Translations under genes and position numbers: made by a program | Origin: Ginsengibacter hankyongi | GTDB taxonomy: Bacteria; Bacteroidota; Bacteroidia; Chitinophagales; Chitinophagaceae | DNA length: 64,000 nucleotides | Reading direction: 5' to 3' | Assembly: GCF_008710285.1 (NCBI RefSeq) | Contig: NZ_VYQF01000002.1 | Span: 1-64,000 of the forward strand | Notes under the pieces: model-generated | The model's database searches: none | The model's input: only the letters and a program-made list of their open reading frames with translations | What the model was told of the DNA's origin: nothing | Shown here: positions 1 through 64,000 of the stretch, one piece after another | Numbering within the stretch: position 1 is the stretch's first letter | Layout: the number at the start of each line of letters is the position of its first letter

Positions 1-108
1 CAAATTAATCTTGCATTTTTCATTCATTCCGGGACTGCTTAATATGGTCTCAAAAATATTTGACTTCTCTTTTCCAGAATTGATTGCCACGTTACCCATA
101 CAATTCAT
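1..108 (-). CDS. Partial hypothetical protein of a mobile element (5' end only)
   Basis: An open frame of 36 codons starts with ATG at 106-108 and runs off the left edge of the window. The visible N-terminus contains the stretch IFETILSSPGMNEKCKINL. The style (FE.ILSSPGM followed by K.NL) reminds me of small hypothetical proteins carried by Bacteroidota conjugative and mobilizable elements, but I cannot name the family. A TAGATTTG element, matching the Bacteroidota -7 consensus, lies about 29 bases upstream on the same strand and supports a real gene start. It is divergent from the mob genes. No function can be given from 36 residues. Confidence 0.4.
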   Translation of the reverse strand, partial: MNCMGNVAINSGKEKSNIFETILSSPGMNEKCKINL

Positions 109-136
109 TTTATAATTTAAAAATTTATTGACAACA

Positions 137-144
137 CAAATCTA
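137..144 (-). promoter_or_regulatory. Candidate -7 promoter element for the left-edge gene
   Basis: TAGATTTG on the minus strand matches the Bacteroidota -7 consensus TAnnTTTG, about 29 bases upstream of the ATG at 106-108. No TTG-type -33 element is obvious at the usual distance, so this rests on the -7 match and position alone. Confidence 0.35.
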
Positions 145-248
145 TTTTGCTAACACCATTTTCACCCCTTCAGAATTTGAACAGGTATTCTTTTGAGCTT
201 TTATCTATGTTACTTTTATAAAAGTTCCAGGTTGCTGATTCTGCAACC

Positions 249-288
249 GGCAAGATGTACAAACGTTACACGTTTGGGGCATCTTGCC
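249..288. repeat. Nested inverted repeat, oriT candidate
   Basis: The outer arms GGCAAGATG (249-257) and CATCTTGCC (280-288) are a perfect 9-bp inverted repeat. Nested inside are CAAACGT (260-266) and ACGTTTG (270-276), a perfect 7-bp pair around a 3-base loop. A GC-rich tail follows (about 289-318). The structure sits directly upstream of mobC and the relaxase gene, where relaxosome-bound origins of transfer usually lie. The nick site is not identified. Calling it oriT is inference from structure and position. Confidence 0.5.
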
Positions 289-331
289 CTTCACTCCGGA
301 GTCGCTTCGGGGTAATTGAGGCAGAAGTTGA

Positions 332-760
332 ATGGATTATTTGCTAAGATGTGAAAATGAAAATGTGATGAAAGAACCGAAAAAAGTCCGTTCCAGGTGG
401 CTAAACATCCGGTTAAACGAAGATGAAGAAAATAAAATTAAGAAGTTCTACTACCACTCAACTTGCAACAGCTTGGGCGAATATGCAAGAGATGTTTTAC
501 AAAAAGATCCCGTAAATATTTTTTACAGAAACCAATCTGCCGATGAATTTTTGACAGAGATGATTCAGCTTAAACATGAACTAAATGCCATCGGAAATGA
601 CTTCAACCAGGTAGTTCATAAACTACATACACTCGACCATATTGGCGACATCAAAGCATGGGCAATACACAATGAATCCGGGAAAAATTTATTCATGAAA
701 AAGGTGGATGAAATTTTAGAAAAAGCAAATCAAATCTATGAGCTATGGTTGCAAAAATAA
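332..760 (+). CDS. mobC: MobC-like relaxosome accessory protein
   Basis: This 142-residue basic protein resembles the small MobC/BmgB relaxosome proteins of Bacteroidota mobilizable elements. An N-terminal basic segment with RWLNIRLNEDEE (ribbon-helix-helix-like) is followed by a helical region with the typical LGEYARDVL and LNAIGNDFNQVVHKLH motifs (about residues 45-100). Such proteins bind oriT and load the relaxase. The annotated ATG gives 12 extra residues; the ATG at 368 (MKEPKKVRSRW) fits the family better and may be the true start. The gene overlaps the relaxase gene by 16 bases, a conserved mobC-mobA arrangement implying translational coupling. No frame damage is visible. Confidence 0.8.
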   Translation: MDYLLRCENENVMKEPKKVRSRWLNIRLNEDEENKIKKFYYHSTCNSLGEYARDVLQKDPVNIFYRNQSADEFLTEMIQLKHELNAIGNDFNQVVHKLHTLDHIGDIKAWAIHNESGKNLFMKKVDEILEKANQIYELWLQK

Positions 761-1533
761 CTGTGCCCATTACTATAAACAGAGCACTCAATTATAACGA
801 ACAAAAAGTGCAGAAAGGGACGGCAAAATGCATCCATGCAAACGGCTTTTTAAAGGAAGCAGAACAATTAAATTTTTATGACAAATTAAATCGATTTGAG
901 CAATTGATTTCACTCAATAAAAGAGCAGCAACCAATACGGTTCATATCTCTTTAAATTTTGCCGTTAAGGAAAATATCAGCGAAGAAAAACTGACTGAAA
1001 TTGCAAGCACTTACATGGAAAAAATTGGGTTCGGCAATCAACCTTATTTGGTTTACCAGCACTTTGATGCGGGGAATCCACACATGCATATTGTTACTAC
1101 GAATATCCAAAACAATGGCAAAAGAATTTCTTTACACAACATCGGAAAAAATCAATCTGCAAAGGCAAGAAAGGAAATTGAAATTGCCTTTAAACTTATA
1201 AAACCCGAAGACCATAAGAAAGAAAAATCAGAAGAAATCACGCCATTGGATTTGCGTCGTTTGACTTACGGAACATCTCCAACAAAAAGAGGAATTACCA
1301 ACGTACTTGATGCTGTGCTCCCGAAATATAGATACGCTTCTCTCGCAGAACTAAATGCAATTCTTAAACTATATAACCTGGTGGCTGACAGCGGAAAAGA
1401 AGGTGGAATTATTTTCAAAAAAAATGGGCTTGTTTACAGGATATTGGATGAGAAGGGAAATAAGATTGGAGTTCCCATTAAAGCGAGTTCTGTCTACAAT
1501 AAGCCTACCCTCTCCTCCAACCTTATCGATTGA
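745..1533 (+). CDS. mobA: Relaxase / mobilization nuclease, apparently C-terminally shortened
   Basis: This 262-residue protein matches the MobA/VirD2-type relaxase family, which nicks oriT and leads single-stranded transfer. The N-terminal NYNEQKV motif carries the likely catalytic tyrosine (Tyr17). The metal-binding motif HFDAGNPHMHIVTTN supplies His106, His113 and His115. The C-terminal part still holds the family-like segment with SSVYNKPTLS but stops eight codons after that motif began, where family members usually continue for tens of residues. Only 48 bases separate its stop from the oppositely oriented integrase remnant, so the gene may have been truncated by the rearrangement that removed the rest of the element. 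The nuclease core looks intact; whether it is active is unknown. Confidence 0.8.
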   Translation: MVAKITVPITINRALNYNEQKVQKGTAKCIHANGFLKEAEQLNFYDKLNRFEQLISLNKRAATNTVHISLNFAVKENISEEKLTEIASTYMEKIGFGNQPYLVYQHFDAGNPHMHIVTTNIQNNGKRISLHNIGKNQSAKARKEIEIAFKLIKPEDHKKEKSEEITPLDLRRLTYGTSPTKRGITNVLDAVLPKYRYASLAELNAILKLYNLVADSGKEGGIIFKKNGLVYRILDEKGNKIGVPIKASSVYNKPTLSSNLID

Positions 1534-1581
1534 AATAAACTTTTTTCGGCTTCATGTTTTTTATGTTGCTTGTTATCTTTT

Positions 1582-1942
1582 TTAATTCATTGATAATAAC
1601 TTTTTCCTTAACTTCTGCATATCCTCGCTTACTCTTCTATCGATAATTTTAGCATAATGTTGAGTGGTCCGCAAATTTTTATGGCCAAGCATTTTTGAAA
1701 CTGTTTCTATAGGAACGCCATTGGTAAGAGTAACTGTTGTAGCAAATGTGTGCCTTGCGATATGAAAGCTGAGTCTCTTATTCGGATTTTTGATCCCATA
1801 ATTTGGGATCGCATTTGCGCGAGGTAGTTAATTCTTTTACCAATCCCTCTACCGTAATGCGCATGTAAATTGGCATATCTCCAAGTAGATAATTCTTTGG
1901 CTTTTTTAAGTAGAAGAGCAAACTGAAATTTTTGCCAAGCAT
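1582..1942 (-). pseudogene. int: Tyrosine integrase remnant with internal deletion
   Basis: Two pieces of one Bacteroidota-type tyrosine recombinase are joined out of frame. The 5' piece, from ATG at 1940-1942, encodes an arm-binding N-terminus with LFYLKKPKNYLLGDMPIYMR and ends in a stop near 1783. The second frame, open from about 1803 down to 1582, encodes the catalytic C-terminus with HIARHTFAT (His/Arg), [13 protein letters not shown] (His and nucleophile Tyr) and a TAA at 1582-1584. The core-binding domain and the first catalytic arginine are missing, roughly 250-300 residues by comparison with the usual family length of about 400. The product cannot be a working recombinase. It is the integration gene of the element that carried mobC-mobA. 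Confidence 0.85.
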
Positions 1943-1995
1943 AATAATACCTTTTAAGGGTTATAAAATTAGAACCTCAGCCTTTCCTTGACAAG

Positions 1996-2018
1996 ACATG
2001 TTCAAAGACTGAACATGT
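1996..2018. repeat. Perfect inverted repeat between int remnant and ssrA
   Basis: ACATGTTCA (1996-2004) and TGAACATGT (2010-2018) form a perfect 9-bp inverted repeat around AAGAC. No T-tract follows, so it does not look like an intrinsic terminator. It lies upstream of the broken integrase and could be an arm-type site, an operator or a recombination core of the old element. Confidence 0.6.
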
Positions 2019-2042
2019 TCATTTTCAAATAATTAGTTCAAA

Positions 2043-2092
2043 AATCGTGAGTCATGGTTTTAATCGACCGAACTCATGAATTACTCACGATT
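2043..2092. repeat. Wide inverted repeat next to the ssrA terminator
   Basis: AATCGTGAGT (2043-2052) and ACTCACGATT (2083-2092) are a perfect 10-bp inverted repeat 30 bases apart, with CATG elements placed symmetrically inside (2053-2056 and 2075-2078). Like the repeat at 1996, it falls in the strip between the integrase remnant and ssrA. Protein-binding sites for integrase, or an attachment site, would look like this, but nothing proves it. Confidence 0.5.
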
Positions 2093-2131
2093 ACTTTGCG
2101 CTTAAATGAACATTTTGATCAGTCGCAAAAA

Positions 2132-2168
2132 ACAAAAAAGCCCGCAAACATTGAGTTTGCAGGCTTTT
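2132..2168 (-). terminator. Intrinsic terminator of ssrA
   Basis: Stem halves at 2140-2149 and 2155-2164 (GCCCGCAAAC against GTTTGCAGGC, one G-T pair) flank a short loop. On the minus strand the hairpin is followed by a T-rich run. It lies about 29 bases past the tmRNA 3' end. Confidence 0.8.
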
Positions 2169-2192
2169 GATTTCGTTTGCATTGTAAAAAAG

Positions 2193-2562
2193 TGGAGCTG
2201 CAGGGAGTCGAACCCTGGTCCAAACATATCCGCCGTAAGCCTTCTACATGTTTATTTTTGCATTATTTGTCGGGCAAAAGCAGGAGCAAAACAAACCAAC
2301 TTATTCCTTAGCTGTATGGTCTTAAGCAATCCGCACAGCCTTAGATTGCAGCAACCCGTTTTATTTTTGAGTCGGCGGAAGAGCGTGGCAACAGGTCTGG
2401 CCAGCTTCAACGGCCCTAATGGTTACGAATCTATCGATTACGCAGCCATGGCATACGAAGTATTGCCATTTAAAGTTTCGTATTCATATTTAAGTGCTAA
2501 TTACGCAACGCACTACATGCTTATACTTACAAAGAACTATGCTGTCAAAACCGGTCAGCCCC
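2193..2562 (-). ncRNA. ssrA: tmRNA (transfer-messenger RNA)
   Basis: The 370-nt RNA starts with GGGGCTGACCGGTTTTGACA and ends with GGTTCGACTCCCTGCAGCTC plus C and the discriminator A. The ends pair as the tRNA-like acceptor stem (GGGGCTG with CAGCTCC, one G-U); CCA is not encoded. The tag reading frame gives GNTSYAMAA followed by TAA, close to the YAMAA/YALAA tags of other Bacteroidota. With SmpB, tmRNA rescues stalled ribosomes and tags the unfinished protein for degradation. A -7-like promoter lies upstream at 2600-2607 and an intrinsic terminator downstream. The gene borders a decayed mobilizable element on its 3' side. Confidence 0.96.
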
Positions 2563-2599
2563 GTGACAATTGGCAATTTGCAATCGATAATTGAACCTG

Positions 2600-2607
2600 C
2601 AAATTTA
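2600..2607 (-). promoter_or_regulatory. -7 promoter element of ssrA
   Basis: TAAATTTG followed by C on the minus strand matches TAnnTTTG. It lies 37 bases upstream of the mature tmRNA 5' end, which leaves room for a 5' leader removed by RNase P. No TTG is seen at the usual -33 distance. Confidence 0.55.
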
Positions 2608-2756
2608 CAAAAATTAACACGCTTTCTTTTCATTTCAACAAGATTTCACAGTTTATGTTTTTTTAAATGAAAAATGAGCAATAAAAATGAAACTTGCATT
2701 ACAATCCTTTTACAATTTTTAATATTCCAATTCGTTTCCTAAAACAAACCTATTAA

Positions 2757-3629
2757 ATGAAAACACTATCTATCGTACTCGTTCTTATAATTTATGCCTG
2801 CAGCAGTAAAGCACAGGATACAATAAAAAAATGGAATTATTCCATTGGAATAACCTTTACGGGTGTTCCTGTTGTTCAAATCTCAGGAACAGATACAACA
2901 TTTCAAAACTCTTTGTCTGTAGCCCCCGCCTTCAGCATCAGGAACCATTCAGGAATCGGTATAATATATTCGCCCGCTTTTGTTACAGGTGGCTCTGACG
3001 GTGGTATTTATATGCATAAAATTACAGCCGGTTTTGAGCAATATGACAAAAAGAAATTTGATATTGTTGCCGAATACACTCACTTTTTTTTCACGAATAA
3101 CACAGCCATTCCTTACACGCCAATTAGCAATGAAATAGAACTTGGGGCCACCTATAAAAAATCGGTGATAAGGCCAAAACTTTATACTGATATTGGTTTT
3201 GGAACTGATAAAAGTATATCATCTTCAACAACAGCATATGATATTGCAATAGCTGCAGGATTTAGTCATTCATTCGACTGGGAAACAGGTGGTGTAAACT
3301 TAAATGCCACACCATCTTTAATGTTAAATGCAGGTACTAATGCCTATTTTTCCTTTTTGGGTATTTCCAAATATATATCGCACAGTAACAAATTCAATAA
3401 TATAGTAAAGAATTATCATTCAAAAAACAACAGGGGAAACGGAAACAATCAAACAACAAGTACAGTGACCACACAACAACTTTCTATAAATTATCTTGAG
3501 TTAAACCTGGAAACTTCATTAGAATCAGGTTCATTTAGTTTAAGGCCTGGAGGAAGCTTATTTTTTCCTACATCTTCAGGATTGTCAGTTGACGGATATT
3601 GGGACCTGACATTAACTTATGAGTTTTAG
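2757..3629 (+). CDS. Putative outer membrane beta-barrel protein
   Basis: This 290-residue protein has an N-terminal signal peptide (about residues 1-19, cleaved after SSKA). The mature part is rich in alternating polar/hydrophobic strands, for example YKKSVIRPKLYTDIGFG and LNYLELNLETSLESG-type segments, and ends in LTLTYEF. A terminal aromatic strand of this kind is typical of small outer membrane barrels. A low-complexity Asn/Thr-rich stretch near residues 220-238 is probably a surface loop. I do not recognise a specific family. It stands alone between ssrA and the MutS-like gene, so context gives no substrate. Confidence 0.6.
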   Translation: MKTLSIVLVLIIYACSSKAQDTIKKWNYSIGITFTGVPVVQISGTDTTFQNSLSVAPAFSIRNHSGIGIIYSPAFVTGGSDGGIYMHKITAGFEQYDKKKFDIVAEYTHFFFTNNTAIPYTPISNEIELGATYKKSVIRPKLYTDIGFGTDKSISSSTTAYDIAIAAGFSHSFDWETGGVNLNATPSLMLNAGTNAYFSFLGISKYISHSNKFNNIVKNYHSKNNRGNGNNQTTSTVTTQQLSINYLELNLETSLESGSFSLRPGGSLFFPTSSGLSVDGYWDLTLTYEF

Positions 3630-3711
3630 TTTTTATTTCTATAAGACGTTCATAATTTTTGCTGCCGTATTAAAGCCGAAAAATCATTTCAAATAGTGCT
3701 CGGTCGTAAAA

Positions 3712-3719
3712 TACATTTG
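3712..3719 (+). promoter_or_regulatory. Candidate -7 promoter element for the MutS-like gene
   Basis: TACATTTG followed by C matches the Bacteroidota -7 consensus and lies 38 bases upstream of the ATG at 3758. No clear -33 TTG is seen. Confidence 0.45.
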
Positions 3720-3757
3720 CTTCCATTATTTTTACCGACATTAATGAAGCAACTGAG

Positions 3758-5548
3758 ATGGAGCCAAATAATTATTATCAATCAAGAATAGAACTTCTGA
3801 AGACAGAGGGAAAAAAATTACAACAAAAGAAATCAGTTTTTGGGTGGCTCCGTTTTGGAAGTATCGCTGCAGTTGTTGCTGCTTTCTATGTATTATGGTC
3901 ATTAGGTATTTGGTATGCAATAGTTGCTGCCATTTTATTATTGGCAGTTTTTATTCGCTTATTATATGCCGATTTAAAAAATAAGGCATCCATTGATCAC
4001 ATCAATAATCTTATCAATATTAATAATGATGAATTAAAATTTTTGGATGGAAATTATTATGATTTTCCTGCAGGCAATGAACATATTCCACCAGATCATC
4101 TTTATGCAAATGATCTTGATGTTTTTGGCAAAGCTTCTTTATTTCAATACATCACCCGATGCTCTTCCGAGATGGGAAGTTTTCAACTTGCTGAATATTT
4201 AAAATTTCCTGCTGTAACAAGTTTGATTGTTCAAAGGCAAGTTGCTGTAAAGGAATTAGCAAAGAAAATTGAGTGGATCCAGGATCTGGAGGCAAAAGGG
4301 AAAGAAAAACAAATCACTTTTATAACAAAACGCCGGTTAGACAACTGGATTGCAGAACCGCCGGTTTTTTCAAAATTTAAACCCTGGAAATGGTTGCGCT
4401 ACGTGCTTCCTGCAATTATAATTTCCATCGTTACGCTGTATATTTTTGATGCAGTTTCCTCAGGTATATTTTATTTTTTCCTGCTTCTATATGCTGCCAT
4501 TGCTTACCAAATCAATAAGTATGTAGCACCTGTTCATGAAACATTATCCAGGATTGCTGATAAGATTGATACATTGTCAGTAAGTATTGAGCACGTAGAA
4601 AATGCCACATTTGAAAGCCCTTTGCTGAAAGAATTACAATCAGTTTTATTTCATCAAAATAAAAATATTTCACAGGATATTTCCAGGTTGCACAAATTGC
4701 TTGACAGACTTGATTTAAGGTATAATCTTGTATTGTCTTTACCATTAAATATTTTATTGCTTTGGAACCTGCAACAAATGCTGGGCCTGGAAAAATGGAA
4801 ATTGGAACAAAAAAAAAATATTGAAAAGTGGTTTAATACACTGGGGCATATAGAAGCCTTAAATAGCCTTGCGGTACTATGTTTTAATGAACCTTCGTGG
4901 GCTTTCCCGGAGGTTACGGATAATTATTTTTTTATAGAAGGAAAAGAAATCGGTCATCCTTTAATACCAACAGGTAAAAGAGTAAATAATAATATTGAAA
5001 TTACGCATGATGGTGAACTCATGCTGGTAACCGGTTCCAACATGGCCGGCAAGAGCACTTATCTCCGCAGTGTAGGCGTAAACGTTATATTGGCAATGAC
5101 CGGCGCTCCTGTATGCGCCACTTATTTAAAAGTATCGCATGTGCAGGTTATCAGCAGCATGCGCATAACAGATAACCTTGCAGAAAGCACTTCCACTTTT
5201 TATGCTGAATTAAAAAAATTAAAAACCATTATTGAAAAGGTTAATGCGGGAGAGACGGTGTTTATTTTATTAGATGAAATATTAAGAGGCACTAATTCTC
5301 TTGACCGGCACACAGGTTCTGTAGCACTCGTAAAACAATTAATAAAGCATCATGCCGCAGCCATCATTGCAACACACGATCTTGAACTGGCAAAAATAAA
5401 AGACGAATTTCCGGATAGCATTATCAATTACCATTTTGACGTGCAGGTTAGCAATGATGAATTGTATTTCGATTATAAACTAAAGCCCGGTGTTTGCAAT
5501 AGTTTGAACGCCTCTATATTGATGAAGAAAATTGGAATAGAGTTATAA
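3758..5548 (+). CDS. Membrane-anchored MutS-family ATPase
   Basis: This 596-residue protein ends in a MutS-type ABC ATPase domain. It has Walker A GSNMAGKST at 426-434, Walker B FILLDE with Asp506 and Glu507 followed by RGTNSLDRHTGS, and a switch IIATHD near 536. The N-terminus is not a mismatch-recognition domain. Two hydrophobic blocks (about 28-70 and 212-250) predict membrane hairpins, and a MutS core-like helical lever region fills 255-400. There is no Smr domain, so it is not MutS2. Such MutS-related membrane proteins are widespread in Bacteroidota, but their role is not established; mismatch repair should not be assumed. The start follows a -7-like element at 3712. Confidence 0.85.
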   Translation: MEPNNYYQSRIELLKTEGKKLQQKKSVFGWLRFGSIAAVVAAFYVLWSLGIWYAIVAAILLLAVFIRLLYADLKNKASIDHINNLININNDELKFLDGNYYDFPAGNEHIPPDHLYANDLDVFGKASLFQYITRCSSEMGSFQLAEYLKFPAVTSLIVQRQVAVKELAKKIEWIQDLEAKGKEKQITFITKRRLDNWIAEPPVFSKFKPWKWLRYVLPAIIISIVTLYIFDAVSSGIFYFFLLLYAAIAYQINKYVAPVHETLSRIADKIDTLSVSIEHVENATFESPLLKELQSVLFHQNKNISQDISRLHKLLDRLDLRYNLVLSLPLNILLLWNLQQMLGLEKWKLEQKKNIEKWFNTLGHIEALNSLAVLCFNEPSWAFPEVTDNYFFIEGKEIGHPLIPTGKRVNNNIEITHDGELMLVTGSNMAGKSTYLRSVGVNVILAMTGAPVCATYLKVSHVQVISSMRITDNLAESTSTFYAELKKLKTIIEKVNAGETVFILLDEILRGTNSLDRHTGSVALVKQLIKHHAAAIIATHDLELAKIKDEFPDSIINYHFDVQVSNDELYFDYKLKPGVCNSLNASILMKKIGIEL

Positions 5549-5584
5549 TTGAAAATTGAAAATGCAAACAGCAAAGCATTTTAA

Positions 5585-5956
5585 TTAATTTTTACTAATA
5601 TAACCTTTGCTTGTTTTGACAATGCTTGCCAACAACCGTATTAATTCGAGACCATCTTCACGAATTGATTGAAAACTTTTTTCATCTAAATATTTACTGT
5701 CTTTTAAAAGCATTAACGACTATTCGGTTTCATTTGCTTCATTCAGGGCAATATTCATTTTGTTAACAAAATCGGGTTTTGACTGAGCATGTTCAGCTTC
5801 TTTTATTAAGGCGCCTATTGCGGTTCCACAACGCAATGTCTGTTTAGATAAAACATAATCTTTTTGCTAAGTAATTAAATATTTATAAAGTTTAATTATG
5901 CGTAACGTAAAAGCATAAGATTTCGCCACTACAATGTTTTCTTTTTTATCATCCAT
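5585..5956 (-). pseudogene. Four-helix-bundle (S23 intervening-sequence type) protein, broken
   Basis: A 124-codon frame from ATG 5954-5956 to TAA 5585-5587 encodes a recognisable four-helix-bundle protein of the 23S rRNA intervening-sequence family. It contains KSYAFTLRIIKLYKYL, YVLSKQTLRCGTAIGALIKEA and KPDFVNKMNIALNEANET. Two in-frame stops interrupt it: one after YLIT and one after NETE. The length and frame are otherwise intact, so this is a recently inactivated gene rather than a fragment. Members are small dimeric helical proteins often found as accessory genes, with unclear function. This fills most of the 463-base gap between the MutS-like gene and rseP. Confidence 0.8.
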
Positions 5957-5979
5957 TAAAACTATTTTTCAAAAACAAT

Positions 5980-6009
5980 TTTCAATTATCAATTATCAAT
6001 TGTCAATTA
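5980..6009. repeat. Short tandem AT-rich repeat (CAATTAT units)
   Basis: Tandem copies of a TCAATTA(T/G) unit occur just downstream of the rseP stop and upstream of the dead four-helix-bundle gene. A related variant, GAAAATTGAAAATG, lies at 5549-5562. This looks like simple-sequence intergenic filler, not a regulatory site. Confidence 0.5.
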
Positions 6010-6011
6010 AA

Positions 6012-7391
6012 TCAATGCCCTTTTCCCCAACCGAACCAATCATTACCATTTGCAAAAAGCATTAAGGCAAATAAAATTACCATCCCGGCAATTTGTGCGT
6101 ATTCCAAAAACTTATCACTTGGTTTCCTGCCCGATATCATTTCAATTAAAGTAAATAATACATGCCCACCATCTAATGCCGGAATTGGCAGGAGGTTCAT
6201 GAATGCAAGAATGATCGAAAAGAATGCGGTTATATTCCAAAACGCTTCCCAGTCCCATCCCGTATTCGGAAAAATGGATGCCATAGTTTTAAAGCCACCT
6301 AAACCTTTGTAAGCACCAGTTTGTGGATTTAAGATCATTTTAAATTGCTGAACATAAAAGTTGAGCTTCTCTCCGGTTTTTACAACGCCCGCAGGAAAAG
6401 AAGCAAGAAAACCATATTTTTTTGTTTCCTGTTTTAGAATTCCAAGACTATCCGCCTGTTCTTCATTCATTACATAAAAGCCAATTTTCCCTGCCGTATC
6501 CACTAAAGTCCGCAGTTGAAAAGGCCGTTGATTTCTTACAACCGAAAGAGTAATACTGTCGCCTTTTTTTGTATTAAGTACAGGCGCTACTTCATCAAAA
6601 AATTGAACAGGTATTGAATCTATTGCCACAATTCTATCATAAACATGTAAGCCTGCTTTTTGTGCATTGAGAGAATTTGAAGAATCGAACGCTCCTACAA
6701 TAACCGGAATCCTTGGCATCAATAATGTTGAACGCTTTCCCTTTTTTTCAACCAACTGTTCAATCATATTTGGAGGCAAAGTAATAGTTTGCTCCTTACC
6801 ATCTCTTGAAAAAGTTATCTGCGTTCCCAAAATAATCTTTGCAGGAAGCTCATTGAAATATTGTATAGAATCGCCATTAACTGCGATAATTTTATCTCCA
6901 TTTTTTAATCCTATATCATGCATTAAACTATCTGTAATCCATATCCCGTCTTTTACATTGGCCATTGGCAGTTTCGTATCACCCCATTTATAAAGAATCA
7001 TTGCATAAAGAAAAAATGCAAACAAAACATTCATAGTTACGCCGCCTAACATGATGATGAGCCGCTGCCATGCCGGCTTACTGCGAAATTCCCATGGTTG
7101 CGGCGGTTGCTTCATTTGTTCTTTATCCATACTCTCATCAACCATTCCCGAGATTTTCACATAGCCACCTAATGGAAGCCAACCGATTCCATAAACAGTA
7201 TCACCAATTTTTTTCTTTACCAATGAAAACCATGGATCAAAAAAAAGATAGAATTTTTCAACGCGGCATTTAAACCATTTAGCAGTTATAAAGTGCCCGA
7301 ATTCGTGAAGTATAACAAGAATTGATAAAGAAAAAATAAGATACCCGGCCTGCAAGCCAACCTGCGACCAGTTAATTGCTAATAGTGTCAT
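6012..7391 (-). CDS. rseP: Site-2 intramembrane zinc metalloprotease RseP
   Basis: This 459-residue protein cleaves membrane-bound anti-sigma factors and leftover signal peptides inside the inner membrane. The zinc motif HEFGH is at residues 29-33 in the first membrane segment. The third ligand motif NLLPIPALDGGH starts at 399, with Asp407. PDZ-like domains lie between (about 110-330, with GLKNGDKIIAVNGDS near 160 and AGLHVYDRIVAIDSIPV near 250). C-terminal membrane helices are present. Length is normal. The gene follows dxr on the same strand after 105 bases, a common bacterial pairing near the isoprenoid and envelope genes. The ATG start begins the first membrane segment. Confidence 0.93.
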   Translation of the reverse strand: MTLLAINWSQVGLQAGYLIFSLSILVILHEFGHFITAKWFKCRVEKFYLFFDPWFSLVKKKIGDTVYGIGWLPLGGYVKISGMVDESMDKEQMKQPPQPWEFRSKPAWQRLIIMLGGVTMNVLFAFFLYAMILYKWGDTKLPMANVKDGIWITDSLMHDIGLKNGDKIIAVNGDSIQYFNELPAKIILGTQITFSRDGKEQTITLPPNMIEQLVEKKGKRSTLLMPRIPVIVGAFDSSNSLNAQKAGLHVYDRIVAIDSIPVQFFDEVAPVLNTKKGDSITLSVVRNQRPFQLRTLVDTAGKIGFYVMNEEQADSLGILKQETKKYGFLASFPAGVVKTGEKLNFYVQQFKMILNPQTGAYKGLGGFKTMASIFPNTGWDWEAFWNITAFFSIILAFMNLLPIPALDGGHVLFTLIEMISGRKPSDKFLEYAQIAGMVILFALMLFANGNDWFGWGKGH

Positions 7392-7434
7392 AGAATGTAC
7401 GATGTACGGTGTTTGATGTACGATTGATTGATAA
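7388..7434. repeat. Short GTACGAT-type repeats between dxr and rseP
   Basis: Copies of TGTACGAT(G/T) occur at about 7390-7426, interspersed with TGATTGAT. These are degenerate tandem copies with no hairpin or terminator, and they probably represent non-coding filler inside the dxr-rseP transcript. Confidence 0.35.
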
Positions 7435-7496
7435 ACAATTTTTTTAAGTTCTTCAAAATAATGAATGATGTTTTTTCCCTTCTGGGGTCGGGGCTT

Positions 7497-8663
7497 TTAT
7501 AAATGTATTAATGAGGCGGCAAAATTACGAGCCTCGCCGTCGCTTTCAAAATAATCTGTAAGATTTGGCTTTTCTATATAATTTATTTTTTCCATTGTTT
7601 TTTCGATAACAGCAGTAATATCGAGAAATCCGATACGGTTATTTAAAAAAGCCCATACAGCTATTTCATTTGCAGCGTTTAAAACGCTGGGAAGATTACC
7701 TCCTTTTTCCAGGGCAATTTTTGCAAGAATGAGATTTCTGAAAGTCTTTACGTCAGGCTCTTCAAAGGTTAAGTTGCTTATTTTTTTAAAATCAGTTCGT
7801 GGATTTTTATTTGGAAGGCGATGTGGAAAAGCAAGCGCATATTGGATTGGAAGTTTCATGTCCGGCAAACCCATCTGGGCCTTTATACTTCCATCTTCAA
7901 ACTCAACCATGCTGTGTATGATGCTTTGCGGATGAATAATCACCTGTATCTGGTCGGGTAAAAGATTGAAAAGCCATTTTGCTTCAATCATTTCAAGTCC
8001 TTTATTCATCAATGTTGCAGAGTCAATCGTAATCTTTGCGCCCATGTTCCAGTTGGGATGTTGCAAGGCATGATGCTTTTTTACATTCACCAGAAAGTTT
8101 GGCTTTTTACCAAGGAAAGGTCCGCCACTTGCCGTTAAAACAATCCTGTCAATTTTGTTTCTTGTTTCGCCAACAAGGCATTGAAATATTGCAGAATGCT
8201 CACTATCTACAGGGATAATAGGAACCCTTTTTTCCAATGCTTTTTGCATTACGATATCGCCGGCTACCACCAGGGTTTCTTTATTGGCCAGCGCTATTGC
8301 TTTACCCTTTTCAATTGCCTTTAACGTAGGTGTTAAACCAGCAAAACCTACAATACCTGCAAGCATCATGTCATAGGTATCAAAATCAGCCACTTCTTCA
8401 AGCGCAGCGGAACCGGTAAATACTTTAATGTCTTTTGAAACAAGCGCTGATTTTACGGCTTCATATTTCTTTTCATCACCAATAACAACCGCATTGGGCT
8501 TGTGTTTAATGGCCTGCTCTATCAGAAGCTTATCGTTTGTTTGTGCAGTTAATATTTCGACTTCAAATAAATCAGGATTTGCTTCAATTACTTCAAGAGC
8601 CTGCGTACCAATTGAACCGGTAGATCCAAAAACTGCAATCCTTTTTTTATTTATTTCAGCCAT
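7497..8663 (-). CDS. dxr: 1-deoxy-D-xylulose 5-phosphate reductoisomerase
   Basis: This 388-residue enzyme converts DXP to 2-C-methyl-D-erythritol 4-phosphate with NADPH, the committed step of the MEP isoprenoid pathway. The NADPH-binding motif GSTGSIG is at residues 13-19. Metal and substrate motifs are PVDSEHSAIFQCL (Asp and Glu ligands) and GAKITIDSATLMNKGLEMIE, plus a HPQSIIHSMVEF segment. Length is typical. It lies 72 bases after argH on the same strand and precedes rseP, so it may be read from the arginine operon as well as from its own promoter. ATG start. Confidence 0.96.
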   Translation of the reverse strand: MAEINKKRIAVFGSTGSIGTQALEVIEANPDLFEVEILTAQTNDKLLIEQAIKHKPNAVVIGDEKKYEAVKSALVSKDIKVFTGSAALEEVADFDTYDMMLAGIVGFAGLTPTLKAIEKGKAIALANKETLVVAGDIVMQKALEKRVPIIPVDSEHSAIFQCLVGETRNKIDRIVLTASGGPFLGKKPNFLVNVKKHHALQHPNWNMGAKITIDSATLMNKGLEMIEAKWLFNLLPDQIQVIIHPQSIIHSMVEFEDGSIKAQMGLPDMKLPIQYALAFPHRLPNKNPRTDFKKISNLTFEEPDVKTFRNLILAKIALEKGGNLPSVLNAANEIAVWAFLNNRIGFLDITAVIEKTMEKINYIEKPNLTDYFESDGEARNFAASLIHL

Positions 8664-8735
8664 AATTATTCAATTAAATCATCTGCAAATTTCTATTAAA
8701 AGCTTAATGCAGATTGTAAAGTCAAGACCGGCAAT

Positions 8736-10067
8736 TTACTCCAATAATTTTTGTAAAGCTTCATTCACCTTATTAAAATTGAAGCGGGATAGGACTTTAT
8801 TCATCATTTTTTCTATGGCATCGTTTTGAAGATTACCAATAGAACCTTCATGCGTATGATTTAGCTGCAGATTATATTGGAAGTTATTATTTTCAATATC
8901 CATACCAATTTTTTTATAGGCATCACGTAAAGGTGTTCCCTGCAAAACCAATTTATTCATCTCCTCAACACTAAACAAATATTTATATTTTTTATCCAAC
9001 AAAATATCTTTTCTTATTTCAATATTTTTTATCATCAATGTTGCCATTGAAATGCAGTTGCGCAAATTTTCAAAAGCGGGTATTAGATGTTCTTTCAATA
9101 ATTGAAGATCGCGGTGATAACCTGAAGGAAGATTGGCAGCCATCAACATGATCTCGTTAGGCAAAGCTTGTATGCGGTTGCAATGTGCACGTATCAATTC
9201 AAATACATCAGGATTTTTTTTATGCGGCATAATGCTGCTGCCGGTTGTAAGTTCCGCAGGGAAAGAAATAAAATCAAAATTTTGATTGAGATACAAACAT
9301 GCATCCATACTTAGCCTTGACAGTGTTGCCCCGATATTGGCTAATGCCTGCGCAACAATTCTTTCTGTTTTACCACGGCTCATCTGAGCATAAACAACAT
9401 TGTAATTCAGGTCTTCAAAACCCAATAATTGTGTAGTAAGTTTTCTATTGATGGGAAAAGAAGAACCAAAGCCAGCCGCAGAACCCAGCGGATTTTTATT
9501 GACTACCTCATAAGCCGCCTGTAATGTTATCATATCATCAGCAAGGCTTTCGGCATAAGCGCCAAACCAAAGGCCAAATGACGAAGGCATGGCTAATTGC
9601 AAATGCGTATAGCCGGGCAATAAATAAGTTTTATACTTTTCACTTTGCTGAAGCAGTAGGGTAAAAAACTCCTTTACATCATGCACCAGCATTTCAATTT
9701 CATGGCGCATGTATAATTTTAAATCCACCAGAACCTGGTCGTTACGGGAACGTGCGCTGTGAATCTTTTTACCGGTATCTCCGAATTTTTTTGTGAGCAT
9801 CATTTCAACCTGCGAATGAATATCTTCAACATCTTCATCGAGTTTAAATTTGCCGGATTGTATGTCTTTATAAATTTCTTTAAGGCCTTTTTGTAAAACA
9901 ACTAATTCTTCAGTTGTAAGCAAATTAATTGTTTGCAACATTTGAATATGTGCTAATGAACCCAATACATCAAAAGGAGCAAGATAGAGATCAAGTTCCC
10001 TGTCTTTACCAACAGTAAAATTTTCTACTTCTTTTAACGATGCAATATTTTTTTGCCAGAGTTTCAT
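8736..10067 (-). CDS. argH: Argininosuccinate lyase
   Basis: This 443-residue member of the fumarase/aspartase superfamily splits argininosuccinate into arginine and fumarate, the last step of arginine synthesis. Visible motifs include SARSRNDQVLVDLKLYMR, PGYTHLQLAMPSSFG and the superfamily signature GSSIMPHKKNPD carrying the catalytic serine loop. It is slightly short compared with the usual 455-470 residues but has all conserved blocks. It is the last arginine gene of the block, 55 bases after argE'. Confidence 0.95.
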   Translation of the reverse strand: MKLWQKNIASLKEVENFTVGKDRELDLYLAPFDVLGSLAHIQMLQTINLLTTEELVVLQKGLKEIYKDIQSGKFKLDEDVEDIHSQVEMMLTKKFGDTGKKIHSARSRNDQVLVDLKLYMRHEIEMLVHDVKEFFTLLLQQSEKYKTYLLPGYTHLQLAMPSSFGLWFGAYAESLADDMITLQAAYEVVNKNPLGSAAGFGSSFPINRKLTTQLLGFEDLNYNVVYAQMSRGKTERIVAQALANIGATLSRLSMDACLYLNQNFDFISFPAELTTGSSIMPHKKNPDVFELIRAHCNRIQALPNEIMLMAANLPSGYHRDLQLLKEHLIPAFENLRNCISMATLMIKNIEIRKDILLDKKYKYLFSVEEMNKLVLQGTPLRDAYKKIGMDIENNNFQYNLQLNHTHEGSIGNLQNDAIEKMMNKVLSRFNFNKVNEALQKLLE

Positions 10068-10122
10068 TTAAATTTTTTATTATAAGAATTTAGAAACACG
10101 AACCAGTCAGACGGAAAACAGG

Positions 10123-11235
10123 TTACACGAATTCTTTACTAATGATTTTTGAAAAATTTTGCAATAACAATATATATTTCTCTATACCATCTTTTATTTC
10201 ATCCAAAAAAATATATTCATCAGCACTATGGCTTCTTGCAGAATCACCGGGGCCTATTTTAAGTGTTGGGAAATTCATTAAAGCTCCGTCGGAGCAAGTT
10301 GGTGAGCCATAGGATTCAAGTCCCATCTTACTTCCGGCAATTACCAAAGGATGGGTCTCTTCAATAAAAGATGGTTTTAATCGTGTACTTCTTGGCATGA
10401 TTTCACTTATTGTATTCTTTTTTACTTCCTCAATAATATCATCGAATGAATAAAATTCATTCACCCTTATATCAACCACAAAACTGCATTCGGAAGGTAC
10501 AATATTATGCGCTTTATTTTTTGTAATAATGGAAGTTACTGCCATGTGAACCGGGCCAAGAAATGCAGATGTTTTCTCAAATTGAAAAGTACTGAACCAA
10601 TGAATGTCATTCATGGCTTTATAAATAGCGTTTACCCCTTCGTTGCGTGCTGCATGGCCGGCAACACCATGCGCTATGCAATCAAGTACCAGTAATCCTT
10701 TTTCGGCTATTGCCATTTTCATTAAGGTGGGTTCGCCCACAATTCCACAATCAATTTTAGGAAGTTGAGGAAGAAGGATTTCAATTCCCTCATGACCGGA
10801 TATTTCTTCTTCAGCAGTTGCTGCAAGAATTAAATTAAAAGGCAAATCTTCAATAGAATAAAAATATACGAATGCCGCAATTAATGCAACTAACGGCCCA
10901 CCCGCATCATTGCTTCCTAATCCAAATAACTTTCCATCTTTTTCTATTGCCTCAAAAGGATTGTTGGTGTAACCCGCATTGGGCTTCACGGTATCATGAT
11001 GAGAATTTAATAAAACGGTGAATTTTTTTTCATCAAAATATTTGCTGACGGCCAATACATTGTTAAGGTATCTTTTAGTTTGAATATTTTTTTCTTTCAA
11101 AAAATTTTCAATTACATCTGCAGTTTTGTCTTCTTCTTTGCTGAACGATGGAATTGCAATTAATTGTTTTAATAATTGCAGCGCATCTGCAAATAATTTA
11201 TTTGAAGTATCATTAAAATTTATTGCTTCTTTCAT
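10123..11235 (-). CDS. argE: M20 deacylase, probable N-acylcitrulline/ornithine deacylase (ArgE')
   Basis: This 370-residue zinc peptidase-family enzyme probably removes the acyl group from N-acylcitrulline. The route is inferred from the neighbouring argF'-type carbamoyltransferase, which acts on acylated ornithine. Metal-site motifs are LLNSHHDTVKP (His, Asp), GLGSNDAGGP (bridging Asp), AATAEEEISGHEG (catalytic Glu pair) and a C-terminal HSADEY (His). No argJ is present, so acyl groups would be hydrolysed, not recycled. The ATG at 11233-11235 overlaps the argB stop in an ATGA arrangement, indicating translational coupling. The exact acyl group, acetyl or succinyl, cannot be told from the sequence. 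Confidence 0.88.
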   Translation of the reverse strand: MKEAINFNDTSNKLFADALQLLKQLIAIPSFSKEEDKTADVIENFLKEKNIQTKRYLNNVLAVSKYFDEKKFTVLLNSHHDTVKPNAGYTNNPFEAIEKDGKLFGLGSNDAGGPLVALIAAFVYFYSIEDLPFNLILAATAEEEISGHEGIEILLPQLPKIDCGIVGEPTLMKMAIAEKGLLVLDCIAHGVAGHAARNEGVNAIYKAMNDIHWFSTFQFEKTSAFLGPVHMAVTSIITKNKAHNIVPSECSFVVDIRVNEFYSFDDIIEEVKKNTISEIMPRSTRLKPSFIEETHPLVIAGSKMGLESYGSPTCSDGALMNFPTLKIGPGDSARSHSADEYIFLDEIKDGIEKYILLLQNFSKIISKEFV

Positions 11236-12053
11236 GAAATTATTTTTGTTCCACTTTCGCCTTTTGCCAGTTGTAATAAATTATCTGAATTACCAATAAC
11301 AACTTTGTGCACACCATTATTTACAGCGTCAAAAGCATTATCAATTTTTGGCAAAATCCCGGCAAATAATATTTTATCATTTTTTAGCTGATTATAGTTT
11401 TGTACATTTAATTCAGAGATAACCGAGGCTTCATCATCTACATTCGTTAATACACCATTTTTTTCGAAACAATATATGAGTTGAACATTATATAATTTTG
11501 ATAAGGCAATTGATAATACCGCGGCCATTGTGTCGGCATTTGTATTTAATATGTGGCCTTCGTTATCATGTGTGAGTGGCGCTACAACGGGAACTAAATT
11601 ATTATCAATAAATAATTGCCAGGCCGAAGCGTTTATTGCCGTTGCATTTACGTCACCAACCCAACCGTAGTCAATCGTTTTTACCGGGCGTTTTTTTGCA
11701 GGCAACACGTTTGCATCTGCACCCGAAAGCCCTATAGCATTGCATTGTAACGAATGCAATTCTGCAACTATTTTTTTATTTACCAATCCACCATACACCA
11801 TCGTAACCAAATCAATAGTTTCATCATCTGTTATTCTTCTGCCATCAATATATTTAGATTGAATACCGAGTTTATCCCCGACGGCTGTAGCAATTTTACC
11901 TCCTCCATGCACTAATATTTTTTTTTCTTTTATTGAAGAAAAATCTTTCAGAAATGAATGAAGGGTCTTCTCATCATCAATTACGTTACCTCCAATTTTT
12001 ATAATGAAGAGAGGCTCTCTATTATTAACTTGTTCTGATGAATTTGTTATCAT
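11232..12053 (-). CDS. argB: Acetylglutamate kinase (or N-acylglutamate kinase)
   Basis: This amino-acid kinase phosphorylates N-acetylglutamate (or N-succinylglutamate) at the gamma carboxylate, the second step of the pathway. It shows FIIKIGGNVID at the N-terminus, KILVHGGGKIA as the phosphate/substrate loop, and NTNADTMAAVLS near the C-terminal half. I place the start at ATG 12051-12053 (MITNSSEQ). It overlaps the argF' stop as ATGA and gives a standard N-terminus, whereas the frame can be extended to 12098 only by reading into argF'. The product is 273 residues, on the short side but complete. Confidence 0.93.
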   Translation of the reverse strand: MITNSSEQVNNREPLFIIKIGGNVIDDEKTLHSFLKDFSSIKEKKILVHGGGKIATAVGDKLGIQSKYIDGRRITDDETIDLVTMVYGGLVNKKIVAELHSLQCNAIGLSGADANVLPAKKRPVKTIDYGWVGDVNATAINASAWQLFIDNNLVPVVAPLTHDNEGHILNTNADTMAAVLSIALSKLYNVQLIYCFEKNGVLTNVDDEASVISELNVQNYNQLKNDKILFAGILPKIDNAFDAVNNGVHKVVIGNSDNLLQLAKGESGTKIIS

Positions 12054-13012
12054 GGCAAATCTTTTAAAATTTGCGCCAGTACGGATTGTGCGGCCCACAC
12101 CCTGTTAGATGCCTGCTCCGTAACAATACTATTGGGGCTGTCCAATACTTCATCGCTCAATTCCACATTTCTGCGAACCGGAAGGCAATGCATAATTTTC
12201 GCATTATTTGAAGGCGATAATTTTTCTTTTGTCAACATCCAGTTAACGTCGTTATCTTCAATCTTCCCATAGTCCCTATAACTACTCCAGTTTTTTACAT
12301 AAACAAAATCAGCATCTTTCAGCGCCTGTGCCTGGCTGTTAGTAACGTGAGCGCCTTTTGTAAAATTCTTATCAAGTTCATAACCTGCGGGGTGTGTTAT
12401 AGTGAAATCACACTTATCCCATGCATTTATCCATTCGCAAAAACTGTTAGCAACACATTGTGGCAAAGGCTTTACATGTGGCGCCCAGGTTAATACAACC
12501 TTTGGCTTCATTTTAGTTTGTAAAGGAAGATAATCATTGATTGTTATAACATCCGTTAGGCTTTGCAATGGATGAACCGTTGCGCTTTCAAGGCTTACAA
12601 CAGGAATACCCGAGTATTTTACAAACTGGTTCAATACATATTCATTATAATCTTCTTCTTTATTTTTCAGGGAAGGAAAAGTGCGCACACCTAATATATC
12701 GAAATAACGGCCTAGGATAGGCGCAGCATCTTTTATATGCTCAACAGAAGTTCCATTCATAATAGCGCCTTCTTCAAATTCCAGCGACCATCCATCCTGC
12801 GAAGCATTAAAAACCACTGGCTCCATACCAAGGTTTTGGGCAGCAATCTGCGTACTTAATCTTGTTCGCAGACTGGGGTTTAAAAAAATTAACCCTATCC
12901 GTTTACCCCTTCCTAAGGATTGTTGTGAGAATGGATTTATTCTGAAATTATTTGCAGAGCTTATCAGTTCATTAATATTTCCTGCATCTTTTACTGAAAG
13001 AAAGTTTGTCAA
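12050..13012 (-). CDS. argF': N-acylornithine carbamoyltransferase (ArgF')
   Basis: This 320-residue enzyme belongs to the N-acetyl/N-succinylornithine carbamoyltransferases of Bacteroidota and Xanthomonas, not to ordinary ArgF. Carbamoyl-phosphate motifs are FLNPSLRTRLST and HPLQSLTDVIT (HPLQ replaces HPCQ), with MHCLPVRR near the C-terminus. A segment MNGTSVEHIKDAAPILGRYF covers the region that discriminates acetyl- from succinyl-ornithine in this family, but I cannot assign specificity by eye. No ATG is near; the start appears to be TTG at 13010-13012, behind an AAGAAACAAA stretch. It follows argD after 104 bases and overlaps argB by 4 bases. Confidence 0.92.
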   Translation of the reverse strand: MTNFLSVKDAGNINELISSANNFRINPFSQQSLGRGKRIGLIFLNPSLRTRLSTQIAAQNLGMEPVVFNASQDGWSLEFEEGAIMNGTSVEHIKDAAPILGRYFDILGVRTFPSLKNKEEDYNEYVLNQFVKYSGIPVVSLESATVHPLQSLTDVITINDYLPLQTKMKPKVVLTWAPHVKPLPQCVANSFCEWINAWDKCDFTITHPAGYELDKNFTKGAHVTNSQAQALKDADFVYVKNWSSYRDYGKIEDNDVNWMLTKEKLSPSNNAKIMHCLPVRRNVELSDEVLDSPNSIVTEQASNRVWAAQSVLAQILKDLP

Positions 13013-13116
13013 TTTGTTTCTTAAATTAAGCGATAAAGATATAAATATTATGAACGGGTTTACGGTTGCACTTCAGATTGCGGTAGGGTTGCCAACCTTT
13101 AATAGGTTTGCTCAAT

Positions 13117-14286
13117 CTAAATTACTTTTTCTAAGGCTGGCAAGCCTTTAACCAGTATTGAAATTTCCTCGCGCAAAGCAGACAGGAACTTATCTGCATC
13201 AGCTTTAGTTAAAGCAAGAGATGGCAACAACCTGATCACGTTTGGCTTTGCCTCCCCGGTAAAAATATGATGCTTGATCAGCAGATTTTTTTTCAGGTCT
13301 TTTAATTCAGGAGTAACATCAAAGCCTATCATCAATCCTTTTCCACGAAGATTTTTTAATTCACTTATTCTTTCAATTTCGCTAAATAAATAATCACCCA
13401 CTTCTTTTGCATTACTCATTAAATTTTCTTTTTCAATTACTTCCAAAACCGCCAGGGCAGCAGCACACGCCAAATGGTTACCTCCAAATGTGGTGCCCAG
13501 CATAAAATATTTTGAATGTATATGAGGCGCAATAGAAATGCCCGCAACAGGAAAACCATTCCCCATTCCCTTTGCCATTGTATAAATATCTGCGTCTACG
13601 CCCGCATAGTCGTGGGAATAAAATTTGCCGGTTCTTCCATAACCACATTGAACAGAATCAGCGATAAAGACTGCGTTATATTCATTACACAGCTTCCGTA
13701 TAAGTTGCAAAAAAGATTCGGATGCAACATTGATTCCACCAACACCCTGGATCCCTTCTATAATCACGGCACAAACTGTATCTCCATTTTTTTCAAAATA
13801 ATTTTGCAAAGCTCCTTTATCATTAAAAGGAAGAAAAATTGCATTTTCTGTTTCATTTACAGGAGCAACAATGGAAGGATTATCGGTTACCGCCACAGCA
13901 AGTGAGGTACGCCCGTGGAAGGCTTTTGAAAAAGAAATTATTTTCTTTCTGCCATTATAAAATGATGCAAGCTTCAATGCATTTTCATTGGCTTCTGCAC
14001 CGGAATTACAAAGAAATAACTGGTAATCTTTTTTACCGGAAACTTCACCAAGTTTATCAGCAAGCTTTTGTTGTATGGGAATTTTTATTGAGTTTGAATA
14101 GAAAGCAATTTGTTCTAATTGCTCTTCAATTCTTTTAACCCAATACGGATGCGTATGTCCTATGCTAATTACCGCATGGCCACCATACATATCAACGTAT
14201 TCATTTCCCTTGTCGTCCCATACATAAGAGCCTTTCGCCTTTACGATATTAATATCATTAATGGGATAAACATCAAAAAGTTTCAT
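13117..14286 (-). CDS. argD: Acetylornithine (N-acylornithine) aminotransferase
   Basis: This 389-residue class-III PLP aminotransferase converts N-acyl-glutamate semialdehyde to N-acylornithine with glutamate as donor. Visible signatures are FLCNSGAEANENALKLA (phosphate-binding loop), SKAFHGRTSLAVAVT, VFIADSVQCGYGRTGKF (cofactor Asp) and DIYTMAKGMGNGFPVAGI with the Schiff-base lysine. Substitution for the usual ArgD DEVQxGxGR is DSVQCGYGR. It lies between argC (11 bases upstream) and argF', confirming the arginine role over other ornithine-family aminotransferases. Confidence 0.93.
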   Translation of the reverse strand: MKLFDVYPINDINIVKAKGSYVWDDKGNEYVDMYGGHAVISIGHTHPYWVKRIEEQLEQIAFYSNSIKIPIQQKLADKLGEVSGKKDYQLFLCNSGAEANENALKLASFYNGRKKIISFSKAFHGRTSLAVAVTDNPSIVAPVNETENAIFLPFNDKGALQNYFEKNGDTVCAVIIEGIQGVGGINVASESFLQLIRKLCNEYNAVFIADSVQCGYGRTGKFYSHDYAGVDADIYTMAKGMGNGFPVAGISIAPHIHSKYFMLGTTFGGNHLACAAALAVLEVIEKENLMSNAKEVGDYLFSEIERISELKNLRGKGLMIGFDVTPELKDLKKNLLIKHHIFTGEAKPNVIRLLPSLALTKADADKFLSALREEISILVKGLPALEKVI

Positions 14287-14297
14287 ACTGAATAATT

Positions 14298-15281
14298 TTA
14301 AAAATAATTTGCTTTTAATTTTAATCCCATTGTTTCTTCAATATTAAACATGAGGTTCATATTTTGTAAAGCCTGGCCGCTTGCGCCTTTCAAAAGATTA
14401 TCCAGCGTGGAATGAACTACCAGGTTATCCTCCTCCTTTTCAAGATGAATAAAACAATAATTAGTATTAACGACTTGCTTCAAAAATATGGGTTCCATAC
14501 TAACTTTTACAAAGGGATGATCTTTATAAAATTCATTATACAACTTATAAATATCATCAAAGCCCCTTGAGGACTTCAATTGTGATGTGATAAAAATGCC
14601 TCTAGCAAAATCTCCACGCCAGGGAATAAAATGAATAGAAGCAGCCTGCGAGCCGGATAAAAAATCCAATGATTCATTTATTTCAGCAAGGTGTTGATGT
14701 GTGAGAGATTTATACGCCTGTATATTATTTTGTCTCCACGAAAAATGTGATGTTGCAGAAAGCGTTTGTCCGGCCCCGGTAGAACCTGTAATACCGGTCG
14801 TATATACATCCTTAACTTCGTCTACTTTGGCCAAAGGCAATAACCCAAGTTCAATTGCACTTGCAAAGCAACCCGGATTTGCTATATATTCAGCCGATTT
14901 TATCTTCTCCCGGTTAATTTCAGGAAGTCCATAAATAAATGTCTTCCCTTTAATAACAGAGTTAGCTTTTAATCTGAAATCCTGCGAGAGAGAAATAATT
15001 TTTACATGGACCGGAACTTCATTTTCTTCCAGAAATTTTTTTGAATCACCGTGGCCGGTGCATAAGAAAAGGACATCGATATCATCGTTCGTTGCAGATG
15101 AAAATTTTATGTCGGCTTCATTAATTAAATCCTGGTGAACAGCATGCAAAGGCTTTCCTGCATTGCTCTTGCTATGAACAAAAATTAAATCAGCCAACGG
15201 ATGATTAACTAATAATCTTATTAACTCACCACCAGTATATCCAGCTCCGCCAATTATACCAACCTTAATTTTTTTGTCCAT
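14298..15281 (-). CDS. argC: N-acetyl-gamma-glutamyl-phosphate reductase
   Basis: This roughly 327-residue NADPH-dependent reductase makes N-acyl-glutamate semialdehyde. It has GIIGGAGYTGGELIRLL as the nucleotide-binding start and IANPGCFASAIELGLLP with the catalytic cysteine. HSTLDNLLKGASGQALQNMN is the conserved C-terminal block. The ATG at 15279-15281 (MDKKIKVGII) is preferred over the upstream GTG at 15287 because it gives the normal N-terminus. The gene overlaps the 3' end of argG by 17 bases, so the two are translated as a pair. Confidence 0.94.
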   Translation of the reverse strand: MDKKIKVGIIGGAGYTGGELIRLLVNHPLADLIFVHSKSNAGKPLHAVHQDLINEADIKFSSATNDDIDVLFLCTGHGDSKKFLEENEVPVHVKIISLSQDFRLKANSVIKGKTFIYGLPEINREKIKSAEYIANPGCFASAIELGLLPLAKVDEVKDVYTTGITGSTGAGQTLSATSHFSWRQNNIQAYKSLTHQHLAEINESLDFLSGSQAASIHFIPWRGDFARGIFITSQLKSSRGFDDIYKLYNEFYKDHPFVKVSMEPIFLKQVVNTNYCFIHLEKEEDNLVVHSTLDNLLKGASGQALQNMNLMFNIEETMGLKLKANYF

Positions 15282-16473
15282 CAGCACTGTTTTTTACGGA
15301 ATGATAAATTGCTGTTTGATTACCAAAAATTTTACTAAACCCTCTCACATCATTGCCACTCCAGCCGGTATTCATTTCGCCATATTTTCCAAATTTTGCA
15401 CTCATCAAATCATAGGGCGATTCAATACCAGTGACCTGGTAACGATAAGGCATTAACTCTACAAATACATCCCCCGTAACCTGCTGCTGCGAAGAAATTA
15501 AAAAGGCTTCAACATCTCTCATAACGGGATCGAGTACCTGCCCCTCATGCAGCCAGTTGCCATAAAATTCTGATAACTGATTTTTTAAATTTAACTGCCA
15601 TTTGGTTAGAACATGTTTTTCCAAAGCATGATGCGCCTTAATAATAACAATGGGTGCTGCAGCCTCAAAACCTACACGGCCTTTGATACCAATGATCGTA
15701 TCGCCTACGTGTATGTCGCGGCCGATTGCGTAGGGACCGGCCAGTGTTTGCAAATACTGAATGGCTTCTACCGGGTGTGCAAATTTCTTTTTATTGATTC
15801 CCAATAGTTCTCCTTTTTCAAAATGCAATTTCACCTGCTGAGGCTTATTATTGGTAAGTTGTGTTGGCCATGCCTTTTCGGGTATCATACCGTTAGATGA
15901 TAAAGTTTCTTTTCCTCCAACGCTGGTTCCCCAAAGGCCTTTATTGATAGAGTAAGCAGATTTTTCAAAATTCATTTTCACCCCTTTTGATTTGAGGTAG
16001 TCAATTTCCTGCTGCCTTGATAATTGCATATCACGAATTGGCGTAATAATTTCAATACCCGGTATCATAATATGAAATATCATATCAAACCGCACCTGGT
16101 CGTTACCTGCGCCGGTGCTTCCATGCGCAACTGCATCTGCTTTTAATTTTTTAACATGCTCCGCAATGTGCAACGCCTGCGAAAGCCTTTCTGCGCTTAC
16201 GCTTAGGGGATAGGTATTATTTTTTAAAACATTTCCGTAAATGAGGAATTTAATAATAGTATCGTAATAGCTTTTTATTGCATCAACTGTTGTGTGAGTT
16301 TTTACACCCAAAGCTTTTGCATGCTTTTCTATATCTTTTAATTCCTGTTTTGAAAAGCCTCCTGTGTTCACAATGATACTGTGTACTTCATAATTTAATT
16401 CATCAGTAAAATATTTTACACAATAGGAAGTATCAAGACCACCACTAAATCCAATTACTACTTTTTTACTCAT
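15265..16473 (-). CDS. argG: Argininosuccinate synthase
   Basis: This 402-residue ATP-dependent ligase joins citrulline and aspartate. The N-type PP-loop is VIGFSGGLDTSYCV near residue 6. Conserved ADAVAHGSTGAGNDQVRFD and SGNDVRGFSKIFG segments are present. Length is typical for the ArgG type. It is the second gene of the arginine block, 9 bases after the GNAT gene, and it overlaps argC. Having argG ahead of the acylated steps is a Bacteroidota-style order. Confidence 0.96.
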   Translation of the reverse strand: MSKKVVIGFSGGLDTSYCVKYFTDELNYEVHSIIVNTGGFSKQELKDIEKHAKALGVKTHTTVDAIKSYYDTIIKFLIYGNVLKNNTYPLSVSAERLSQALHIAEHVKKLKADAVAHGSTGAGNDQVRFDMIFHIMIPGIEIITPIRDMQLSRQQEIDYLKSKGVKMNFEKSAYSINKGLWGTSVGGKETLSSNGMIPEKAWPTQLTNNKPQQVKLHFEKGELLGINKKKFAHPVEAIQYLQTLAGPYAIGRDIHVGDTIIGIKGRVGFEAAAPIVIIKAHHALEKHVLTKWQLNLKNQLSEFYGNWLHEGQVLDPVMRDVEAFLISSQQQVTGDVFVELMPYRYQVTGIESPYDLMSAKFGKYGEMNTGWSGNDVRGFSKIFGNQTAIYHSVKNSADGQKN

Positions 16474-16482
16474 TACTATAAT

Positions 16483-17178
16483 TTAGAGATTGAAGAAAAA
16501 ACTTAACAATGATTTGTTTTTATCGTTTCTTTTACCTTTTAAAAATTTAATAAGCCTGCTTTGTTTAATGCTCATAAATCTTTCGTACTGTTTTGAATGC
16601 TTCTTAAAATCCGCAGCAGTTTCTTCTGGTTCAAAATGATCTGCAGGATCATATAACATAGCGGTGCACATACAATTTTTCCTTTCCTTACTCATAAGTA
16701 TGTCATAATTGACGCAGCTTTTACATCCTGCCCAAAAATTTTCATCATCAGTAAGCTCCGAATAAGTAACCGGCTCGTAACCAAGGTCACTGTTAATTTT
16801 CATTACGGCCAGTCCTGTCGTCAGGCCAAATATTTTTGCCTTTGGATATTTTTCGCGGGAAAGATCGAAGATTCTTTTCTTTATCTGTTTTGCGATACCG
16901 GTTTTCCTAAATTCAGGCGCCACAATAAGCCCGCTGTTTGCCACAAATCCTTCTTTGCCCCATGCTTCGATATAGCAAAAACCTACCCAAACATCGTCTT
17001 TGGTAACGGCAATAACGGCCTTGCCTTCCTGCATTTTTTGTTGAATGTATTCTGTTGAACGTTTTGCAATGCCGGTTCCTCTTGCCTGTGCAGATGCAGC
17101 CATCTCATCGGTGATGGTTTGAGCAAATTTGAAATCAGCGGAGGTTGCAATACGAACAATTATATTTGATTGTTCCAC
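16483..17178 (-). CDS. GNAT acetyltransferase, probable N-acylglutamate synthase
   Basis: This 231-residue protein is the first gene of the arginine block. The GNAT fold is visible in residues 5-150: VWVGFCYIEAWG (beta4), LIVAPEFRKTGIAKQIKKRI (acetyl-CoA pyrophosphate loop, RKTGIA) and FGLTTGLAVMKINSDLGYEPV. A cysteine-rich tail follows (WAGCKSCVNYD and KNCMCTAMLYDP, about 150-185), which ordinary GNATs lack. No argA or argJ is present, so this enzyme probably acylates glutamate, the first pathway step. Non-canonical GNAT-type synthases have been described for Bacteroidota; assignment here is by position and fold. The start is GTG at 17176-17178. Confidence 0.75.
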   Translation of the reverse strand: MEQSNIIVRIATSADFKFAQTITDEMAASAQARGTGIAKRSTEYIQQKMQEGKAVIAVTKDDVWVGFCYIEAWGKEGFVANSGLIVAPEFRKTGIAKQIKKRIFDLSREKYPKAKIFGLTTGLAVMKINSDLGYEPVTYSELTDDENFWAGCKSCVNYDILMSKERKNCMCTAMLYDPADHFEPEETAADFKKHSKQYERFMSIKQSRLIKFLKGKRNDKNKSLLSFFFNL

Positions 17179-17378
17179 TTTGCGTTTTGTTTAAATGAAT
17201 TATTTTTGTGAGCGGGGATTTTTTCACTGATAGGGACAATGTCAACTGCCTCGGCCTATCAGCATCCAGGTCGGAAAAAACAGCGAAGAGGCATTCTTCG
17301 TTCAACGTTTAAGGTTGAAGAAACGAAAGAAAAATATGTAGAATTAAGACCTTTCACTTTTGTAACGTTTAATGAATA
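17179..17378 (-). promoter_or_regulatory. Structured 5' leader of the arginine operon
   Basis: About 200 nt separate the predicted transcription start from the GTG of the GNAT gene. Two hairpins are visible. One pairs 17314-17319 with 17301-17306 (GTTGAA/TTCAAC), and weaker pairing extends it. The other pairs CTGATAGG with CCTATCAG (17227-17234 with 17255-17262; loop of 20). No T-tract follows either, and no obvious leader peptide rich in arginine codons was found. I do not recognise a known riboswitch. A leader this long ahead of a biosynthetic operon suggests post-initiation control. Confidence 0.4.
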
Positions 17379-17383
17379 GAATG

Positions 17384-17416
17384 CAAATGTATATTTTTTT
17401 ATAATTTAATCAGCAA
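17384..17416 (-). promoter_or_regulatory. Promoter of the arginine operon
   Basis: On the minus strand TACATTTG (17384-17391), followed by C, matches the Bacteroidota -7 consensus. A TTG (17414-17416) lies 22 bases upstream, a slightly long but acceptable -33 spacing. It sits just beyond the GH3-family stop codon, so the arginine block appears to have its own start of transcription. Confidence 0.55.
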
Positions 17417-17423
17417 AACGTTT

Positions 17424-18953
17424 TTAAGAATTTGTTATTGTTTCTGTTGCGGGCTTTTTAGCCCAATGTTGTAGTTGATCTGCAATTATTCTATCGTTGC
17501 TTAACCGGGGCACTTTATTTTGTCCTCCCAGTTTTCCAACACTTCTCATATAACTGATAAAACCATTTTTTTGTACAGGAATTATTTTTAATGGCTGAAG
17601 AATATTTCCTTTTATCAGGTCATCATAATATATATTTTTCTTCCTCAGGTTCTCATCAATATCATGAGCAAATTGCTTTAGATTATGTGGAAGATTTTCG
17701 AACTCAATATACCATTCGTGATAGCTCTTATTATCATCCTGCGAAATTTTAGGGGCAACTGTAAATTCAATAATTTTTATATTTTCATTTTCGGCAGCTT
17801 TTAATAACGCACCTTCCACTTCTTCACCAATAACATGCTCGCCAAAGGCAGAGATAAAATGTTTTATTCTACCGGTTACGACTATACGATAAGGATTTAA
17901 TGAAATAAATTTTACAGTATCTCCAATATTATATGCCCATAAACCCGCATTATTGCTCACTATTAAAACATAATTCTCATTCAGCTTTACATCTGTTAAA
18001 GTGAGGCGCGTAGGATTTTTATTGAAGACTTCGCTGGCCGGCACAAATTCAAAAAAGATTCCACTATCGGTATTCAACAACATTCCTTCTTCTTTATAAT
18101 TATCCTGGAATGCAAAAAAACCTTCACTCGCAGGAAACAATTCAATAGTATCAATTGGCTTTCCTATAGTTTCCAAAAGCTTCGCTTTGTAAGGTTCAAA
18201 GTTTACTCCACCCTGCACCATCACGCTAAACTCCGGAAAAATATCTTTAATTTTTTTACCGGTTTTTTCTACCAATGCATCAAAATACATTTGAACCCAT
18301 GGGGGAATACCGCTTATTAACGTCATTCTTTCATTAACCGTTTCTTCAACGATTTTATTAAGCTTTTCTTCCCAGTCTTCGATGCAATTCGTTTCGAAGG
18401 AAGGCATTTGATTGGTGCGTAAATATTTTGGTATGTGATGATTAACGATGCCACTCAATCTTCCTGTTGGGATGCCGCCAACTCTTTCCAGTTCCGGCGA
18501 GCCACTAAGGAAAATCATTTTGCCATTTGAAAATTGCGAATTGCCGCTACGTGCCATGTAACAGAGAAGTGCGTTCCTGGCAGTATCAATATGGTTATCT
18601 ATAGAGTCTTTGGTTATCGGAATATATTTAATACCGCTTGTAGTACCACTTGTTTTAGCAAGATAGATTGGGATGCCTTTCCATAAAATATTATGCTTGC
18701 CCTGCTTTATTTTTTCGATATATTTTTTAAAATCTTCGTATTCTCTTATGGGAACATTATTTACGAAATCTTCATGAGTTTTTATTTTCTCAAAATGATG
18801 TTCTTTGCCGAATTCCGTTTTTAATCCTGTTTTAATAAGAGATTGAAAAATATGCTCCTGGTCTGCTGCGGCAGTGAGCATTGATTTACGGACTTGTTTA
18901 TATATGTATAAGGCAAAAGGTTTTGCAAAAAATGACTTTATCTTCATCTTCAT
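17424..18953 (-). CDS. GH3-family acyl-adenylating protein
   Basis: This 509-residue protein belongs to the GH3 (auxin-responsive GH3) family of the ANL adenylating superfamily. The ATP/AMP loop AKTSGTTSGIKYIPIT is near residue 104, with conserved LFPASEGFFAFQ and TDVKLNENYVLIVSNNAGLWAYNIGD blocks. Then comes VVTGRIKHFISAFGEHVIGEEVE, which starts the mobile C-terminal lid. Plant members join carboxylic-acid hormones to amino acids. Bacterial members are common in Bacteroidota with unknown substrates, and no partner gene here points to one. It may have its own transcript; the arginine promoter lies just after its stop. ATG start. Confidence 0.88.
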   Translation of the reverse strand: MKMKIKSFFAKPFALYIYKQVRKSMLTAAADQEHIFQSLIKTGLKTEFGKEHHFEKIKTHEDFVNNVPIREYEDFKKYIEKIKQGKHNILWKGIPIYLAKTSGTTSGIKYIPITKDSIDNHIDTARNALLCYMARSGNSQFSNGKMIFLSGSPELERVGGIPTGRLSGIVNHHIPKYLRTNQMPSFETNCIEDWEEKLNKIVEETVNERMTLISGIPPWVQMYFDALVEKTGKKIKDIFPEFSVMVQGGVNFEPYKAKLLETIGKPIDTIELFPASEGFFAFQDNYKEEGMLLNTDSGIFFEFVPASEVFNKNPTRLTLTDVKLNENYVLIVSNNAGLWAYNIGDTVKFISLNPYRIVVTGRIKHFISAFGEHVIGEEVEGALLKAAENENIKIIEFTVAPKISQDDNKSYHEWYIEFENLPHNLKQFAHDIDENLRKKNIYYDDLIKGNILQPLKIIPVQKNGFISYMRSVGKLGGQNKVPRLSNDRIIADQLQHWAKKPATETITNS

Positions 18954-19012
18954 TTTACAGGCTAATCTTAAGGCTGCAAATTACATATAATTGATTAAAA
19001 CTATATGCTAAA

Positions 19013-19408
19013 TCAATTACAATTACAAGCCCATTCATTATCCAGATCAATACAGGTAATAACAACTAATCCGTCGTTTTCGGGCGCAACTATTATCCTT
19101 AAATGCTGGCGTTCATCGCTGTATCCTTCCAATGCATAGGTTTCATCGCCTTTTGTACCAGGCCCACTTTTAGCTTCATTTACTCTTCCATCATGGATGA
19201 TCTCTCTTATTTCGTCTTCCGTAATATGCCTGCAATCCATCCTGCATTTAGCATGTTTGGTTAAAATAAGGTGAGTGGTGTTGCGAAATGAATCTTTATT
19301 TGAAGGATTTACAACGGTATGCTCCTGCCTATAAAAAGCAAGCAATTTTATAATTAATAACGCAGCTACTATAATAATTAATACCAGTGCATTTTTCCTT
19401 TTATTCAC
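19013..19408 (-). CDS. DUF4258 domain protein with N-terminal membrane anchor
   Basis: This small protein of about 131 residues has a single membrane segment (ALVLIIIVAALLIIKLLAF) close to the N-terminus. A DUF4258 domain follows, with LTKHAKCRMDCRHITEDEIR and LRIIVAPENDGLVVITCIDL. The cysteine pair and the C-terminal NEWACNCN make five cysteines in a short periplasm-facing domain. I place the start at GTG 19406-19408 (VNKRKNALVLI), since the longer frame from TTG 19447 adds residues with no family support. It is divergent from mtaB. Soluble DUF4258 proteins are often toxin-like; the membrane anchor here argues for something else. Confidence 0.6.
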   Translation of the reverse strand: MNKRKNALVLIIIVAALLIIKLLAFYRQEHTVVNPSNKDSFRNTTHLILTKHAKCRMDCRHITEDEIREIIHDGRVNEAKSGPGTKGDETYALEGYSDERQHLRIIVAPENDGLVVITCIDLDNEWACNCN

Positions 19409-19454
19409 AGCCAGTGGTTTTGCACAATATAATTTCAAAAAAAACAATATTCTT

Positions 19455-19462
19455 TATTTTTG
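19455..19462 (+). promoter_or_regulatory. Candidate -7 promoter element of mtaB
   Basis: TATTTTTG matches TAnnTTTG and ends only 7 bases before the mtaB ATG, which would make the transcript nearly leaderless. The match could be chance in a T-rich stretch. Confidence 0.3.
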
Positions 19463-19469
19463 TTGTCTT

Positions 19470-20744
19470 ATGTCAACTACTAAATCTGTTGCATTACATA
19501 CATTAGGCTGTAAACTAAATTATTCTGAAACCTCGGCTATTGAAAGGCTCCTGGAAAATGATGGTTTTGTAAAAAAGGATTTTACAGAAGAAGCTGATGT
19601 TTATGTAATCAATACTTGCTCTGTTACAGAAAATGCAGATAAAGAATGTCGTCTTCTTGTAAGAAGAATACAACGCAAAGCACCGCAGGCAATGGTAGTA
19701 ATTACCGGTTGTTATGCACAACTGAAACCAAAAGAAATAGCGGCAATCGATGGAGTAGATCTTGTGCTGGGAGCGGCTGAAAAATTTAATATTACCAAAC
19801 ATCTTCAAGATCTCACGAAAGGAGACAGCGCGAAAATATGCAGTTGCGATATTGAAGAGGTAAATGGATTTCATTCATCCTTTTCAATTAGCAGCCGCAC
19901 GAGAACTTTTTTGAAAGTTCAGGATGGCTGCGATTATAATTGTTCATTTTGCACTATACCCATGGCCCGTGGAAAAAGCAGGAGTAATTCAATTGAGAAC
20001 GTTTTAGCTGATATAAAAAAAATTGCAAAGGAAGGTGTAAAAGAGATTGTGCTTACAGGAATAAACCTGGGCGATTTTGGTAAAAATGATGAAGGCCAAA
20101 AAAAAAGTGAAGACTTTTATAATTTGCTGCTCGCAATTGAAGAGAACGAAGGAGTAGAACGATATCGCATTTCATCTATTGAGCCCAACCTTTTAACTGA
20201 TAGAATTATAGAACTTGTTGCAGCAAGTAAAAAAATAATGCCTCATTTTCATATTCCGTTGCAAAGTGGAAGTAATAAAATACTGGCGTCTATGCGAAGG
20301 CGTTATAGAAGGGAATTGTATGCAGAAAAAATTGCTCTCATAAAAAACCTGATACCGGATTGTTGTGTCGGTGTTGATGTAATTACCGGGTTTCCGGGCG
20401 AAACAGATGAAGACTTTAATGACACCGTGGCTTTCTTAAAAGATATGGATGTATCTTATTTGCATGTGTTCACTTATTCCGAAAGATCGAATACTTATGC
20501 ATTAAATATTAAACCAGTGGTTCCGATAAACGTTCGAAATAACAGAACAAAAATTTTACGTAATTTATCCTATAAAAAATTGCAGGATTTTACACAAAAA
20601 CATAATGGAGAAACCAGGAAAGTTCTCTTTGAAGGAGCGGACAAAAACGGTTTGATGGAAGGATATACCGATAATTATATTAAAATTTCTGTACCTTTTA
20701 AAAACGAATGGACCAATAACATCATCGACTGGAAAATACAATGA
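19470..20744 (+). CDS. mtaB: tRNA (N6-L-threonylcarbamoyladenosine(37)-C2)-methylthiotransferase
   Basis: This 424-residue radical-SAM methylthiotransferase modifies t6A37 to ms2t6A37 in tRNAs reading ANN codons. The N-terminal MTTase domain supplies three cluster cysteines (TLGCKLNYSE, VINTCSVTENAD and TGCYAQ). The radical-SAM motif is DGCDYNCSFCTIPMARG (CxxxCxxC, about residues 150-165). A TRAM-like C-terminus follows from about 365 (TRKVLFEGADKNGLMEGYTD). TLGCKLN and the MARG ending fit MtaB better than MiaB or RimO. It overlaps the next gene by 4 bases (ATGA). Confidence 0.93.
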   Translation: MSTTKSVALHTLGCKLNYSETSAIERLLENDGFVKKDFTEEADVYVINTCSVTENADKECRLLVRRIQRKAPQAMVVITGCYAQLKPKEIAAIDGVDLVLGAAEKFNITKHLQDLTKGDSAKICSCDIEEVNGFHSSFSISSRTRTFLKVQDGCDYNCSFCTIPMARGKSRSNSIENVLADIKKIAKEGVKEIVLTGINLGDFGKNDEGQKKSEDFYNLLLAIEENEGVERYRISSIEPNLLTDRIIELVAASKKIMPHFHIPLQSGSNKILASMRRRYRRELYAEKIALIKNLIPDCCVGVDVITGFPGETDEDFNDTVAFLKDMDVSYLHVFTYSERSNTYALNIKPVVPINVRNNRTKILRNLSYKKLQDFTQKHNGETRKVLFEGADKNGLMEGYTDNYIKISVPFKNEWTNNIIDWKIQ

Positions 20745-21031
20745 AAACATTTTTAGTAAATATAAAATTTGATTTCACTAAAGATTTCATGGATTATGTA
20801 CCAGAACACCGTACCTACGTAAATATGCTTATTAATACCAACGTAATTGAAAGTTATGCGGTAAGTATGGAAACGCACCGCTCCTGGATTATTATTAATG
20901 CCGAAACAAAAGAAGAGGTGGAAAAGATTCTCGTTAAATCAACACTGTATCAATTCTGGACGTACGAGATCGATGAATTATTTGTATATGATAGCCAGAA
21001 TTTCCGTTTACCTAAACTTGAGTTGAATTAG
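20741..21031 (+). CDS. Small YciI/muconolactone-isomerase-like protein
   Basis: This 96-residue protein has a pattern of alternating strands and one central helix (TFLVNIKFD, HRTYVNMLINTNVIESYAVSM, RSWIIINAETKEEVEKILVKS). That resembles a small dimeric alpha-beta barrel of the YciI or muconolactone-isomerase type. No catalytic residues are clear. The ATG overlaps the mtaB stop, so it is co-translated with mtaB, and its stop overlaps the convergent Nudix gene by 4 bases. Function is unknown. Confidence 0.6.
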   Translation: MKTFLVNIKFDFTKDFMDYVPEHRTYVNMLINTNVIESYAVSMETHRSWIIINAETKEEVEKILVKSTLYQFWTYEIDELFVYDSQNFRLPKLELN

Positions 21032-21492
21032 GTTTTTGCTTTTTCTTCTAATTCCGTTAACAAGGAGACCTGCGCTGCATTAATTTTTTTCTTTGCTTCA
21101 TTTATTAAAAACCATTCGCCTCTGTCTACTTCAGGAAAATTTTGAAATTTTCCTGAATGTGGAGGCCATTCCATTTCAAAATTGTTCGATACAATTTGAG
21201 CAGCATCTATGTTCTTTTCAAGCGCCCACGCAAATATATCCTTACCCGATTTTTGCTTAACTGGATTCAATTTTAAAAACTTGCCGAATACAACTTTTCC
21301 CGTTTCTTCTAAAAACTCCCTGATAGCAGCTTTCAAGGGTTCTTCATTTTCCCCGAATTCGCCTTTAGGAATTGACCATGCTCCCTCATCCTTATTTTTC
21401 CAGAACGGGCCACCTGGGTGTACCAGGAAAACCTCGAGTACATTTTTGCCGGTTCTATAAAGCAATAAACCGGCGCTTTGTTTTTTTGCCAT
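21028..21492 (-). CDS. Nudix hydrolase
   Basis: This 154-residue protein cleaves nucleoside diphosphates linked to another group. The Nudix box spans about residues 43-65: it opens with GEFGENEE, then AAIREFLEETGKV, matching Gx5Ex7REUxEExGU. The preceding AWSIPKG and the C-terminal EVDRGEWFLINEAKKKINAAQ are typical of a bacterial subgroup related to diadenosine-polyphosphate and NTP pyrophosphohydrolases. The substrate cannot be assigned. It stands alone on the minus strand, convergent with the mtaB pair. Confidence 0.88.
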   Translation of the reverse strand: MAKKQSAGLLLYRTGKNVLEVFLVHPGGPFWKNKDEGAWSIPKGEFGENEEPLKAAIREFLEETGKVVFGKFLKLNPVKQKSGKDIFAWALEKNIDAAQIVSNNFEMEWPPHSGKFQNFPEVDRGEWFLINEAKKKINAAQVSLLTELEEKAKT

Positions 21493-21654
21493 AACCGGAA
21501 GCTTTTACTTAATATCACAATAATTATACGAGAAAAAATCCGCAAAGCATAAAACAGTAAATATTATTTTAATTACTGTTAAATTATTATGTACAAAAGC
21601 AATCAATACAATACTTTCGAAATAGTTCGTTAAATTCATAAGTAATTTTAAGCT

Positions 21655-23052
21655 ATGAAATATAAACTCCACCCTGTTATTATTATTGGTTTTGTTATGG
21701 CCTTTTTTGTCATCGGAGCTGTTGTTAGTTCGTGTAAGAAAACTAAAGACACACCAGCTCCGCAGCCACCAACAGATTCCACAACCTTAGCTTCCAAGTC
21801 TAAAGATTCGGCTTTGCTTGATGCGAGAGATTTTTATTTATGGTATAATCAAATTCCCTCAGGTTTTAATGCTCAGAGTTATAAAGATCCGGGTGAAATA
21901 ATGACCGCACTCAGATCTTACAGTAATGAACCGGGGTTTGGCATAGTTGATAAATGGAGTTTTGGAGTTTTAAAAACCGACTGGAACCAGTTGAGTGGCG
22001 GAATCGGAACCGTAAGCAATTTAACTACCAGCGGCGATTTTGGCATGAGTGTATTTTTTAGAGTGGAAGGAGACCTTAGGGTAAAATTGGTGGAAAAGGC
22101 ATCGCCTGCCGGATTAGCGGGAATTAAAAGAGGATGGAGAATTACCAAAATTAATGGCAACACAAACATAAAAACTTCGAATTCTGATTTTATTGTAAAC
22201 GCAGTTTTTTATAGTGCCAGCTCTACTTTCACATTTGTAAAACCCGACGGTACATCGGTTGATATAACTTTAAACGCCGCTACATACCCTCAGCAAACAG
22301 TGTATCTTGATTCGGTGTACAATATTGGCGCTAAAAATATTGGATACATGGTTATGAATTCTTTCCTGGGAGATACCTCGCAAATTAACACCGATTTACA
22401 AAAAGTGATGGGCAATTTCGCAACCAGGAATGTGAGCGATATTGTAATCGATTTAAGATATAACGGTGGCGGCTACGTGTCGCTTCAGCAAAAACTCGCA
22501 GATTACCTTGCTCCTTCATCAACCAATAATCAATTGATGATGAAAGAGACTTTTAATGATAAACACCAGAATTACAATACAACATTATATTTCACCAAAA
22601 CCGGGCCTTTAAACCCCAACCATGTATTCTTTATTGTTTCTCAAAGCACGGCTTCTGCCAGTGAATTATTGATTAATAATTTAAAACCTTACATGACAGT
22701 AAAACTTATTGGCCCCGGCAATACCGATGGTAAGCCTGTTGGATTTTTCCCTCTTTCAGCTGGCGACTGGTATGTATTTCCTGTTTCATTCAGATCAACC
22801 AATAGTGCTAATTCAGGAAGCTACTTCAACGGATTTACACCCGACGCAATTGTAGCTGATGGGCTTGATAAAAACTGGGGCGACACTTCAGAATCGTGCC
22901 TGGCAAAAGCCATTAAATATATAACCACTGGCAGCTTTACGGCACAGGGACTGGAGATTTATAAGCAAGATCCGGTGATAATTTCAGTTAATAAAACATT
23001 AGATCAATCTTCATTTAAGGGAATGATTGATGTGAGAGGAATGAAGCAATAA
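21655..23052 (+). CDS. S41-family C-terminal processing peptidase, lipoprotein
   Basis: This 465-residue lipoprotein protease has a hydrophobic signal and lipobox VVSSC with Cys27. A PDZ domain covers about 125-210 (VEKASPAGLAGIKRGWRITKI). The S41 catalytic domain covers about 220-430, with IVIDLRYNGGGYVS and the catalytic Ser/Lys region beginning SQSTASASELL at 329. Such proteases trim or degrade envelope proteins. Many Bacteroidota copies are cell-surface or periplasmic lipoproteins of this layout. No signal-linked partner is adjacent. Confidence 0.9.
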   Translation: MKYKLHPVIIIGFVMAFFVIGAVVSSCKKTKDTPAPQPPTDSTTLASKSKDSALLDARDFYLWYNQIPSGFNAQSYKDPGEIMTALRSYSNEPGFGIVDKWSFGVLKTDWNQLSGGIGTVSNLTTSGDFGMSVFFRVEGDLRVKLVEKASPAGLAGIKRGWRITKINGNTNIKTSNSDFIVNAVFYSASSTFTFVKPDGTSVDITLNAATYPQQTVYLDSVYNIGAKNIGYMVMNSFLGDTSQINTDLQKVMGNFATRNVSDIVIDLRYNGGGYVSLQQKLADYLAPSSTNNQLMMKETFNDKHQNYNTTLYFTKTGPLNPNHVFFIVSQSTASASELLINNLKPYMTVKLIGPGNTDGKPVGFFPLSAGDWYVFPVSFRSTNSANSGSYFNGFTPDAIVADGLDKNWGDTSESCLAKAIKYITTGSFTAQGLEIYKQDPVIISVNKTLDQSSFKGMIDVRGMKQ

Positions 23053-23157
23053 TCAACAGATGATTAGACGAAGCGGCATTATGGACGAATACTTTTTATT
23101 AAACACATTTAGCGGGTATTGAGAGTATAGGGTTTTATACAAAAATGAAGAATAAAA

Positions 23158-24828
23158 TCAATCTTTATACACTGGTAATTTCATACAAAATTCAGAGCCT
23201 TTACCTTTTTCACTTTTAAAAGTAAGAGAGCCCGCGTGCCTCTTTACTATTTCGTTTGAAATATATAACCCCAGGCCTAAACCGGGGAAGGTGTTGGATT
23301 TTACTTCTGAAGCTCTGAAAAATCTATTAAATAATTTTGAATGTTGTTCAGTTGGTATTCCAATTCCAAAATCCTCGACGCAAAATTGTAAAACGTCATT
23401 TCTAACCTGCGTCGTTACAATTATGTTGTTTGCATCAGGCGAATATTTAATTGCATTTGAGATAAGATTATTTATTACCTGGCTCAACCTGTTTCGATCG
23501 CCAAAAACTTTACAGGTTTTTGAAAGTTGCAGTTCAATTTTGTGAGTATCCGACGTGATTTGTACTTCATGAATAATTTCAACCACTAACTCATTAAAAT
23601 CAAAAATCGCCTTTTCAAAAATTATCATACCCTCATTAACTTTGGACGCATCTAAAAGATCAGTAATTAAATCATTTAATTTATTTATTTGCTTTTCCAT
23701 CCTGTTCACATAATCAACTGCTCTTGGGTTTTTATCTTTATCAACAGAAAGATTAAGCACATGGCTAAATGCTTTAATAATAGTTACGGGAGTTTTTAGC
23801 TCGTGGCTGGCCATACTTATAAACTCGTCTTTTTGTATCAATGCTAATTTCTGATCTTCTATGTCGATAGCGATTCCGAACCATGCGGTTATTTTTCCTT
23901 CACTATTTTTAAAAGGAAGTGCAGTGCTTACATGCCATCTCCACAAATTATCCGAAGCTCTCAAAAACCTGCATTCAATATTAAAGTCGCATCCTGTTTT
24001 TATTGAATTAGTCCACGATTTTAAAACACGGTCATAATCATCTTTATGCAATACTTTTTGCCATTGTTGTTCCAGGCTTTCCTTTATTGTCATTCCGGTA
24101 TATACATACCATTTTTTATTGAAATAATCAATTTCACCGCCAGGCTTTGCTGTATAAACAATCACAGGCAAATTATCTGCTAAAAATTTAAAATGTTCCC
24201 TGCTTAATGACAGTTCCGTGGTCCTTTCCTGTACACGGTATTCCAACTCATTATTAAGTTGTTCAAGCGAAGATTGGGCCAGCAGCAATTCATCATTTTT
24301 CAGTTTTAATTGCCTTTCAGTTTCTTTCTGATGTGTAAGGTCTGTGACTATAATACTTAACGCAGTTCCGTCATCAATTTCTATAACGGTTAATGAAATC
24401 AGCGTGGGTATTTTTCTTTTTTTATTATCATTTAAATAAATTTCAGCCTTGTTTTCAATTTCCCAGCTCTTTTTAAAAAGGGAATTAAAAAATGTGCAAT
24501 TGTCATGATCTACAAATTTGCCGAAAGAAGTTCCTATTACCCTGGATAGGGGTGACTTAACTATTGCAGCGAAACTTGAATTACTGTATAATATCAATCC
24601 GTCTTTATTAAGGGTAACGGCTCCTTCTTTCATTTTTTCTATAAAGACCCGGTAGGTTTGATCGGCAGACTTAAGGGTATATAATTGAGAGCCCTTTTCG
24701 CTTTGCAAAACCAAAGCATCTACCTGCCCGGTTCGTATGGCTTCTATGGCGTCATTTGCCTCGTCTAGTTGCCACCGCAACTCAGCGTTTTCTTTCTGAA
24801 GTGTTTCGAGTGGTGTTTTTGCATTCAT
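23158..24828 (-). CDS. PAS-PAS sensor histidine kinase of the Kai operon
   Basis: This 556-residue soluble kinase opens with an N-terminal coiled coil (WQLDEANDAIEAIRTGQVDA) typical of KaiBC-linked kinases. PAS domains cover about 58-165 and 210-325; the second carries WRWHVSTALPF. HisKA has FISMASHELKTPV with phospho-acceptor His342. HATPase_c has NNLISNAIKYSP (N box), DFGIGIP (G1) and GLGLGLYIS (G2). No membrane segment is present, so the signal is cytoplasmic. It is the last gene of the kaiC-kaiB-kaiB-kinase operon, 1 base after kaiB2. By analogy with SasA it may read the KaiC/KaiB state, but it lacks the KaiB-like SasA sensor domain; the separate KaiB proteins may bridge that gap. Confidence 0.85.
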   Translation of the reverse strand: MNAKTPLETLQKENAELRWQLDEANDAIEAIRTGQVDALVLQSEKGSQLYTLKSADQTYRVFIEKMKEGAVTLNKDGLILYSNSSFAAIVKSPLSRVIGTSFGKFVDHDNCTFFNSLFKKSWEIENKAEIYLNDNKKRKIPTLISLTVIEIDDGTALSIIVTDLTHQKETERQLKLKNDELLLAQSSLEQLNNELEYRVQERTTELSLSREHFKFLADNLPVIVYTAKPGGEIDYFNKKWYVYTGMTIKESLEQQWQKVLHKDDYDRVLKSWTNSIKTGCDFNIECRFLRASDNLWRWHVSTALPFKNSEGKITAWFGIAIDIEDQKLALIQKDEFISMASHELKTPVTIIKAFSHVLNLSVDKDKNPRAVDYVNRMEKQINKLNDLITDLLDASKVNEGMIIFEKAIFDFNELVVEIIHEVQITSDTHKIELQLSKTCKVFGDRNRLSQVINNLISNAIKYSPDANNIIVTTQVRNDVLQFCVEDFGIGIPTEQHSKLFNRFFRASEVKSNTFPGLGLGLYISNEIVKRHAGSLTFKSEKGKGSEFCMKLPVYKD

Positions 24829-24829
24829 T

Positions 24830-25114
24830 TTATAAATCGTAGTCTAAGCCTTTTAATACTTTGTTAGTATCGGACATATCGCCGATTAAACGTTTTAAAG
24901 GGAGCGGAGAAGATTTTATAAGCATAGGCAATGCGATTAACTGTTCATCTTTTGCTAAAAAAGGCTGCTGATAAATATCAATTATTTCCAGTTTATAATT
25001 GCCGGGGAAATATGTTTCACAAATTTTTTTCATATTGGCAACAGCTCTTACCGAATTAGGTGTAGCTCCAGTTATAAATAATTGCATTTCATAATAGGGC
25101 ACATCATCTTTCAT
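24830..25114 (-). CDS. kaiB: KaiB paralogue 2
   Basis: This 94-residue KaiB-family protein shows the thioredoxin-like KaiB pattern: MQLFITGATPNSVRAVANMK, then YKLEIIDIYQQPFLAKDE and LPMLIKSSPLPLKRLIGD. It conserves the IDIYQQP segment followed by the proline-rich IKSSPLPLKRLIGDMSD region that refolds in cyanobacterial KaiB. It lies 1 base after kaiB1 and before the kinase gene, and it is clearly diverged from kaiB1 (about 40% identity by eye), so the two probably have distinct partners. Confidence 0.88.
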   Translation of the reverse strand: MKDDVPYYEMQLFITGATPNSVRAVANMKKICETYFPGNYKLEIIDIYQQPFLAKDEQLIALPMLIKSSPLPLKRLIGDMSDTNKVLKGLDYDL

Positions 25115-25115
25115 G

Positions 25116-25406
25116 TTATTTTTTTATGGGAACAATATTCAGGCCAACCAATACTTTTTCTTCGTTGGAGAGATCACCAATAATTTTTCGGATAGGTTCG
25201 GGAACTTTTTTAACCAATGTGGGGACCGCAAATATTTGATCGCCTTCTGCTAATTGCGGTTTTTTAAGCAGATCTATTACTTCTAGTTTGTACTTGCCTT
25301 TTAAATGCTCTTCGCAATATTTTTTAAGATTTCGTAAAGCGGTCTGCGATTTAATTGTTTTACCGGCAATATATAATTTTAGTTCCCAAACTTCTTCCAT
25401 ATTCAT
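25116..25406 (-). CDS. kaiB: KaiB paralogue 1
   Basis: This 96-residue KaiB-family protein has [40 protein letters not shown] and [20 protein letters not shown], the standard KaiB signature. It is nearer the cyanobacterial consensus than kaiB2. In KaiC systems KaiB binds the CI ring and resets phosphorylation. No KaiA gene is nearby, so only KaiB-dependent steps could operate here. Located 19 bases after kaiC. Confidence 0.92.
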
Positions 25407-25425
25407 AGAATACTATTTCTTTTAA

Positions 25426-26937
25426 TCACTTTTTAAATAATATTTTTTCGTTTTTCATTTTTAGTTGAAATGCTTCGCGTGCTGAACCCACCAGTATTCC
25501 TTCCGGGCCATTGATAACATTCAATATATCTACTCCTTTATCTGTTATAATAAACTCACGTACTTGCTTGGAGTGATTCATGCCTCTCGATTTCATTATG
25601 TAAATGCCGCGGTTTCTTTCCCCGTTTAATTCAATGTCGCGAACCATCAGCCACGCATCCACCAACGAAGAAACACCTTCGTCGGTCTGTTCATTAATAG
25701 AACTGTTTAAAGTTAAAGCAGTAAACAAAACTGTAATTTGTTCTTTTTGTAAAAAATCTATCAGCCGTATTAATATTGACTTTATTTCACTTACGGTTCC
25801 TACCGTTACGAGATTGGTTATAGGGTCAAGAATTATAGATTTAGGTTTAAACTGTCTTATCAACTTATAAATAGCTAAAAGGTGCATTTCCAAACCGAAA
25901 GTGGTAGGCCTCGAAGCATGGAATTTGAGCAGCCCCTCCTCAACGTAATGTTTTAAATCTAGGCCTATGGATTTCATATTGCGCATGATCTGCTCAGGTG
26001 ATTCTTCAAATGCAAAATAAATACACCGATCGTTACGGCTGCAGCTTGCATGTGCGAAATAAGCGGCAATACTTGTTTTACCGATGCCCCCCGTACCCGA
26101 AACAAGAATGCTGCTTCCTTTAAAAAATCCTTTGCCTCCCAGCATTTCGTCTAGTTTAGTAATGCCCGTGGATACTCGTTTTGAAGAAACTTTATTATTA
26201 AGTTTAAGGGAGGTTACAGGCAAAACGGATATGCCTTCCTCGTCTATCAAAAATGGATATTCATTGGTTCCATGGAAGGATCCCCTGTATTTAATAATAC
26301 GTAAACGTCTTGTTGAAATTTGATTATTCACCCGATGATCAAGAAGTATAACGCAATCAGACACATATTCTTCTAAACCTTCCCTGGTTAAATGGCCATC
26401 ACCCTTCTCACCGGTTATTATCGCAGTAACGCCTTTATCTTTCAGCCATTGAAACAGTCGCCTTAGTTCTGCCCTTAAAATAGCTTTATTCGATAAGCCG
26501 GAAAAGAGATTTTCAATGGTATCAAGCACAATTCTTTTAGCACCTATACTTTTAATGGCATAATCCAGCCTTATAAACAATCCTTCGAGGTTGTATTCAC
26601 CCGTTTCTTCAATTTCCGCACGTTCGATGTGTATATAATCAACCCTGAGCTTTTTTGTGTCGATAAGTTTCTTAAGATCAAACCCAAGCGAAGCCACATT
26701 GGTCGCTAACTCATCTGCTTTCTCTTCGAAAGCAACAAATACCCCGGGCTCGTTATAATTTAGAGCCCCTCTTACTATAAATTCAATAGAAAATAAAGTT
26801 TTGCCTGAGCCGGCTTCGCCACAAATTAAAGTTGGCCGGCCTTTGGGTAATCCACCTTGGGTAATCTCATCCAGTCCGCTTATGCCTGAGGGCGTTTTAG
26901 GCAATTGAGGTAAAATGACTTTTCGTAGTTGAGCCAT
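25426..26937 (-). CDS. kaiC: KaiC-family clock ATPase/kinase
   Basis: This 503-residue protein has two RecA-like domains. CI carries Walker A GEAGSGKT at 40-47 and the catalytic Glu pair in VAFEEKADE. CII carries Walker A GTGGIGKT at 281-288 and FAFEESPEQ. The phosphosite segment NEQTDEGVSSLVDAWL aligns with the cyanobacterial one: Thr418 matches the upstream Thr, and Ser423-Ser424 replace Ser-Thr. The C-terminus is short and basic. KaiC works as a hexamer, phosphorylating itself and hydrolysing ATP. I chose ATG 26935-26937 over the TTG two codons earlier. It heads a four-gene operon with two KaiB genes and a kinase. Confidence 0.94.
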   Translation of the reverse strand: MAQLRKVILPQLPKTPSGISGLDEITQGGLPKGRPTLICGEAGSGKTLFSIEFIVRGALNYNEPGVFVAFEEKADELATNVASLGFDLKKLIDTKKLRVDYIHIERAEIEETGEYNLEGLFIRLDYAIKSIGAKRIVLDTIENLFSGLSNKAILRAELRRLFQWLKDKGVTAIITGEKGDGHLTREGLEEYVSDCVILLDHRVNNQISTRRLRIIKYRGSFHGTNEYPFLIDEEGISVLPVTSLKLNNKVSSKRVSTGITKLDEMLGGKGFFKGSSILVSGTGGIGKTSIAAYFAHASCSRNDRCIYFAFEESPEQIMRNMKSIGLDLKHYVEEGLLKFHASRPTTFGLEMHLLAIYKLIRQFKPKSIILDPITNLVTVGTVSEIKSILIRLIDFLQKEQITVLFTALTLNSSINEQTDEGVSSLVDAWLMVRDIELNGERNRGIYIMKSRGMNHSKQVREFIITDKGVDILNVINGPEGILVGSAREAFQLKMKNEKILFKK

Positions 26938-27461
26938 AATCAATTTGGTTAGAATTTAAAGATAATATGTTTATAAATATCTTTTAATTAGTTTTTAATT
27001 GTTTAAATAAACACTTATCAAAGGCGTTAAATCTTTGAACATACGTAATGACTTTTAAAGGCTTTTGTTCAATTGATAAATATTCGAAATAGTTAAAAAA
27101 TTAATAAATGATATTATTGCATTGTCAATTATTTTACCAAAAAAATGTTGTTAAGAAATATTTATGTCATACGAAAAGGGAAGACTTATAAATTGTGCAG
27201 CATATAGACTATGGTGACAATGGTAATCACTGCAAGCACAATCAAAATAACATCAGGATACTCCTGGATCTTTTTTATTATTGACACAATTGTATTATTA
27301 GGATCTTATATATATAATAAGATTAATAAGTAACGAATGTTTAACGCATCAAGTATAATATTATAAAAAAAAAGCAAAGTAATTCAATAATATCTTCATG
27401 GGTTCGTTATCAATAGCAAGCGAATTAATTTTCCTATTATTAATAACTAACATTCTAAATT
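26938..27461. other. 524-base intergenic region upstream of kaiC and a lipoprotein gene
   Basis: A divergent-control region of 524 bases that is AT-rich. No good TAnnTTTG element is visible ahead of kaiC, which suggests an alternative sigma factor or an activator. Between 27186 and 27331 both strands contain a short open frame: a GTG-started 33-residue frame on the minus strand (27186-27287, hydrophobic, ILIVLAVITIVTIVYMLHNL) and a 40-residue frame on the plus strand from ATG 27211. Either could be a small membrane peptide; neither has strong support. Confidence 0.35.
27186..27287 (-). CDS. Possible 33-residue membrane microprotein
   Basis: From GTG 27285-27287 to TAA 27186-27188 this frame encodes a short basic head (SIIKKIQEYPD) and one strong membrane helix of about 20 residues. 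The helix-and-charged-head layout is what small regulatory membrane peptides look like. It is too short for homology by eye, and the overlapping plus-strand frame is an alternative. Treat as a candidate only. Confidence 0.25.
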   Translation of the reverse strand: MSIIKKIQEYPDVILIVLAVITIVTIVYMLHNL

Positions 27462-28199
27462 ATGAAACCAACCAAAACTATTCTGGCAATTATTATTGCA
27501 ATTTCATTCACTTCATGTCAAAAAGAAAAGTCTAATGATCCTAACAACCCTGCTTCTTCGAAAGTAAAAACATACACCGAAGATGCTACGGAGGGTGGCA
27601 CTCATTCTGTAATAACATTCGATGTTACTTACGATGCATCTAACAGGCCAGTAAGTCTTATTTCAGAGTCGTCTCCCGGAGATAAATTTGTATTGCAATA
27701 TGGTAGTGGCAGCTTTACCCTTGATTTATATAATTCTAACGTAGTATCCGTACACGAAGTATCTTTTCTGAACAGCAATTCTCTTATAGACAGCACTTTT
27801 CAATATAATGACACCAGCGATTCCACCACGGAAAAATATATTTACAACAGTGCCAAACAGCTTATTACACTAAAGGAGTACGATTATTCCAAAGCTAACG
27901 GGACACAATTGTTCAATACTACTAATTACACTTACGATAGCAACGGAAATCCCCAATCAGAAACGGACGATTTTTCTGTAACCACATATGAGTATACCAC
28001 TTTTGTAAACAATCTGGTTTTTATGCCTACTTATTTACCTGTTGCTAAAAACCTGGTTAAGACAACTACCGTCACTTCCGGCGGTAGCAGTAGTGTTTTA
28101 AACCATAGCTACACTTTTGATGGAAGTAACCGGTTAAGCACAGAAAAAATAACGGATGACAATGGCAATATTCTTATTAAATCCTATACTTATTATTAA
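27462..28199 (+). CDS. Lipoprotein with YD/RHS-like repeats (DUF4595-like)
   Basis: This 245-residue lipoprotein has a signal of about 18 residues and lipobox SFTSC with Cys19. The mature part contains repeated Y/F-x-x-x-N-x-L/P units, such as YDASNRPVSLISES, YNSAKQLITLKEYDYS, YDSNGNPQSETDDFS and FDGSNRLSTEKITDDNG. These match the YD-repeat style of RHS proteins and DUF4595. It is too short to be a toxin carrier; Bacteroidota have many small surface lipoproteins like it. A strong hairpin follows the stop. Function unknown. Confidence 0.7.
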   Translation: MKPTKTILAIIIAISFTSCQKEKSNDPNNPASSKVKTYTEDATEGGTHSVITFDVTYDASNRPVSLISESSPGDKFVLQYGSGSFTLDLYNSNVVSVHEVSFLNSNSLIDSTFQYNDTSDSTTEKYIYNSAKQLITLKEYDYSKANGTQLFNTTNYTYDSNGNPQSETDDFSVTTYEYTTFVNNLVFMPTYLPVAKNLVKTTTVTSGGSSSVLNHSYTFDGSNRLSTEKITDDNGNILIKSYTYY

Positions 28200-28211
28200 C
28201 ACCAGTATAAA

Positions 28212-28242
28212 ATAAATCTCAAACTTTTCGTTTGAGATTTAT
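28212..28242 (+). terminator. Hairpin after the YD-repeat lipoprotein gene
   Basis: A perfect 13-bp inverted repeat (28212-28224 with 28230-28242, arms ATAAATCTCAAAC and its complement) surrounds a TTTTC loop 13 bases after the stop. No uninterrupted T-tract follows, so it may act as a terminator or an mRNA-stabilising stem. The rest of the gap to 28491 shows nothing I recognise. Confidence 0.6.
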
Positions 28243-28491
28243 ACACTTGTTTAAGAAGAACCTTTAAAAAATTTGCAGAAAAGAAATAAATTCTTCCCCG
28301 TATATGCTGATGTTAATAGTATATGCTATAACAATTTGTATGCCAGTCCAATTTAGAAAGGTACGAGGAATGGGCTTACGCCGGCTTGGAATCTGATCTT
28401 ATTTGTGCGGCCTCTTTTACTGGGTTATGGAGATTTCGGTGGGCAGGTTGAAATATTTAATTATGAATCATTTTTTGGAGATGAAAAAAAT

Positions 28492-29064
28492 TTAAGAATA
28501 TTTTAAAAACGTGTTGAGAAGAGAAATATCTAACTCAGGAAATTTTATTGGCGCAATGGGCTGATCAGAATAATCATTCAATTGCAATTGCCACCAGCTA
28601 ACGGTGTTCCATTTGTTGAGCTTACAACCAATGTTTTTATAATCTGCAAGCCAGGTAAAGCCAAAGCTTTTATGAAAAGCAACACTTTTATCGTTGGGCA
28701 ATGTAATGCCGGCATACACGTTTCTGCAGCCCTGGTATTTTAATATTTCAAATAGAGTTTTGTATAAGGCTTTTGCAATTCCTCTTTGCTGAAAATCACT
28801 ATGAACATATACAGAACTTTCAACACACCACTGGTAAGCGGATCTCTCCCTGTGTTTGGTAGCATACGCATACCCGGCAACAACTCCATTGACCTCATAT
28901 ACAAGCCATGGCCAGTTTTGCTGATAAGTAATTATTCTCTGCGCAAAATTTTCTGTGGCAGGTACTTCGGTTTCAAAAGTAAATGCAGTATTAATAATAT
29001 ACGGAGCATAAATAGCTAAAAGCGCATCTGCATCTGCCGGCTTCGCAAGGCGAATTGTCTTCAT
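28492..29064 (-). CDS. GNAT acetyltransferase, phosphinothricin/methionine sulfoximine type
   Basis: This 190-residue protein matches the Pat/YncA GNAT subgroup. Features are the N-terminal IRLAKPADADALLAIYAPYI, the HRERSAYQWCVESSVYV strand and the acetyl-CoA loop FQQRGIAKALYKTLF. NVYAGITLPNDKSVAFHKSFGF is the family C-terminal half. Members acetylate L-methionine sulfoximine, phosphinothricin or related amino acids. An extra 20-residue tail after WWQLQL is unusual but may be family variation. It is a lone gene. Confidence 0.85.
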   Translation of the reverse strand: MKTIRLAKPADADALLAIYAPYIINTAFTFETEVPATENFAQRIITYQQNWPWLVYEVNGVVAGYAYATKHRERSAYQWCVESSVYVHSDFQQRGIAKALYKTLFEILKYQGCRNVYAGITLPNDKSVAFHKSFGFTWLADYKNIGCKLNKWNTVSWWQLQLNDYSDQPIAPIKFPELDISLLNTFLKYS

Positions 29065-29160
29065 AAATAAATTTACAACGGTCAGTTGATTTATAAAAAT
29101 GTCTGAGAGATTTTGAAACAGATTCTAATGCACATTTTTTTTAGAGAATAATGTATATCA

Positions 29161-30006
29161 TTATTCCAACAGTTTAATTCCAGTTTGGGTAAATTCTATT
29201 TTTCTTTCACGGTATAATTTGCCGGTAGCCATTTTAAAGGTCTTCTTACTCATACTAAAAAATGAATAAATTTCCTCCGGTGAAGATTTATCGTTGTAAG
29301 GAAGATAGCCATCGTTTTCCTTTAATAAACGCAGTACTTTGGCGCTTTCATCTTCTACCCTATTATAGCCAGGCCTGCCTGCAGCAACGTCTATCATGTA
29401 TTCGCCAGATTCATTTACCGAGTATATCTTTTTTATAAATCCTGCAAAGCGGTCACCAATTTTAATCGGGCGATAGACTTCATTAAAATGTAATAAGCCT
29501 GTGTGTTTATTGTTAATGATTACTACATAACCAAGATCACTTTTTCGATATACCAACAAATCAACAAGCTCCAGTTCTTTTACAGAAAGCTCCTTATTGG
29601 ATAGAAAAGGTTCGAGCTTCTCGGTAGCATACAATCTTCCCGTCTGCTCATCCATCATTATTTTCACAAGATATTCTCCATTTGGGCGCATAAAACTTAC
29701 CTGCCTGCTACGTGGTATAAATAAATCTTTCATAAGCCCCCAGTCAAGAAAAGCGCCCTGTTCATTTGTACTTACCACTTTTAATTTTACGATATCGCCC
29801 AACACTCCGAATGGCTTTTGCGTTGTAGCAATAATTCTGTCTTCACCATCGTGGTATAAAAAAACTTTTAGTTCATCCCCTATTTTTGTTCCCTGCGGAA
29901 CAAACCTTTTTGGCAACAAAATACCAATATCACCATCATCAAGAAATACGCCTATTGGCTTTTCCTTAATTACTTTCAGCACATTATATTCACCAGGTTT
30001 TACCAT
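29161..30006 (-). CDS. CvfB-type S1 RNA-binding protein
   Basis: This 281-residue protein has repeated S1-like OB domains, including LKVVSTNEQGAFLDWGLMKDLFIP (residues about 72-95) and a following DLLVYRKSDLGYVVIINNKHTGLLHFNE repeat. Its C-terminal winged-helix segment (LPYNDKSSPEEIYSFFSMSKKTFKMATGKLYRER) is diagnostic of CvfB, a conserved virulence-factor-B RNA-binding regulator in Firmicutes and Bacteroidota. The ATG begins MVKPGEYNVLKV. Confidence 0.88.
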   Translation of the reverse strand: MVKPGEYNVLKVIKEKPIGVFLDDGDIGILLPKRFVPQGTKIGDELKVFLYHDGEDRIIATTQKPFGVLGDIVKLKVVSTNEQGAFLDWGLMKDLFIPRSRQVSFMRPNGEYLVKIMMDEQTGRLYATEKLEPFLSNKELSVKELELVDLLVYRKSDLGYVVIINNKHTGLLHFNEVYRPIKIGDRFAGFIKKIYSVNESGEYMIDVAAGRPGYNRVEDESAKVLRLLKENDGYLPYNDKSSPEEIYSFFSMSKKTFKMATGKLYRERKIEFTQTGIKLLE

Positions 30007-30159
30007 AAGGAAACTACAATATTAATAATCAAAGGTAACATAAACTCAAACTGAATAAGTTAAATAAACAGGGGCATTAAATGAGAATATTTTGCGACTT
30101 AAAAGCATTTAGTCGTAGCCGTTAGTTCCGCAAAATAATATTGTGGCTGTTTGGGGTGA

Positions 30160-30660
30160 CTATTTATTCCACGCATTTAATAACCTCCTAACAATAATTA
30201 TTTCACCCGTATGATAACTATTATGATCTGCTAATACCAATGCTTCTTTCAGCAGGCTTTGACCGGTGCCATATTCGAAAGGTTCGTATAAATTATTCCC
30301 CGCATTTTTTATAAGTTCTATAAACGATTTACGGTCAGCATGTATTTGCCCGATACACTTGTTCCACGCGTCTTTCGATTTTGGGGCAGCATCCTTGGGC
30401 CAATAACCATCAGGCCATTGTGGAGATACGTGTTTTGCATTGCGTGAAAATTCAAGAATATCCCATTGTGCAATACGAATATGCTCAACAATCTGCCAAA
30501 TGCTATAAGGAAGATGCTCAGGTTTTTCGCCTAATAAAGCAAACGGTATATTTTTCACGGCGTCGTCCAGGGAAACATGGGCATTTCCTTTCTTAATTAG
30601 ATCCACAATATTTTCAATTAATGTAGAAAATTGCGGATCAGTGGATTTTTGCGTATTCAT
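30160..30660 (-). CDS. DinB-family protein
   Basis: This 166-residue helical-bundle protein has the DinB-type layout. Likely metal-binding histidines are in IWQIVEHIRIAQWDILEF, in the centre around GQIHADRKSFIEL, and in LADHNSYHTGEIIIVRRLL. DinB/YfiT-type proteins are metal-dependent and often act as thiol transferases or are unassigned. Substrate unknown. Isolated gene. Confidence 0.8.
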   Translation of the reverse strand: MNTQKSTDPQFSTLIENIVDLIKKGNAHVSLDDAVKNIPFALLGEKPEHLPYSIWQIVEHIRIAQWDILEFSRNAKHVSPQWPDGYWPKDAAPKSKDAWNKCIGQIHADRKSFIELIKNAGNNLYEPFEYGTGQSLLKEALVLADHNSYHTGEIIIVRRLLNAWNK

Positions 30661-30849
30661 AATTAGTTGACTTTAGTATTATTGCAAGTTGTAAACAAAA
30701 TAGTTTTTTTCTAACAAAATAATTTGGCCTAAAATTAGTTTTAATATTGAAGAAAGTATTTAACACAAATTTTTATTAAGGGTTGTTTGCTTAATGGTTT
30801 GTTTGACGTCTAATTGATATGAGTTAATGAATAAGTAAAATGAAATGAC

Positions 30850-31173
30850 ATGAAAACAAATTCTACACAACAGGAAATTTTATTATTAACCGGGACAACA
30901 TTTTCCAAAAGAGAATGGAGTGAAAAAATAACCGGCAGTAAAAATAACCTTACTGAAAAAGAGCAGCTTGAAGATGCCTGCTGGAACGGCTTGTTACCTG
31001 AATTATTACCAGAAATATATATTCACGCTGAAGGAGATAAAAAAGTATTTCTTTGGCAGATAAAACAAGGTAAGTCTTTTTTAGACGTTGAGCTGGGCGA
31101 TATCCTTGAAGAAACCGAAAAAGAATTCTCCATAGATCCATACGCATTCCTGCGCTTTCAATCCCTCTCATAA
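30850..31173 (+). CDS. Hypothetical protein
   Basis: This 107-residue acidic soluble protein has no signal peptide. It is predicted helical, with LTEKEQLEDACWNGLLPELLPEIYIH followed by a beta-rich segment KKVFLWQIKQGKSFLDVELGD. I do not recognise a family. A clean terminator follows, which supports a real transcription unit, and no partner gene is adjacent in the same direction. Confidence 0.5.
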   Translation: MKTNSTQQEILLLTGTTFSKREWSEKITGSKNNLTEKEQLEDACWNGLLPELLPEIYIHAEGDKKVFLWQIKQGKSFLDVELGDILEETEKEFSIDPYAFLRFQSLS

Positions 31174-31179
31174 TATAAG

Positions 31180-31212
31180 ACCTCACAGCTTTTAAGAACC
31201 TGTGAGGTTTTG
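31180..31212 (+). terminator. Intrinsic terminator after the 107-residue hypothetical
   Basis: ACCTCACAG (31180-31188) pairs with CTGTGAGGT (31200-31208) around an 11-base loop, followed by TTTGCTT. It separates the hypothetical gene from the convergent fucosidase gene. Confidence 0.75.
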
Positions 31213-31226
31213 CTTAAGAAAAAAGT

Positions 31227-32582
31227 CTATTCTTTTGTTGATGCTTTAAAAAATCCAACTTCAGCAAGCTGAACTTTTCCTTTCGATTCTAAAACAGTAA
31301 GTCTTATTTTTTGCGAAGCAATTTCCTTAAAACGAAATAAGCGTTTATACCCCACCGTTGTAAACTCTTCCATTTTTTTCCACGAGCTTCCATCCCAATA
31401 TTCCAATAAACCTTTTATAATTCGCTGCCCGTTAGCAATATTTTCCTGCAACATTGCCCTATCTGTTTTTATTACTTTTTTAAAATCAATGACGTAAGGA
31501 TGATTTGCAGTTAATGAAATAAACGTGTTTAATTTTTTGTCGGTAAGGGAAGAGGGCACTTTATTTTTTGCAAAATTTATTTTAAAGGTTTCATTAACAA
31601 TTTCTCTAAAAGTCTTTATGTTTTCTACATCCTGTTGGGATAACAGTCCTTCACGATTAGGCGGTATATTCAATAAAAGCAAACTATTATGCCCAGCAGA
31701 CTGGTAATATAAATTTACTAGTTGCTGCGGCGTTTTCACTTTATCATTTTCAGCCGCGTGATAAAACCATCCCGGCCTTATAGATACATCAGTTTCCGCC
31801 GGTATCCAGCATTTACCGTTAGCATCACCGGTGTTTAAATAAGCAGGGTTCGCTTTTCCCGGCGCCATTCCTACGGTATCAATTGTTGACCAGCAGGTTT
31901 GCCCTGCATTGCCACTTTCATTTCCCACCCATCTTACATCTGGACCAGCGTCAGAAAAAATAACTGCTTTAGGTTGCAATTCTCTTACAATATTCCAGTA
32001 TCCTTTAAAATCATATTGCATGTCTTTTGCATTTTCGCCTTTAGCTCCATCGAACCACACTTCCGATATTTCTCCATAGTTGGTTAGCAATTCTTTCAAC
32101 TGATTTTTATAGTAAGTATTGTAAGCCGGAGTTCCATAAGAAGGTTCATGCCTGTCCCACGGTGACAGATAGACGCCAAATTTTAATCCATACTCCCGGC
32201 ATGCATCAGCAACTTCTTTTACCACATCGCCTTTACCATTTTTCCACGGACTGTTTTTAACTGAATGCGTTGTATAAGCAGAAGGCCAGAGGCAAAAGCC
32301 ATCATGATGTTTGGCTGTAAGAATTGCCATTTTAAACCCTGCATCTTTTAATGCTTTTATCCACTGCCTTGCATCAAATTTTGTTGGGTTAAAAACTGCT
32401 TCACTTTCCGTTCCCTCGCCCCATTCTCTGTCAGTGAATGTATTAACAGTAAAGTGAAGGAAAGCATTTGTTTCCATCTGCTGCCATTGCAATTGGCGGC
32501 CTGAAGGCGTTGGTAATGTTTGAGAAAAAACTATTCCCGAACAAAAACATCCGGCAACTAAACATAGAAGTATTTTTTTCAT
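31227..32582 (-). CDS. Alpha-L-fucosidase, GH29
   Basis: This roughly 451-residue secreted GH29 hydrolase releases alpha-L-fucose from glycans. It has a signal peptide (MKKILLCLVAGCFCSGIVFS). Substrate-site motifs are LTAKHHDGFCLWPS and VKNSPWKNGKGDVVKE, and the nucleophile aspartate lies in EISEVWFDGAKGEN. A C-terminal beta domain (about 340-451) follows. I placed the start at ATG 32580-32582, where the signal peptide begins; the frame extends to 32627 without support. It is minus-strand and divergent from the hydroxyproline operon. Confidence 0.9.
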   Translation of the reverse strand: MKKILLCLVAGCFCSGIVFSQTLPTPSGRQLQWQQMETNAFLHFTVNTFTDREWGEGTESEAVFNPTKFDARQWIKALKDAGFKMAILTAKHHDGFCLWPSAYTTHSVKNSPWKNGKGDVVKEVADACREYGLKFGVYLSPWDRHEPSYGTPAYNTYYKNQLKELLTNYGEISEVWFDGAKGENAKDMQYDFKGYWNIVRELQPKAVIFSDAGPDVRWVGNESGNAGQTCWSTIDTVGMAPGKANPAYLNTGDANGKCWIPAETDVSIRPGWFYHAAENDKVKTPQQLVNLYYQSAGHNSLLLLNIPPNREGLLSQQDVENIKTFREIVNETFKINFAKNKVPSSLTDKKLNTFISLTANHPYVIDFKKVIKTDRAMLQENIANGQRIIKGLLEYWDGSSWKKMEEFTTVGYKRLFRFKEIASQKIRLTVLESKGKVQLAEVGFFKASTKE

Positions 32583-32749
32583 AAGAGTAAATATAATATT
32601 ATAAACTCTTTGGCCAACTAAATTCACAGAGAAAAATATTTCTTAAAAAGATTCAGCCGCCCAAAGCAGAATTCAACTGCATTAACCCGTTACATGGTAA
32701 TTGTCATTATTTTTTATTTAAAAAAAATACCTTTACTAAAATTTATTTT

Positions 32750-33703
32750 ATGTCAGTTAACTGGAACGGAGTCTTCCCGGCTCTTACAACAAAATTTACC
32801 AATGATGATCAGCTGGATCTCCCGATGTTTAAAAAAAATCTTGATGTGCAATTACAGGCCGGTGTGCATGGCATTATCCTCGGCGGAACGCTGGGCGAAG
32901 CAAGCGTATTAACAACAGAAGAAAAATCTAAATTGGTAGAGTTTGCGGTAGAAAATGTTGAGGATAGAATTCCGGTAATATTAAATATTGCAGAAGGTGC
33001 AACACGTGAAGCACTGAAGCAAGCAGAACTTGCTGAAAAATGGGGCTGCAAAGGATTGATGTTGCTGCCACCTATGCGTTATAAAAGCGATCACCGGGAA
33101 ACAGTCACCTATTTTAAAACGATAGCAAAGTCAACTGAGTTGCCAATTATGATCTATAACAATCCCGTTGATTACAAAATAGAAGTAACGCTGGATATGT
33201 TTAGCGAATTAGCGGATTGCAAAAATATACAGGCCGTAAAAGAATCAACCCGCGATGTAACCAATGTAACGAGACTGCTTACACGCTTTGGCGGCCGCTA
33301 TAAAATTTTATGTGGTGTGGATACGTTGGCTATGGAAGAAATGCTGATGGGCGCTCACGGTTGGGTTGCAGGCCTGGTTTGTGCTTTTCCGGCAGAAACG
33401 ATGGCGGTTTATAATCTGGTAAAAGCAGGCAGAATAAAAGAGGCTACTTATATATATCGTTGGTTTATGCCTTTACTTGAACTGGATATTCATTCTAAAT
33501 TGGTACAGTACATTAAACTTGCTGAAACCCTTGAAGGAATTGGAACGGAAAAGGTGCGTGAACCACGACTCACGTTAGCAGGCGAAGAAAGAGAAAGGAT
33601 TCTAAAAATTATCAATGATGGTATCGCTTCAAGGCCCAGTCTTAAAAGTTATTTTCAGCAGGAAAAAGTATTTTCTTCTTCAGCAAAAAGCATGTCTTTA
33701 TAA
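32750..33703 (+). CDS. DapA/NAL-family lyase, probable hydroxyproline-pathway deaminase
   Basis: This 317-residue class-I aldolase-family protein has the Schiff-base lysine Lys164 in IQAVKEST and the catalytic tyrosine Tyr136 in IMIYNNPVDY. GGTLGEASVLTTEE is the substrate-loop signature. The family includes dihydrodipicolinate synthase, but the neighbours argue for delta-1-pyrroline-4-hydroxy-2-carboxylate deaminase, which makes 2-oxoglutarate semialdehyde from D-hydroxyproline oxidation product. It heads a tight four-gene operon (13 bases to the dehydrogenase). Confidence 0.82.
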   Translation: MSVNWNGVFPALTTKFTNDDQLDLPMFKKNLDVQLQAGVHGIILGGTLGEASVLTTEEKSKLVEFAVENVEDRIPVILNIAEGATREALKQAELAEKWGCKGLMLLPPMRYKSDHRETVTYFKTIAKSTELPIMIYNNPVDYKIEVTLDMFSELADCKNIQAVKESTRDVTNVTRLLTRFGGRYKILCGVDTLAMEEMLMGAHGWVAGLVCAFPAETMAVYNLVKAGRIKEATYIYRWFMPLLELDIHSKLVQYIKLAETLEGIGTEKVREPRLTLAGEERERILKIINDGIASRPSLKSYFQQEKVFSSSAKSMSL

Positions 33704-33715
33704 AATTTTAAAAAA

Positions 33716-35215
33716 ATGTTAGTCACAAAAACTCCCGGCACAGCTCTAACTTCTATAAACGAAACAATGCTGAATGCCTTCGATGCATTTAATGAATATA
33801 AAAAAGTATTACCTGAACAAAAAGCTATTTTTCTTGAAACAATCGCCAACGAAATTGAAGCCTTAGGTGATACTTTAATTAACAAAGCAAGCGAAGAAAC
33901 AAATTTGCCTGCGGCAAGGTTAACCGGTGAAAGAGCAAGAACCACGATGCAATTAAGAATGTTTGCAGCGATGGTAAGAGAAGGAAGCTGGGTAGAGGCT
34001 TCAATAGATACGTCTATACCTGACCGTTATCCTGTACCAAAATCTGACATCAGAAAAATGCTTATCCCTTTGGGACCAGTTATTGTTTTTGGCGCAAGCA
34101 ATTTTCCATTCGCATATTCTACAGCGGGCGGTGATACTGCCTCTGCCTTGGCTGCTGGTTGCAGCGTGGTTGTAAAAGCACATCCTGCACATGCTGAAAC
34201 TTCAATAATGGTATATGAAGCAATAAAAACATCTATCAAAAAATGCGGAATGCCTTCCAATGTTTTTCAGCATGTAAATGATGAAGGCTTTGAAACCGGT
34301 AAAGCATTAGTACAACATCCTGCAACTGCGGCGGTTGGATTTACGGGTTCATTTAGCGGCGGAAAAGCATTGTACGATTATGCCTTTGAAAGAAAAAATC
34401 CTATTCCAGTTTTTTCTGAAATGGGAAGCATTAATCCTGTGATTTTCTTCCCTGATACTTTAGAAAAGAATTCAGAAGAATTGGTAAAAATGTACGCCGG
34501 CTCTGTAACGTTGGGCATGGGGCAATTTTGTACCAATCCTGGTTTAATGATAGCAATTGAAAGCGACGCTTTAAATATTTTCTTAGAAAATTTAAGTGAA
34601 GAAGTTTCAAAGTTTATTCCATCCAAAATGCTGCATGAAGGTATTCAACAAGCCTACATTGAAAAGATGGAGAAAGCACTTTCACAAAAAGGTGTCACGT
34701 TAATAAAAAAATCTACTTATCAATCTAACGGAATAAAAACTCTACCAGCAATTGCTTCTGTTAGCGGCGAAACGTTTTTAAAAAATCCAACTTTACATGA
34801 AGAAGTTTTTGGGCCTTATTCCTTAATGGTAAAATGTAAAGATGTTAATGAATTAAAAGAAGTATGGCAATCTGTTGCGGGCCAGCTTACAACTTCTTTA
34901 ATGGGAACTGACAAAGATTTTAATGATCATAAAGAGTTAATAGAAATCGCTCCTGCTATTGCAGGCAGAATAAATTTTAATAATCCTCCAACCGGCGTGG
35001 AAGTTTGTCCAAGTATGGTTCATGGGGGGCCGTTTCCTGCAACTACGGATAGCCGTTATACTGCAGTTGGCATAAATGGAGTGAAGCGCTGGGTCAGACC
35101 AATTTGTTTTCAAAATTGTCCTGAATATTTATTACCCGAAGAATTAAAAAATAAAAATCCAAGAAAAATAATGAGGCTTATTAATAACCAACATAGTAAC
35201 GGAGATGTTGAATAA
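33716..35215 (+). CDS. Aldehyde dehydrogenase, probable 2-oxoglutarate semialdehyde dehydrogenase
   Basis: This 499-residue NAD(P)-dependent aldehyde dehydrogenase has catalytic Cys272 in GMGQFCTNPG, general base Glu235 in FSEMGSINP, and Asn129 in FGASNFPFA. The GFTGSFSGG nucleotide loop near 208 is normal. Family members next to hydroxyproline genes oxidise 2-oxoglutarate semialdehyde to 2-oxoglutarate, the last step of the pathway. It follows the deaminase directly and precedes the epimerase gene, so the role is inferred from the operon. Confidence 0.85.
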   Translation: MLVTKTPGTALTSINETMLNAFDAFNEYKKVLPEQKAIFLETIANEIEALGDTLINKASEETNLPAARLTGERARTTMQLRMFAAMVREGSWVEASIDTSIPDRYPVPKSDIRKMLIPLGPVIVFGASNFPFAYSTAGGDTASALAAGCSVVVKAHPAHAETSIMVYEAIKTSIKKCGMPSNVFQHVNDEGFETGKALVQHPATAAVGFTGSFSGGKALYDYAFERKNPIPVFSEMGSINPVIFFPDTLEKNSEELVKMYAGSVTLGMGQFCTNPGLMIAIESDALNIFLENLSEEVSKFIPSKMLHEGIQQAYIEKMEKALSQKGVTLIKKSTYQSNGIKTLPAIASVSGETFLKNPTLHEEVFGPYSLMVKCKDVNELKEVWQSVAGQLTTSLMGTDKDFNDHKELIEIAPAIAGRINFNNPPTGVEVCPSMVHGGPFPATTDSRYTAVGINGVKRWVRPICFQNCPEYLLPEELKNKNPRKIMRLINNQHSNGDVE

Positions 35216-35247
35216 AATCAACGTTATTAAAGTCTGATAAAAAATAC

Positions 35248-36249
35248 ATGAAATATATTTTCGAATGCATTGATGCACATACATGCGGTAATCCTGTAAG
35301 ACTGGTTGCCAAAGGTGGCCCCGTTTTACAAGGAAATAACATGAGTGAAAAACGCCAACACTTTCTAAAAGAATTTGATTGGATAAGGAAGGGATTGATG
35401 TTTGAACCACGTGGTCATGATATGATGAGCGGAAGTATTTTATATCCTCCACATGATATTGAAAACGATGTTGCAGTTTTATTTATCGAAACAAGTGGTT
35501 GCCTGCCCATGTGCGGACATGGAACTATTGGCACGATAACCATTGCCATTGAGGAAGGATTGATTATTCCAAAAACTCTCGGTATCGTCCGCGTGGAAAC
35601 TCCTGCAGGATTGATTATGATTGAATATAAAATAAATGGCGATAAAGTATCATCAGTAAAACTTACCAATGTTGCATCCTTTCTTGCAGCAGAAAATATT
35701 ATTGTTGAATGTCCTGACCTCGGCAATCTCCATGTAGATGTTTCATATGGAGGAAATTTTTATGCAATCGTTGACGCGCAGGAAAATTTCAAAGGGCTTG
35801 AAAATTATTCTGCTGATCAGTTAATAAGTTGGGCAAGAGTAATGAGAGAAAGAATAAATGAAGAACATCAATTTGTTCATCCTGAAAATGATACTATTAA
35901 TGGTTGTTCTCACATTTTATGGACAGGAAAAACATTGGATAAAAATTCTTCAGCAAGAAACGCAGTGTTTTATGGTGATAAAGCTATTGACCGCTCCCCC
36001 TGTGGCACCGGCACTTCAGCAAGAATGGCCCAATGGTTTGCAAAAGGGAAATTAAAGCAAGGCGATATTTTTATTCATGAAAGTATTATTGGCTCTAAGT
36101 TTACAGGAACTATTGAAAAGGTTACTGAAGTTGGCGGTAAACCTGCAATTATTCCCGGTATTGAAGGATGGGCAAAAATTTACGGACATAATGTTATTAC
36201 TATTGATGAAGAAGATGATCCTTATGCTTATGGCTTCCAGGTGATATAA
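35248..36249 (+). CDS. Proline racemase family, probable 4-hydroxyproline 2-epimerase
   Basis: This 333-residue protein has both catalytic cysteines of a racemase/epimerase: Cys89 in LPMCGHGTIG and Cys252 in DRSPCGTGTSAR. That excludes the trans-3-hydroxyproline dehydratase variant, which lacks the first one. IDAHTCGNPVRLV is the N-terminal family motif (HTxGxP type, with Cys13 in place of Gly/Ala). With the D-amino acid oxidase, deaminase and dehydrogenase beside it, the likely reaction is trans-4-hydroxy-L-proline to cis-4-hydroxy-D-proline, the first pathway step. Confidence 0.88.
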   Translation: MKYIFECIDAHTCGNPVRLVAKGGPVLQGNNMSEKRQHFLKEFDWIRKGLMFEPRGHDMMSGSILYPPHDIENDVAVLFIETSGCLPMCGHGTIGTITIAIEEGLIIPKTLGIVRVETPAGLIMIEYKINGDKVSSVKLTNVASFLAAENIIVECPDLGNLHVDVSYGGNFYAIVDAQENFKGLENYSADQLISWARVMRERINEEHQFVHPENDTINGCSHILWTGKTLDKNSSARNAVFYGDKAIDRSPCGTGTSARMAQWFAKGKLKQGDIFIHESIIGSKFTGTIEKVTEVGGKPAIIPGIEGWAKIYGHNVITIDEEDDPYAYGFQVI

Positions 36250-36299
36250 AATTCAGATACTGGTTTATTAACTTATTGACTTTTGTTAAATTATACTAA

Positions 36300-37550
36300 A
36301 TGGCTAATGTGATTATTATAGGAGGTGGAATTATCGGATTAAGCAGTGCTTATTATTTACTGCAACAAGGACATCAAATAACCATCATTGACAAAACTGA
36401 TATGCTTGATGGATGTTCTTATGGAAATGCCGGTTATGTCAGCCCCAGTCATTTCGTACCCCTTGCATCACCCGGTATTGTTAAGCAGGGGTTTAAATGG
36501 ATGACAAATTCGAAAAGTCCATTTTACATACAACCAAGATTGAGCAAGAGCCTGCTTAATTGGGGAATGAAATTTATTAAATCTGCAACAAAAGAACATG
36601 TTGAATCTTCGGCTATCCCCCTCCGTGATATTAATCTACTGAGCAAAAAAATGTACGAAGATCTGTGCAATGTTCCGGGATTTAATTTTTATTATGCGAA
36701 CAAAGGAATGCTTGATTTTTTTAAAACAGAATCGAGTGCACATCATGCAGAAGAGTTGGTTTCTGCATCAAATAAATTAGGGCTTGACGCAAAACTTTTG
36801 AACAAGCAGGAAGTGCAAGAAATGGAACCAGCCTTGAACATGGATATAAAAGGCGCAGTGTATTTTAAATGCGATTCCCACATGTATCCAAATAAACTGA
36901 TGAAGGATATGATTGCTTTTCTTACAAATAACGGCGTGATCATTAAAACCCGGGAAGAAATAAAAAGTTTTATTAAAGAAGGAAATATCATTAAGGGTGT
37001 TCGAACAAATGTCTCCGAATGTTTTGGTGAACATATTGTGTTAGCTGCAGGTGCATGGAGCGGAGAGATAGCAGCCAACTTAAACCTAAATATACCAATG
37101 GTCGCTGGCAGGGGTTATTCAATGACTTTCGAAGATTCGTCATTCGAAATACATCAACCAATTATTTTAAGTGAAGCAAGAGTGGCGTTAACGCCAATGG
37201 CAGAAAATAAAATTCGTTTCGGCGGAACCATGGAAATAACGTCAACAAATACGCCGCCAAAGATCAATCGTGTGAAGGGCATCCTTGAATCTGTAAAAAA
37301 ATATTTCCCGGATGTTGAAATACCTTTTCCTGAAAAAGACAAAATATGGTTTGGATTCAGGCCATGCTCTGCTGACGGGTTACCTTATATTGGCCGCGTG
37401 AGTAAATATAAAAATTTGATAATCGCAAGTGGCCATGCAATGCTGGGATTGAGCCTTGGGCCAGCAACGGGAAAATTGGTAAGTGAAATAATCAAAAATG
37501 AACCAACAAGTATAGATATAAAAGCGTTTAACCCTGACCGCTTTAATTAA
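36300..37550 (+). CDS. FAD-dependent D-amino acid (D-hydroxyproline) dehydrogenase
   Basis: This 416-residue flavoprotein of the DadA/DAO family has the Rossmann start VIIIGGGIIGLSSAYYLLQQ and the C-terminal FAD motif GHAMLGLSLGPATGKLV. Here it most likely oxidises cis-4-hydroxy-D-proline to the pyrroline carboxylate used by the DapA-like deaminase. It ends the operon. Its stop overlaps the convergent GH5 gene by 8 bases. No partner small subunits are present, so it is the single-subunit type. Confidence 0.88.
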   Translation: MANVIIIGGGIIGLSSAYYLLQQGHQITIIDKTDMLDGCSYGNAGYVSPSHFVPLASPGIVKQGFKWMTNSKSPFYIQPRLSKSLLNWGMKFIKSATKEHVESSAIPLRDINLLSKKMYEDLCNVPGFNFYYANKGMLDFFKTESSAHHAEELVSASNKLGLDAKLLNKQEVQEMEPALNMDIKGAVYFKCDSHMYPNKLMKDMIAFLTNNGVIIKTREEIKSFIKEGNIIKGVRTNVSECFGEHIVLAAGAWSGEIAANLNLNIPMVAGRGYSMTFEDSSFEIHQPIILSEARVALTPMAENKIRFGGTMEITSTNTPPKINRVKGILESVKKYFPDVEIPFPEKDKIWFGFRPCSADGLPYIGRVSKYKNLIIASGHAMLGLSLGPATGKLVSEIIKNEPTSIDIKAFNPDRFN

Positions 37551-39309
37551 TTATTATTTTCTCCAAATTAAATCCACCTTTAACAGCAGCTATTTTTATC
37601 CTGTTTAGCCCTGCACCCAAATGAATATTTTTCACAGTTACAGTTTGCCATGTGTGCATATTGCCTGTAACCGGAACATCAACTTCTTTTGCCAGCACAT
37701 GCCCGTTAGAACTTATAGATAATTTTTCCCCATCACTTATGGATGCAACAGAGAAACTAAAATTATAGCTCCCATTTTTTGATACGTTAATCGTGTATTG
37801 CAACCATTCTCCATCTTCAATATTACCTACGTAATAGGTATTATACTTTGAGGAATCTTTATAAATGTCCACTCCATCATTACGATAAACCCGGCCACGA
37901 TTACCTGTGCCCGGCACACCTGACGAGCGATAATTTGCCGTATCCAAATCATAGTAGGCAATGCCATTTCTTCCTAAATCATAATCAACTGCGTTTATTG
38001 TTACACTATTTTTTAAATTATAAGAATGATAAGGAATTGCTTCAGCAGAAAATGGCTGGCGAAACATAGCATCCATTACATCATTATGAACAATATTATT
38101 TTCAACTTTAGCATACACGGCGAGTTCAAGCAATCCGCTATATACATCACTTTCTTTGGGAGGTTTGCCATTCCCATTCATATAATTTTTTAGTGCATCA
38201 TAATTTAGATTCGATTTTATTTCCAACGGGTTATTCGATCCCATTTTTTTTAGTGGCCACATAGACCACCCGATATTATTTTTTTCCAACAAACGAATTT
38301 CTTCTGTAAACCAAACATTAGAATTTTCGCCGGTTTCACCCAACCATTCAGGAACATTATATTTATTTCTTGCGTCAATAAGGCGCTGAATGTTTTCCGG
38401 CTTATTATAATCCCAATACTTATGAAAGCTCAATACCATATTTTTATCCCATGTTAGCAATATTCCTGTATAATTATTTCCCCATCCATTGCCTTCTATA
38501 ATAATCATATGATTTTTATCAACAGAGCGGATAGCACTTGTTATTTGCTGAAACAATTCTTTTATCGGCGCATTATTTTTTTCTTTAGTTCCGTTACGAT
38601 CATTTACACTATCGGTGAATCCCCAATTGGGTTCATTCAAAATATCATAGCCGCCTATCCACTCTTCATTTTTATAACGCTCTGCTAATTTTTCCCAAAG
38701 TGCAATCGTCTTTTGTTGATTCGCTTCACTTTGCCATAATGATGGCTTGCTTGGGTCGCGATCCGAAATGTTTATATCATTCCCTTGTCCGCCCGGCGCT
38801 GCGTGCAAATCTAAAATGAGATCCATATGATTTGCTTTGCACCATGCCAGTAAACTATCTGTTAATGCAAAACCTTTATCGAGCCATGTGTTCTCACCAG
38901 CCACTGGCTCTTTATCTACCGGTAACGTATAAAGGTTATAATGCATAGGAAGCCTTATAGAATTAAAGCCCCATGCATGCATCGAATCAATATCTGTCTT
39001 TTGTATAAAATTATGCAGCCATGCATCATAAAATTCCTCTGTTTCTTTAGGGCCCATTAAGTCTTCTATCCTTGATCTTATTTTATTTTGTTGCGCATCT
39101 TTATTAATGCCCAGCATATACCCTTCCTGCAACATCCATCCGCCAAGGCCCTCTCCTCTTAATAAAACATTTTGCCCTTTTGCATTTACAATTTTTTTGC
39201 CATCAGCTTTTAAAAAACCTTGTGCCGATAAACTATTAAAAAAAATATTGCATACAAAAAACAGAATGATATATTGAAAGTTTTTTTTAGAGAATAATTT
39301 TATTTCCAT
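37543..39309 (-). CDS. GH5 cellulase-family hydrolase with C-terminal CBM6-like domain
   Basis: This 588-residue secreted protein has a signal peptide (to about residue 29). A GH5-type TIM barrel covers about 35-355, with acid/base Glu in YDILNEPNWG and nucleophile Glu in WLGETGENSN. A CBM6-like beta-sandwich covers about 430-588, with DGEWLQYTINVSKNGSYNF and LGAGLNRIKIAAVKGGFNLE. The family acts on beta-linked glucans or mannans; the exact polysaccharide is not deducible. It sits 53 bases upstream, in sequence order, of the GH30 gene on the same strand, so the two may be cotranscribed. Confidence 0.88.
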   Translation of the reverse strand: MEIKLFSKKNFQYIILFFVCNIFFNSLSAQGFLKADGKKIVNAKGQNVLLRGEGLGGWMLQEGYMLGINKDAQQNKIRSRIEDLMGPKETEEFYDAWLHNFIQKTDIDSMHAWGFNSIRLPMHYNLYTLPVDKEPVAGENTWLDKGFALTDSLLAWCKANHMDLILDLHAAPGGQGNDINISDRDPSKPSLWQSEANQQKTIALWEKLAERYKNEEWIGGYDILNEPNWGFTDSVNDRNGTKEKNNAPIKELFQQITSAIRSVDKNHMIIIEGNGWGNNYTGILLTWDKNMVLSFHKYWDYNKPENIQRLIDARNKYNVPEWLGETGENSNVWFTEEIRLLEKNNIGWSMWPLKKMGSNNPLEIKSNLNYDALKNYMNGNGKPPKESDVYSGLLELAVYAKVENNIVHNDVMDAMFRQPFSAEAIPYHSYNLKNSVTINAVDYDLGRNGIAYYDLDTANYRSSGVPGTGNRGRVYRNDGVDIYKDSSKYNTYYVGNIEDGEWLQYTINVSKNGSYNFSFSVASISDGEKLSISSNGHVLAKEVDVPVTGNMHTWQTVTVKNIHLGAGLNRIKIAAVKGGFNLEKIIIN

Positions 39310-39362
39310 GGTGAATTTTTTATTCTGATAACAGCAATATCAAAGTAAGCGAATACGATTTT

Positions 39363-40769
39363 TTACCAAACAAATGTTGCGACTGCTTTTCCTTCTAATG
39401 TTGCTGATGCATTTTTTCCATGGTAGCTGATAGTAAAAGTTTGTGGTTTATTATTTTCATTAGCAACAATTAAAACTTTTTTATTACCTGGAGTTGTAAA
39501 AGCAACGTTAGGCAAAGATTCAAGATCATTTGATGCAATACGCACAGAGCCCGGTCTTACAAATTTTGAAATATGCGCCATAGAATAGTATGCAATATTT
39601 TTCGAGTAAGAATTACCATCGATTGTTACAGCTCCCTGGCACATGGAGCAGCCACCACGATCCGTATAAGGCTTGAAATCGGGTCCTGCAGCAAGATTCC
39701 ATTCAAGAACATTGCGGCACCAATTGCGTGTAGCGCCAATAATAATAGTGCCTACCGGCTCTGATATAATCATTCTTGAGGTATCATGAAACTGCACTAC
39801 CATTTGCTCAGTAAAATATATATTCTTATCAGGATGCGCATTATGCACCTGGGTAAAAGCGTCTACGCTTCCTCCATATAAATGAAATGCGGAGCCATCA
39901 ATATATTTAGCCGCCTGGGGGTCGTCAAGAATTGTGATCGGGTAATCTGGTCTGTCAGCATTATGATCGTAAATAAGAATTTTGGTTTGGATGCCAGCAG
40001 CTTTGAAAGCTGGTCCTAAATTATATTTTATAAAATCTTTTTCTTCGGGGCCCGTTAGTAAAAGGCTTGGGTTATTACCCGGATGCAAAGGCTCATTCTG
40101 AACAGTGATTGCATCAATGGTGATGCCTTTAGCTTTCATTTGCTTGATATATTTTACAAAATACTTTGCGTAAGCGGCGTAATATTCCGGCTTCAATCTT
40201 CCTCCTCGCGTATCGTTATTTGTTTTCATCCATTTTGGAGGCGACCATGGTGAACCCAATATTTTTATAGAAGGATTTAAAGCCAAAATTTCTTTCATAA
40301 CCGGTATCACATCTTTTTTATCAGGGCCAAGATCGAACTTATCCATATTGATATCCGTTTCACCGTCCGGCAAATCATCATAAGAAAACACATGATCATT
40401 TAAATCAGATGAACCAATGCTTAAGCGCAAATAACTCACACCAATATCATTGCCTTTTGTTCCAAATACTTCCTGCAATAATTTTAAACGGCTGCCGGCA
40501 TTCATATTTATAATGTGCATAGCACTTCCGCCTGTTAATGCAAAACCAAACCCAACCATAGATTGATATGTTTGTTTATCATCTACTTTAATTACCGGAT
40601 TGTCATTTGTTGCAGAACCAAATTGCAATTGCTTATCCTGCCGGGTAAATAAGGCAGATTTATCACGATTGGTGAGCCATACATCAATCTTAGAATTCGT
40701 TTGTGCCTTTACGTTACTAACGGTCGATAAAAGAATTAAGGTTAAAAAATATTGGAGTTTGTATTTCAT
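39363..40769 (-). CDS. GH30 glucosylceramidase-type glycosidase
   Basis: This 468-residue secreted GH30 enzyme has a signal peptide of about 22 residues (SNVKAQ). The catalytic acid/base is in ITVQNEPLHPGN, and the nucleophile is in KNIYFTEQMVVQF. Other family blocks are SMVGFGFALTGGSA and ILGSPWSPPKWMKTN. A C-terminal beta domain completes the fold. Bacteroidota members hydrolyse beta-1,6-glucan or related beta-glucosides. Together with the GH5 gene it forms a glucan-directed pair. Confidence 0.9.
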   Translation of the reverse strand: MKYKLQYFLTLILLSTVSNVKAQTNSKIDVWLTNRDKSALFTRQDKQLQFGSATNDNPVIKVDDKQTYQSMVGFGFALTGGSAMHIINMNAGSRLKLLQEVFGTKGNDIGVSYLRLSIGSSDLNDHVFSYDDLPDGETDINMDKFDLGPDKKDVIPVMKEILALNPSIKILGSPWSPPKWMKTNNDTRGGRLKPEYYAAYAKYFVKYIKQMKAKGITIDAITVQNEPLHPGNNPSLLLTGPEEKDFIKYNLGPAFKAAGIQTKILIYDHNADRPDYPITILDDPQAAKYIDGSAFHLYGGSVDAFTQVHNAHPDKNIYFTEQMVVQFHDTSRMIISEPVGTIIIGATRNWCRNVLEWNLAAGPDFKPYTDRGGCSMCQGAVTIDGNSYSKNIAYYSMAHISKFVRPGSVRIASNDLESLPNVAFTTPGNKKVLIVANENNKPQTFTISYHGKNASATLEGKAVATFVW

Positions 40770-40896
40770 TAAAAGAATTGAATGATTGAATCAAAAAAAT
40801 TATTCCCGGATCCGGAATTACGGCATCGTAAAAGATTATTGCAAAGGTAAAATTATGAGAAGATTATTTCGCAAACTTTTAATCATTAATATTAAT

Positions 40897-40937
40897 AAAA
40901 AAGCTGAACAGTTAATAATAATAACTGTTCAGCTTTT
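40897..40937 (-). terminator. Intrinsic terminator of the sugar isomerase gene
   Basis: A perfect 14-bp stem (40901-40914 with 40922-40935, arms AAGCTGAACAGTTA and complement) with a 7-base loop is followed on the minus strand by a run of T. It is placed directly after the stop at 40950. Confidence 0.85.
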
Positions 40938-40949
40938 ACAAGAATTTTA

Positions 40950-41840
40950 CTATTTCAGTTTTGACAACTGGTCGTTATAAAACTTTACTGTCTCTATAAC
41001 ATCGGGTACGCTATGGTACCAGTTTGATTCATGTTCTATTGAAAACATTCCGCTAAAATGCTGGCGTTTTAGCTCCTGGAATATGGGGGCAAAATCAATT
41101 ACACCTTTTCCAACAACGGTGTCTTCAGATTTTGTATCATCAAATTTCTTGATGTCTTTTAGATGAACACCAAATATATGGCCTTCCAGTTTTTTAAGTG
41201 CATCAACAGGATTTACCCCGTTGCGTGCCCAATGTCCTATGTCGGCACAAGAACCGATATTCGGATGACCCACAGTGGCAGCCAAAACAGAATCAGGGCT
41301 CCAGTAAACATTTGGTTTTGGATGATCGTGAATAGCCACTTTAATACCATAAGCGCCTGCCATACTATCTACCATGTCCCATTGATCTTTGTGTGGCTCG
41401 GCAGTGATATAGCTAAGCCCGAATTCCTTAGCAAGATCAAAAGCCTTCTTCCATTCATCACGTGTATTAGGAACAATAACGCCCATTGCAACAATACTTA
41501 TACCTTTCTGCTGCAATAACTGTTTTAGTTTGGCTTTGCTTTCATCAGACATTCTTATACCAAAACTATCTTTCATGCCTGCACCAAGAGGTTGCCCCCA
41601 GAATGCTTCAATGTATTTTATACCTGCACTGTCTACTTTATCAAGTGCATCTGCAAAAGGGAACATTCTGAATGTCCACATCTGTACGCCAAGTTTCCAG
41701 TTGGCGGTAACATTACCGGAGTCGGATATTGCAACAGACGTAGAATCATTTGTTGTATCAGTTTTTGTAGTTGTAGAATTACATTTTGTCAAGGCAATAA
41801 TGCAAATACAACCAAGGAAGAGAAAAGCAATCTTTTTCAT
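40950..41840 (-). CDS. Sugar phosphate isomerase/epimerase-family lipoprotein
   Basis: This 296-residue protein has a lipoprotein signal with lipobox IALTKC (Cys20), followed by a Ser/Thr-rich linker and a xylose-isomerase-like TIM barrel from about residue 48. Barrel motifs include GVQMWTFRMFPFADAL, GLSYITAEPH, IKVAIHDHPKP (metal His) and GSCADIGHWARNG. The C-terminus holds GVHLKDIKKFD and MFSIEHESNW. Envelope location is unusual for an isomerase but common in Bacteroidota polysaccharide loci. The substrate is unknown. Confidence 0.82.
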   Translation of the reverse strand: MKKIAFLFLGCICIIALTKCNSTTTKTDTTNDSTSVAISDSGNVTANWKLGVQMWTFRMFPFADALDKVDSAGIKYIEAFWGQPLGAGMKDSFGIRMSDESKAKLKQLLQQKGISIVAMGVIVPNTRDEWKKAFDLAKEFGLSYITAEPHKDQWDMVDSMAGAYGIKVAIHDHPKPNVYWSPDSVLAATVGHPNIGSCADIGHWARNGVNPVDALKKLEGHIFGVHLKDIKKFDDTKSEDTVVGKGVIDFAPIFQELKRQHFSGMFSIEHESNWYHSVPDVIETVKFYNDQLSKLK

Positions 41841-42039
41841 GTAAAATGGTTTAATTAAAAGGAGGGAGCAAGTTAGTGTTTTATGTGAAATAATATTTTA
41901 TTAATAGATTTTTTTTAAATGAAGAAAAAATAAAAAATCTTAAAATAAATCACCGTGAAAACGTCATAGAATTTGAATCAAAACACAGATTTAATTAACC
42001 AAACACTGTCTGTTACCAGGCGCTTTTTGTTTCAATAAC

Positions 42040-42729
42040 TTATGCATTATTATAGACTTTTAAAACCGGTTCCCGAAGCGCAGCTGCTTCATCCGTGCAA
42101 TGCCAGTAAATAACATCTGCAATGGCTTCCGGTTTTACCCAGTTATCGAAATGGGCTTCTGGCATGGCTTTGCGGTTAGGAGGTGTATCAATGGTGCTTG
42201 GAACAACCACGCTGGTAACAACATTTTTTCCTTTCGCTTCTGCATTCATTAATTCAGCCAAACGAAAAATCAGTGACTTTGCCAATCCGTACGCAACCAT
42301 TCCTTTACCGTTTCTTGCGTCAAGTCCAGGCTTAGATCCTATGATAAAAATTCTTCCGCTGTTTTGTTTCAGCATTTGAATAAATACAGGACGAGCAACA
42401 TTATAGGCAGTTTCAAAATTTAGTTTATATTGTTTTTCAATATCGCTTGTTTTTGTATCTACAATTGATCCCATTGCAAAACCGCCGACAGTGAGCACAG
42501 CGGCATCAACGCTTTTATATTTTGAAATTACGGTATCGATAAATTTTCCTGATGCTTCTTCATCACCCAAATCAACAACTACCTTTTCAAATTTATCGGC
42601 GGGAAAATTAATTGGAGTTGTATCATTAGGGATTACTGTTCCAATTACAAAATATCCTTCTTGAACAAATTTTTTTACAACGGCTTGTCCCATGTTGCCT
42701 GTAGCGCCGGTTATCATTATAGTTTTCAT
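42040..42729 (-). CDS. Short-chain dehydrogenase/reductase
   Basis: This 229-residue SDR has the cofactor loop ITGATGNMGQAVV at the N-terminus, the IIGSKPGLDARNGK serine-containing strand and the YGLAKSL catalytic Tyr/Lys motif. The C-terminus is short (WHCTDEAAALREPVLKVYNNA). Substrate cannot be named. It stands alone between the isomerase and the patatin-like gene. Confidence 0.85.
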   Translation of the reverse strand: MKTIMITGATGNMGQAVVKKFVQEGYFVIGTVIPNDTTPINFPADKFEKVVVDLGDEEASGKFIDTVISKYKSVDAAVLTVGGFAMGSIVDTKTSDIEKQYKLNFETAYNVARPVFIQMLKQNSGRIFIIGSKPGLDARNGKGMVAYGLAKSLIFRLAELMNAEAKGKNVVTSVVVPSTIDTPPNRKAMPEAHFDNWVKPEAIADVIYWHCTDEAAALREPVLKVYNNA

Positions 42730-42808
42730 TGTCGTTTTTTTATATATAAATAAATCACTGCATCAAAAATATGCATCCTCTCGTTAGTTAGTTTAACCAG
42801 ATATTTTA

Positions 42809-45175
42809 TCAGGGTTCTTTTTGCTCAAAATAATTGATAAGATTATTTAATTGAGGATTTTGAATCAGCCGGTTATCAATGCGGCGCAATAAAGTGTCCG
42901 ACATAAACCAGTTCATAGCATAAGAAGGTTCTTTATTAAATCTTGTACGCAACGGATCCCGGCTCCATTCAGTTGAATCTTTATATAATGATATCCTGTC
43001 ATAAACAGCCTGGTGGCCGCCAAACCTATTGATGTCACTAACATAGTTAATAAGCCTCATATCATTCACGGTTGTTTGCATATCATACGCTCCTTCAATT
43101 GTAAGAATAGGGCTTAGTAAATCATTTTTAATAGGCGGAACTTTTACTATGCTACTCGAGTCTTCTTCGACAGGGCTGTTTACAATGTGTAACACGTTAA
43201 ATCGTAATTTTTTAATTTGCGTGTATAACGTGCCGTTACCCATGCTATCTTCTTTCTCAATATTCAAAATGCCTCTTATAGTTTCCTGGATTACGCCCGC
43301 TCCAGAATTATCGAAATAACCTCCATCAACAAAATAATTGTTGGCGATTCTTCCCGCAGGGCTTAAATAAGGAAACCTTGCGCCGAGAATTGCGCCCGAC
43401 GTAAGACTGATATCTTTGTTGTTACCTAGCAAATTCAATACATCAATCCTTTCATTAAAAATTCCTGAGTCAGGTTTGAGATTAGTAACTATACCAGGAT
43501 TCCCATCCTGCATTCTGGTGGTGTTTATAAAGAGTATCGGCAAATAAGTTCTGCCATCTTTTAAGGCAGGAAATTTCGATAGCGTATCATAAAATGGCAC
43601 TTCATAAGCACTGTCATTTTTGATATGAGAAGATTCTTCAAAAGACATTTCCAAAGCAGCAGCCCGGTCTTTAACAGCGCTTACATGAAATATATAGTTG
43701 AAAAAATCGGGACCAAGCATTCTTGCAAATGTGTAAGTAAAATAATCCTGTTTTAAAAAAGCTTTTGCCGATTTTGCATACAATGCATCAGTATGCAATT
43801 CTTTATTTCGTAACAAAGAGAAAAAGGTAGCCACTCCTACTCCACCGCCTGATGTTCCTGATACGCAAAAAACATGATCAGAAAATCTATTCGTTTTATC
43901 ATGAATTAACGATGCATCTTCCAGTCTTCCTAACACTCCGGCCGTCCAATAACCCGAACGTGAAGCGCCACCGTTAGACATTACAAAGTACATATCATAC
44001 TTCATTGAATCGGGCAGCGCAGAAATATTTCTATCGTGTAGCCATGCTGTTAAGTACGCTTTTAAATCAGGTCTCGATTCATAATTATTATTTGTTTGCA
44101 GGTCAATCGTACGCACATAATGCGTTTCACCAAAACCCAGGACAAACGCTAATATCAACAGAATAAAATGAAAGTTAACCTTAAACTTTACAGAGAAAGC
44201 GGTAACTATATTCCCGAATGCCAGTAATACTCCAAACGCCAGGATAATAAATGGAAAAGGCCCGATACTTCTTGCAAATGAAAGCCATATTATTGAAGCG
44301 ATGTATAATACTATACCGGATATCCCAATAAACAAAGACCACTTGAAATATCCTATTTCTTTTCGTGGAATACAGAAATAATCCATCAGTCTTTCCAACA
44401 TGTTTGGTTCTTTCTGCTTTTCTTTTTGAACAAGCATTACCTGCTCTGCTTTCCTTTCCATTCGCACCCTGCGAAGATTGATATATAAAATAAAAACAAC
44501 ATGAAATACAATCAATAAACCGAAAAGAGTAAGAATATAAATTGTATTAAACAGACTCGTAATTATAATAAGCGCTATCAATATAAACAGCAATACAAAA
44601 AATAATTTTCTGAATGATGATTTCATTGCCAGCTTATCGTTAACCCATTTATTTATATACCGGAGAACAATCAACAAAATAAAAAAGGAAATCCACGTCA
44701 CAGCAGAACTAATTGCATGCAATGCTGCAGGCGATTGAAGCAGCGCCAACTCGAGTACTAAAAAACAACTGTTGCCAATAATGCGGGGAAATTCATCAAG
44801 AAAATTTTTTCCAACCTCGAAAATGTTATAATGCGCTGCATATTCTTTTTCCGCTGTTTCTTCATTTGTTCTGGAGATTACTTTTATTTCATCTTTCTGT
44901 CTTGTCTTTTTTATATAAGAAACAATTCTTGCTGAATACCAGCTCACATAAGCCCAAAAACCAATAGCCACAAAAAATATAATACGGGTATAGTTTATTG
45001 AAAAGATCGTCTTCGATGTATTTTCAGTAAAGGCAACAATAATATCTTTGCCTTGCCCAAGCGTCCAGAAACAAAAAATGCCAAACAATAAAAATATAAT
45101 TCCGGGAAAGAAAAGCCAGATTGATTTTGATAACTGAGAAATAAATCTCAGTACACCAGATATAAACTGCTTCAT
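42809..45175 (-). CDS. Polytopic membrane protein with patatin-like phospholipase domain
   Basis: This 788-residue protein combines several membrane helices with a patatin-like acyl hydrolase. Residues 1-350 hold about eight or nine hydrophobic segments, for example GIIFLLFGIFCFW and ISFFILLIVLRYI. The second half has the oxyanion loop SNGGASRSGYW, the nucleophile elbow VSGTSGGGVGVAT and the catalytic-Asp motif YFVDGGYFDNSGAG. All patatin dyad elements are present. Members of this shape are uncommon and uncharacterised as far as I know. The role is probably in lipid remodelling at the membrane. Confidence 0.85.
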   Translation of the reverse strand: MKQFISGVLRFISQLSKSIWLFFPGIIFLLFGIFCFWTLGQGKDIIVAFTENTSKTIFSINYTRIIFFVAIGFWAYVSWYSARIVSYIKKTRQKDEIKVISRTNEETAEKEYAAHYNIFEVGKNFLDEFPRIIGNSCFLVLELALLQSPAALHAISSAVTWISFFILLIVLRYINKWVNDKLAMKSSFRKLFFVLLFILIALIIITSLFNTIYILTLFGLLIVFHVVFILYINLRRVRMERKAEQVMLVQKEKQKEPNMLERLMDYFCIPRKEIGYFKWSLFIGISGIVLYIASIIWLSFARSIGPFPFIILAFGVLLAFGNIVTAFSVKFKVNFHFILLILAFVLGFGETHYVRTIDLQTNNNYESRPDLKAYLTAWLHDRNISALPDSMKYDMYFVMSNGGASRSGYWTAGVLGRLEDASLIHDKTNRFSDHVFCVSGTSGGGVGVATFFSLLRNKELHTDALYAKSAKAFLKQDYFTYTFARMLGPDFFNYIFHVSAVKDRAAALEMSFEESSHIKNDSAYEVPFYDTLSKFPALKDGRTYLPILFINTTRMQDGNPGIVTNLKPDSGIFNERIDVLNLLGNNKDISLTSGAILGARFPYLSPAGRIANNYFVDGGYFDNSGAGVIQETIRGILNIEKEDSMGNGTLYTQIKKLRFNVLHIVNSPVEEDSSSIVKVPPIKNDLLSPILTIEGAYDMQTTVNDMRLINYVSDINRFGGHQAVYDRISLYKDSTEWSRDPLRTRFNKEPSYAMNWFMSDTLLRRIDNRLIQNPQLNNLINYFEQKEP

Positions 45176-45269
45176 AAAAAAAATTTAGGTGATCGGGGGT
45201 TGCTGCATATCGTAAGCCTAATTTAACTAAAGGTTTTTTCAAAAGCAACTCATCAAAATGCGCGAATAC

Positions 45270-47444
45270 TTAAAGCGTCCACCAATACGTAAATTTTAAT
45301 AAAATTTCTCTATTCCTGACTGCGAAGGGTACGTTTAAATAATTATCTGTATAAACGAGAAACAGGTCTGATGCAGGTTTATAACGCCATTGCAACCTTG
45401 CATTTACATTTGTGTTTTTAAGTTGTTCATTGTATTGAACATAAGTAGTAAAGAAAAGTTTGTTAGTCATTGTCAGGTCTATTTTTGGCCCAACAAGCCA
45501 AAAATTAGTATGCCCCCATGGTTCCGGCAACATTAATTGATTATAAGTTGCATATAAAGTAATGTTGAGCACAGGCTGAAAGCGATAGCCAAGGTTGCCA
45601 CTTGCTGTAATTTTTTTACCATCAGCATAGTATCCTCCATAACGAAAAGAATACCCATAAGTAAAAAGGCTTTGTGGCTTTGAAACAAAATCGGCGCCAA
45701 TAGTTTTCCACTTATGGATTGAAGCAAGTTGCAATGAATCTTTACCGCTATTTGTTGGATCAAAAGGAAAAAGCAATTGCACATAATCGTCTATCATTAC
45801 AGATGATAATGTTGCCTTAGTTCGAAAAGTAATTAAATAAGTCAGCAGGTCTTCATGATCTGTCTGATGAAATTTTGTATTAAAAAAATAAGTTGAAGTT
45901 AGCTGGGGGCCATGCGTTAATATGCTCCCTCCTTTAGGGAAAAAGTAATAAGCAATGTTTGGATTCAACTTTATATCACCTCTGCGTGGTACATAGCCAA
46001 CTTCTGCATTATAATTTTGACCAATCAATTCGTAACTACCATTAATGGTCCATCTCTTACCGGCATATTGTAAGTTACCCGCTAATAACATATCCTTTCC
46101 CTTTTTGCCCGGGCTAAAAGATTTTATGAGCATTTGCTTTCCTGTCCATGCATTATTGGGTGAAGCAAGATTATACTCCACTGCGATATTACGATTATAC
46201 TTAGAATAAAGCGGAAGTAAAGAATCTTTACCGGGATGATAACTAATAGATTGTTTATTAATGAACATTACATTAATATTTGACCGGGAAAAAACTTCTC
46301 TTTGCAAAGCAACTACAGCAAAATTTTGTTGCGGCAAACCGATTTCATCCTGCTTTGCAGTTTGCATATCCATAACGTTCATGCGCCAGTTACGATTGAG
46401 TTTACCACTTAATCTTCCTCCGAATTCAATTGGTATTCCTAAACCAATACGACGCGAAAAAAATGGTCGAATATCAGAATAGCCAAAGTTATTTGTCTGG
46501 TCACCATTTTCAAGAAAGAATGGCCTTCGCTCAGGAAAAAACAATTCATAACGATCCAGGTTGGTAACTTGTTTGTCTACCTCTACCTGGGAAAAATCAG
46601 GGTTTACCGTAAGATCAAGATTCAATGAAGAAGTAACAGCAACTTTTGCATCAAGCCCTATTTCATGTTTAAACTCTGCGGGTGAAGCTGGAATAAATTT
46701 CTTTGAATTTCCTGCTAAGACAAATGGGATTAGAGACACATTATTTTTTTGAACAGGTGGTGGTATACTCCAAATTAAAGAACCTGTATAAGCAAGAGCA
46801 GCTGTTGGAAACTGCCGTGGGACAGGTGCCCAGCTTGATTTTTCCGTTGTTTTTAAATCATTTCGACTAAAGTTTATCCCCCATTTGGAAACTCCCTTTT
46901 TATAACGGAGTGTTTTAAGGGGAATAGCAATTTCCAAAACCCATCTGTCGGCATGTTGCTTTACTTCTGACCTCCATTTGTTATCCCAATTTAAATCTAC
47001 AGAGCCGCCCTGGTACATTAATCCATCCCATTGAGCGCCGGCTGCGTTTGTGCCAAAAGCAAAACCGTTAGTCTGGTCATCAAACGGGTCAATGAACACA
47101 ATAAAATTGTCGTTTTTCTGAAAATCAAAATCCCTTCTTAATGATTCTACCATATCACGACCGGGTAAAGCTTTATAGCAGGTAGCTAAGAGATAAAGAT
47201 TATTTTTATCAAAAGTCATTTGCACCTCAGTCTTTACCCTTGCATGGCTTGTGTCCATTGGAAGTACCATATAAAAATCCCTGGCAACTTTTGCATATTT
47301 CCATACAGAATCATTTGCTATTCCATCAACATGAACCATTTCGGTAGTTGGGTAAATATCCAATGTATAGGAGCTGTTTTTTTTCTGTGCCATTGTGATG
47401 ACGCTTAACAGGCAAGCATAAACGAAGAGTAAATTTCTTTTCAA
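45270..47444 (-). CDS. DUF5916 outer membrane protein with CBM9-like N-terminus
   Basis: This 724-residue protein has a signal peptide (to about residue 19). An N-terminal domain resembles carbohydrate-binding family 9/DOMON sandwiches (residues about 28-215; VHVDGIANDSVWKYAKVARDF). The DUF5916 C-terminal part, starting near 240 with NVSLIPFVLAG, carries FPERRPFFLENGD and is predicted to form an outer membrane barrel, ending in ILLKFTYWWTL. Such proteins are common and uncharacterised in Bacteroidota. It stands divergent from the tRNA. Confidence 0.85.
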   Translation of the reverse strand: MKRNLLFVYACLLSVITMAQKKNSSYTLDIYPTTEMVHVDGIANDSVWKYAKVARDFYMVLPMDTSHARVKTEVQMTFDKNNLYLLATCYKALPGRDMVESLRRDFDFQKNDNFIVFIDPFDDQTNGFAFGTNAAGAQWDGLMYQGGSVDLNWDNKWRSEVKQHADRWVLEIAIPLKTLRYKKGVSKWGINFSRNDLKTTEKSSWAPVPRQFPTAALAYTGSLIWSIPPPVQKNNVSLIPFVLAGNSKKFIPASPAEFKHEIGLDAKVAVTSSLNLDLTVNPDFSQVEVDKQVTNLDRYELFFPERRPFFLENGDQTNNFGYSDIRPFFSRRIGLGIPIEFGGRLSGKLNRNWRMNVMDMQTAKQDEIGLPQQNFAVVALQREVFSRSNINVMFINKQSISYHPGKDSLLPLYSKYNRNIAVEYNLASPNNAWTGKQMLIKSFSPGKKGKDMLLAGNLQYAGKRWTINGSYELIGQNYNAEVGYVPRRGDIKLNPNIAYYFFPKGGSILTHGPQLTSTYFFNTKFHQTDHEDLLTYLITFRTKATLSSVMIDDYVQLLFPFDPTNSGKDSLQLASIHKWKTIGADFVSKPQSLFTYGYSFRYGGYYADGKKITASGNLGYRFQPVLNITLYATYNQLMLPEPWGHTNFWLVGPKIDLTMTNKLFFTTYVQYNEQLKNTNVNARLQWRYKPASDLFLVYTDNYLNVPFAVRNREILLKFTYWWTL

Positions 47445-47707
47445 TGTTGGTTTCTTTTAATAAACAAAAACTACCGGAAAAATATACATAAATAGAATCC
47501 ATAATCTTCACAGTATCGCAATAAATAAAAATAGTAGCGCAATTTTCTTTTGAAAATTCTCTATTTAAATTTCAAATTCATAATTCGGTTAATCCACACA
47601 AAAACTACTTTAAGTGCAAGAGTAGGAAATCCTGATGTCTTACAATACACTTTTCCCCTTTCACCAGCCACTTTGATTTAAATTTTTTAAAATTCCATTC
47701 GTCTCCT

Positions 47708-47715
47708 TATATTTG
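47708..47715 (+). promoter_or_regulatory. -7 promoter element of the tRNA-Val gene
   Basis: TATATTTG followed by C matches the Bacteroidota -7 consensus 16 bases before the tRNA 5' end. No -33 TTG is at the right distance. Confidence 0.55.
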
Positions 47716-47731
47716 CACTCCCAAAAATAAA

Positions 47732-47806
47732 GGGAGCATAGCTCAGTTGGTTTAGAGCATCTGCCTTACAAGCAGAGGGTCCGCGGTTCGAACCCGTGTG
47801 CTCCCA
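47732..47806 (+). tRNA. tRNA-Val (anticodon UAC)
   Basis: The 75-nt cloverleaf has acceptor GGGAGCA paired with TGCTCCC, a D-arm GCTC...GAGC, an anticodon stem TCTGC/GCAGA around the loop CTTACAA (anticodon TAC), and a T-arm with GGTTCGAACCC. CCA is not encoded. A terminator follows at 47813. Confidence 0.97.
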
Positions 47807-47812
47807 CAGTTA

Positions 47813-47834
47813 CCCCGTTTAAGCGGGGTTTTTT
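47813..47834 (+). terminator. Intrinsic terminator after tRNA-Val
   Basis: CCCCG pairs with CGGGG around a 6-base TTTAAG loop, followed by six T. It immediately follows the tRNA. Confidence 0.85.
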
Positions 47835-47884
47835 AATTCTCTTCACTTGAAAGTAGCGAGGAGACGGGTTTCAATTTATTTGAC

Positions 47885-49567
47885 ATGTTAAGGCCAAAAT
47901 TATTTGACACTTTAAAGACTTACAACCGCCATCAGTTTCAAAAAGATGCAATGGCCGGCTTAATTGTAGGAATTGTTGCCTTACCACTGGCTATTGCTTT
48001 TGCCATTGCATCAGGGGTCTCTCCCGAAAAAGGATTATACACAGCGATTATAGGAGGATTTATTATTTCTGTATTGGGCGGCAGCAAGGTGCAGATTGGC
48101 GGCCCAACAGGGGCTTTCATTGTTATCGTTTATGGTATCGTACAGCAATATGGAATTAATGGTTTAATCATTGCGACTTTTATTGCCGGCGTAATGCTAA
48201 TTATAATGGGGTTAGCAAGGCTGGGCGCCGTTATAAAATTTATTCCCCATCCATTAATTATCGGTTTTACAAGCGGAATTGCTTTGATTATTTTTTCATC
48301 AGAAATAAAAGACTTTTTTGGATTGAAAATGGGCGCCGTACCCTCAGATTTTCTTGAAAAATGGAAAAGCTATTTTGTCAACTTTCACTCGTTAAATATA
48401 TATACTGTTGCAATTGCTTGTGCAGCAGTTATCATTATTTTGCTATGGCCGAAAGTTACACATAAAGTTCCGGGTTCATTAATAGCCATACTTGTTACAA
48501 CTGCAGTTGTGCAATTATTTCATTTACCTGTAGAGTCTATTGGCAGCAGGTTTGGTGCTATCCCATCCTCATTGCCATTGCCTGTAATTCCTCACCTGGA
48601 TTTTGCTACGATAAAAAATCTGATAAGGCCTGCGTTTACAATTGCACTCCTGGGAGGCATAGAGTCATTATTAAGCGCCGTAGTTGCAGACGGAATGATT
48701 GGAGGTAATCACCGATCCAATATGGAATTAATTGCACAGGGAACGGCAAATATTTTCTCATCATTATTTGGCGGTATACCGGCAACAGGCGCCATAGCCC
48801 GCACGGCAACCAACGTAAAAAACGGCGGACGAACGCCTATCGCAGGAGTTATTCATGCAGTTACACTTTTGCTTATTCTGTTATTTTTTGGGAAATGGGC
48901 TTCTTTAATTCCCATGGCAACATTGGCCGCGATACTAGTTGTTATTGCTTATAATATGAGCGAATGGCGAAATTTTAAATCTGTATTGGAAGGATCCCGA
49001 AGTGATGTGGCAGTTTTGCTTACCAGCTTTTTGCTTACAGTAATTATCGATCTCACGATTGCTATCGAAATTGGGATGGTGCTCGCCGCATTTCTTTTTA
49101 TGCGCAAAATGATTCAGTTCAGCAACGTAAGCATTTTAACCAATCAAATTGACGACCATGCGGATGATCTTGATAAAGCGGCTATAAGTAATTTTGACGT
49201 TCCAAAAGATGTGGAAGTATTTGAAATAACCGGACCACTCTTTTTTGGCGCTGCGTATAAGTTCAAAGATTCTATTAAATTTATTGAGAAAACTCCGAAA
49301 GTTCTCATTATTCGCATGCGCCAGGTACCCATTATCGATGCCACTGGCATACACATATTAGCAGAAGTGTTTAAAGAGATTAGTAAAAGGGGTACAAAAA
49401 TTATTTTGTCAGGCATAAGCAGCGAACAGGTGATGGAGCAATTAAAAAAATCACGACTTGTATTTGCAATTGGCAAAGCGAATATTACTGACACGTTTGA
49501 GGAAGCCTTGAAACGCTGCCGTGTAATTTTGGATGATATGGATTCATTGAAGACTAAAGCACGCTAA
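47885..49567 (+). CDS. SulP-family inorganic anion transporter with STAS domain
   Basis: This 560-residue permease has the SulP core: [27 protein letters not shown], the [15 protein letters not shown] signature and about 12 membrane segments (20-420). A cytoplasmic STAS domain covers about 440-550 ([18 protein letters not shown] and [18 protein letters not shown], with DATG as the phosphosite-like loop). Transport of sulfate or bicarbonate is known for the family; no adjacent carbonic anhydrase or sulfate-assimilation gene lets me choose. The tRNA terminator precedes it, so it is separately transcribed. Confidence 0.93.
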
Positions 49568-49578
49568 GTGTAAATACG

Positions 49579-49613
49579 AAAGCCGCCCGTTATAACAAAC
49601 AGGCGGCTTTTTC
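49579..49613 (+). terminator. Intrinsic terminator of the SulP gene
   Basis: AGCCGCC (49581-49587) pairs with GGCGGCT (49602-49608), followed by T's. It is placed 12 bases after the stop. Confidence 0.88.
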
Positions 49614-49638
49614 TGAGGTGTTTTTAAAATAAGATCAA

Positions 49639-50475
49639 TTATTTATCATCTAATTTTTTCCTTGCTTCCGCTTCTTTCTTCTGTGCCTCTGCTTTCCTAA
49701 TTTCTATTTCTTTACTTATTGAGTCTCTCCTTTTTTGCTCAATTTGTTTTACAATCGAATCTATCCGGGCTTTTTCTACCTCATCTTTTGCTTTCTTTTC
49801 ATCTGAAAGCGTTTGCACCTGTGCCAATTTCTGTTTTAATGCATCATCAAGAATCATGGCAAAGTGATATCTTGTTATAGTGGTTTTTTTAGGCTTAAAA
49901 TTGCCGTAATTATAGCCTAAAGTAACTCTCAAAATATCATACAATTCATCCTGGTAAAAAGGCGCATTTGCATTTAACAATGCTGCCTTTGTAAAAGGTG
50001 CATTAATGCCCCAGTTTTCGAGTAAAGACTGTACAGCAACATAATACACACTGCCTGGTTTAAGGTCTTTCACCTGCGTTACACTTGTTATGTAGGCCTT
50101 ATTTCTATCATAAGTATTGATAAGCGAAGTATCGAGACCGGCATTATTTATTAGATCTTTTATGCGACCTAAAACGGAATTATAAGACACAACAAAATCT
50201 CCCCGTTTTAGATTTGCATTTCCTGAAAAAGAATTATCAGCGTACACCATTATAACATGATGATTTTCTATTAAATCTTTTAGAGAATTATAAGCTTCAT
50301 TATTTTCAAGTATATCTGTAACCTGGCTAATTGATTGAGGATTGCCAAATCCTTTTGCTATTTTTTGCGCATTGAGTTTTGCATTGGTTCGGCCACGGCT
50401 AATTTGAGCAGTTGAACTATTAAATAATAAGAAGAGTGTTGTAAGAAAAAGAAATGCTTTGAAGAAATGTCTCAT
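49639..50475 (-). CDS. Exported SLH-like protein with C-terminal coiled coil
   Basis: This 278-residue protein has a signal peptide (ending STAQ, about residue 23). Residues 40-215 carry repeats reminiscent of S-layer-homology motifs, such as KRGDFVVSYNSVLGRIKDLI, VQSLLENWGI and TITRYHFAMILDDALKQ. A charged helical tail (about 220-278, KQIEQKRRDSISKEIEIRKA) predicts a coiled coil. Function unknown; SLH-like domains often bind cell wall or lipoproteins. It stands convergent with the SulP gene. Confidence 0.6.
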   Translation of the reverse strand: MRHFFKAFLFLTTLFLLFNSSTAQISRGRTNAKLNAQKIAKGFGNPQSISQVTDILENNEAYNSLKDLIENHHVIMVYADNSFSGNANLKRGDFVVSYNSVLGRIKDLINNAGLDTSLINTYDRNKAYITSVTQVKDLKPGSVYYVAVQSLLENWGINAPFTKAALLNANAPFYQDELYDILRVTLGYNYGNFKPKKTTITRYHFAMILDDALKQKLAQVQTLSDEKKAKDEVEKARIDSIVKQIEQKRRDSISKEIEIRKAEAQKKEAEARKKLDDK

Positions 50476-50581
50476 ACAGTTTTAATGTTCTATAAATTAC
50501 CGGTGCTAAAAGAATTCTGTTTACGCACCCAAATTCAATGCCTGAATTAAAATTTTACCCTATCTGCAATGATTGGTAATA

Positions 50582-50611
50582 TTGATTTAAGCCCATAAAA
50601 TCGTAAATTTG
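50582..50611 (+). promoter_or_regulatory. Promoter of clpS
   Basis: TTG (50582-50584) and TAAATTTG (50604-50611), separated by 19 bases, match both Bacteroidota promoter elements at the usual spacing. The clpS ATG lies 15 bases downstream, so the leader is short. This is one of the two clearest bipartite promoters in the window. Confidence 0.7.
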
Positions 50612-50626
50612 CAGCAGATTTTTTAT

Positions 50627-50926
50627 ATGAATCAAACAAAAACACATATAGCGGAAGACTCTGATACGGAGCTTTTAATTGACAATGATAGTGGCTGCCA
50701 GCTTGTGGTTTGGAACGATGAGGTTAATAGCTTTGAATGGGTAATTGCAACGCTGGTAGAGGTATGCGGTCATTCAACCGAGCAAGCTGAACAGTGTGCT
50801 ATGATAATTCATACAAAAGGGAAATATGGAGTGAAAGATGGATCTTACGACTACCTGAAACCAATGTGCGATGCCATTACTGACCGGGGAATTGGCGCCA
50901 CGGTAGAGGAACTTTCCGAACATTAA
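50627..50926 (+). CDS. clpS: ATP-dependent Clp protease adaptor ClpS
   Basis: This 99-residue N-degron adaptor hands substrates to ClpAP/ClpCP-type proteases. The conserved LVVWNDEVNSFEWVIATLVEVCGHS segment includes the N-degron-binding Asn-Asp pair, and the following AEQCAMIIHTKGKYGV helix is family typical. I use ATG 50627 (MNQTKTHIAED); the longer frame uses a TTG that overlaps the promoter -7 element. It is followed 72 bases later by aat on the same strand. Confidence 0.93.
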   Translation: MNQTKTHIAEDSDTELLIDNDSGCQLVVWNDEVNSFEWVIATLVEVCGHSTEQAEQCAMIIHTKGKYGVKDGSYDYLKPMCDAITDRGIGATVEELSEH

Positions 50927-50998
50927 GTTTTCAAAGAAGATTCCTTTCTTTTTCCTAAGCAATCTTTATGATTGCAAGCTAAGTACAATTAATCTTTA

Positions 50999-51649
50999 AT
51001 GCCCGATTTTTTATTACGAAATTCGCCCTGCTTCCCGGATGTTGAATCTGCCGCTGAAGATGGCCTCCTGGCTTTTGGTGGGAATCTCGAATTAACTACT
51101 TTATTAAACGCTTACAAAAAAGGAATTTTTCCATGGTACAATCCTGATGAACCCATCTGCTGGTATTGTCCGGATCCGCGGTTTGTTTTATTTCCAGGGG
51201 AACTTAAAGTAAGCAAGAGCATGAAAACAATTATTAAGAAAAATGAATTTTCATTTTCCATTGATAAAGATTTTGCAGGAGTAATAAGAAATTGTCGAAT
51301 GGCTAAAAGGAAAATTGGTCCTGGCACATGGATTACTGATGAAATTGAAAAAGCATATACCACTCTCTTTGAAAAAGGATACGCCCACAGTGCAGAAGCA
51401 TGGCATAACGGAGAATTGGTTGGCGGTTTATATGGTGTGCAATTGGGCAAAGTTTTTTTCGGCGAAAGTATGTTTGCAAATAAAAGCAATGCAAGCAAAT
51501 TTGCCTTTATTATGTACGTTGACAACCTGGTAAAAAATGGCATCGCGTTAATTGATTGCCAGGTGTACACTCCGCACCTGGGAAGCCTCGGCGCTGAATT
51601 TATCAGGAGAAAAAAATTTACCGAACTCCTGAACAAATTAATTGTTTAA
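50999..51649 (+). CDS. aat: Leucyl/phenylalanyl-tRNA--protein transferase
   Basis: This 216-residue GNAT-fold enzyme adds Leu or Phe from tRNA to N-terminal basic residues, creating N-degrons for ClpS. Visible motifs are DGLLAFGGNLELTTLLNAYKKG, IFPWYNPDEPICWYCPDPR and GGLYGVQLGKVFFGESMF. DCQVYTPHLGSLGAE near the C-terminus is the family hallmark. Its 3' end overlaps the convergent nuclease gene by 12 bases. Sitting next to clpS marks a functional N-degron module. Confidence 0.95.
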   Translation: MPDFLLRNSPCFPDVESAAEDGLLAFGGNLELTTLLNAYKKGIFPWYNPDEPICWYCPDPRFVLFPGELKVSKSMKTIIKKNEFSFSIDKDFAGVIRNCRMAKRKIGPGTWITDEIEKAYTTLFEKGYAHSAEAWHNGELVGGLYGVQLGKVFFGESMFANKSNASKFAFIMYVDNLVKNGIALIDCQVYTPHLGSLGAEFIRRKKFTELLNKLIV

Positions 51650-53014
51650 AGAAATTTTTTTAGAAGGATATCTCGCAGCATGCTGATAAACTAATCCTCT
51701 TATATAATCGTTTTCAGCATAAGGTGTAAGGCGGAATTTAAGCTCTTCAATATTTTGAATGGTGATATCAGAAGGCAAATAACCCATTCCATAAAATCGT
51801 CCTTTCTCCATTAAAATACAACTTTGCTCCTGTTGCTGCAATCCAAAATCAATTAAAGCAAAACTTGGTAATTCGTTATTCAAATAGTCAATACAAGCGG
51901 CTACCCGTGTGTTATATTCTTCAACACTTTCTTTTTGTTCGCAAGCGCCTTTGCATTTTTTTTCAGCAAGTAACTGGCAGGATATATTTTCTGATTGCAG
52001 GAAACAAAGCTTCGGGCAAAGCTCAAATTGATGCATTAACTTTCGCAGTAAGTTATGGCCTTCCGTCAATAGGTTAAAAGTGTATAGTGGTTGTATATTC
52101 CTTTTCTTTTTTTCAATACACAATCTTATATAACCTTTCCGGTCTTCGAACGAATACAAGCCATACGCCTGCTCAAACCTTTTCTGGCTGCGATTTTGCT
52201 CCGGCCACAGTTTTTTTATTTCAATGCTTTCCAAAATAAAAGCCATCAATTCAGTTGCAGTTGTTTTATAGCTGATATTATAAATTTTCTTTAAAAATTC
52301 CTGCTTTTGCCTATTGGGTTTGTTATTAGAAAAATGGCTGTTTATTCTATTGGCCAGGCTTTTGGCTTTGCCGACATAAATAACCTTTCCTTTCTTATCA
52401 TGAAAATAATAAACGCCGGGTTGCTGAGGCAATTTCTTTATTGCCTGTGCAGAAATGTTGGGTGGCAAAAACTGTTCTTTGCTTTTAGTTTTAAGCATCG
52501 CTTGTACGTGTCCGTTAGTATCACATTTCAATAAATGATGAAATAGTTGCACAGTAGCTAAAGCATCTCCACTCGCACGGTGACGATCTTCAATTTCAAT
52601 ACCAAGATGTTTACATATTTTGCCCAACCCGTAACCGGGAGCACCAGGCAATATTTGTCTTCCGAGCCTTACCGTACAAAGCTTTTTACAATTCAATTCA
52701 TATCCTGACTGCGACAGGTGGTGTTTCACAAACGAATAATCGAAATTTACATTATGAGCGACAAAAATTTTATCGCTCAACATTTCAAACAATTCATCAG
52801 CAATACTGCTGAAAGGCCTTTCATATTCTACCATTTCATTAGTAATGCCGGTGAGGGCAGCCACATATTTTGGAATTGTGTAAACAGGATTTAGTAGAGT
52901 ATGAAACCGGTGTATAATTTTTTCGCCATCAGAAACAAATACCGCAATTTCGGTAATGCCGTTTGCTGCAGCATACCCTCCCGTTGTTTCAATATCTACT
53001 ATCGCGTATAACAA
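51638..53014 (-). CDS. DnaQ-like exonuclease fused to GIY-YIG nuclease domain
   Basis: This 458-residue protein has two nuclease domains. Residues about 1-165 form a DEDD exonuclease, with YAIVDIETTG, FVAHNVNFDYSFV and HRASGDALATVQLF. Residues about 195-275 form a GIY-YIG domain (GVYYFHDKKGKVIYVGKAKS, then the catalytic Arg/Glu region with LANRINSHF and ATELMAFILESIE). A UvrC-like cysteine segment follows (about 335-375, LCPKLCFLQSENISCQLL). No further HhH is seen. It may act like a UvrC or Cho homologue in repair. Start appears to be TTG at 53012-53014; no ATG is near. Confidence 0.87.
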   Translation of the reverse strand: MLYAIVDIETTGGYAAANGITEIAVFVSDGEKIIHRFHTLLNPVYTIPKYVAALTGITNEMVEYERPFSSIADELFEMLSDKIFVAHNVNFDYSFVKHHLSQSGYELNCKKLCTVRLGRQILPGAPGYGLGKICKHLGIEIEDRHRASGDALATVQLFHHLLKCDTNGHVQAMLKTKSKEQFLPPNISAQAIKKLPQQPGVYYFHDKKGKVIYVGKAKSLANRINSHFSNNKPNRQKQEFLKKIYNISYKTTATELMAFILESIEIKKLWPEQNRSQKRFEQAYGLYSFEDRKGYIRLCIEKKKRNIQPLYTFNLLTEGHNLLRKLMHQFELCPKLCFLQSENISCQLLAEKKCKGACEQKESVEEYNTRVAACIDYLNNELPSFALIDFGLQQQEQSCILMEKGRFYGMGYLPSDITIQNIEELKFRLTPYAENDYIRGLVYQHAARYPSKKISLNN

Positions 53015-53076
53015 AGTGTCCTTTTAGAATGCAAACTTACTAACTTCCTTAGTAATAATGTGCCTGTTGTTTTTAT

Positions 53077-53084
53077 TACATTTG
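53077..53084 (+). promoter_or_regulatory. Candidate -7 promoter element of valS
   Basis: TACATTTG followed by C matches the -7 consensus 26 bases before the valS ATG. A TTG occurs only 7 bases upstream, too close to be -33. Confidence 0.45.
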
Positions 53085-53110
53085 CAGGCCACAAATTTTG
53101 AAATTAAATT

Positions 53111-55744
53111 ATGGATTTAAGCAAAAATTATATACCCGCAGTAGTTGAAGAAAAATGGTACAAACATTGGCTTTCGAAAAATTACTTTAAAAGCACACCG
53201 GATGGACGGCCTCCGTTTACCGTAGTAATTCCTCCGCCAAATGTAACAGGAGTGCTGCATATGGGGCATACCTTGAACGAAACGGTTCAGGATATATTGG
53301 TGCGTAAAGCCAGGATGAGCGGCTTTAATGCATGCTGGGTTCCGGGTAGCGACCATGCTTCTATTGCAACAGAAGCAAAGGTGGTAGAAATGCTGAAAAG
53401 AGAAAAAAATATTGACAAGAATAATCTTTCCAGAGAAGAATTTTTAAAATATGCTTTCGAATGGAAAGAAAAATATGGCGGCATAATTTATAACCAGATA
53501 GAAAGGTTGGGTTGCAGTGTGGATTGGGAAAGAGTTTCATTTACAATGGATGATCATTATTATAAAGCCGTAATTAAAGTTTTTGTTGACTTATATAACA
53601 AAGGACTTATTTATCGCGGAGCAAGAATGATTAACTGGGATCCGGCCGCAAAAACAGCATTGAGCGATGAAGAAGTAGAATATAAAGATGTTACCGGAAA
53701 GCTGTATTATGTAAAGTATGAAGTGGCAGAAAGCGGTAGCAATGCTCACTACATCGTTATTGCAACACAACGCCCCGAAACTATTATGGGAGATACAGCA
53801 GTTTGTGCCAATCCTAACGATGAACGTTATACGCTGTTAAGAGGCAAAAAAGTTATTGTTCCGCTAATCAATAAAGAAGTACCTGTAATTTTTGATGAAT
53901 ATGTAGATAAAGATTTTGGCACCGGTATTTTAAAAATAACACCTGCACATGATATCAATGATTTTAACATCGGGCTTAAATACAATCTTCCGGTAGTAGA
54001 CACTTTGAATGAAGATGGAACAATGAGTGAAGCTGCACAAATTTATATTGGCGAAGATCGGTTTGTTGCACGCAAAAAAATTGTGGAGGGACTTAAAACG
54101 AAAGGGTTACTGGTAAAAGAAGAGGAATATACAACAAGGCTTGGATACAGCCAGCGGACTAACGTGGTAGCAGAGCCGAAGATTTCAACCCAATGGTTCG
54201 TGAAAATGAAAGAGCTGGCACAACCTGCATTGAAAGAAGTTACTTCCGGCAATGTAAAGATTCATCCCGGTGAAAAATTTAATGCCACTTATAAATACTG
54301 GCTGGAGAATGTAAAAGATTGGTGCATAAGCCGCCAACTTTGGTGGGGGCAACAAATTCCGGCTTGGTACGATGAAGAAGGCAATGTTTACGTGGCGGAA
54401 ACAGAAGAGCAGGCTTCTCAATTGGCGACAGGCAACGGGCAACTGACAAGAGATGAAGATGTATTAGACACATGGTTTTCTTCCTGGCTGTGGCCCATTG
54501 AAGTCTTCAATGGAATTACAGAACCAAACAATAAAGACATCAATTATTATTATCCAACATCAGTGCTTGTTACAGGACAGGACATTATCTTTTTTTGGGT
54601 AGCCAGAATGATAATGGCAGGCATGGAATTTATGAAGGAGAAACCTTTTAATGACGTTTATTTTACAGGAATGGTGCGTGATAAACAAGGAAGGAAGATG
54701 AGCAAGCAACTTGGCAATAGCCCGGATCTATTACATTTAATTCATGAATACGGAGCAGATGCTGTTCGTTTTGGAATTATGATTTCATCGCCTGCAGGAA
54801 ACGACCTTTTGTTTGATGAGAATTCACTTGAGCAGGGGAAATATTTTAATAATAAACTATGGAATGCTTTAAAGCTTGTAAAAATGTGGGCTGAAAAGTT
54901 ATCAGGTGATAATAATGCGTTATCAGTTGAAAACAATTCTTACAACAACAGTTTTGCAATCGACTGGTTTGAAAATCGTTTGAATGAAGTACAAACAGAA
55001 GTGGATAATTTAATGTGCCAGTTCCGCTTAAGCGAAGCATTAAAAACAATTTATTCTCTTATATGGGATGATTTCTGCAGTTGGTACCTCGAATGGATAA
55101 AGCCAGGTTTTGAAGAACAAATTGCTGAACCAGTTTATTTAAAAACGGTTTCTTTCTTTGACAGTCTATTACAATTGTTACATCCCTTCATGCCATTTAT
55201 TACCGAAGAAATTTATCATCTTTTAGAAGAAAGAAATGATGATCTCATTGTAAAACAGTTTTCTTCTGCAGGAAAAACAGATGCAACAATTTTAGAACAG
55301 GGAAACAGGCTTAAAGAAATAATAACTGCCATACGCGATGCAAGAAATAAACATAACATCAGGCAAAAAGAAACGATAAAATTACATATTGAAACTATCG
55401 ACCAAAACCAATACCGGGCCATTGAAAATATTCTTGCCAAACAGATAAATGCAGAGAGCATTGGCTTTTCATCTCAGCCCGAAAATACTTTTATTACAAT
55501 AGTTGCCGGAAAAGAAAAAATGTATATTGAAGCCAATATAGAAATTGACATCAATACTCAAAAAGAAAAATTAATAAAAGACCTCAATTATCTTAAAGGT
55601 TTCCTAAATAGCATTGATAAAAAATTAAGTAATGATAGATTTGTACAAAATGCGAAGGCCGATGTAATTGAATTGGAACGTAAAAAGAAATTGGATGCGC
55701 AAGCCAAAATTCTTGCTATTGAGCAAACCCTTTCTGCGCTTTAA
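53111..55744 (+). CDS. valS: Valyl-tRNA synthetase
   Basis: This 877-residue class-I synthetase charges tRNA-Val. The HIGH motif is PNVTGVLHMGHTLN (HMGH), and the KMSKS motif is GRKMSKQLGNSPD (KMSKQ). An editing CP1 domain lies between (ATQRPETIMGDTA), and GSDHASIATEAKV is the ValS N-terminal marker. A C-terminal coiled coil (EANIEIDINTQKEKLIKDL...) is present. Length is typical. It is not adjacent to the tRNA-Val gene, which lies about 5.3 kb away on the same strand. Confidence 0.97.
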   Translation: MDLSKNYIPAVVEEKWYKHWLSKNYFKSTPDGRPPFTVVIPPPNVTGVLHMGHTLNETVQDILVRKARMSGFNACWVPGSDHASIATEAKVVEMLKREKNIDKNNLSREEFLKYAFEWKEKYGGIIYNQIERLGCSVDWERVSFTMDDHYYKAVIKVFVDLYNKGLIYRGARMINWDPAAKTALSDEEVEYKDVTGKLYYVKYEVAESGSNAHYIVIATQRPETIMGDTAVCANPNDERYTLLRGKKVIVPLINKEVPVIFDEYVDKDFGTGILKITPAHDINDFNIGLKYNLPVVDTLNEDGTMSEAAQIYIGEDRFVARKKIVEGLKTKGLLVKEEEYTTRLGYSQRTNVVAEPKISTQWFVKMKELAQPALKEVTSGNVKIHPGEKFNATYKYWLENVKDWCISRQLWWGQQIPAWYDEEGNVYVAETEEQASQLATGNGQLTRDEDVLDTWFSSWLWPIEVFNGITEPNNKDINYYYPTSVLVTGQDIIFFWVARMIMAGMEFMKEKPFNDVYFTGMVRDKQGRKMSKQLGNSPDLLHLIHEYGADAVRFGIMISSPAGNDLLFDENSLEQGKYFNNKLWNALKLVKMWAEKLSGDNNALSVENNSYNNSFAIDWFENRLNEVQTEVDNLMCQFRLSEALKTIYSLIWDDFCSWYLEWIKPGFEEQIAEPVYLKTVSFFDSLLQLLHPFMPFITEEIYHLLEERNDDLIVKQFSSAGKTDATILEQGNRLKEIITAIRDARNKHNIRQKETIKLHIETIDQNQYRAIENILAKQINAESIGFSSQPENTFITIVAGKEKMYIEANIEIDINTQKEKLIKDLNYLKGFLNSIDKKLSNDRFVQNAKADVIELERKKKLDAQAKILAIEQTLSAL

Positions 55745-55774
55745 TGCGACGTAATAATCAACAAAGTTTTTCAA

Positions 55775-56245
55775 ATGTATTATATGAAATCAGTTCTGTT
55801 TAGTTTCCTTTTTGCCTGCACGTTCTTATTTTCTTTTGCGCAGGATTCTGCTATTACCAAAGTGCCGAAGTTTAAACCACCGGTGGTAGCATCTTACCTT
55901 GGCATAAACACCAACGGAGCTGCTGTTACTGTCCAGGAGGCTCAGCAATTGATTTCGTTACCTTTAAAAATAACCGACACAAAAAAGAATAATTACACGA
56001 TAGATTCTTATCATTTTCTTTATAGAAGAAAAGGCGTAATACAGGATGAAAAAACCGGGAAAAAAAGTACAACTTTCACTATCGTATCAGATTTTTTTAA
56101 AACCACTCCTCTTCCTAAAACTTGGACGGATAATATAAAAGACGGTTTTCAAAAAGACGAAGAATTATATTTCTTTGACATAATTGTAAAAGATAATAAA
56201 AACAGGAAATTTTTTGCACCTGATTTGAAGATAACTCTTCGTTAA
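55775..56245 (+). CDS. Exported hypothetical protein, GldM-C-like
   Basis: This 156-residue protein has a signal peptide (MKSVLFSFLFACTFLFSFAQ), with the start at ATG 55775 or the in-frame ATG 55784. Mature residues form an Ig/beta-sandwich-like domain with KPPVVASYLGI, YHFLYRRKGVIQDEKTGKK and the C-terminal YFFDIIVKDNKNRKFFAPDL. This resembles the C-terminal domain of gliding protein GldM, but I cannot confirm the family. It lies 30 bases after valS. Its stop overlaps the dead GNAT gene that follows. Confidence 0.55.
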   Translation: MYYMKSVLFSFLFACTFLFSFAQDSAITKVPKFKPPVVASYLGINTNGAAVTVQEAQQLISLPLKITDTKKNNYTIDSYHFLYRRKGVIQDEKTGKKSTTFTIVSDFFKTTPLPKTWTDNIKDGFQKDEELYFFDIIVKDNKNRKFFAPDLKITLR

Positions 56246-56599
56246 TGAAATTAATAAAGGCTGCTGCGTTAAACGATCTTCCTGTTATTCATGATATGAC
56301 GTACGCCATATAACCTAATGCATATGGTGATATTTTATCTCGCAACCAATTAAAATACATGCTGGATAAAATCTACTCGTTGAGCTCACTCGAAAATCAA
56401 CTTTTAAACCAGCACCATAATTTTATTATCGTACTCGATAATGACATTCCTGTTGGGTTTGCATCTTTTTCACCTAAGGAAGAAAACAGAGCCAGACATT
56501 TTTATGAAAAAATGGCTTTACAATTCTTGAGGAAGTTGAGATCGCTATTGGAGAGGGCTATTTATGAATGATTACATTATGAAACTAGACCTGAAATAA
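56245..56599 (+). pseudogene. GNAT acetyltransferase, inactivated
   Basis: A GNAT gene reads MKLIKAAALNDLPVIHDMTY from ATG 56245, then hits a stop after TYAI. It continues in frame through HHNFIIVLDNDIPVGFAS (beta4) to HFYEKMALQFLRK. The acetyl-CoA loop (the segment that would precede RHFYEK) is deleted. Past that point the expected ending (EVEIAIGEGYL then MNDYIMKLDLK) is split between two other frames. One stop, an internal deletion and at least two frameshifts make this clearly dead. Confidence 0.8.
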
Positions 56600-56904
56600 A
56601 TCATCCGTTTATTTTATTATCACATCCATTTACTCAAGAGCTAAAACCGAATATTTAATAGCCTCAAAAGCCCGTTGAATTGATTGTAAATTGATGTTGT
56701 TAATTCCTTTTTTGTTGAATTAAAAAAATCATTTTTAAATTGGGCCGCTTCGTGGTGGCCCCGTATTAAAATGATATTGAAATTTAGAGCGGCTAACGTT
56801 GGAAATCTTACTATGAAAAATCTAAACCCTCAGGAATTCTATTGCTAATAGATTGTTTTTTAATCGTTTTAGCATAATTATTTTTATGCTTTCATCAATT
56901 ATTT
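56600..56904. other. Intergenic region before the sensor kinase
   Basis: An AT-rich stretch of 305 bases has no convincing frame. A 7-bp inverted repeat AGCATAA/TTATGCT (56871-56877 and 56884-56890) lies 14 bases before the kinase ATG and could be an operator. Nothing else was recognised. Confidence 0.4.
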
Positions 56905-58734
56905 ATGCGTAAGCAATTTATCCTTCTGGCAATATTATATTTTTTTTCGGGCAATATTTTTTCACAAGACAATAGCTATGTCGATAGCCTTGTAAATTGG
57001 ATAAATGAGCACCCAAAAGTAGATTCGCAATATATACAGACGCTTCACAGGCTAAGTTATAGGTACAGCGAAAATGATGTAAAGAAATCTTATTATTATT
57101 ATCAAAAAGTACAAGACCTTAGCGATAGCCTCAATTTCACTTTTGGAAAATCGCTTGCCCAGATAAACCTTGGGATTTTGCTATCCAATTCTGCAAGTTT
57201 AGACGCAAGTAATAACGCTTTTTTCAAGGCAATTGATTATGCGGATGAATGTGGGGCTCTACGATTAAAATCTGTATCGCTCAATAATGCGGCTGACAAC
57301 TTTCTAAGTTTAAGGAATTTCGAAAAATGCAGAGAATATACAAACGAAGCGATTCCTATTAATATTAAGTTGAAGGCATGGCGAGGCGTTGCCATAAATT
57401 ATGAATTACTGCAAAGATGCGACCTTAGTCAAAAGCTATATGCGGATGCAAGAGAGAAATTAATAAAAGGAATGCCTTATGCTATACTGGCCAATGAAAA
57501 TTATATTTTTTCTCAATATAGTGTGGGTTTTGGAAAATTGTATGCACTGGCCAATAAAGTTGATTCAGCAAAGTATTATTTCAGAAAAGCAATAGACGAA
57601 GCAAAAGCCGAAAATGATTTACGCAATCAATTTTCAGCTTACTTAGCTGAAGCAAAATATCTGAAAAATTTACGCTCGAAAAAAAGATTAACATTACTGG
57701 ATAGCGCCTTGAACATTGCAAAAAAAACTCAATACTTCGAGGGAATTTCAAAAGCGTCAGAACAACTTTCCATTACTTACGATCAAATGGGCTTGACAGA
57801 TTCAGCATTAAACTACTTCCGACTCTACCGTTCAGGCTTTGACTCATTATTTTCTCAAAACACCAGCCTGAACTTAATCATAAACGAATCGGAATGGTTG
57901 GTAAAAAAGAAAGAAATAGAAAATCAACATTTGCTGGAACTTTCTCAACTTCAAAAAAAACAAATCGTTTTTAAAAATGCTTTGTTACTTTCTGCATTAA
58001 TCCTTTTGGTCCTTACAATTGTAATCGCATTTTTTATTAATAAATCTATACAGGCAAAAAAGAAAAAGACTGAATCAGCTTTCAAGCAAAAAATTGCAGA
58101 ATCACAAATACAATCACTGAGGGCTCAAATGAATCCGCATTTTATTTTCAACAGCCTGAACAGCATTGAAAATTTTATGATGCAAAATGAGAAAAGAAAA
58201 GCCAGTGATTACCTGCATAAATTTGCACTACTCATCAGAACCATACTTGATAGCAGCCGCAATGAAATTACCACGGTATCGCTTGATATGGAAGCGCTAA
58301 AATTATACATAGACCTTGAGCAGATGCGCTTTCATAATAAATTCCGCTACGAGGAATTTGTAGATCCAAAATTGCTATCCGGCGATTACAACGTTCCATC
58401 ACTATTAATACAGCCTTATGTAGAAAACGCAATTGTACATGGCATTGCTCACAGCGATAAAAATAATTTGATACTAACGGTTAGCGCTACACTGGAAGGC
58501 GAATTTATAAAATACGTAATAGAAGATAACGGTATAGGAAGAAACCAGGCAGAAGATTATAACAAAATAAATAAACTTCACCATAAAAGTGTTGGACTGA
58601 AAATAACGGAAGACAGGGTACGTTTATTTAACAAGGATGAAAATTTAAACGGGCATATTAAAATTATTGACGTTTACAATACTGATAAAAAACCAGGCGG
58701 CACAAGAGTAGAGGTGAAAATAAAAGCAATATAA
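56905..58734 (+). CDS. TPR-containing LytS-family sensor histidine kinase
   Basis: This 609-residue kinase has a signal peptide (to about 20) and TPR-like repeats across about 40-320 (YYYYQKVQDLSDSLNFTFGK, KVDSAKYYFRKAIDEAK, TDSALNYFRLYRSGFDSL) in the periplasm. One membrane helix (357-378) and a coiled coil follow. The His_kinase domain has phospho-acceptor His412 in RAQMNPHFIFNSLNS. HATPase_c has QPYVENAIVHGI and EDNGIGRNQAED. This is the Bacteroidota TPR-LytS layout. The response regulator gene begins 1 base after its stop, so the two are a pair. Confidence 0.92.
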   Translation: MRKQFILLAILYFFSGNIFSQDNSYVDSLVNWINEHPKVDSQYIQTLHRLSYRYSENDVKKSYYYYQKVQDLSDSLNFTFGKSLAQINLGILLSNSASLDASNNAFFKAIDYADECGALRLKSVSLNNAADNFLSLRNFEKCREYTNEAIPINIKLKAWRGVAINYELLQRCDLSQKLYADAREKLIKGMPYAILANENYIFSQYSVGFGKLYALANKVDSAKYYFRKAIDEAKAENDLRNQFSAYLAEAKYLKNLRSKKRLTLLDSALNIAKKTQYFEGISKASEQLSITYDQMGLTDSALNYFRLYRSGFDSLFSQNTSLNLIINESEWLVKKKEIENQHLLELSQLQKKQIVFKNALLLSALILLVLTIVIAFFINKSIQAKKKKTESAFKQKIAESQIQSLRAQMNPHFIFNSLNSIENFMMQNEKRKASDYLHKFALLIRTILDSSRNEITTVSLDMEALKLYIDLEQMRFHNKFRYEEFVDPKLLSGDYNVPSLLIQPYVENAIVHGIAHSDKNNLILTVSATLEGEFIKYVIEDNGIGRNQAEDYNKINKLHHKSVGLKITEDRVRLFNKDENLNGHIKIIDVYNTDKKPGGTRVEVKIKAI

Positions 58735-58735
58735 A

Positions 58736-59485
58736 ATGGAAAAAATAAAAGCAGTTCTCATTGATGATGAGCTCAACAGCCTGCAAAACCTTCAACAGAA
58801 GCTGGAAGGCTTTTGCCCCGATATAGCGATAGTTGCGGTTACACAAAAGCCGGAAGAAGGTTTAATCCTGATAAGGCAACACCAGCCGGATGTTGTATTT
58901 CTTGATATTGAAATGCCTAAAATGAGCGGCTTTAGAATGCTGGAAGAATTGGGCGAATATGATTTTGATATCATATTTACTACAGCATACAATCATTATT
59001 CCGTTGATGCCATACGCATCAGCGCTTTTGATTATTTAGTGAAACCGATAGGCATAGAAGAATTGCAACAAGCGGTTGAGCGCCTGAGTAAAAGTCTTCA
59101 CAGGCAGACGAAAGAAAAAATTGATATCCTGAAAAAATCGCTAAGCGACAACAGGAGCCAGGATGATAAAATTGCTATCTCAACTTCAGAAGGGATTGAT
59201 TTTATCCCCATAAAAAATATTATTCATATCGAATCAAAATCCAACTACAGCAAAATTTTTCTTATGGATAATAAAAGTATTATGGTAACAAAAATTTTAA
59301 AAGATTTTGAAGAGATGTTGCTTCCTTATAATTTTTACAGGGTACACAATTCTCACCTCATCAATCTTAACTATATTCAAAAATATGTACGAAGCCAGGG
59401 AGGACACGTGCAATTACAAGATGGAACATTAATAGACATTTCACGTCGAAAAAAGGAAGAATTTTTAAAGATGATTGGGGGATAA
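58736..59485 (+). CDS. LytTR-family response regulator
   Basis: This 249-residue protein has an N-terminal receiver (phospho-acceptor Asp57 in VVFLDIEMPKMSG, Lys in YLVKPIGIEEL). A LytTR DNA-binding domain covers about 150-249 (IKNIIHIESKSNYSKIFL, FYRVHNSHLINLNYIQKYV). LytTR proteins bind direct repeats in promoters. Translated just after the kinase (1-base spacing) and predicted to be its partner. Confidence 0.95.
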   Translation: MEKIKAVLIDDELNSLQNLQQKLEGFCPDIAIVAVTQKPEEGLILIRQHQPDVVFLDIEMPKMSGFRMLEELGEYDFDIIFTTAYNHYSVDAIRISAFDYLVKPIGIEELQQAVERLSKSLHRQTKEKIDILKKSLSDNRSQDDKIAISTSEGIDFIPIKNIIHIESKSNYSKIFLMDNKSIMVTKILKDFEEMLLPYNFYRVHNSHLINLNYIQKYVRSQGGHVQLQDGTLIDISRRKKEEFLKMIGG

Positions 59486-59560
59486 GGTTGTGAGTAATAT
59501 TTGTAAGTAGTCAAAGGAAAATATGGCAATCCCATTCCAGACCTGACATCTCGTACCTGC

Positions 59561-60061
59561 TCAATAAACCAGTTGATGTGTTTGTTTAATAACGCCCATT
59601 ACAAAAATACTTTGCAGGTGGCCCATATTTTCTATCTGGCTTAATTTGTTTACATGAAAATCGTAGTATTCGTTCATATCTTTGCAAATCACCTTAAGCA
59701 TAAAATCGAATTCACCAGAAATACTAAAACATTCTACTACTTCATTTAATTCATGTATTGTTTTAATAAATTTTACACCTGCATTTTTGCTGTGTTGTTT
59801 TAAAGACACGTAGCATATTACCATTAATCCTTTTTTTACCTTTTCATGATTTACCAATGTTGCATACTGCTTTATTACTCCCGATTCCTCCATGCGCTTT
59901 ATTCGCTCATGCACGGGCGTCGTGCTTAAATGAATTTTACCTGATATTTCCTTTATAGTTATCCTTGCATTTTCCTGTAATAGTTTCAGGATTTCAAGGT
60001 CCTTGCTGTCCAGTGGAATTTCTAAAGTGGCTACTTCTTCTTTTTTGATGGCTTTTGGCAT
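59561..60061 (-). CDS. Lrp/AsnC-family transcriptional regulator
   Basis: This 166-residue regulator has an N-terminal winged HTH (LDSKDLEILKLLQENARITI, then ISGKIHLSTTPVHERIKRME) and a C-terminal RAM effector domain (MVICYVSLKQHS... ECFSISGEFDFMLKVIC). Lrp proteins sense amino acids and often control divergent genes. It is divergent from ahcY with 120 bases between, so it may respond to methionine, homocysteine or a related ligand. The N-terminus is a little longer than usual. Confidence 0.92.
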   Translation of the reverse strand: MPKAIKKEEVATLEIPLDSKDLEILKLLQENARITIKEISGKIHLSTTPVHERIKRMEESGVIKQYATLVNHEKVKKGLMVICYVSLKQHSKNAGVKFIKTIHELNEVVECFSISGEFDFMLKVICKDMNEYYDFHVNKLSQIENMGHLQSIFVMGVIKQTHQLVY

Positions 60062-60153
60062 AGTTGAATAAATATTTATTCTTTTTATTTAATGAAAATA
60101 GCGCTTTTATTCTGAATTTATAGTGAAGTGTAGGATTTTATACTGCATTAACG

Positions 60154-60161
60154 TAAATTCG
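60154..60161 (+). promoter_or_regulatory. Candidate promoter element of ahcY
   Basis: TAAATTCG is one mismatch from TAnnTTTG and lies 20 bases before the ahcY ATG. The 120-base divergent region with the lrp gene is likely to contain both promoters and an Lrp binding site. Confidence 0.35.
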
Positions 60162-60181
60162 CAAGAAAAAAATAATATCAA

Positions 60182-61510
60182 ATGTCAGCACTTACAAAAA
60201 ATACAATTGACTTCAGCCTTAAGAATAAGGTTAAAGATATGAGCCTCGCCGAATGGGGTCGCAAAGAAATAAAGCTTGCAGAAGCAGAAATGCCGGGTTT
60301 AATGTCGCTACGGGAAGAGTTTGGAAAAGATAAACCCCTGAAAGGTGCAAGAATAGCAGGCTGTCTTCACATGACAATACAAACTGCAGTGCTTATTGAA
60401 ACTTTAATAGAATTAGGAGCGGAAGTGAAATGGAGTTCATGTAATATATTTTCAACGCAAGATCAGGCTGCTGCTGCAATTGCTGCAGAAGGAATCGGTG
60501 TGTTTGCGTGGAAAGGGCAAACACAGGAAGAAAGTGACTGGTGTATTGAACAAACATTATTTTTCGGAAGTGCTGATCGTCCTTTAAATATGATTTTAGA
60601 TGATGGCGGCGATTTAACCAATATGGTTTTTGATAAATATCCAGAACTTATTCAGCATGTAAGAGGTTTATCAGAAGAAACCACCACTGGTGTTCATCGT
60701 TTATACGAAAGAATGGAAAAAGGAACATTGCCCATTCCTGCAATCAATATAAATGATTCAGTTACCAAATCTAAATTCGATAATAAATATGGTTGCAAAG
60801 AAAGTTTGGTAGACGCTATAAGAAGAGCAACTGATGTTATGATGGCTGGTAAAGTTGCAGTAGTAGGCGGTTATGGCGATGTGGGCAAGGGCTCTGCTGC
60901 AAGCTTACGTGGCGCAGGAGCAAGAGTTATTGTAACTGAAATAGATCCTATTTGCGCTTTGCAGGCAGCAATGGATGGCTATGAAGTTAAAAAAATGATT
61001 GACGCTGTAAAAGAAGCTGATATTATTGTTACTGCTTCAGGCTGCCGCGATTTGATAAGAAAAGAACATTTTCTTGAAATGAAAGATAAAGCCATCGTGT
61101 GCAACATTGGCCATTTTGATATTGAAATTGATATTGCATGGCTCAATAAAAATTATGGTAATACTAAAAATACAATTAAGCCGCAGGTTGATTTATATAC
61201 AATTGAAGGAAAAGATATTATTGTTTTGGCAGAAGGCCGCCTGGTAAATTTAGGATGCGCAACAGGCCATCCGAGTTTTGTAATGAGTAATTCATTTACC
61301 AACCAGGTTCTTGCACAACTGGAATTGTGGCTACATGCGGATAAATATGAAAATAAAGTTTATGTGCTTCCAAAACATCTTGATGAAAAAGTTGCCCGTC
61401 TTCATTTGAAAAAAATTGGCGTTGTGCTTGAGGAACTTACACCAGAGCAAAGTAAATATCTGGGCATTTCAAAAGACGGCCCTTTTAAGCCTGAAATGTA
61501 CAGGTACTAA
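60182..61510 (+). CDS. ahcY: S-adenosylhomocysteine hydrolase
   Basis: This 442-residue NAD-bound enzyme splits S-adenosylhomocysteine into adenosine and homocysteine, recycling the methyl cycle. Visible motifs are [21 protein letters not shown], the NAD-binding [20 protein letters not shown] and [12 protein letters not shown]. It ends with [10 protein letters not shown], the family hallmark. Length is normal. It is divergent from the Lrp regulator and followed by a small hypothetical gene. Confidence 0.97.
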
Positions 61511-61692
61511 AATAACCTGGATAGTTTCGTTATATTATGTGAATTAGTTGTTAAGTTGATGGTAAGTTGTGGAAAATACCATAATTTTAAACGGATCGCA
61601 AATTTTATTTTGCAGATTTTTCAGGTTGGAAGAACATAATGATAAAAAAAGCGTTATAAGTTTTGAAATAATTAATAATTAAATAATATAAA

Positions 61693-61905
61693 ATGAGAAC
61701 AGGAAGACCAAGAGAACGAGCAATTACTTTAAGAGACGGTTTTTATATAGAAATATATAATTCCGGCGAAGGAAAGGGATTAAAATTAAGAAGCGAAACG
61801 GAAGAAGCAATGGAACTTGCTGCAAAGCAATATTCAAGATTTAAGAAAGTAGTTATTCTGGGTGAGTATAAAAACGGGGTAAAACGCGTTGCAGAAAGTG
61901 CCTGA
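61693..61905 (+). CDS. Small conserved-looking hypothetical protein
   Basis: This 70-residue basic protein starts MRTGRPRERAITLRDGFYIE and continues with GLKLRSETEEAMELAAKQYS and KKVVILGEYKNGVKRV. The Arg-rich head and compact alpha/beta pattern suggest a nucleic-acid-binding or ribosome-associated protein. I do not recognise the family, and it does not match the PUR-alpha-like DUF3276 pattern. A terminator follows. It is not part of the ahcY operon by spacing (182 bases). Confidence 0.5.
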   Translation: MRTGRPRERAITLRDGFYIEIYNSGEGKGLKLRSETEEAMELAAKQYSRFKKVVILGEYKNGVKRVAESA

Positions 61906-61960
61906 TAAATTTTGAATTTATTTTTATAACCGGCTTTAGAAGTTTTTAATGTTTTTGGTG

Positions 61961-61985
61961 AAACCCACTCCTCAAGAGTGGGTTT
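61961..61985. terminator. Bidirectional terminator between the hypothetical and the barrel gene
   Basis: AAACCCACTC (61961-61970) pairs with GAGTGGGTTT (61976-61985) around CTCAA; the 10-bp stem is perfect. It lies between convergent genes, abutting the stop of the barrel gene, and can serve both. Confidence 0.8.
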
Positions 61986-64000
61986 CTAATTTTCATTATT
62001 GTTATCCGAATTATCCCTGCTCTTTTTAAAAAGAGAAAAATCACTATCACCAAATTTGTAACTGAATGTTATGCGGAAACTTCTTACGTTCCAGCGGCTG
62101 TAAGATTCCTGGTAAAAAGTTTCTGTATTATAAATAACTCCATATCGGTGTGTATTTAAAATATCATTCACACTGAATGTAATGGAGCCCTTATCATTCT
62201 TAAATAAATCTTTTCTCAGTCCAAAGTCAGAGTCGAACTGTTCTAATCTTTTCCCCTGCGGAATAACTCTTGGCGATTCATACTGGGCAGTTAATTGAAA
62301 ACTTAACTTATTAAAAATAGATGGATGTTCTGTTTCTATTTTATAATTAGCAGAAAGCTTTGAACTCCAGTTCCATCCTTTGTTACTTAAATTTTGCTGG
62401 CTTATACCGGCTTTTACATTGCGATAATTTATACTTACCGAAGGAGTAATATCAAAGTTACTGTTGAATTTCTGTTGCAAAGTAAGTTCCATGCCCCACC
62501 GGTTTGTGCTTTCAGCATTGATGTACGTGTTTAAAATTGCGTTGGGATCCACAGCTGCATGGTTTAACTGTTGGTATTGTTCAGCAGTTAACGTATCGCT
62601 AAACCTGGTAATATCCTGCTGGGTATTACGATAATATACAACACCAAGAAAATTACTTTTATTCTTGAATGTTTTGCTGTAATTAAACTCCATCGAATTG
62701 CTAAACTCGGGTTTTAATTTAGGATTACCCTGTTGAATATTCAACGGATCATTTATATCGATGAAGGGGTTTAATTGCCAGAAGTTAGGGCGCCGAACCC
62801 TTCTTGAATAATTGAGTTGTATCTCTTCATCATCATTTAATTTTTTTGATAAATAAAGACTTGGAAATAATGCATCCCAAATATTGCTGATCTTATCAGG
62901 ATATTCGTAGCCAAATTTTTTGGCGCTGTCAATTAATGTCCCGGTAAATTCAGAATACTCACCCCTTAGCCCCGCCTGGTATCCGATGGTGCTTATTTTG
63001 CCCGTATAGGTAAAATAGGCCGCATGAACCACCTCTGTGTATTTATAATTATTACTAAGAGGCAACCTTGTTTCGGTTCCGTTTACAACTGAGAACGAAT
63101 TAAAATAGCTTGAATAATTATTTACATAACTCTTCAGGCCGGTTTCAATTTTATTCTCATTTTTTAGCGGGTTTACAAAATCAATTTTTGTGGTAAGTTG
63201 GTTGTTATCATTAGCACCATCATTATGTACATTATTCGGATCACTATATAATGAGCCATCCGGCAAGTAAAAATTATTAAGAATATCGGCGTTATCTTTT
63301 ACATTTCCATAATTTAAATTGATGCTCGCATTTAATTCTTCTCCTTCTTTCGGGAACTTGTGTGTATAGTTTGCCTGTGTATTATAACGGTTAAACTGGA
63401 CGTGTTCATTGGATGCCCTGGTACCGTATTTTTCTAAATCTTTATTGCTGTTCAGATATTGCTGATCTTGCATTTGATCATTTACAAAACGGCCTTGCAC
63501 CACACCTTGCGAAAGTGTTAAGGTATTTCTGTTATCGATAAAATAATCTATCCCAAACCTTAAAGAAGTAAATTTCCTATTTCGTTCATTTTTTGAATTT
63601 TGGTTAAAATAATTATCTACCACATTGTTCGTTTTGTTTTGCCTGTAACTTTCACTGTTAGACTTTCCATCGGACTGGTGATAATTTCCGCTGACAAAAA
63701 AATTCAGCTTTCCCTGCCTAAGATTCAGGTTAGCATTACCCGACCATATTCCCTGTGTACCTGCCGCGGCTGAAAGCAGTCCATTTAAACCTGTTCTTTT
63801 ATTTTTCTTAAGAATAATATTAATGATTCCTCCTGTACTTGATGCATCATATTTTGCCGAAGGGTTAGTAATAAGTTCTATTCGGTCAATATTATCCGAA
63901 GGAATTTGTTCAAGAGTTAATATGGTAGGCCGGCCATCTATAAAAATCGTAGGGGAAGAATTTCTTAATTCAACATTTCCATCTACATCAACAGAAACCG
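61986..64000 (-). CDS. TonB-dependent-receptor-like outer membrane barrel protein (partial)
   Basis: About 670 residues of a larger protein are present; the 5' end is outside the window. I read the frame continuously to 64000, so the GTG at 63623 is internal and not a start. The upstream part encodes a TonB plug-like region (SSPTIFIDGRPTILTLEQIP, DRIELITNPSAKYDASSTGG, IINIILKKNKRTG). The rest is a large beta-barrel of the OMP_b-brl_3 type, with LYLSKKLNDDEEIQLNYSRR and RRPNFWQLNPFIDINDPLNI. The end runs ITFSYKFGDSDFSLFKKSRD. No SusD partner is visible. Substrate unknown. Confidence 0.85.
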   Translation of the reverse strand, partial: VSVDVDGNVELRNSSPTIFIDGRPTILTLEQIPSDNIDRIELITNPSAKYDASSTGGIINIILKKNKRTGLNGLLSAAAGTQGIWSGNANLNLRQGKLNFFVSGNYHQSDGKSNSESYRQNKTNNVVDNYFNQNSKNERNRKFTSLRFGIDYFIDNRNTLTLSQGVVQGRFVNDQMQDQQYLNSNKDLEKYGTRASNEHVQFNRYNTQANYTHKFPKEGEELNASINLNYGNVKDNADILNNFYLPDGSLYSDPNNVHNDGANDNNQLTTKIDFVNPLKNENKIETGLKSYVNNYSSYFNSFSVVNGTETRLPLSNNYKYTEVVHAAYFTYTGKISTIGYQAGLRGEYSEFTGTLIDSAKKFGYEYPDKISNIWDALFPSLYLSKKLNDDEEIQLNYSRRVRRPNFWQLNPFIDINDPLNIQQGNPKLKPEFSNSMEFNYSKTFKNKSNFLGVVYYRNTQQDITRFSDTLTAEQYQQLNHAAVDPNAILNTYINAESTNRWGMELTLQQKFNSNFDITPSVSINYRNVKAGISQQNLSNKGWNWSSKLSANYKIETEHPSIFNKLSFQLTAQYESPRVIPQGKRLEQFDSDFGLRKDLFKNDKGSITFSVNDILNTHRYGVIYNTETFYQESYSRWNVRSFRITFSYKFGDSDFSLFKKSRDNSDNNNEN

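Follow-up and report, generated by a model that had tools for sequence, protein, structure and literature searches.

A KaiA-less kaiC-kaiB-kaiB-kinase operon in Ginsengibacter hankyongi and a kinase N-terminal module tied to kai operons

The KaiBC system of R. sphaeroides is, according to the available part of its description, an hourglass driven by ATP/ADP in vitro, and its KaiC carries a C-terminal coiled coil that speeds dephosphorylation, the effect of removing the coil having been published; within the R. sphaeroides-type KaiC subgroup this coil is predominant, not universal (PMC10076222). Operons in which kaiC and kaiB are followed by a histidine kinase or a GGDEF/EAL protein are also known, including (i) the 'orange group' (PMC3164672), (ii) BRADO1478-1481 (PMC3899966), and (iii) that of R. 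palustris (PMC4794148), so that the initial annotation of the present locus was incomplete in leaving out that kaiC-kaiB-kinase operons outside cyanobacteria had been published. In addition, SasA homologues outside cyanobacteria are reported, in the accessible text, to be devoid of the KaiB-like domain (PMC5520375). The operon type itself is thus known; the new element here is a module of ~65 residues at the N-terminus of the kinase, tied to kai operons. No description of this module was found in the open-licence literature, subscription papers and preprints lying outside that scope, so prior publication is possible. With a probability of about 0.58, we read the locus as a KaiBC timer without KaiA, belonging to the R. 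sphaeroides (KaiC2) type, whose state would reach a dedicated output kinase via the second KaiB and this module, a contact that we infer.

The window, a stretch of 64,000 nucleotides of Ginsengibacter hankyongi (positions 1 to 64,000 of contig NZ_VYQF01000002.1), displays on its minus strand the gene order kaiC-kaiB1-kaiB2-histidine kinase, with intergenic gaps of 19, 1, and 1 bases. A KaiC with both ATPase domains, two KaiB genes, and a PAS-PAS histidine kinase spaced 1 to 19 bases apart had been claimed, and Pfam matches agree on each point, as they do, together with the KaiA search, on a KaiBC core without KaiA that shares its operon with a kinase. The absence of KaiA, proposed for the window, extends to the genome: PF07688 has 0 matches in its 5.5 Mb (100% complete by tool estimate), the S. 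elongatus control being positive, and the genome-wide KaiB matches are KaiB1 and KaiB2 only. Upstream of kaiC, a 33-residue membrane-type ORF returned, by tblastn over the collected loci, its own copies and one 10-residue match (E 1.8).

KaiC (25426..26937, minus strand; 503 aa, ATG at 26937) comprises two KaiC ATPase domains, the whole protein matching PF06745 in two stretches (377.4 bits, E 2.8e-113, cut-off 26.6), with the Walker A motifs GEAGSGKT and GTGGIGKT in its halves and, by sequence, FEE in both. It passes NCBIfam NF006799 'circadian clock protein KaiC' (732.9, cut-off 408) and stays below the circ_KaiC (TIGR02655) cut-off (364.5 vs 546.25 bits). The best solved relatives are R. sphaeroides KaiC (8db3/8dba, E 1.7e-184, vs 1.8e-101 for 1u9i), and identity to the KaiC of R. 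sphaeroides 2.4.1 amounts to 54.7% over 486 aa. Ser423-Ser424 (25666..25671, minus strand) take, in the alignment, the place of Ser413-Ser414, which are phosphorylated in R. sphaeroides KaiC, and this Ser-Ser site is present in 100 of the 103 KaiC rows. The C-terminal tail, on the other hand, comprises 13 residues and the stop (25426..25467, minus strand), standing where R. sphaeroides KaiC has the coiled coil; at this position 91 of 103 rows carry 67-95 residues, a difference overlooked by the initial annotation, and a same-genus relative of the host still has a KaiC with the coil. One of the KaiC comparisons took in 75 of 101 KaiC rows. The protein is thereby, as judged by similarity, a tail-less variant of the KaiC2/R. 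sphaeroides type, and the published truncation mutant of R. sphaeroides KaiC (PMC10076222) leads to the prediction of a single hexamer that would phosphorylate, and dephosphorylate slowly unless KaiB acts.

These features bear on whether the system keeps time at all, since KaiC might instead sense ATP/ADP and, with KaiB, adjust the kinase as an energy or stress switch with no daily rhythm, a reading that we regard as somewhat unlikely. The sources, as far as available, connect KaiC with stress in Legionella and with stress and biofilms in Pseudomonas, the latter without circadian evidence (PMC11832031), and mention KaiB/KaiC homologues believed to be clock-independent, Synechocystis KaiC2-KaiB2 among them (PMC11372060); moreover, the absent coil removes the very element that accelerates dephosphorylation in R. 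sphaeroides. Against a mere switch stand the in vitro hourglass of R. sphaeroides (PMC10076222) and the conservation, in the KaiC studied here, of the Ser-Ser site and both Walker A motifs. The proposed wiring between KaiB2 and the kinase module would be the same whether the device is a timer or a switch.

KaiB1 (25116..25406, minus strand; 96 aa) and KaiB2 (24830..25114, minus strand; 94 aa) both match the Pfam KaiB family (PF07689; 98.7 and 83.8 bits, cut-off 27) and miss the KaiB equivalog cut-offs of NF006798 (107 and 85 vs 110) and TIGR02654 (102 and 84 vs 145.3). KaiB1, which is 58% identical to R. sphaeroides KaiB, falls in the 'first' set of a KaiB tree built, after removal of near-identical rows and those shorter than 75 residues, from 115 of the 192 KaiB rows, and KaiB2 is the faster-evolving paralog. 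A single change separates first from second KaiBs over 49 + 49 sequences, while the labels 'first' and 'second' need 6 changes each once 16 single KaiBs and that of S. elongatus are included; with 85 columns, the tree has few well-supported forks and an unplaced root. The two proteins look like old paralogs in this phylogeny. The structure model of KaiB2 best matches fold-switched KaiB and the N-domain of SasA, but this SasA-like fold, modelled for KaiB2 and not for KaiB1, may equally be shared by KaiB1. Sequence kinship of SasA with KaiB2 rather than with KaiB1 was considered and found unsupported by NCBIfam (27.6 vs 30 bits); phmmer lends it weak support, a SasA match appearing at E 1.1e-4 for KaiB2 and none up to 0.01 for KaiB1. 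The module is accompanied by a single KaiB in R. sphaeroides, in Chlorobi (L138/L152), and in L168-L171 and L173, so KaiB2 is not needed by the module everywhere; the single KaiBs of L124, L143, and L149 may stem from ORFs having been merged. Inspection by eye, in three frames, of the L068 gap of 242 bases revealed no KaiB2 remnant.

The histidine kinase (23158..24828, minus strand; 556 aa) has a PAS-PAS-HisKA-HATPase architecture, comprising, all on the minus strand, (i) the Kai-operon module, residues 9-73 (24610..24804), with a long helix, a conserved hairpin, and a link into the PAS domain; (ii) PAS domain 1, residues 69-165 (24334..24624), a generic PAS; (iii) PAS domain 2, residues 211-323 (23860..24198), matched by Pfam; and (iv) the HisKA + HATPase_c core, residues 332-553 (23170..23835), likewise matched by Pfam. 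As the initial annotation had stated, there is no KaiB-like sensing domain, PF07689 having no match in the protein. Over its first ~50 residues no Pfam family exceeds its cut-off, the whole protein falls below the NF006800 (SasA) cut-off (134.4 vs 342), and a PDB sequence search with residues 1-180 gave nothing meaningful (best E 0.098). How the kinase reads KaiC had been left open, apart from a possible dependence on the second KaiB; the latter idea gains suggestive support from the distance correlations given below, and the module now provides a clue to the former.

Across 395 Bacteroidota genomes, all 28 module matches with E<1e-18 (two of which, G000 and G023, supplied rows of the module profile) lie within ~300 bases of kaiB; kaiB itself exceeds its cut-off in 37 of these genomes, nine of them without a detected module. 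In a second phylum, all ten matches with E<1e-8 among 398 genomes adjoin kaiB, the centre of the draw (G529) being one of the ten and chosen for having the module, and 27 of the 37 genomes with kaiB are without a detected module. Scoring in both draws was capped at 15 first-look candidates for each genome, and some modules may thus have escaped, including ones remote from kaiB. Among 72,556 plasmid records, the 12 with the module are all found within the 17 with kaiB (eight are strains of one species), and the five regions inspected are all kaiC-kaiB-kinase; by contrast, the kinase catalytic core matched at least 5,000 plasmid records. A wider scan, drawing on at least 595 pattern matches, placed kaiB beside 77 and kaiC beside 73 of the top 80 among 383 confirmed loci, the three kaiB-less ones comprising two at contig ends and one with a kaiB remnant. 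The host genome contains one module vs 43 HisKA matches. Four weak partial matches (E 1.5e-4 to 4.6e-4) occur in genomes without kaiB, a further weak one occurs in G531, and none of 17 pattern matches in viral contigs is related to the module. The rows of the profile all come from kai operons, with the window's own kinase among the seeds; A5 took in 61 of 77 related sequences plus the window's own, and A6 55 of 68 plus the window's own; and one identical pair occurs among the 103, L063 and L138, which cover one and the same genome stretch. P-values for the linkage (2e-35, 1.4e-11, and 1.4e-46) assume independent genomes, an assumption that does not hold, and counts are therefore preferred. Linkage alone is no proof of contact, given that module and operon are inherited together, and natural KaiB-module fusions, a possible hint of contact, are absent from the 103 module ORFs.

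The divergence of the parts, compared by rank partial correlation of distances over 70 of 82 loci, gives 0.47 for KaiB2-module (bootstrap 0.26 to 0.62), 0.39 for KaiC-KaiB1, 0.10 for KaiC-KaiB2, and 0.07 for KaiB1-module, a suggestive pairing of KaiB1 with KaiC and of KaiB2 with the module; as neighbouring genes, KaiB2 and module among them, may move jointly, the correlations may reflect this as well. With the ten most divergent KaiB2 removed, the values are 0.30 for KaiB2-module, 0.32 for KaiC-KaiB1, and 0.28 for KaiB1-KaiB2, and for the 20 loci distant from the window, KaiC-module has the higher value (0.58 vs 0.45 for KaiB2-module). The same figures argue against KaiB2 being a partner of KaiC that competes with KaiB1, for instance in resetting the coil-less KaiC, with no relation to the kinase: KaiB2 is a KaiB by Pfam and is modelled in a KaiC-binding fold, yet its distances follow the module rather than KaiC, operons with a coiled-coil KaiC have a second KaiB as a rule, too, and conservation of module positions T51, A55, and D56 is largely confined to loci with KaiB2 (86 loci with KaiB2 and 14 without, 10 truncated, decayed, or unsure ones being left out). 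Such a role is unlikely.

Behind the module the outputs change while the module remains constant, the proteins comprising four kinase types, GGDEF-EAL, and HD-GYP-type enzymes; the effector classes are assigned by sequence motifs, with a Pfam check of ten proteins. GGDEF-EAL and HD-GYP-type enzymes are usually output enzymes. Their possession of the module, along with the L064 protein, which carries module and PAS alone, speaks against the kinase being an input device, whose PAS domains would sense redox, oxygen, or light and signal to KaiBC or act beside it, the module docking to hand information in. For the kinase of the R. sphaeroides operon, the accessible text of two reports does propose an input role (PMC5520375, PMC10931921), and Foldseek matches of PAS1 include the FixL, DosP, and LOV PAS domains, a resemblance general to PAS domains; overall, we hold this direction of signaling to be quite unlikely. 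Least probable is that the module is a mere coiled-coil dimerisation or signalling helix, its kai link reflecting the joint descent of an old operon in the absence of any contact with Kai proteins, for although the model shows a long helix over residues 6-33 and the compact operon is inherited as a block, conserved positions also lie outside the helix, the module is conserved while the catalytic part behind it gets replaced, PAS1 diverges twice as fast as the module of the same protein (mean distance 1.19 vs 0.58), and in 97.5% of bootstraps the correlation with the module is stronger for KaiB2 than for PAS1.

Taking together the operon linkage, the exchange of outputs, and the correlated divergence, we infer, for the preferred KaiA-less timer, a relay from KaiB2 through the module to the kinase. 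By homology to R. sphaeroides, KaiC would autophosphorylate on Ser423/Ser424 and, at high ADP, KaiB1 would promote its dephosphorylation; KaiB2, in its modelled SasA-like fold, would dock on the kinase N-terminal module, bringing the state of KaiC to the kinase, and the docked module, with its helix and conserved hairpin, would set the kinase through PAS1. The module is accordingly a good candidate for the timer-reading part of the kinase, and may serve KaiBC timers as a standard plug for driving a variety of outputs. A broader form, which we put forward tentatively and with well under even odds, would be a split SasA, whose KaiB-like sensor is the separate KaiB2, plugging into the N-terminal module in about eleven bacterial and archaeal phyla, as counted from record titles, and coupling the timer to four histidine kinase types and c-di-GMP enzymes, the coil-less KaiC of this operon having to be reset by KaiB1/KaiB2.

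The locus bears on how non-cyanobacterial KaiC timers transmit their state, cyanobacterial SasA reading KaiC via its KaiB-like domain. A module of ~65 residues, clearly conserved at some positions and adjoining kai genes from Bacteroidota to methanogens, is amenable to a direct binding or deletion test; it can also be used to recognise KaiBC outputs by sequence, and it connects part of the KaiBC timers with c-di-GMP enzymes. To dissect the role of each part, nature offers two variants, the second KaiB and the lost KaiC coil.

Compared to the cyanobacterial KaiABC clock, the host genome is devoid of KaiA. The Nt_HK kinases with an RtaNt domain resemble the kinase described here in lying beside kaiC and in having a conserved N-terminal region presumed to contact KaiC, whereas their operons have no kaiB and RtaNt is described, in the available part of PMC3164672, as receiver- and KaiB/SasA-like. 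Gene order and partner type are shared with the 'orange group' (PMC3164672), BRADO1478-1481 (PMC3899966), and R. palustris (PMC4794148), for which the accessible portions of these papers describe neither a shared N-terminal module nor a double KaiB as the rule. The KaiBC hourglass of R. sphaeroides (Cereibacter), encoded on plasmid pB (L025; PMC10076222), has in common the Ser-Ser phosphosite and the kaiC-kaiB-kinase order, its kinase displaying the same N-terminal module; the present operon differs by a second KaiB, a HisKA core in place of HWE, and the absent KaiC coil. Finally, as in SasA, the cyanobacterial output kinase of KaiC, a HisKA + HATPase_c core is tied to KaiC, and KaiB2 is modelled in the fold of the SasA N-domain; in contrast to SasA, the kinase contains no KaiB-like domain, the KaiB-like part being a separate protein.

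The operon comprises four minus-strand genes encoding (i) KaiC (26937-25426, 503 aa), (ii) a first KaiB, KaiB1 (25406-25116), (iii) a second KaiB, KaiB2 (25114-24830), and (iv) a PAS-PAS-HisKA-HATPase kinase (24828-23158), separated in that order by 19, 1, and 1 bases, which bears out the kaiC-kaiB-kaiB-kinase arrangement proposed in the initial annotation. The absence of KaiA, noted there for the window, extends to the whole genome, where a KaiA search returned no match and the S. elongatus control was positive. This genome (5.5 Mb in 33 contigs, searched throughout) holds no further KaiB match beyond the operon pair, and a KaiB match occurs in 8 of 149 related genomes, its own included (over the cut-off in 7), so that the operon is patchy among close relatives. 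Between kaiC and the next gene, a 33-residue GTG ORF (27186-27287, minus strand) reads like a single membrane helix; no relatives were found among the compared kai loci.

The N-terminal module of the kinase (residues 9-73), a long helix and a hairpin linked into the first PAS domain (PAS1), is a marker of Kai operons. With the first 73 residues of the kinase as a tblastn query, 12 of 72,556 plasmid records matched, eight of them from Cereibacter strains, and all 12 fall within the 17 kaiB-bearing records of this collection; the kinase core alone matched at least 5,000. The gene order kaiC, kaiB, kinase is found in all five plasmid regions inspected, including that of R. sphaeroides 2.4.1, one region carrying two kaiB. 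A module profile built from eight sequences of kai operons matched 30 of 395 genomes of the window's phylum, and in the 28 with E <1e-18, two of which (the window's own genome and G023) supplied rows of the profile, kaiB lies on the same strand within ~300 bases without exception; the two weak matches (E 1.5e-4 and 3.6e-4) are in genomes without kaiB. This draw appears to represent Bacteroidota in the wide sense, Chlorobiaceae included, and the kinase N-terminus of one member (G192) is identical to that of a Chlorobiaceae locus (L138). A second draw covered 398 genomes in the phylum of G529, an Azospirillum genome picked because it bears the module, and gave 12 matches, comprising 10 with E <1e-8, each with kaiB within ~110 bases, and two weak ones in genomes without kaiB. 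A strong module match without kaiB was seen in none of the 395 and 398 genomes, and kaiB is frequent without the module, with 9 of 37 kaiB-bearing genomes in the first draw and 27 of 37 in the second (kaiB over the cut-off) lacking a module match, an absence that is uncertain given that at most 15 first-look candidates were scored per genome. Five weak partial matches (G159, G443, G646, and G876, all without kaiB, plus a second match in G531; E 1.5e-4 to 4.6e-4), which cover no more than the initial two thirds of the profile, are either remote homologues located beyond Kai operons or chance hits. In seven second-draw genomes (G564, G607, G639, G671, G687, G691, and G719), which gave no match to the module, two kaiB genes are separated by ~1.9-2.7 kb, enough to accommodate a kaiC, and these may represent a different Kai arrangement.

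In a scan that took one genome from each species, with six query rows all from kai operons, 383 module loci were confirmed, and the best 80 of these hold kaiB in 77 and kaiC in 73 cases. At two kaiB-less loci (L133 and L165) the stretch starts at a contig end. A third locus, L094 from Dyadobacter sp. CY323, preserves approximately the C-terminal half of KaiB2 (4800-4955, E 3.4e-18; also recorded as 4800-4970) directly before an intact module kinase, with no kaiC or kaiB1 found upstream of the remnant, and is a decayed operon that provides a natural kinase without its timer. Across 103 loci (the best 80 of 383 plus 23 others), kaiB is on the strand of the module in 100, ending at most 150 bases from it in 93 of those 100 (median of all 100, 36). 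According to record titles, the sources include Bacteroidota, Chlorobi, alpha-, beta-, and gammaproteobacteria, delta-type groups, Verrucomicrobia, Chloroflexi, Acidobacteria, Hydrogenedentes, Marinimicrobia, and one cyanobacterium, together with Methanoregula- and Methanoperedens-type archaea. The KaiC and KaiBs of a metagenome-assembled genome labelled Williamsia sp. (L155, Actinomycetota) group inside Bacteroidota, and this contig was thus probably misassigned or recently transferred.

The module is constant and the output behind it varies. Pfam analysis of ten module proteins disclosed, behind the module and PAS1, (i) kinases of the HisKA, HWE (L025, R. sphaeroides 2.4.1), HisKA_2 (archaeal L107 and cyanobacterial L130), and HisKA_3 (L156) types; (ii) the non-kinase outputs GGDEF-EAL (L102 and L161) and HD_5 of the HD-GYP type (L063); and (iii) no further domain in L064. 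A tally of the best 80 of 383 loci, using motifs that we take as diagnostic, gave 40 HisKA-type proteins, 24 with the kinase ATPase motif and another H box, 4 HisKA_2, 1 HisKA_3, 3 GGDEF, 2 HD-GYP, and 6 with none or truncated. Across the first ~50 residues, neither the ten proteins nor the window's kinase match any Pfam family above its cut-off. In the AlphaFold2 model of kinase residues 1-188 (62 sequences, mean pLDDT 86), residues 6-33 form a helix and residues 38-51 a hairpin, followed by a generic PAS domain with Foldseek matches to FixL, DosP, and LOV. Confidence is lowest at residues 31-60 (block means 49-53), the region that includes G34, D37, A38, T51, A55, and D56, among the most conserved module positions, a combination that fits an element which may become ordered on a partner.

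Two KaiBs are the rule beside the module: 68 of the 73 loci with kaiC and module (from the best 80 of 383) carry two kaiB and 5 carry one, and among the 28 genomes with a strong module match in the Bacteroidota draw, 20 carry at least two and 8 carry one. In a tree of 115 KaiB sequences, 49 first and 49 second copies are split by a single change across phyla, so that KaiB1 and KaiB2 look like old paralogs, on a tree of only 85 columns with moderate support (89) that requires 6 changes per label once the 16 single KaiBs are counted. Three R. sphaeroides-type single KaiBs (L023-L025) belong to the group of first copies. Evolution is faster among the second copies (mean distance 0.62 versus 0.34), but these retain distinctive residues, Tyr48 in 44 of 49 and Gln49 in 43, which argues against decay. 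The confident model of the window's KaiB2 (mean pLDDT 90, beta-alpha-beta-alpha-beta-beta-alpha) best matches Legionella KaiB, fold-switched KaiB, and KaiC-bound R. sphaeroides KaiB, with the SasA N-domain lower and 1wwj, presumably ground-state KaiB, at rank 26 (TM 0.44), a comparison that covers the KaiB2 model.

Rank partial correlations of pairwise distances across 70 loci, bootstrapped over loci, point to KaiB2 as the candidate partner of the module. The KaiB2-module value is 0.47 (0.26 to 0.62), compared with 0.22 for module and PAS1 within one protein, 0.07 for KaiB1-module, and 0.11 for KaiC-module, and it exceeds KaiB1-module in 98.8% of bootstraps; KaiC correlates at 0.39 with KaiB1 and 0.10 with KaiB2. 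Split by nearness to the window, the loci give KaiB2-module values of 0.43 (50 near loci) and 0.45 (the other 20, in which KaiC-module is higher, at 0.58); removal of the most divergent rows lowers the KaiB2-module value to 0.30-0.33. The helix positions L17, L21, E23, A24, A30, I31, R32, D37, and A38 are conserved with and without KaiB2, whereas T51 (91 versus 36%), A55 (95 versus 29%), and D56 (90 versus 36%) are kept mostly alongside it (86 loci with, 14 without), a pattern that is a lead because the 86 were selected for similarity to a KaiB2-bearing sequence, whereas the 14 include one genome twice and few lineages. In the proposed mechanism, KaiB1 would serve KaiC and KaiB2 the module, which would thereby read the timer that the set presumably forms, and the module helix may meet KaiC/KaiB1 or form a dimer.

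The timer core and the operon type are already known. The closest solved structures to the window's KaiC are those of R. sphaeroides KaiC (8db3 and 8dba, E 1.7e-184), with cyanobacterial KaiC less close (1u9i, E 1.8e-101); identity to R. sphaeroides KaiC is 54.7% over 486 residues, and the Ser-Ser phosphosite is the same, as it is in 100 of 103 compared KaiC rows; R. sphaeroides KaiB is 58.0% identical to KaiB1 and 40.0% to KaiB2, themselves 45% identical. According to their accessible text, kaiC-kaiB-PAS kinase operons are described in PMC3164672, PMC4794148, and PMC3899966, and PMC5520375 notes that Bacteroidetes within its set have KaiB2/KaiC2-like proteins exclusively. No prior description was found, in the accessible parts of the open-licence literature, of the module tied to Kai genes, of two KaiBs as the rule with their two pairings, or of this lineage's coil-less KaiC, which are candidates for novelty.

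The window's KaiC is a natural coil-less version, with 13 residues past the conserved GSAREAF, where 91 of 103 compared rows carry 67-95. Its sister in the KaiC tree, the same-genus L073 (support 98), has a tail of 76 residues, so that coil loss within the genus is the simplest reading. Tail-less KaiCs make up 12 of 75 rows (cut at 60 residues), and tail presence requires 8 changes on the tree, of which well supported branches demand at least 4, counts that do not separate gain from loss. Two further contigs from the genus (L010 and L016, genome G013) carry additional kaiC-kaiB pairs, whose KaiCs, by eye and outside the tree, keep the long tail and look unlike the window's. As far as the accessible text of PMC10076222 reports, R. 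sphaeroides KaiBC is an hourglass that needs no KaiA and is driven by the ATP/ADP ratio, its KaiC is a dodecamer held by the C-terminal coiled coil, and truncation at Glu490 yields a hexamer with a similar phosphorylation rate and little dephosphorylation in ADP; coil-less KaiBC systems elsewhere are also mentioned. By analogy with this truncation mutant, the window's KaiC is expected to be hexameric, with KaiB-dependent dephosphorylation.
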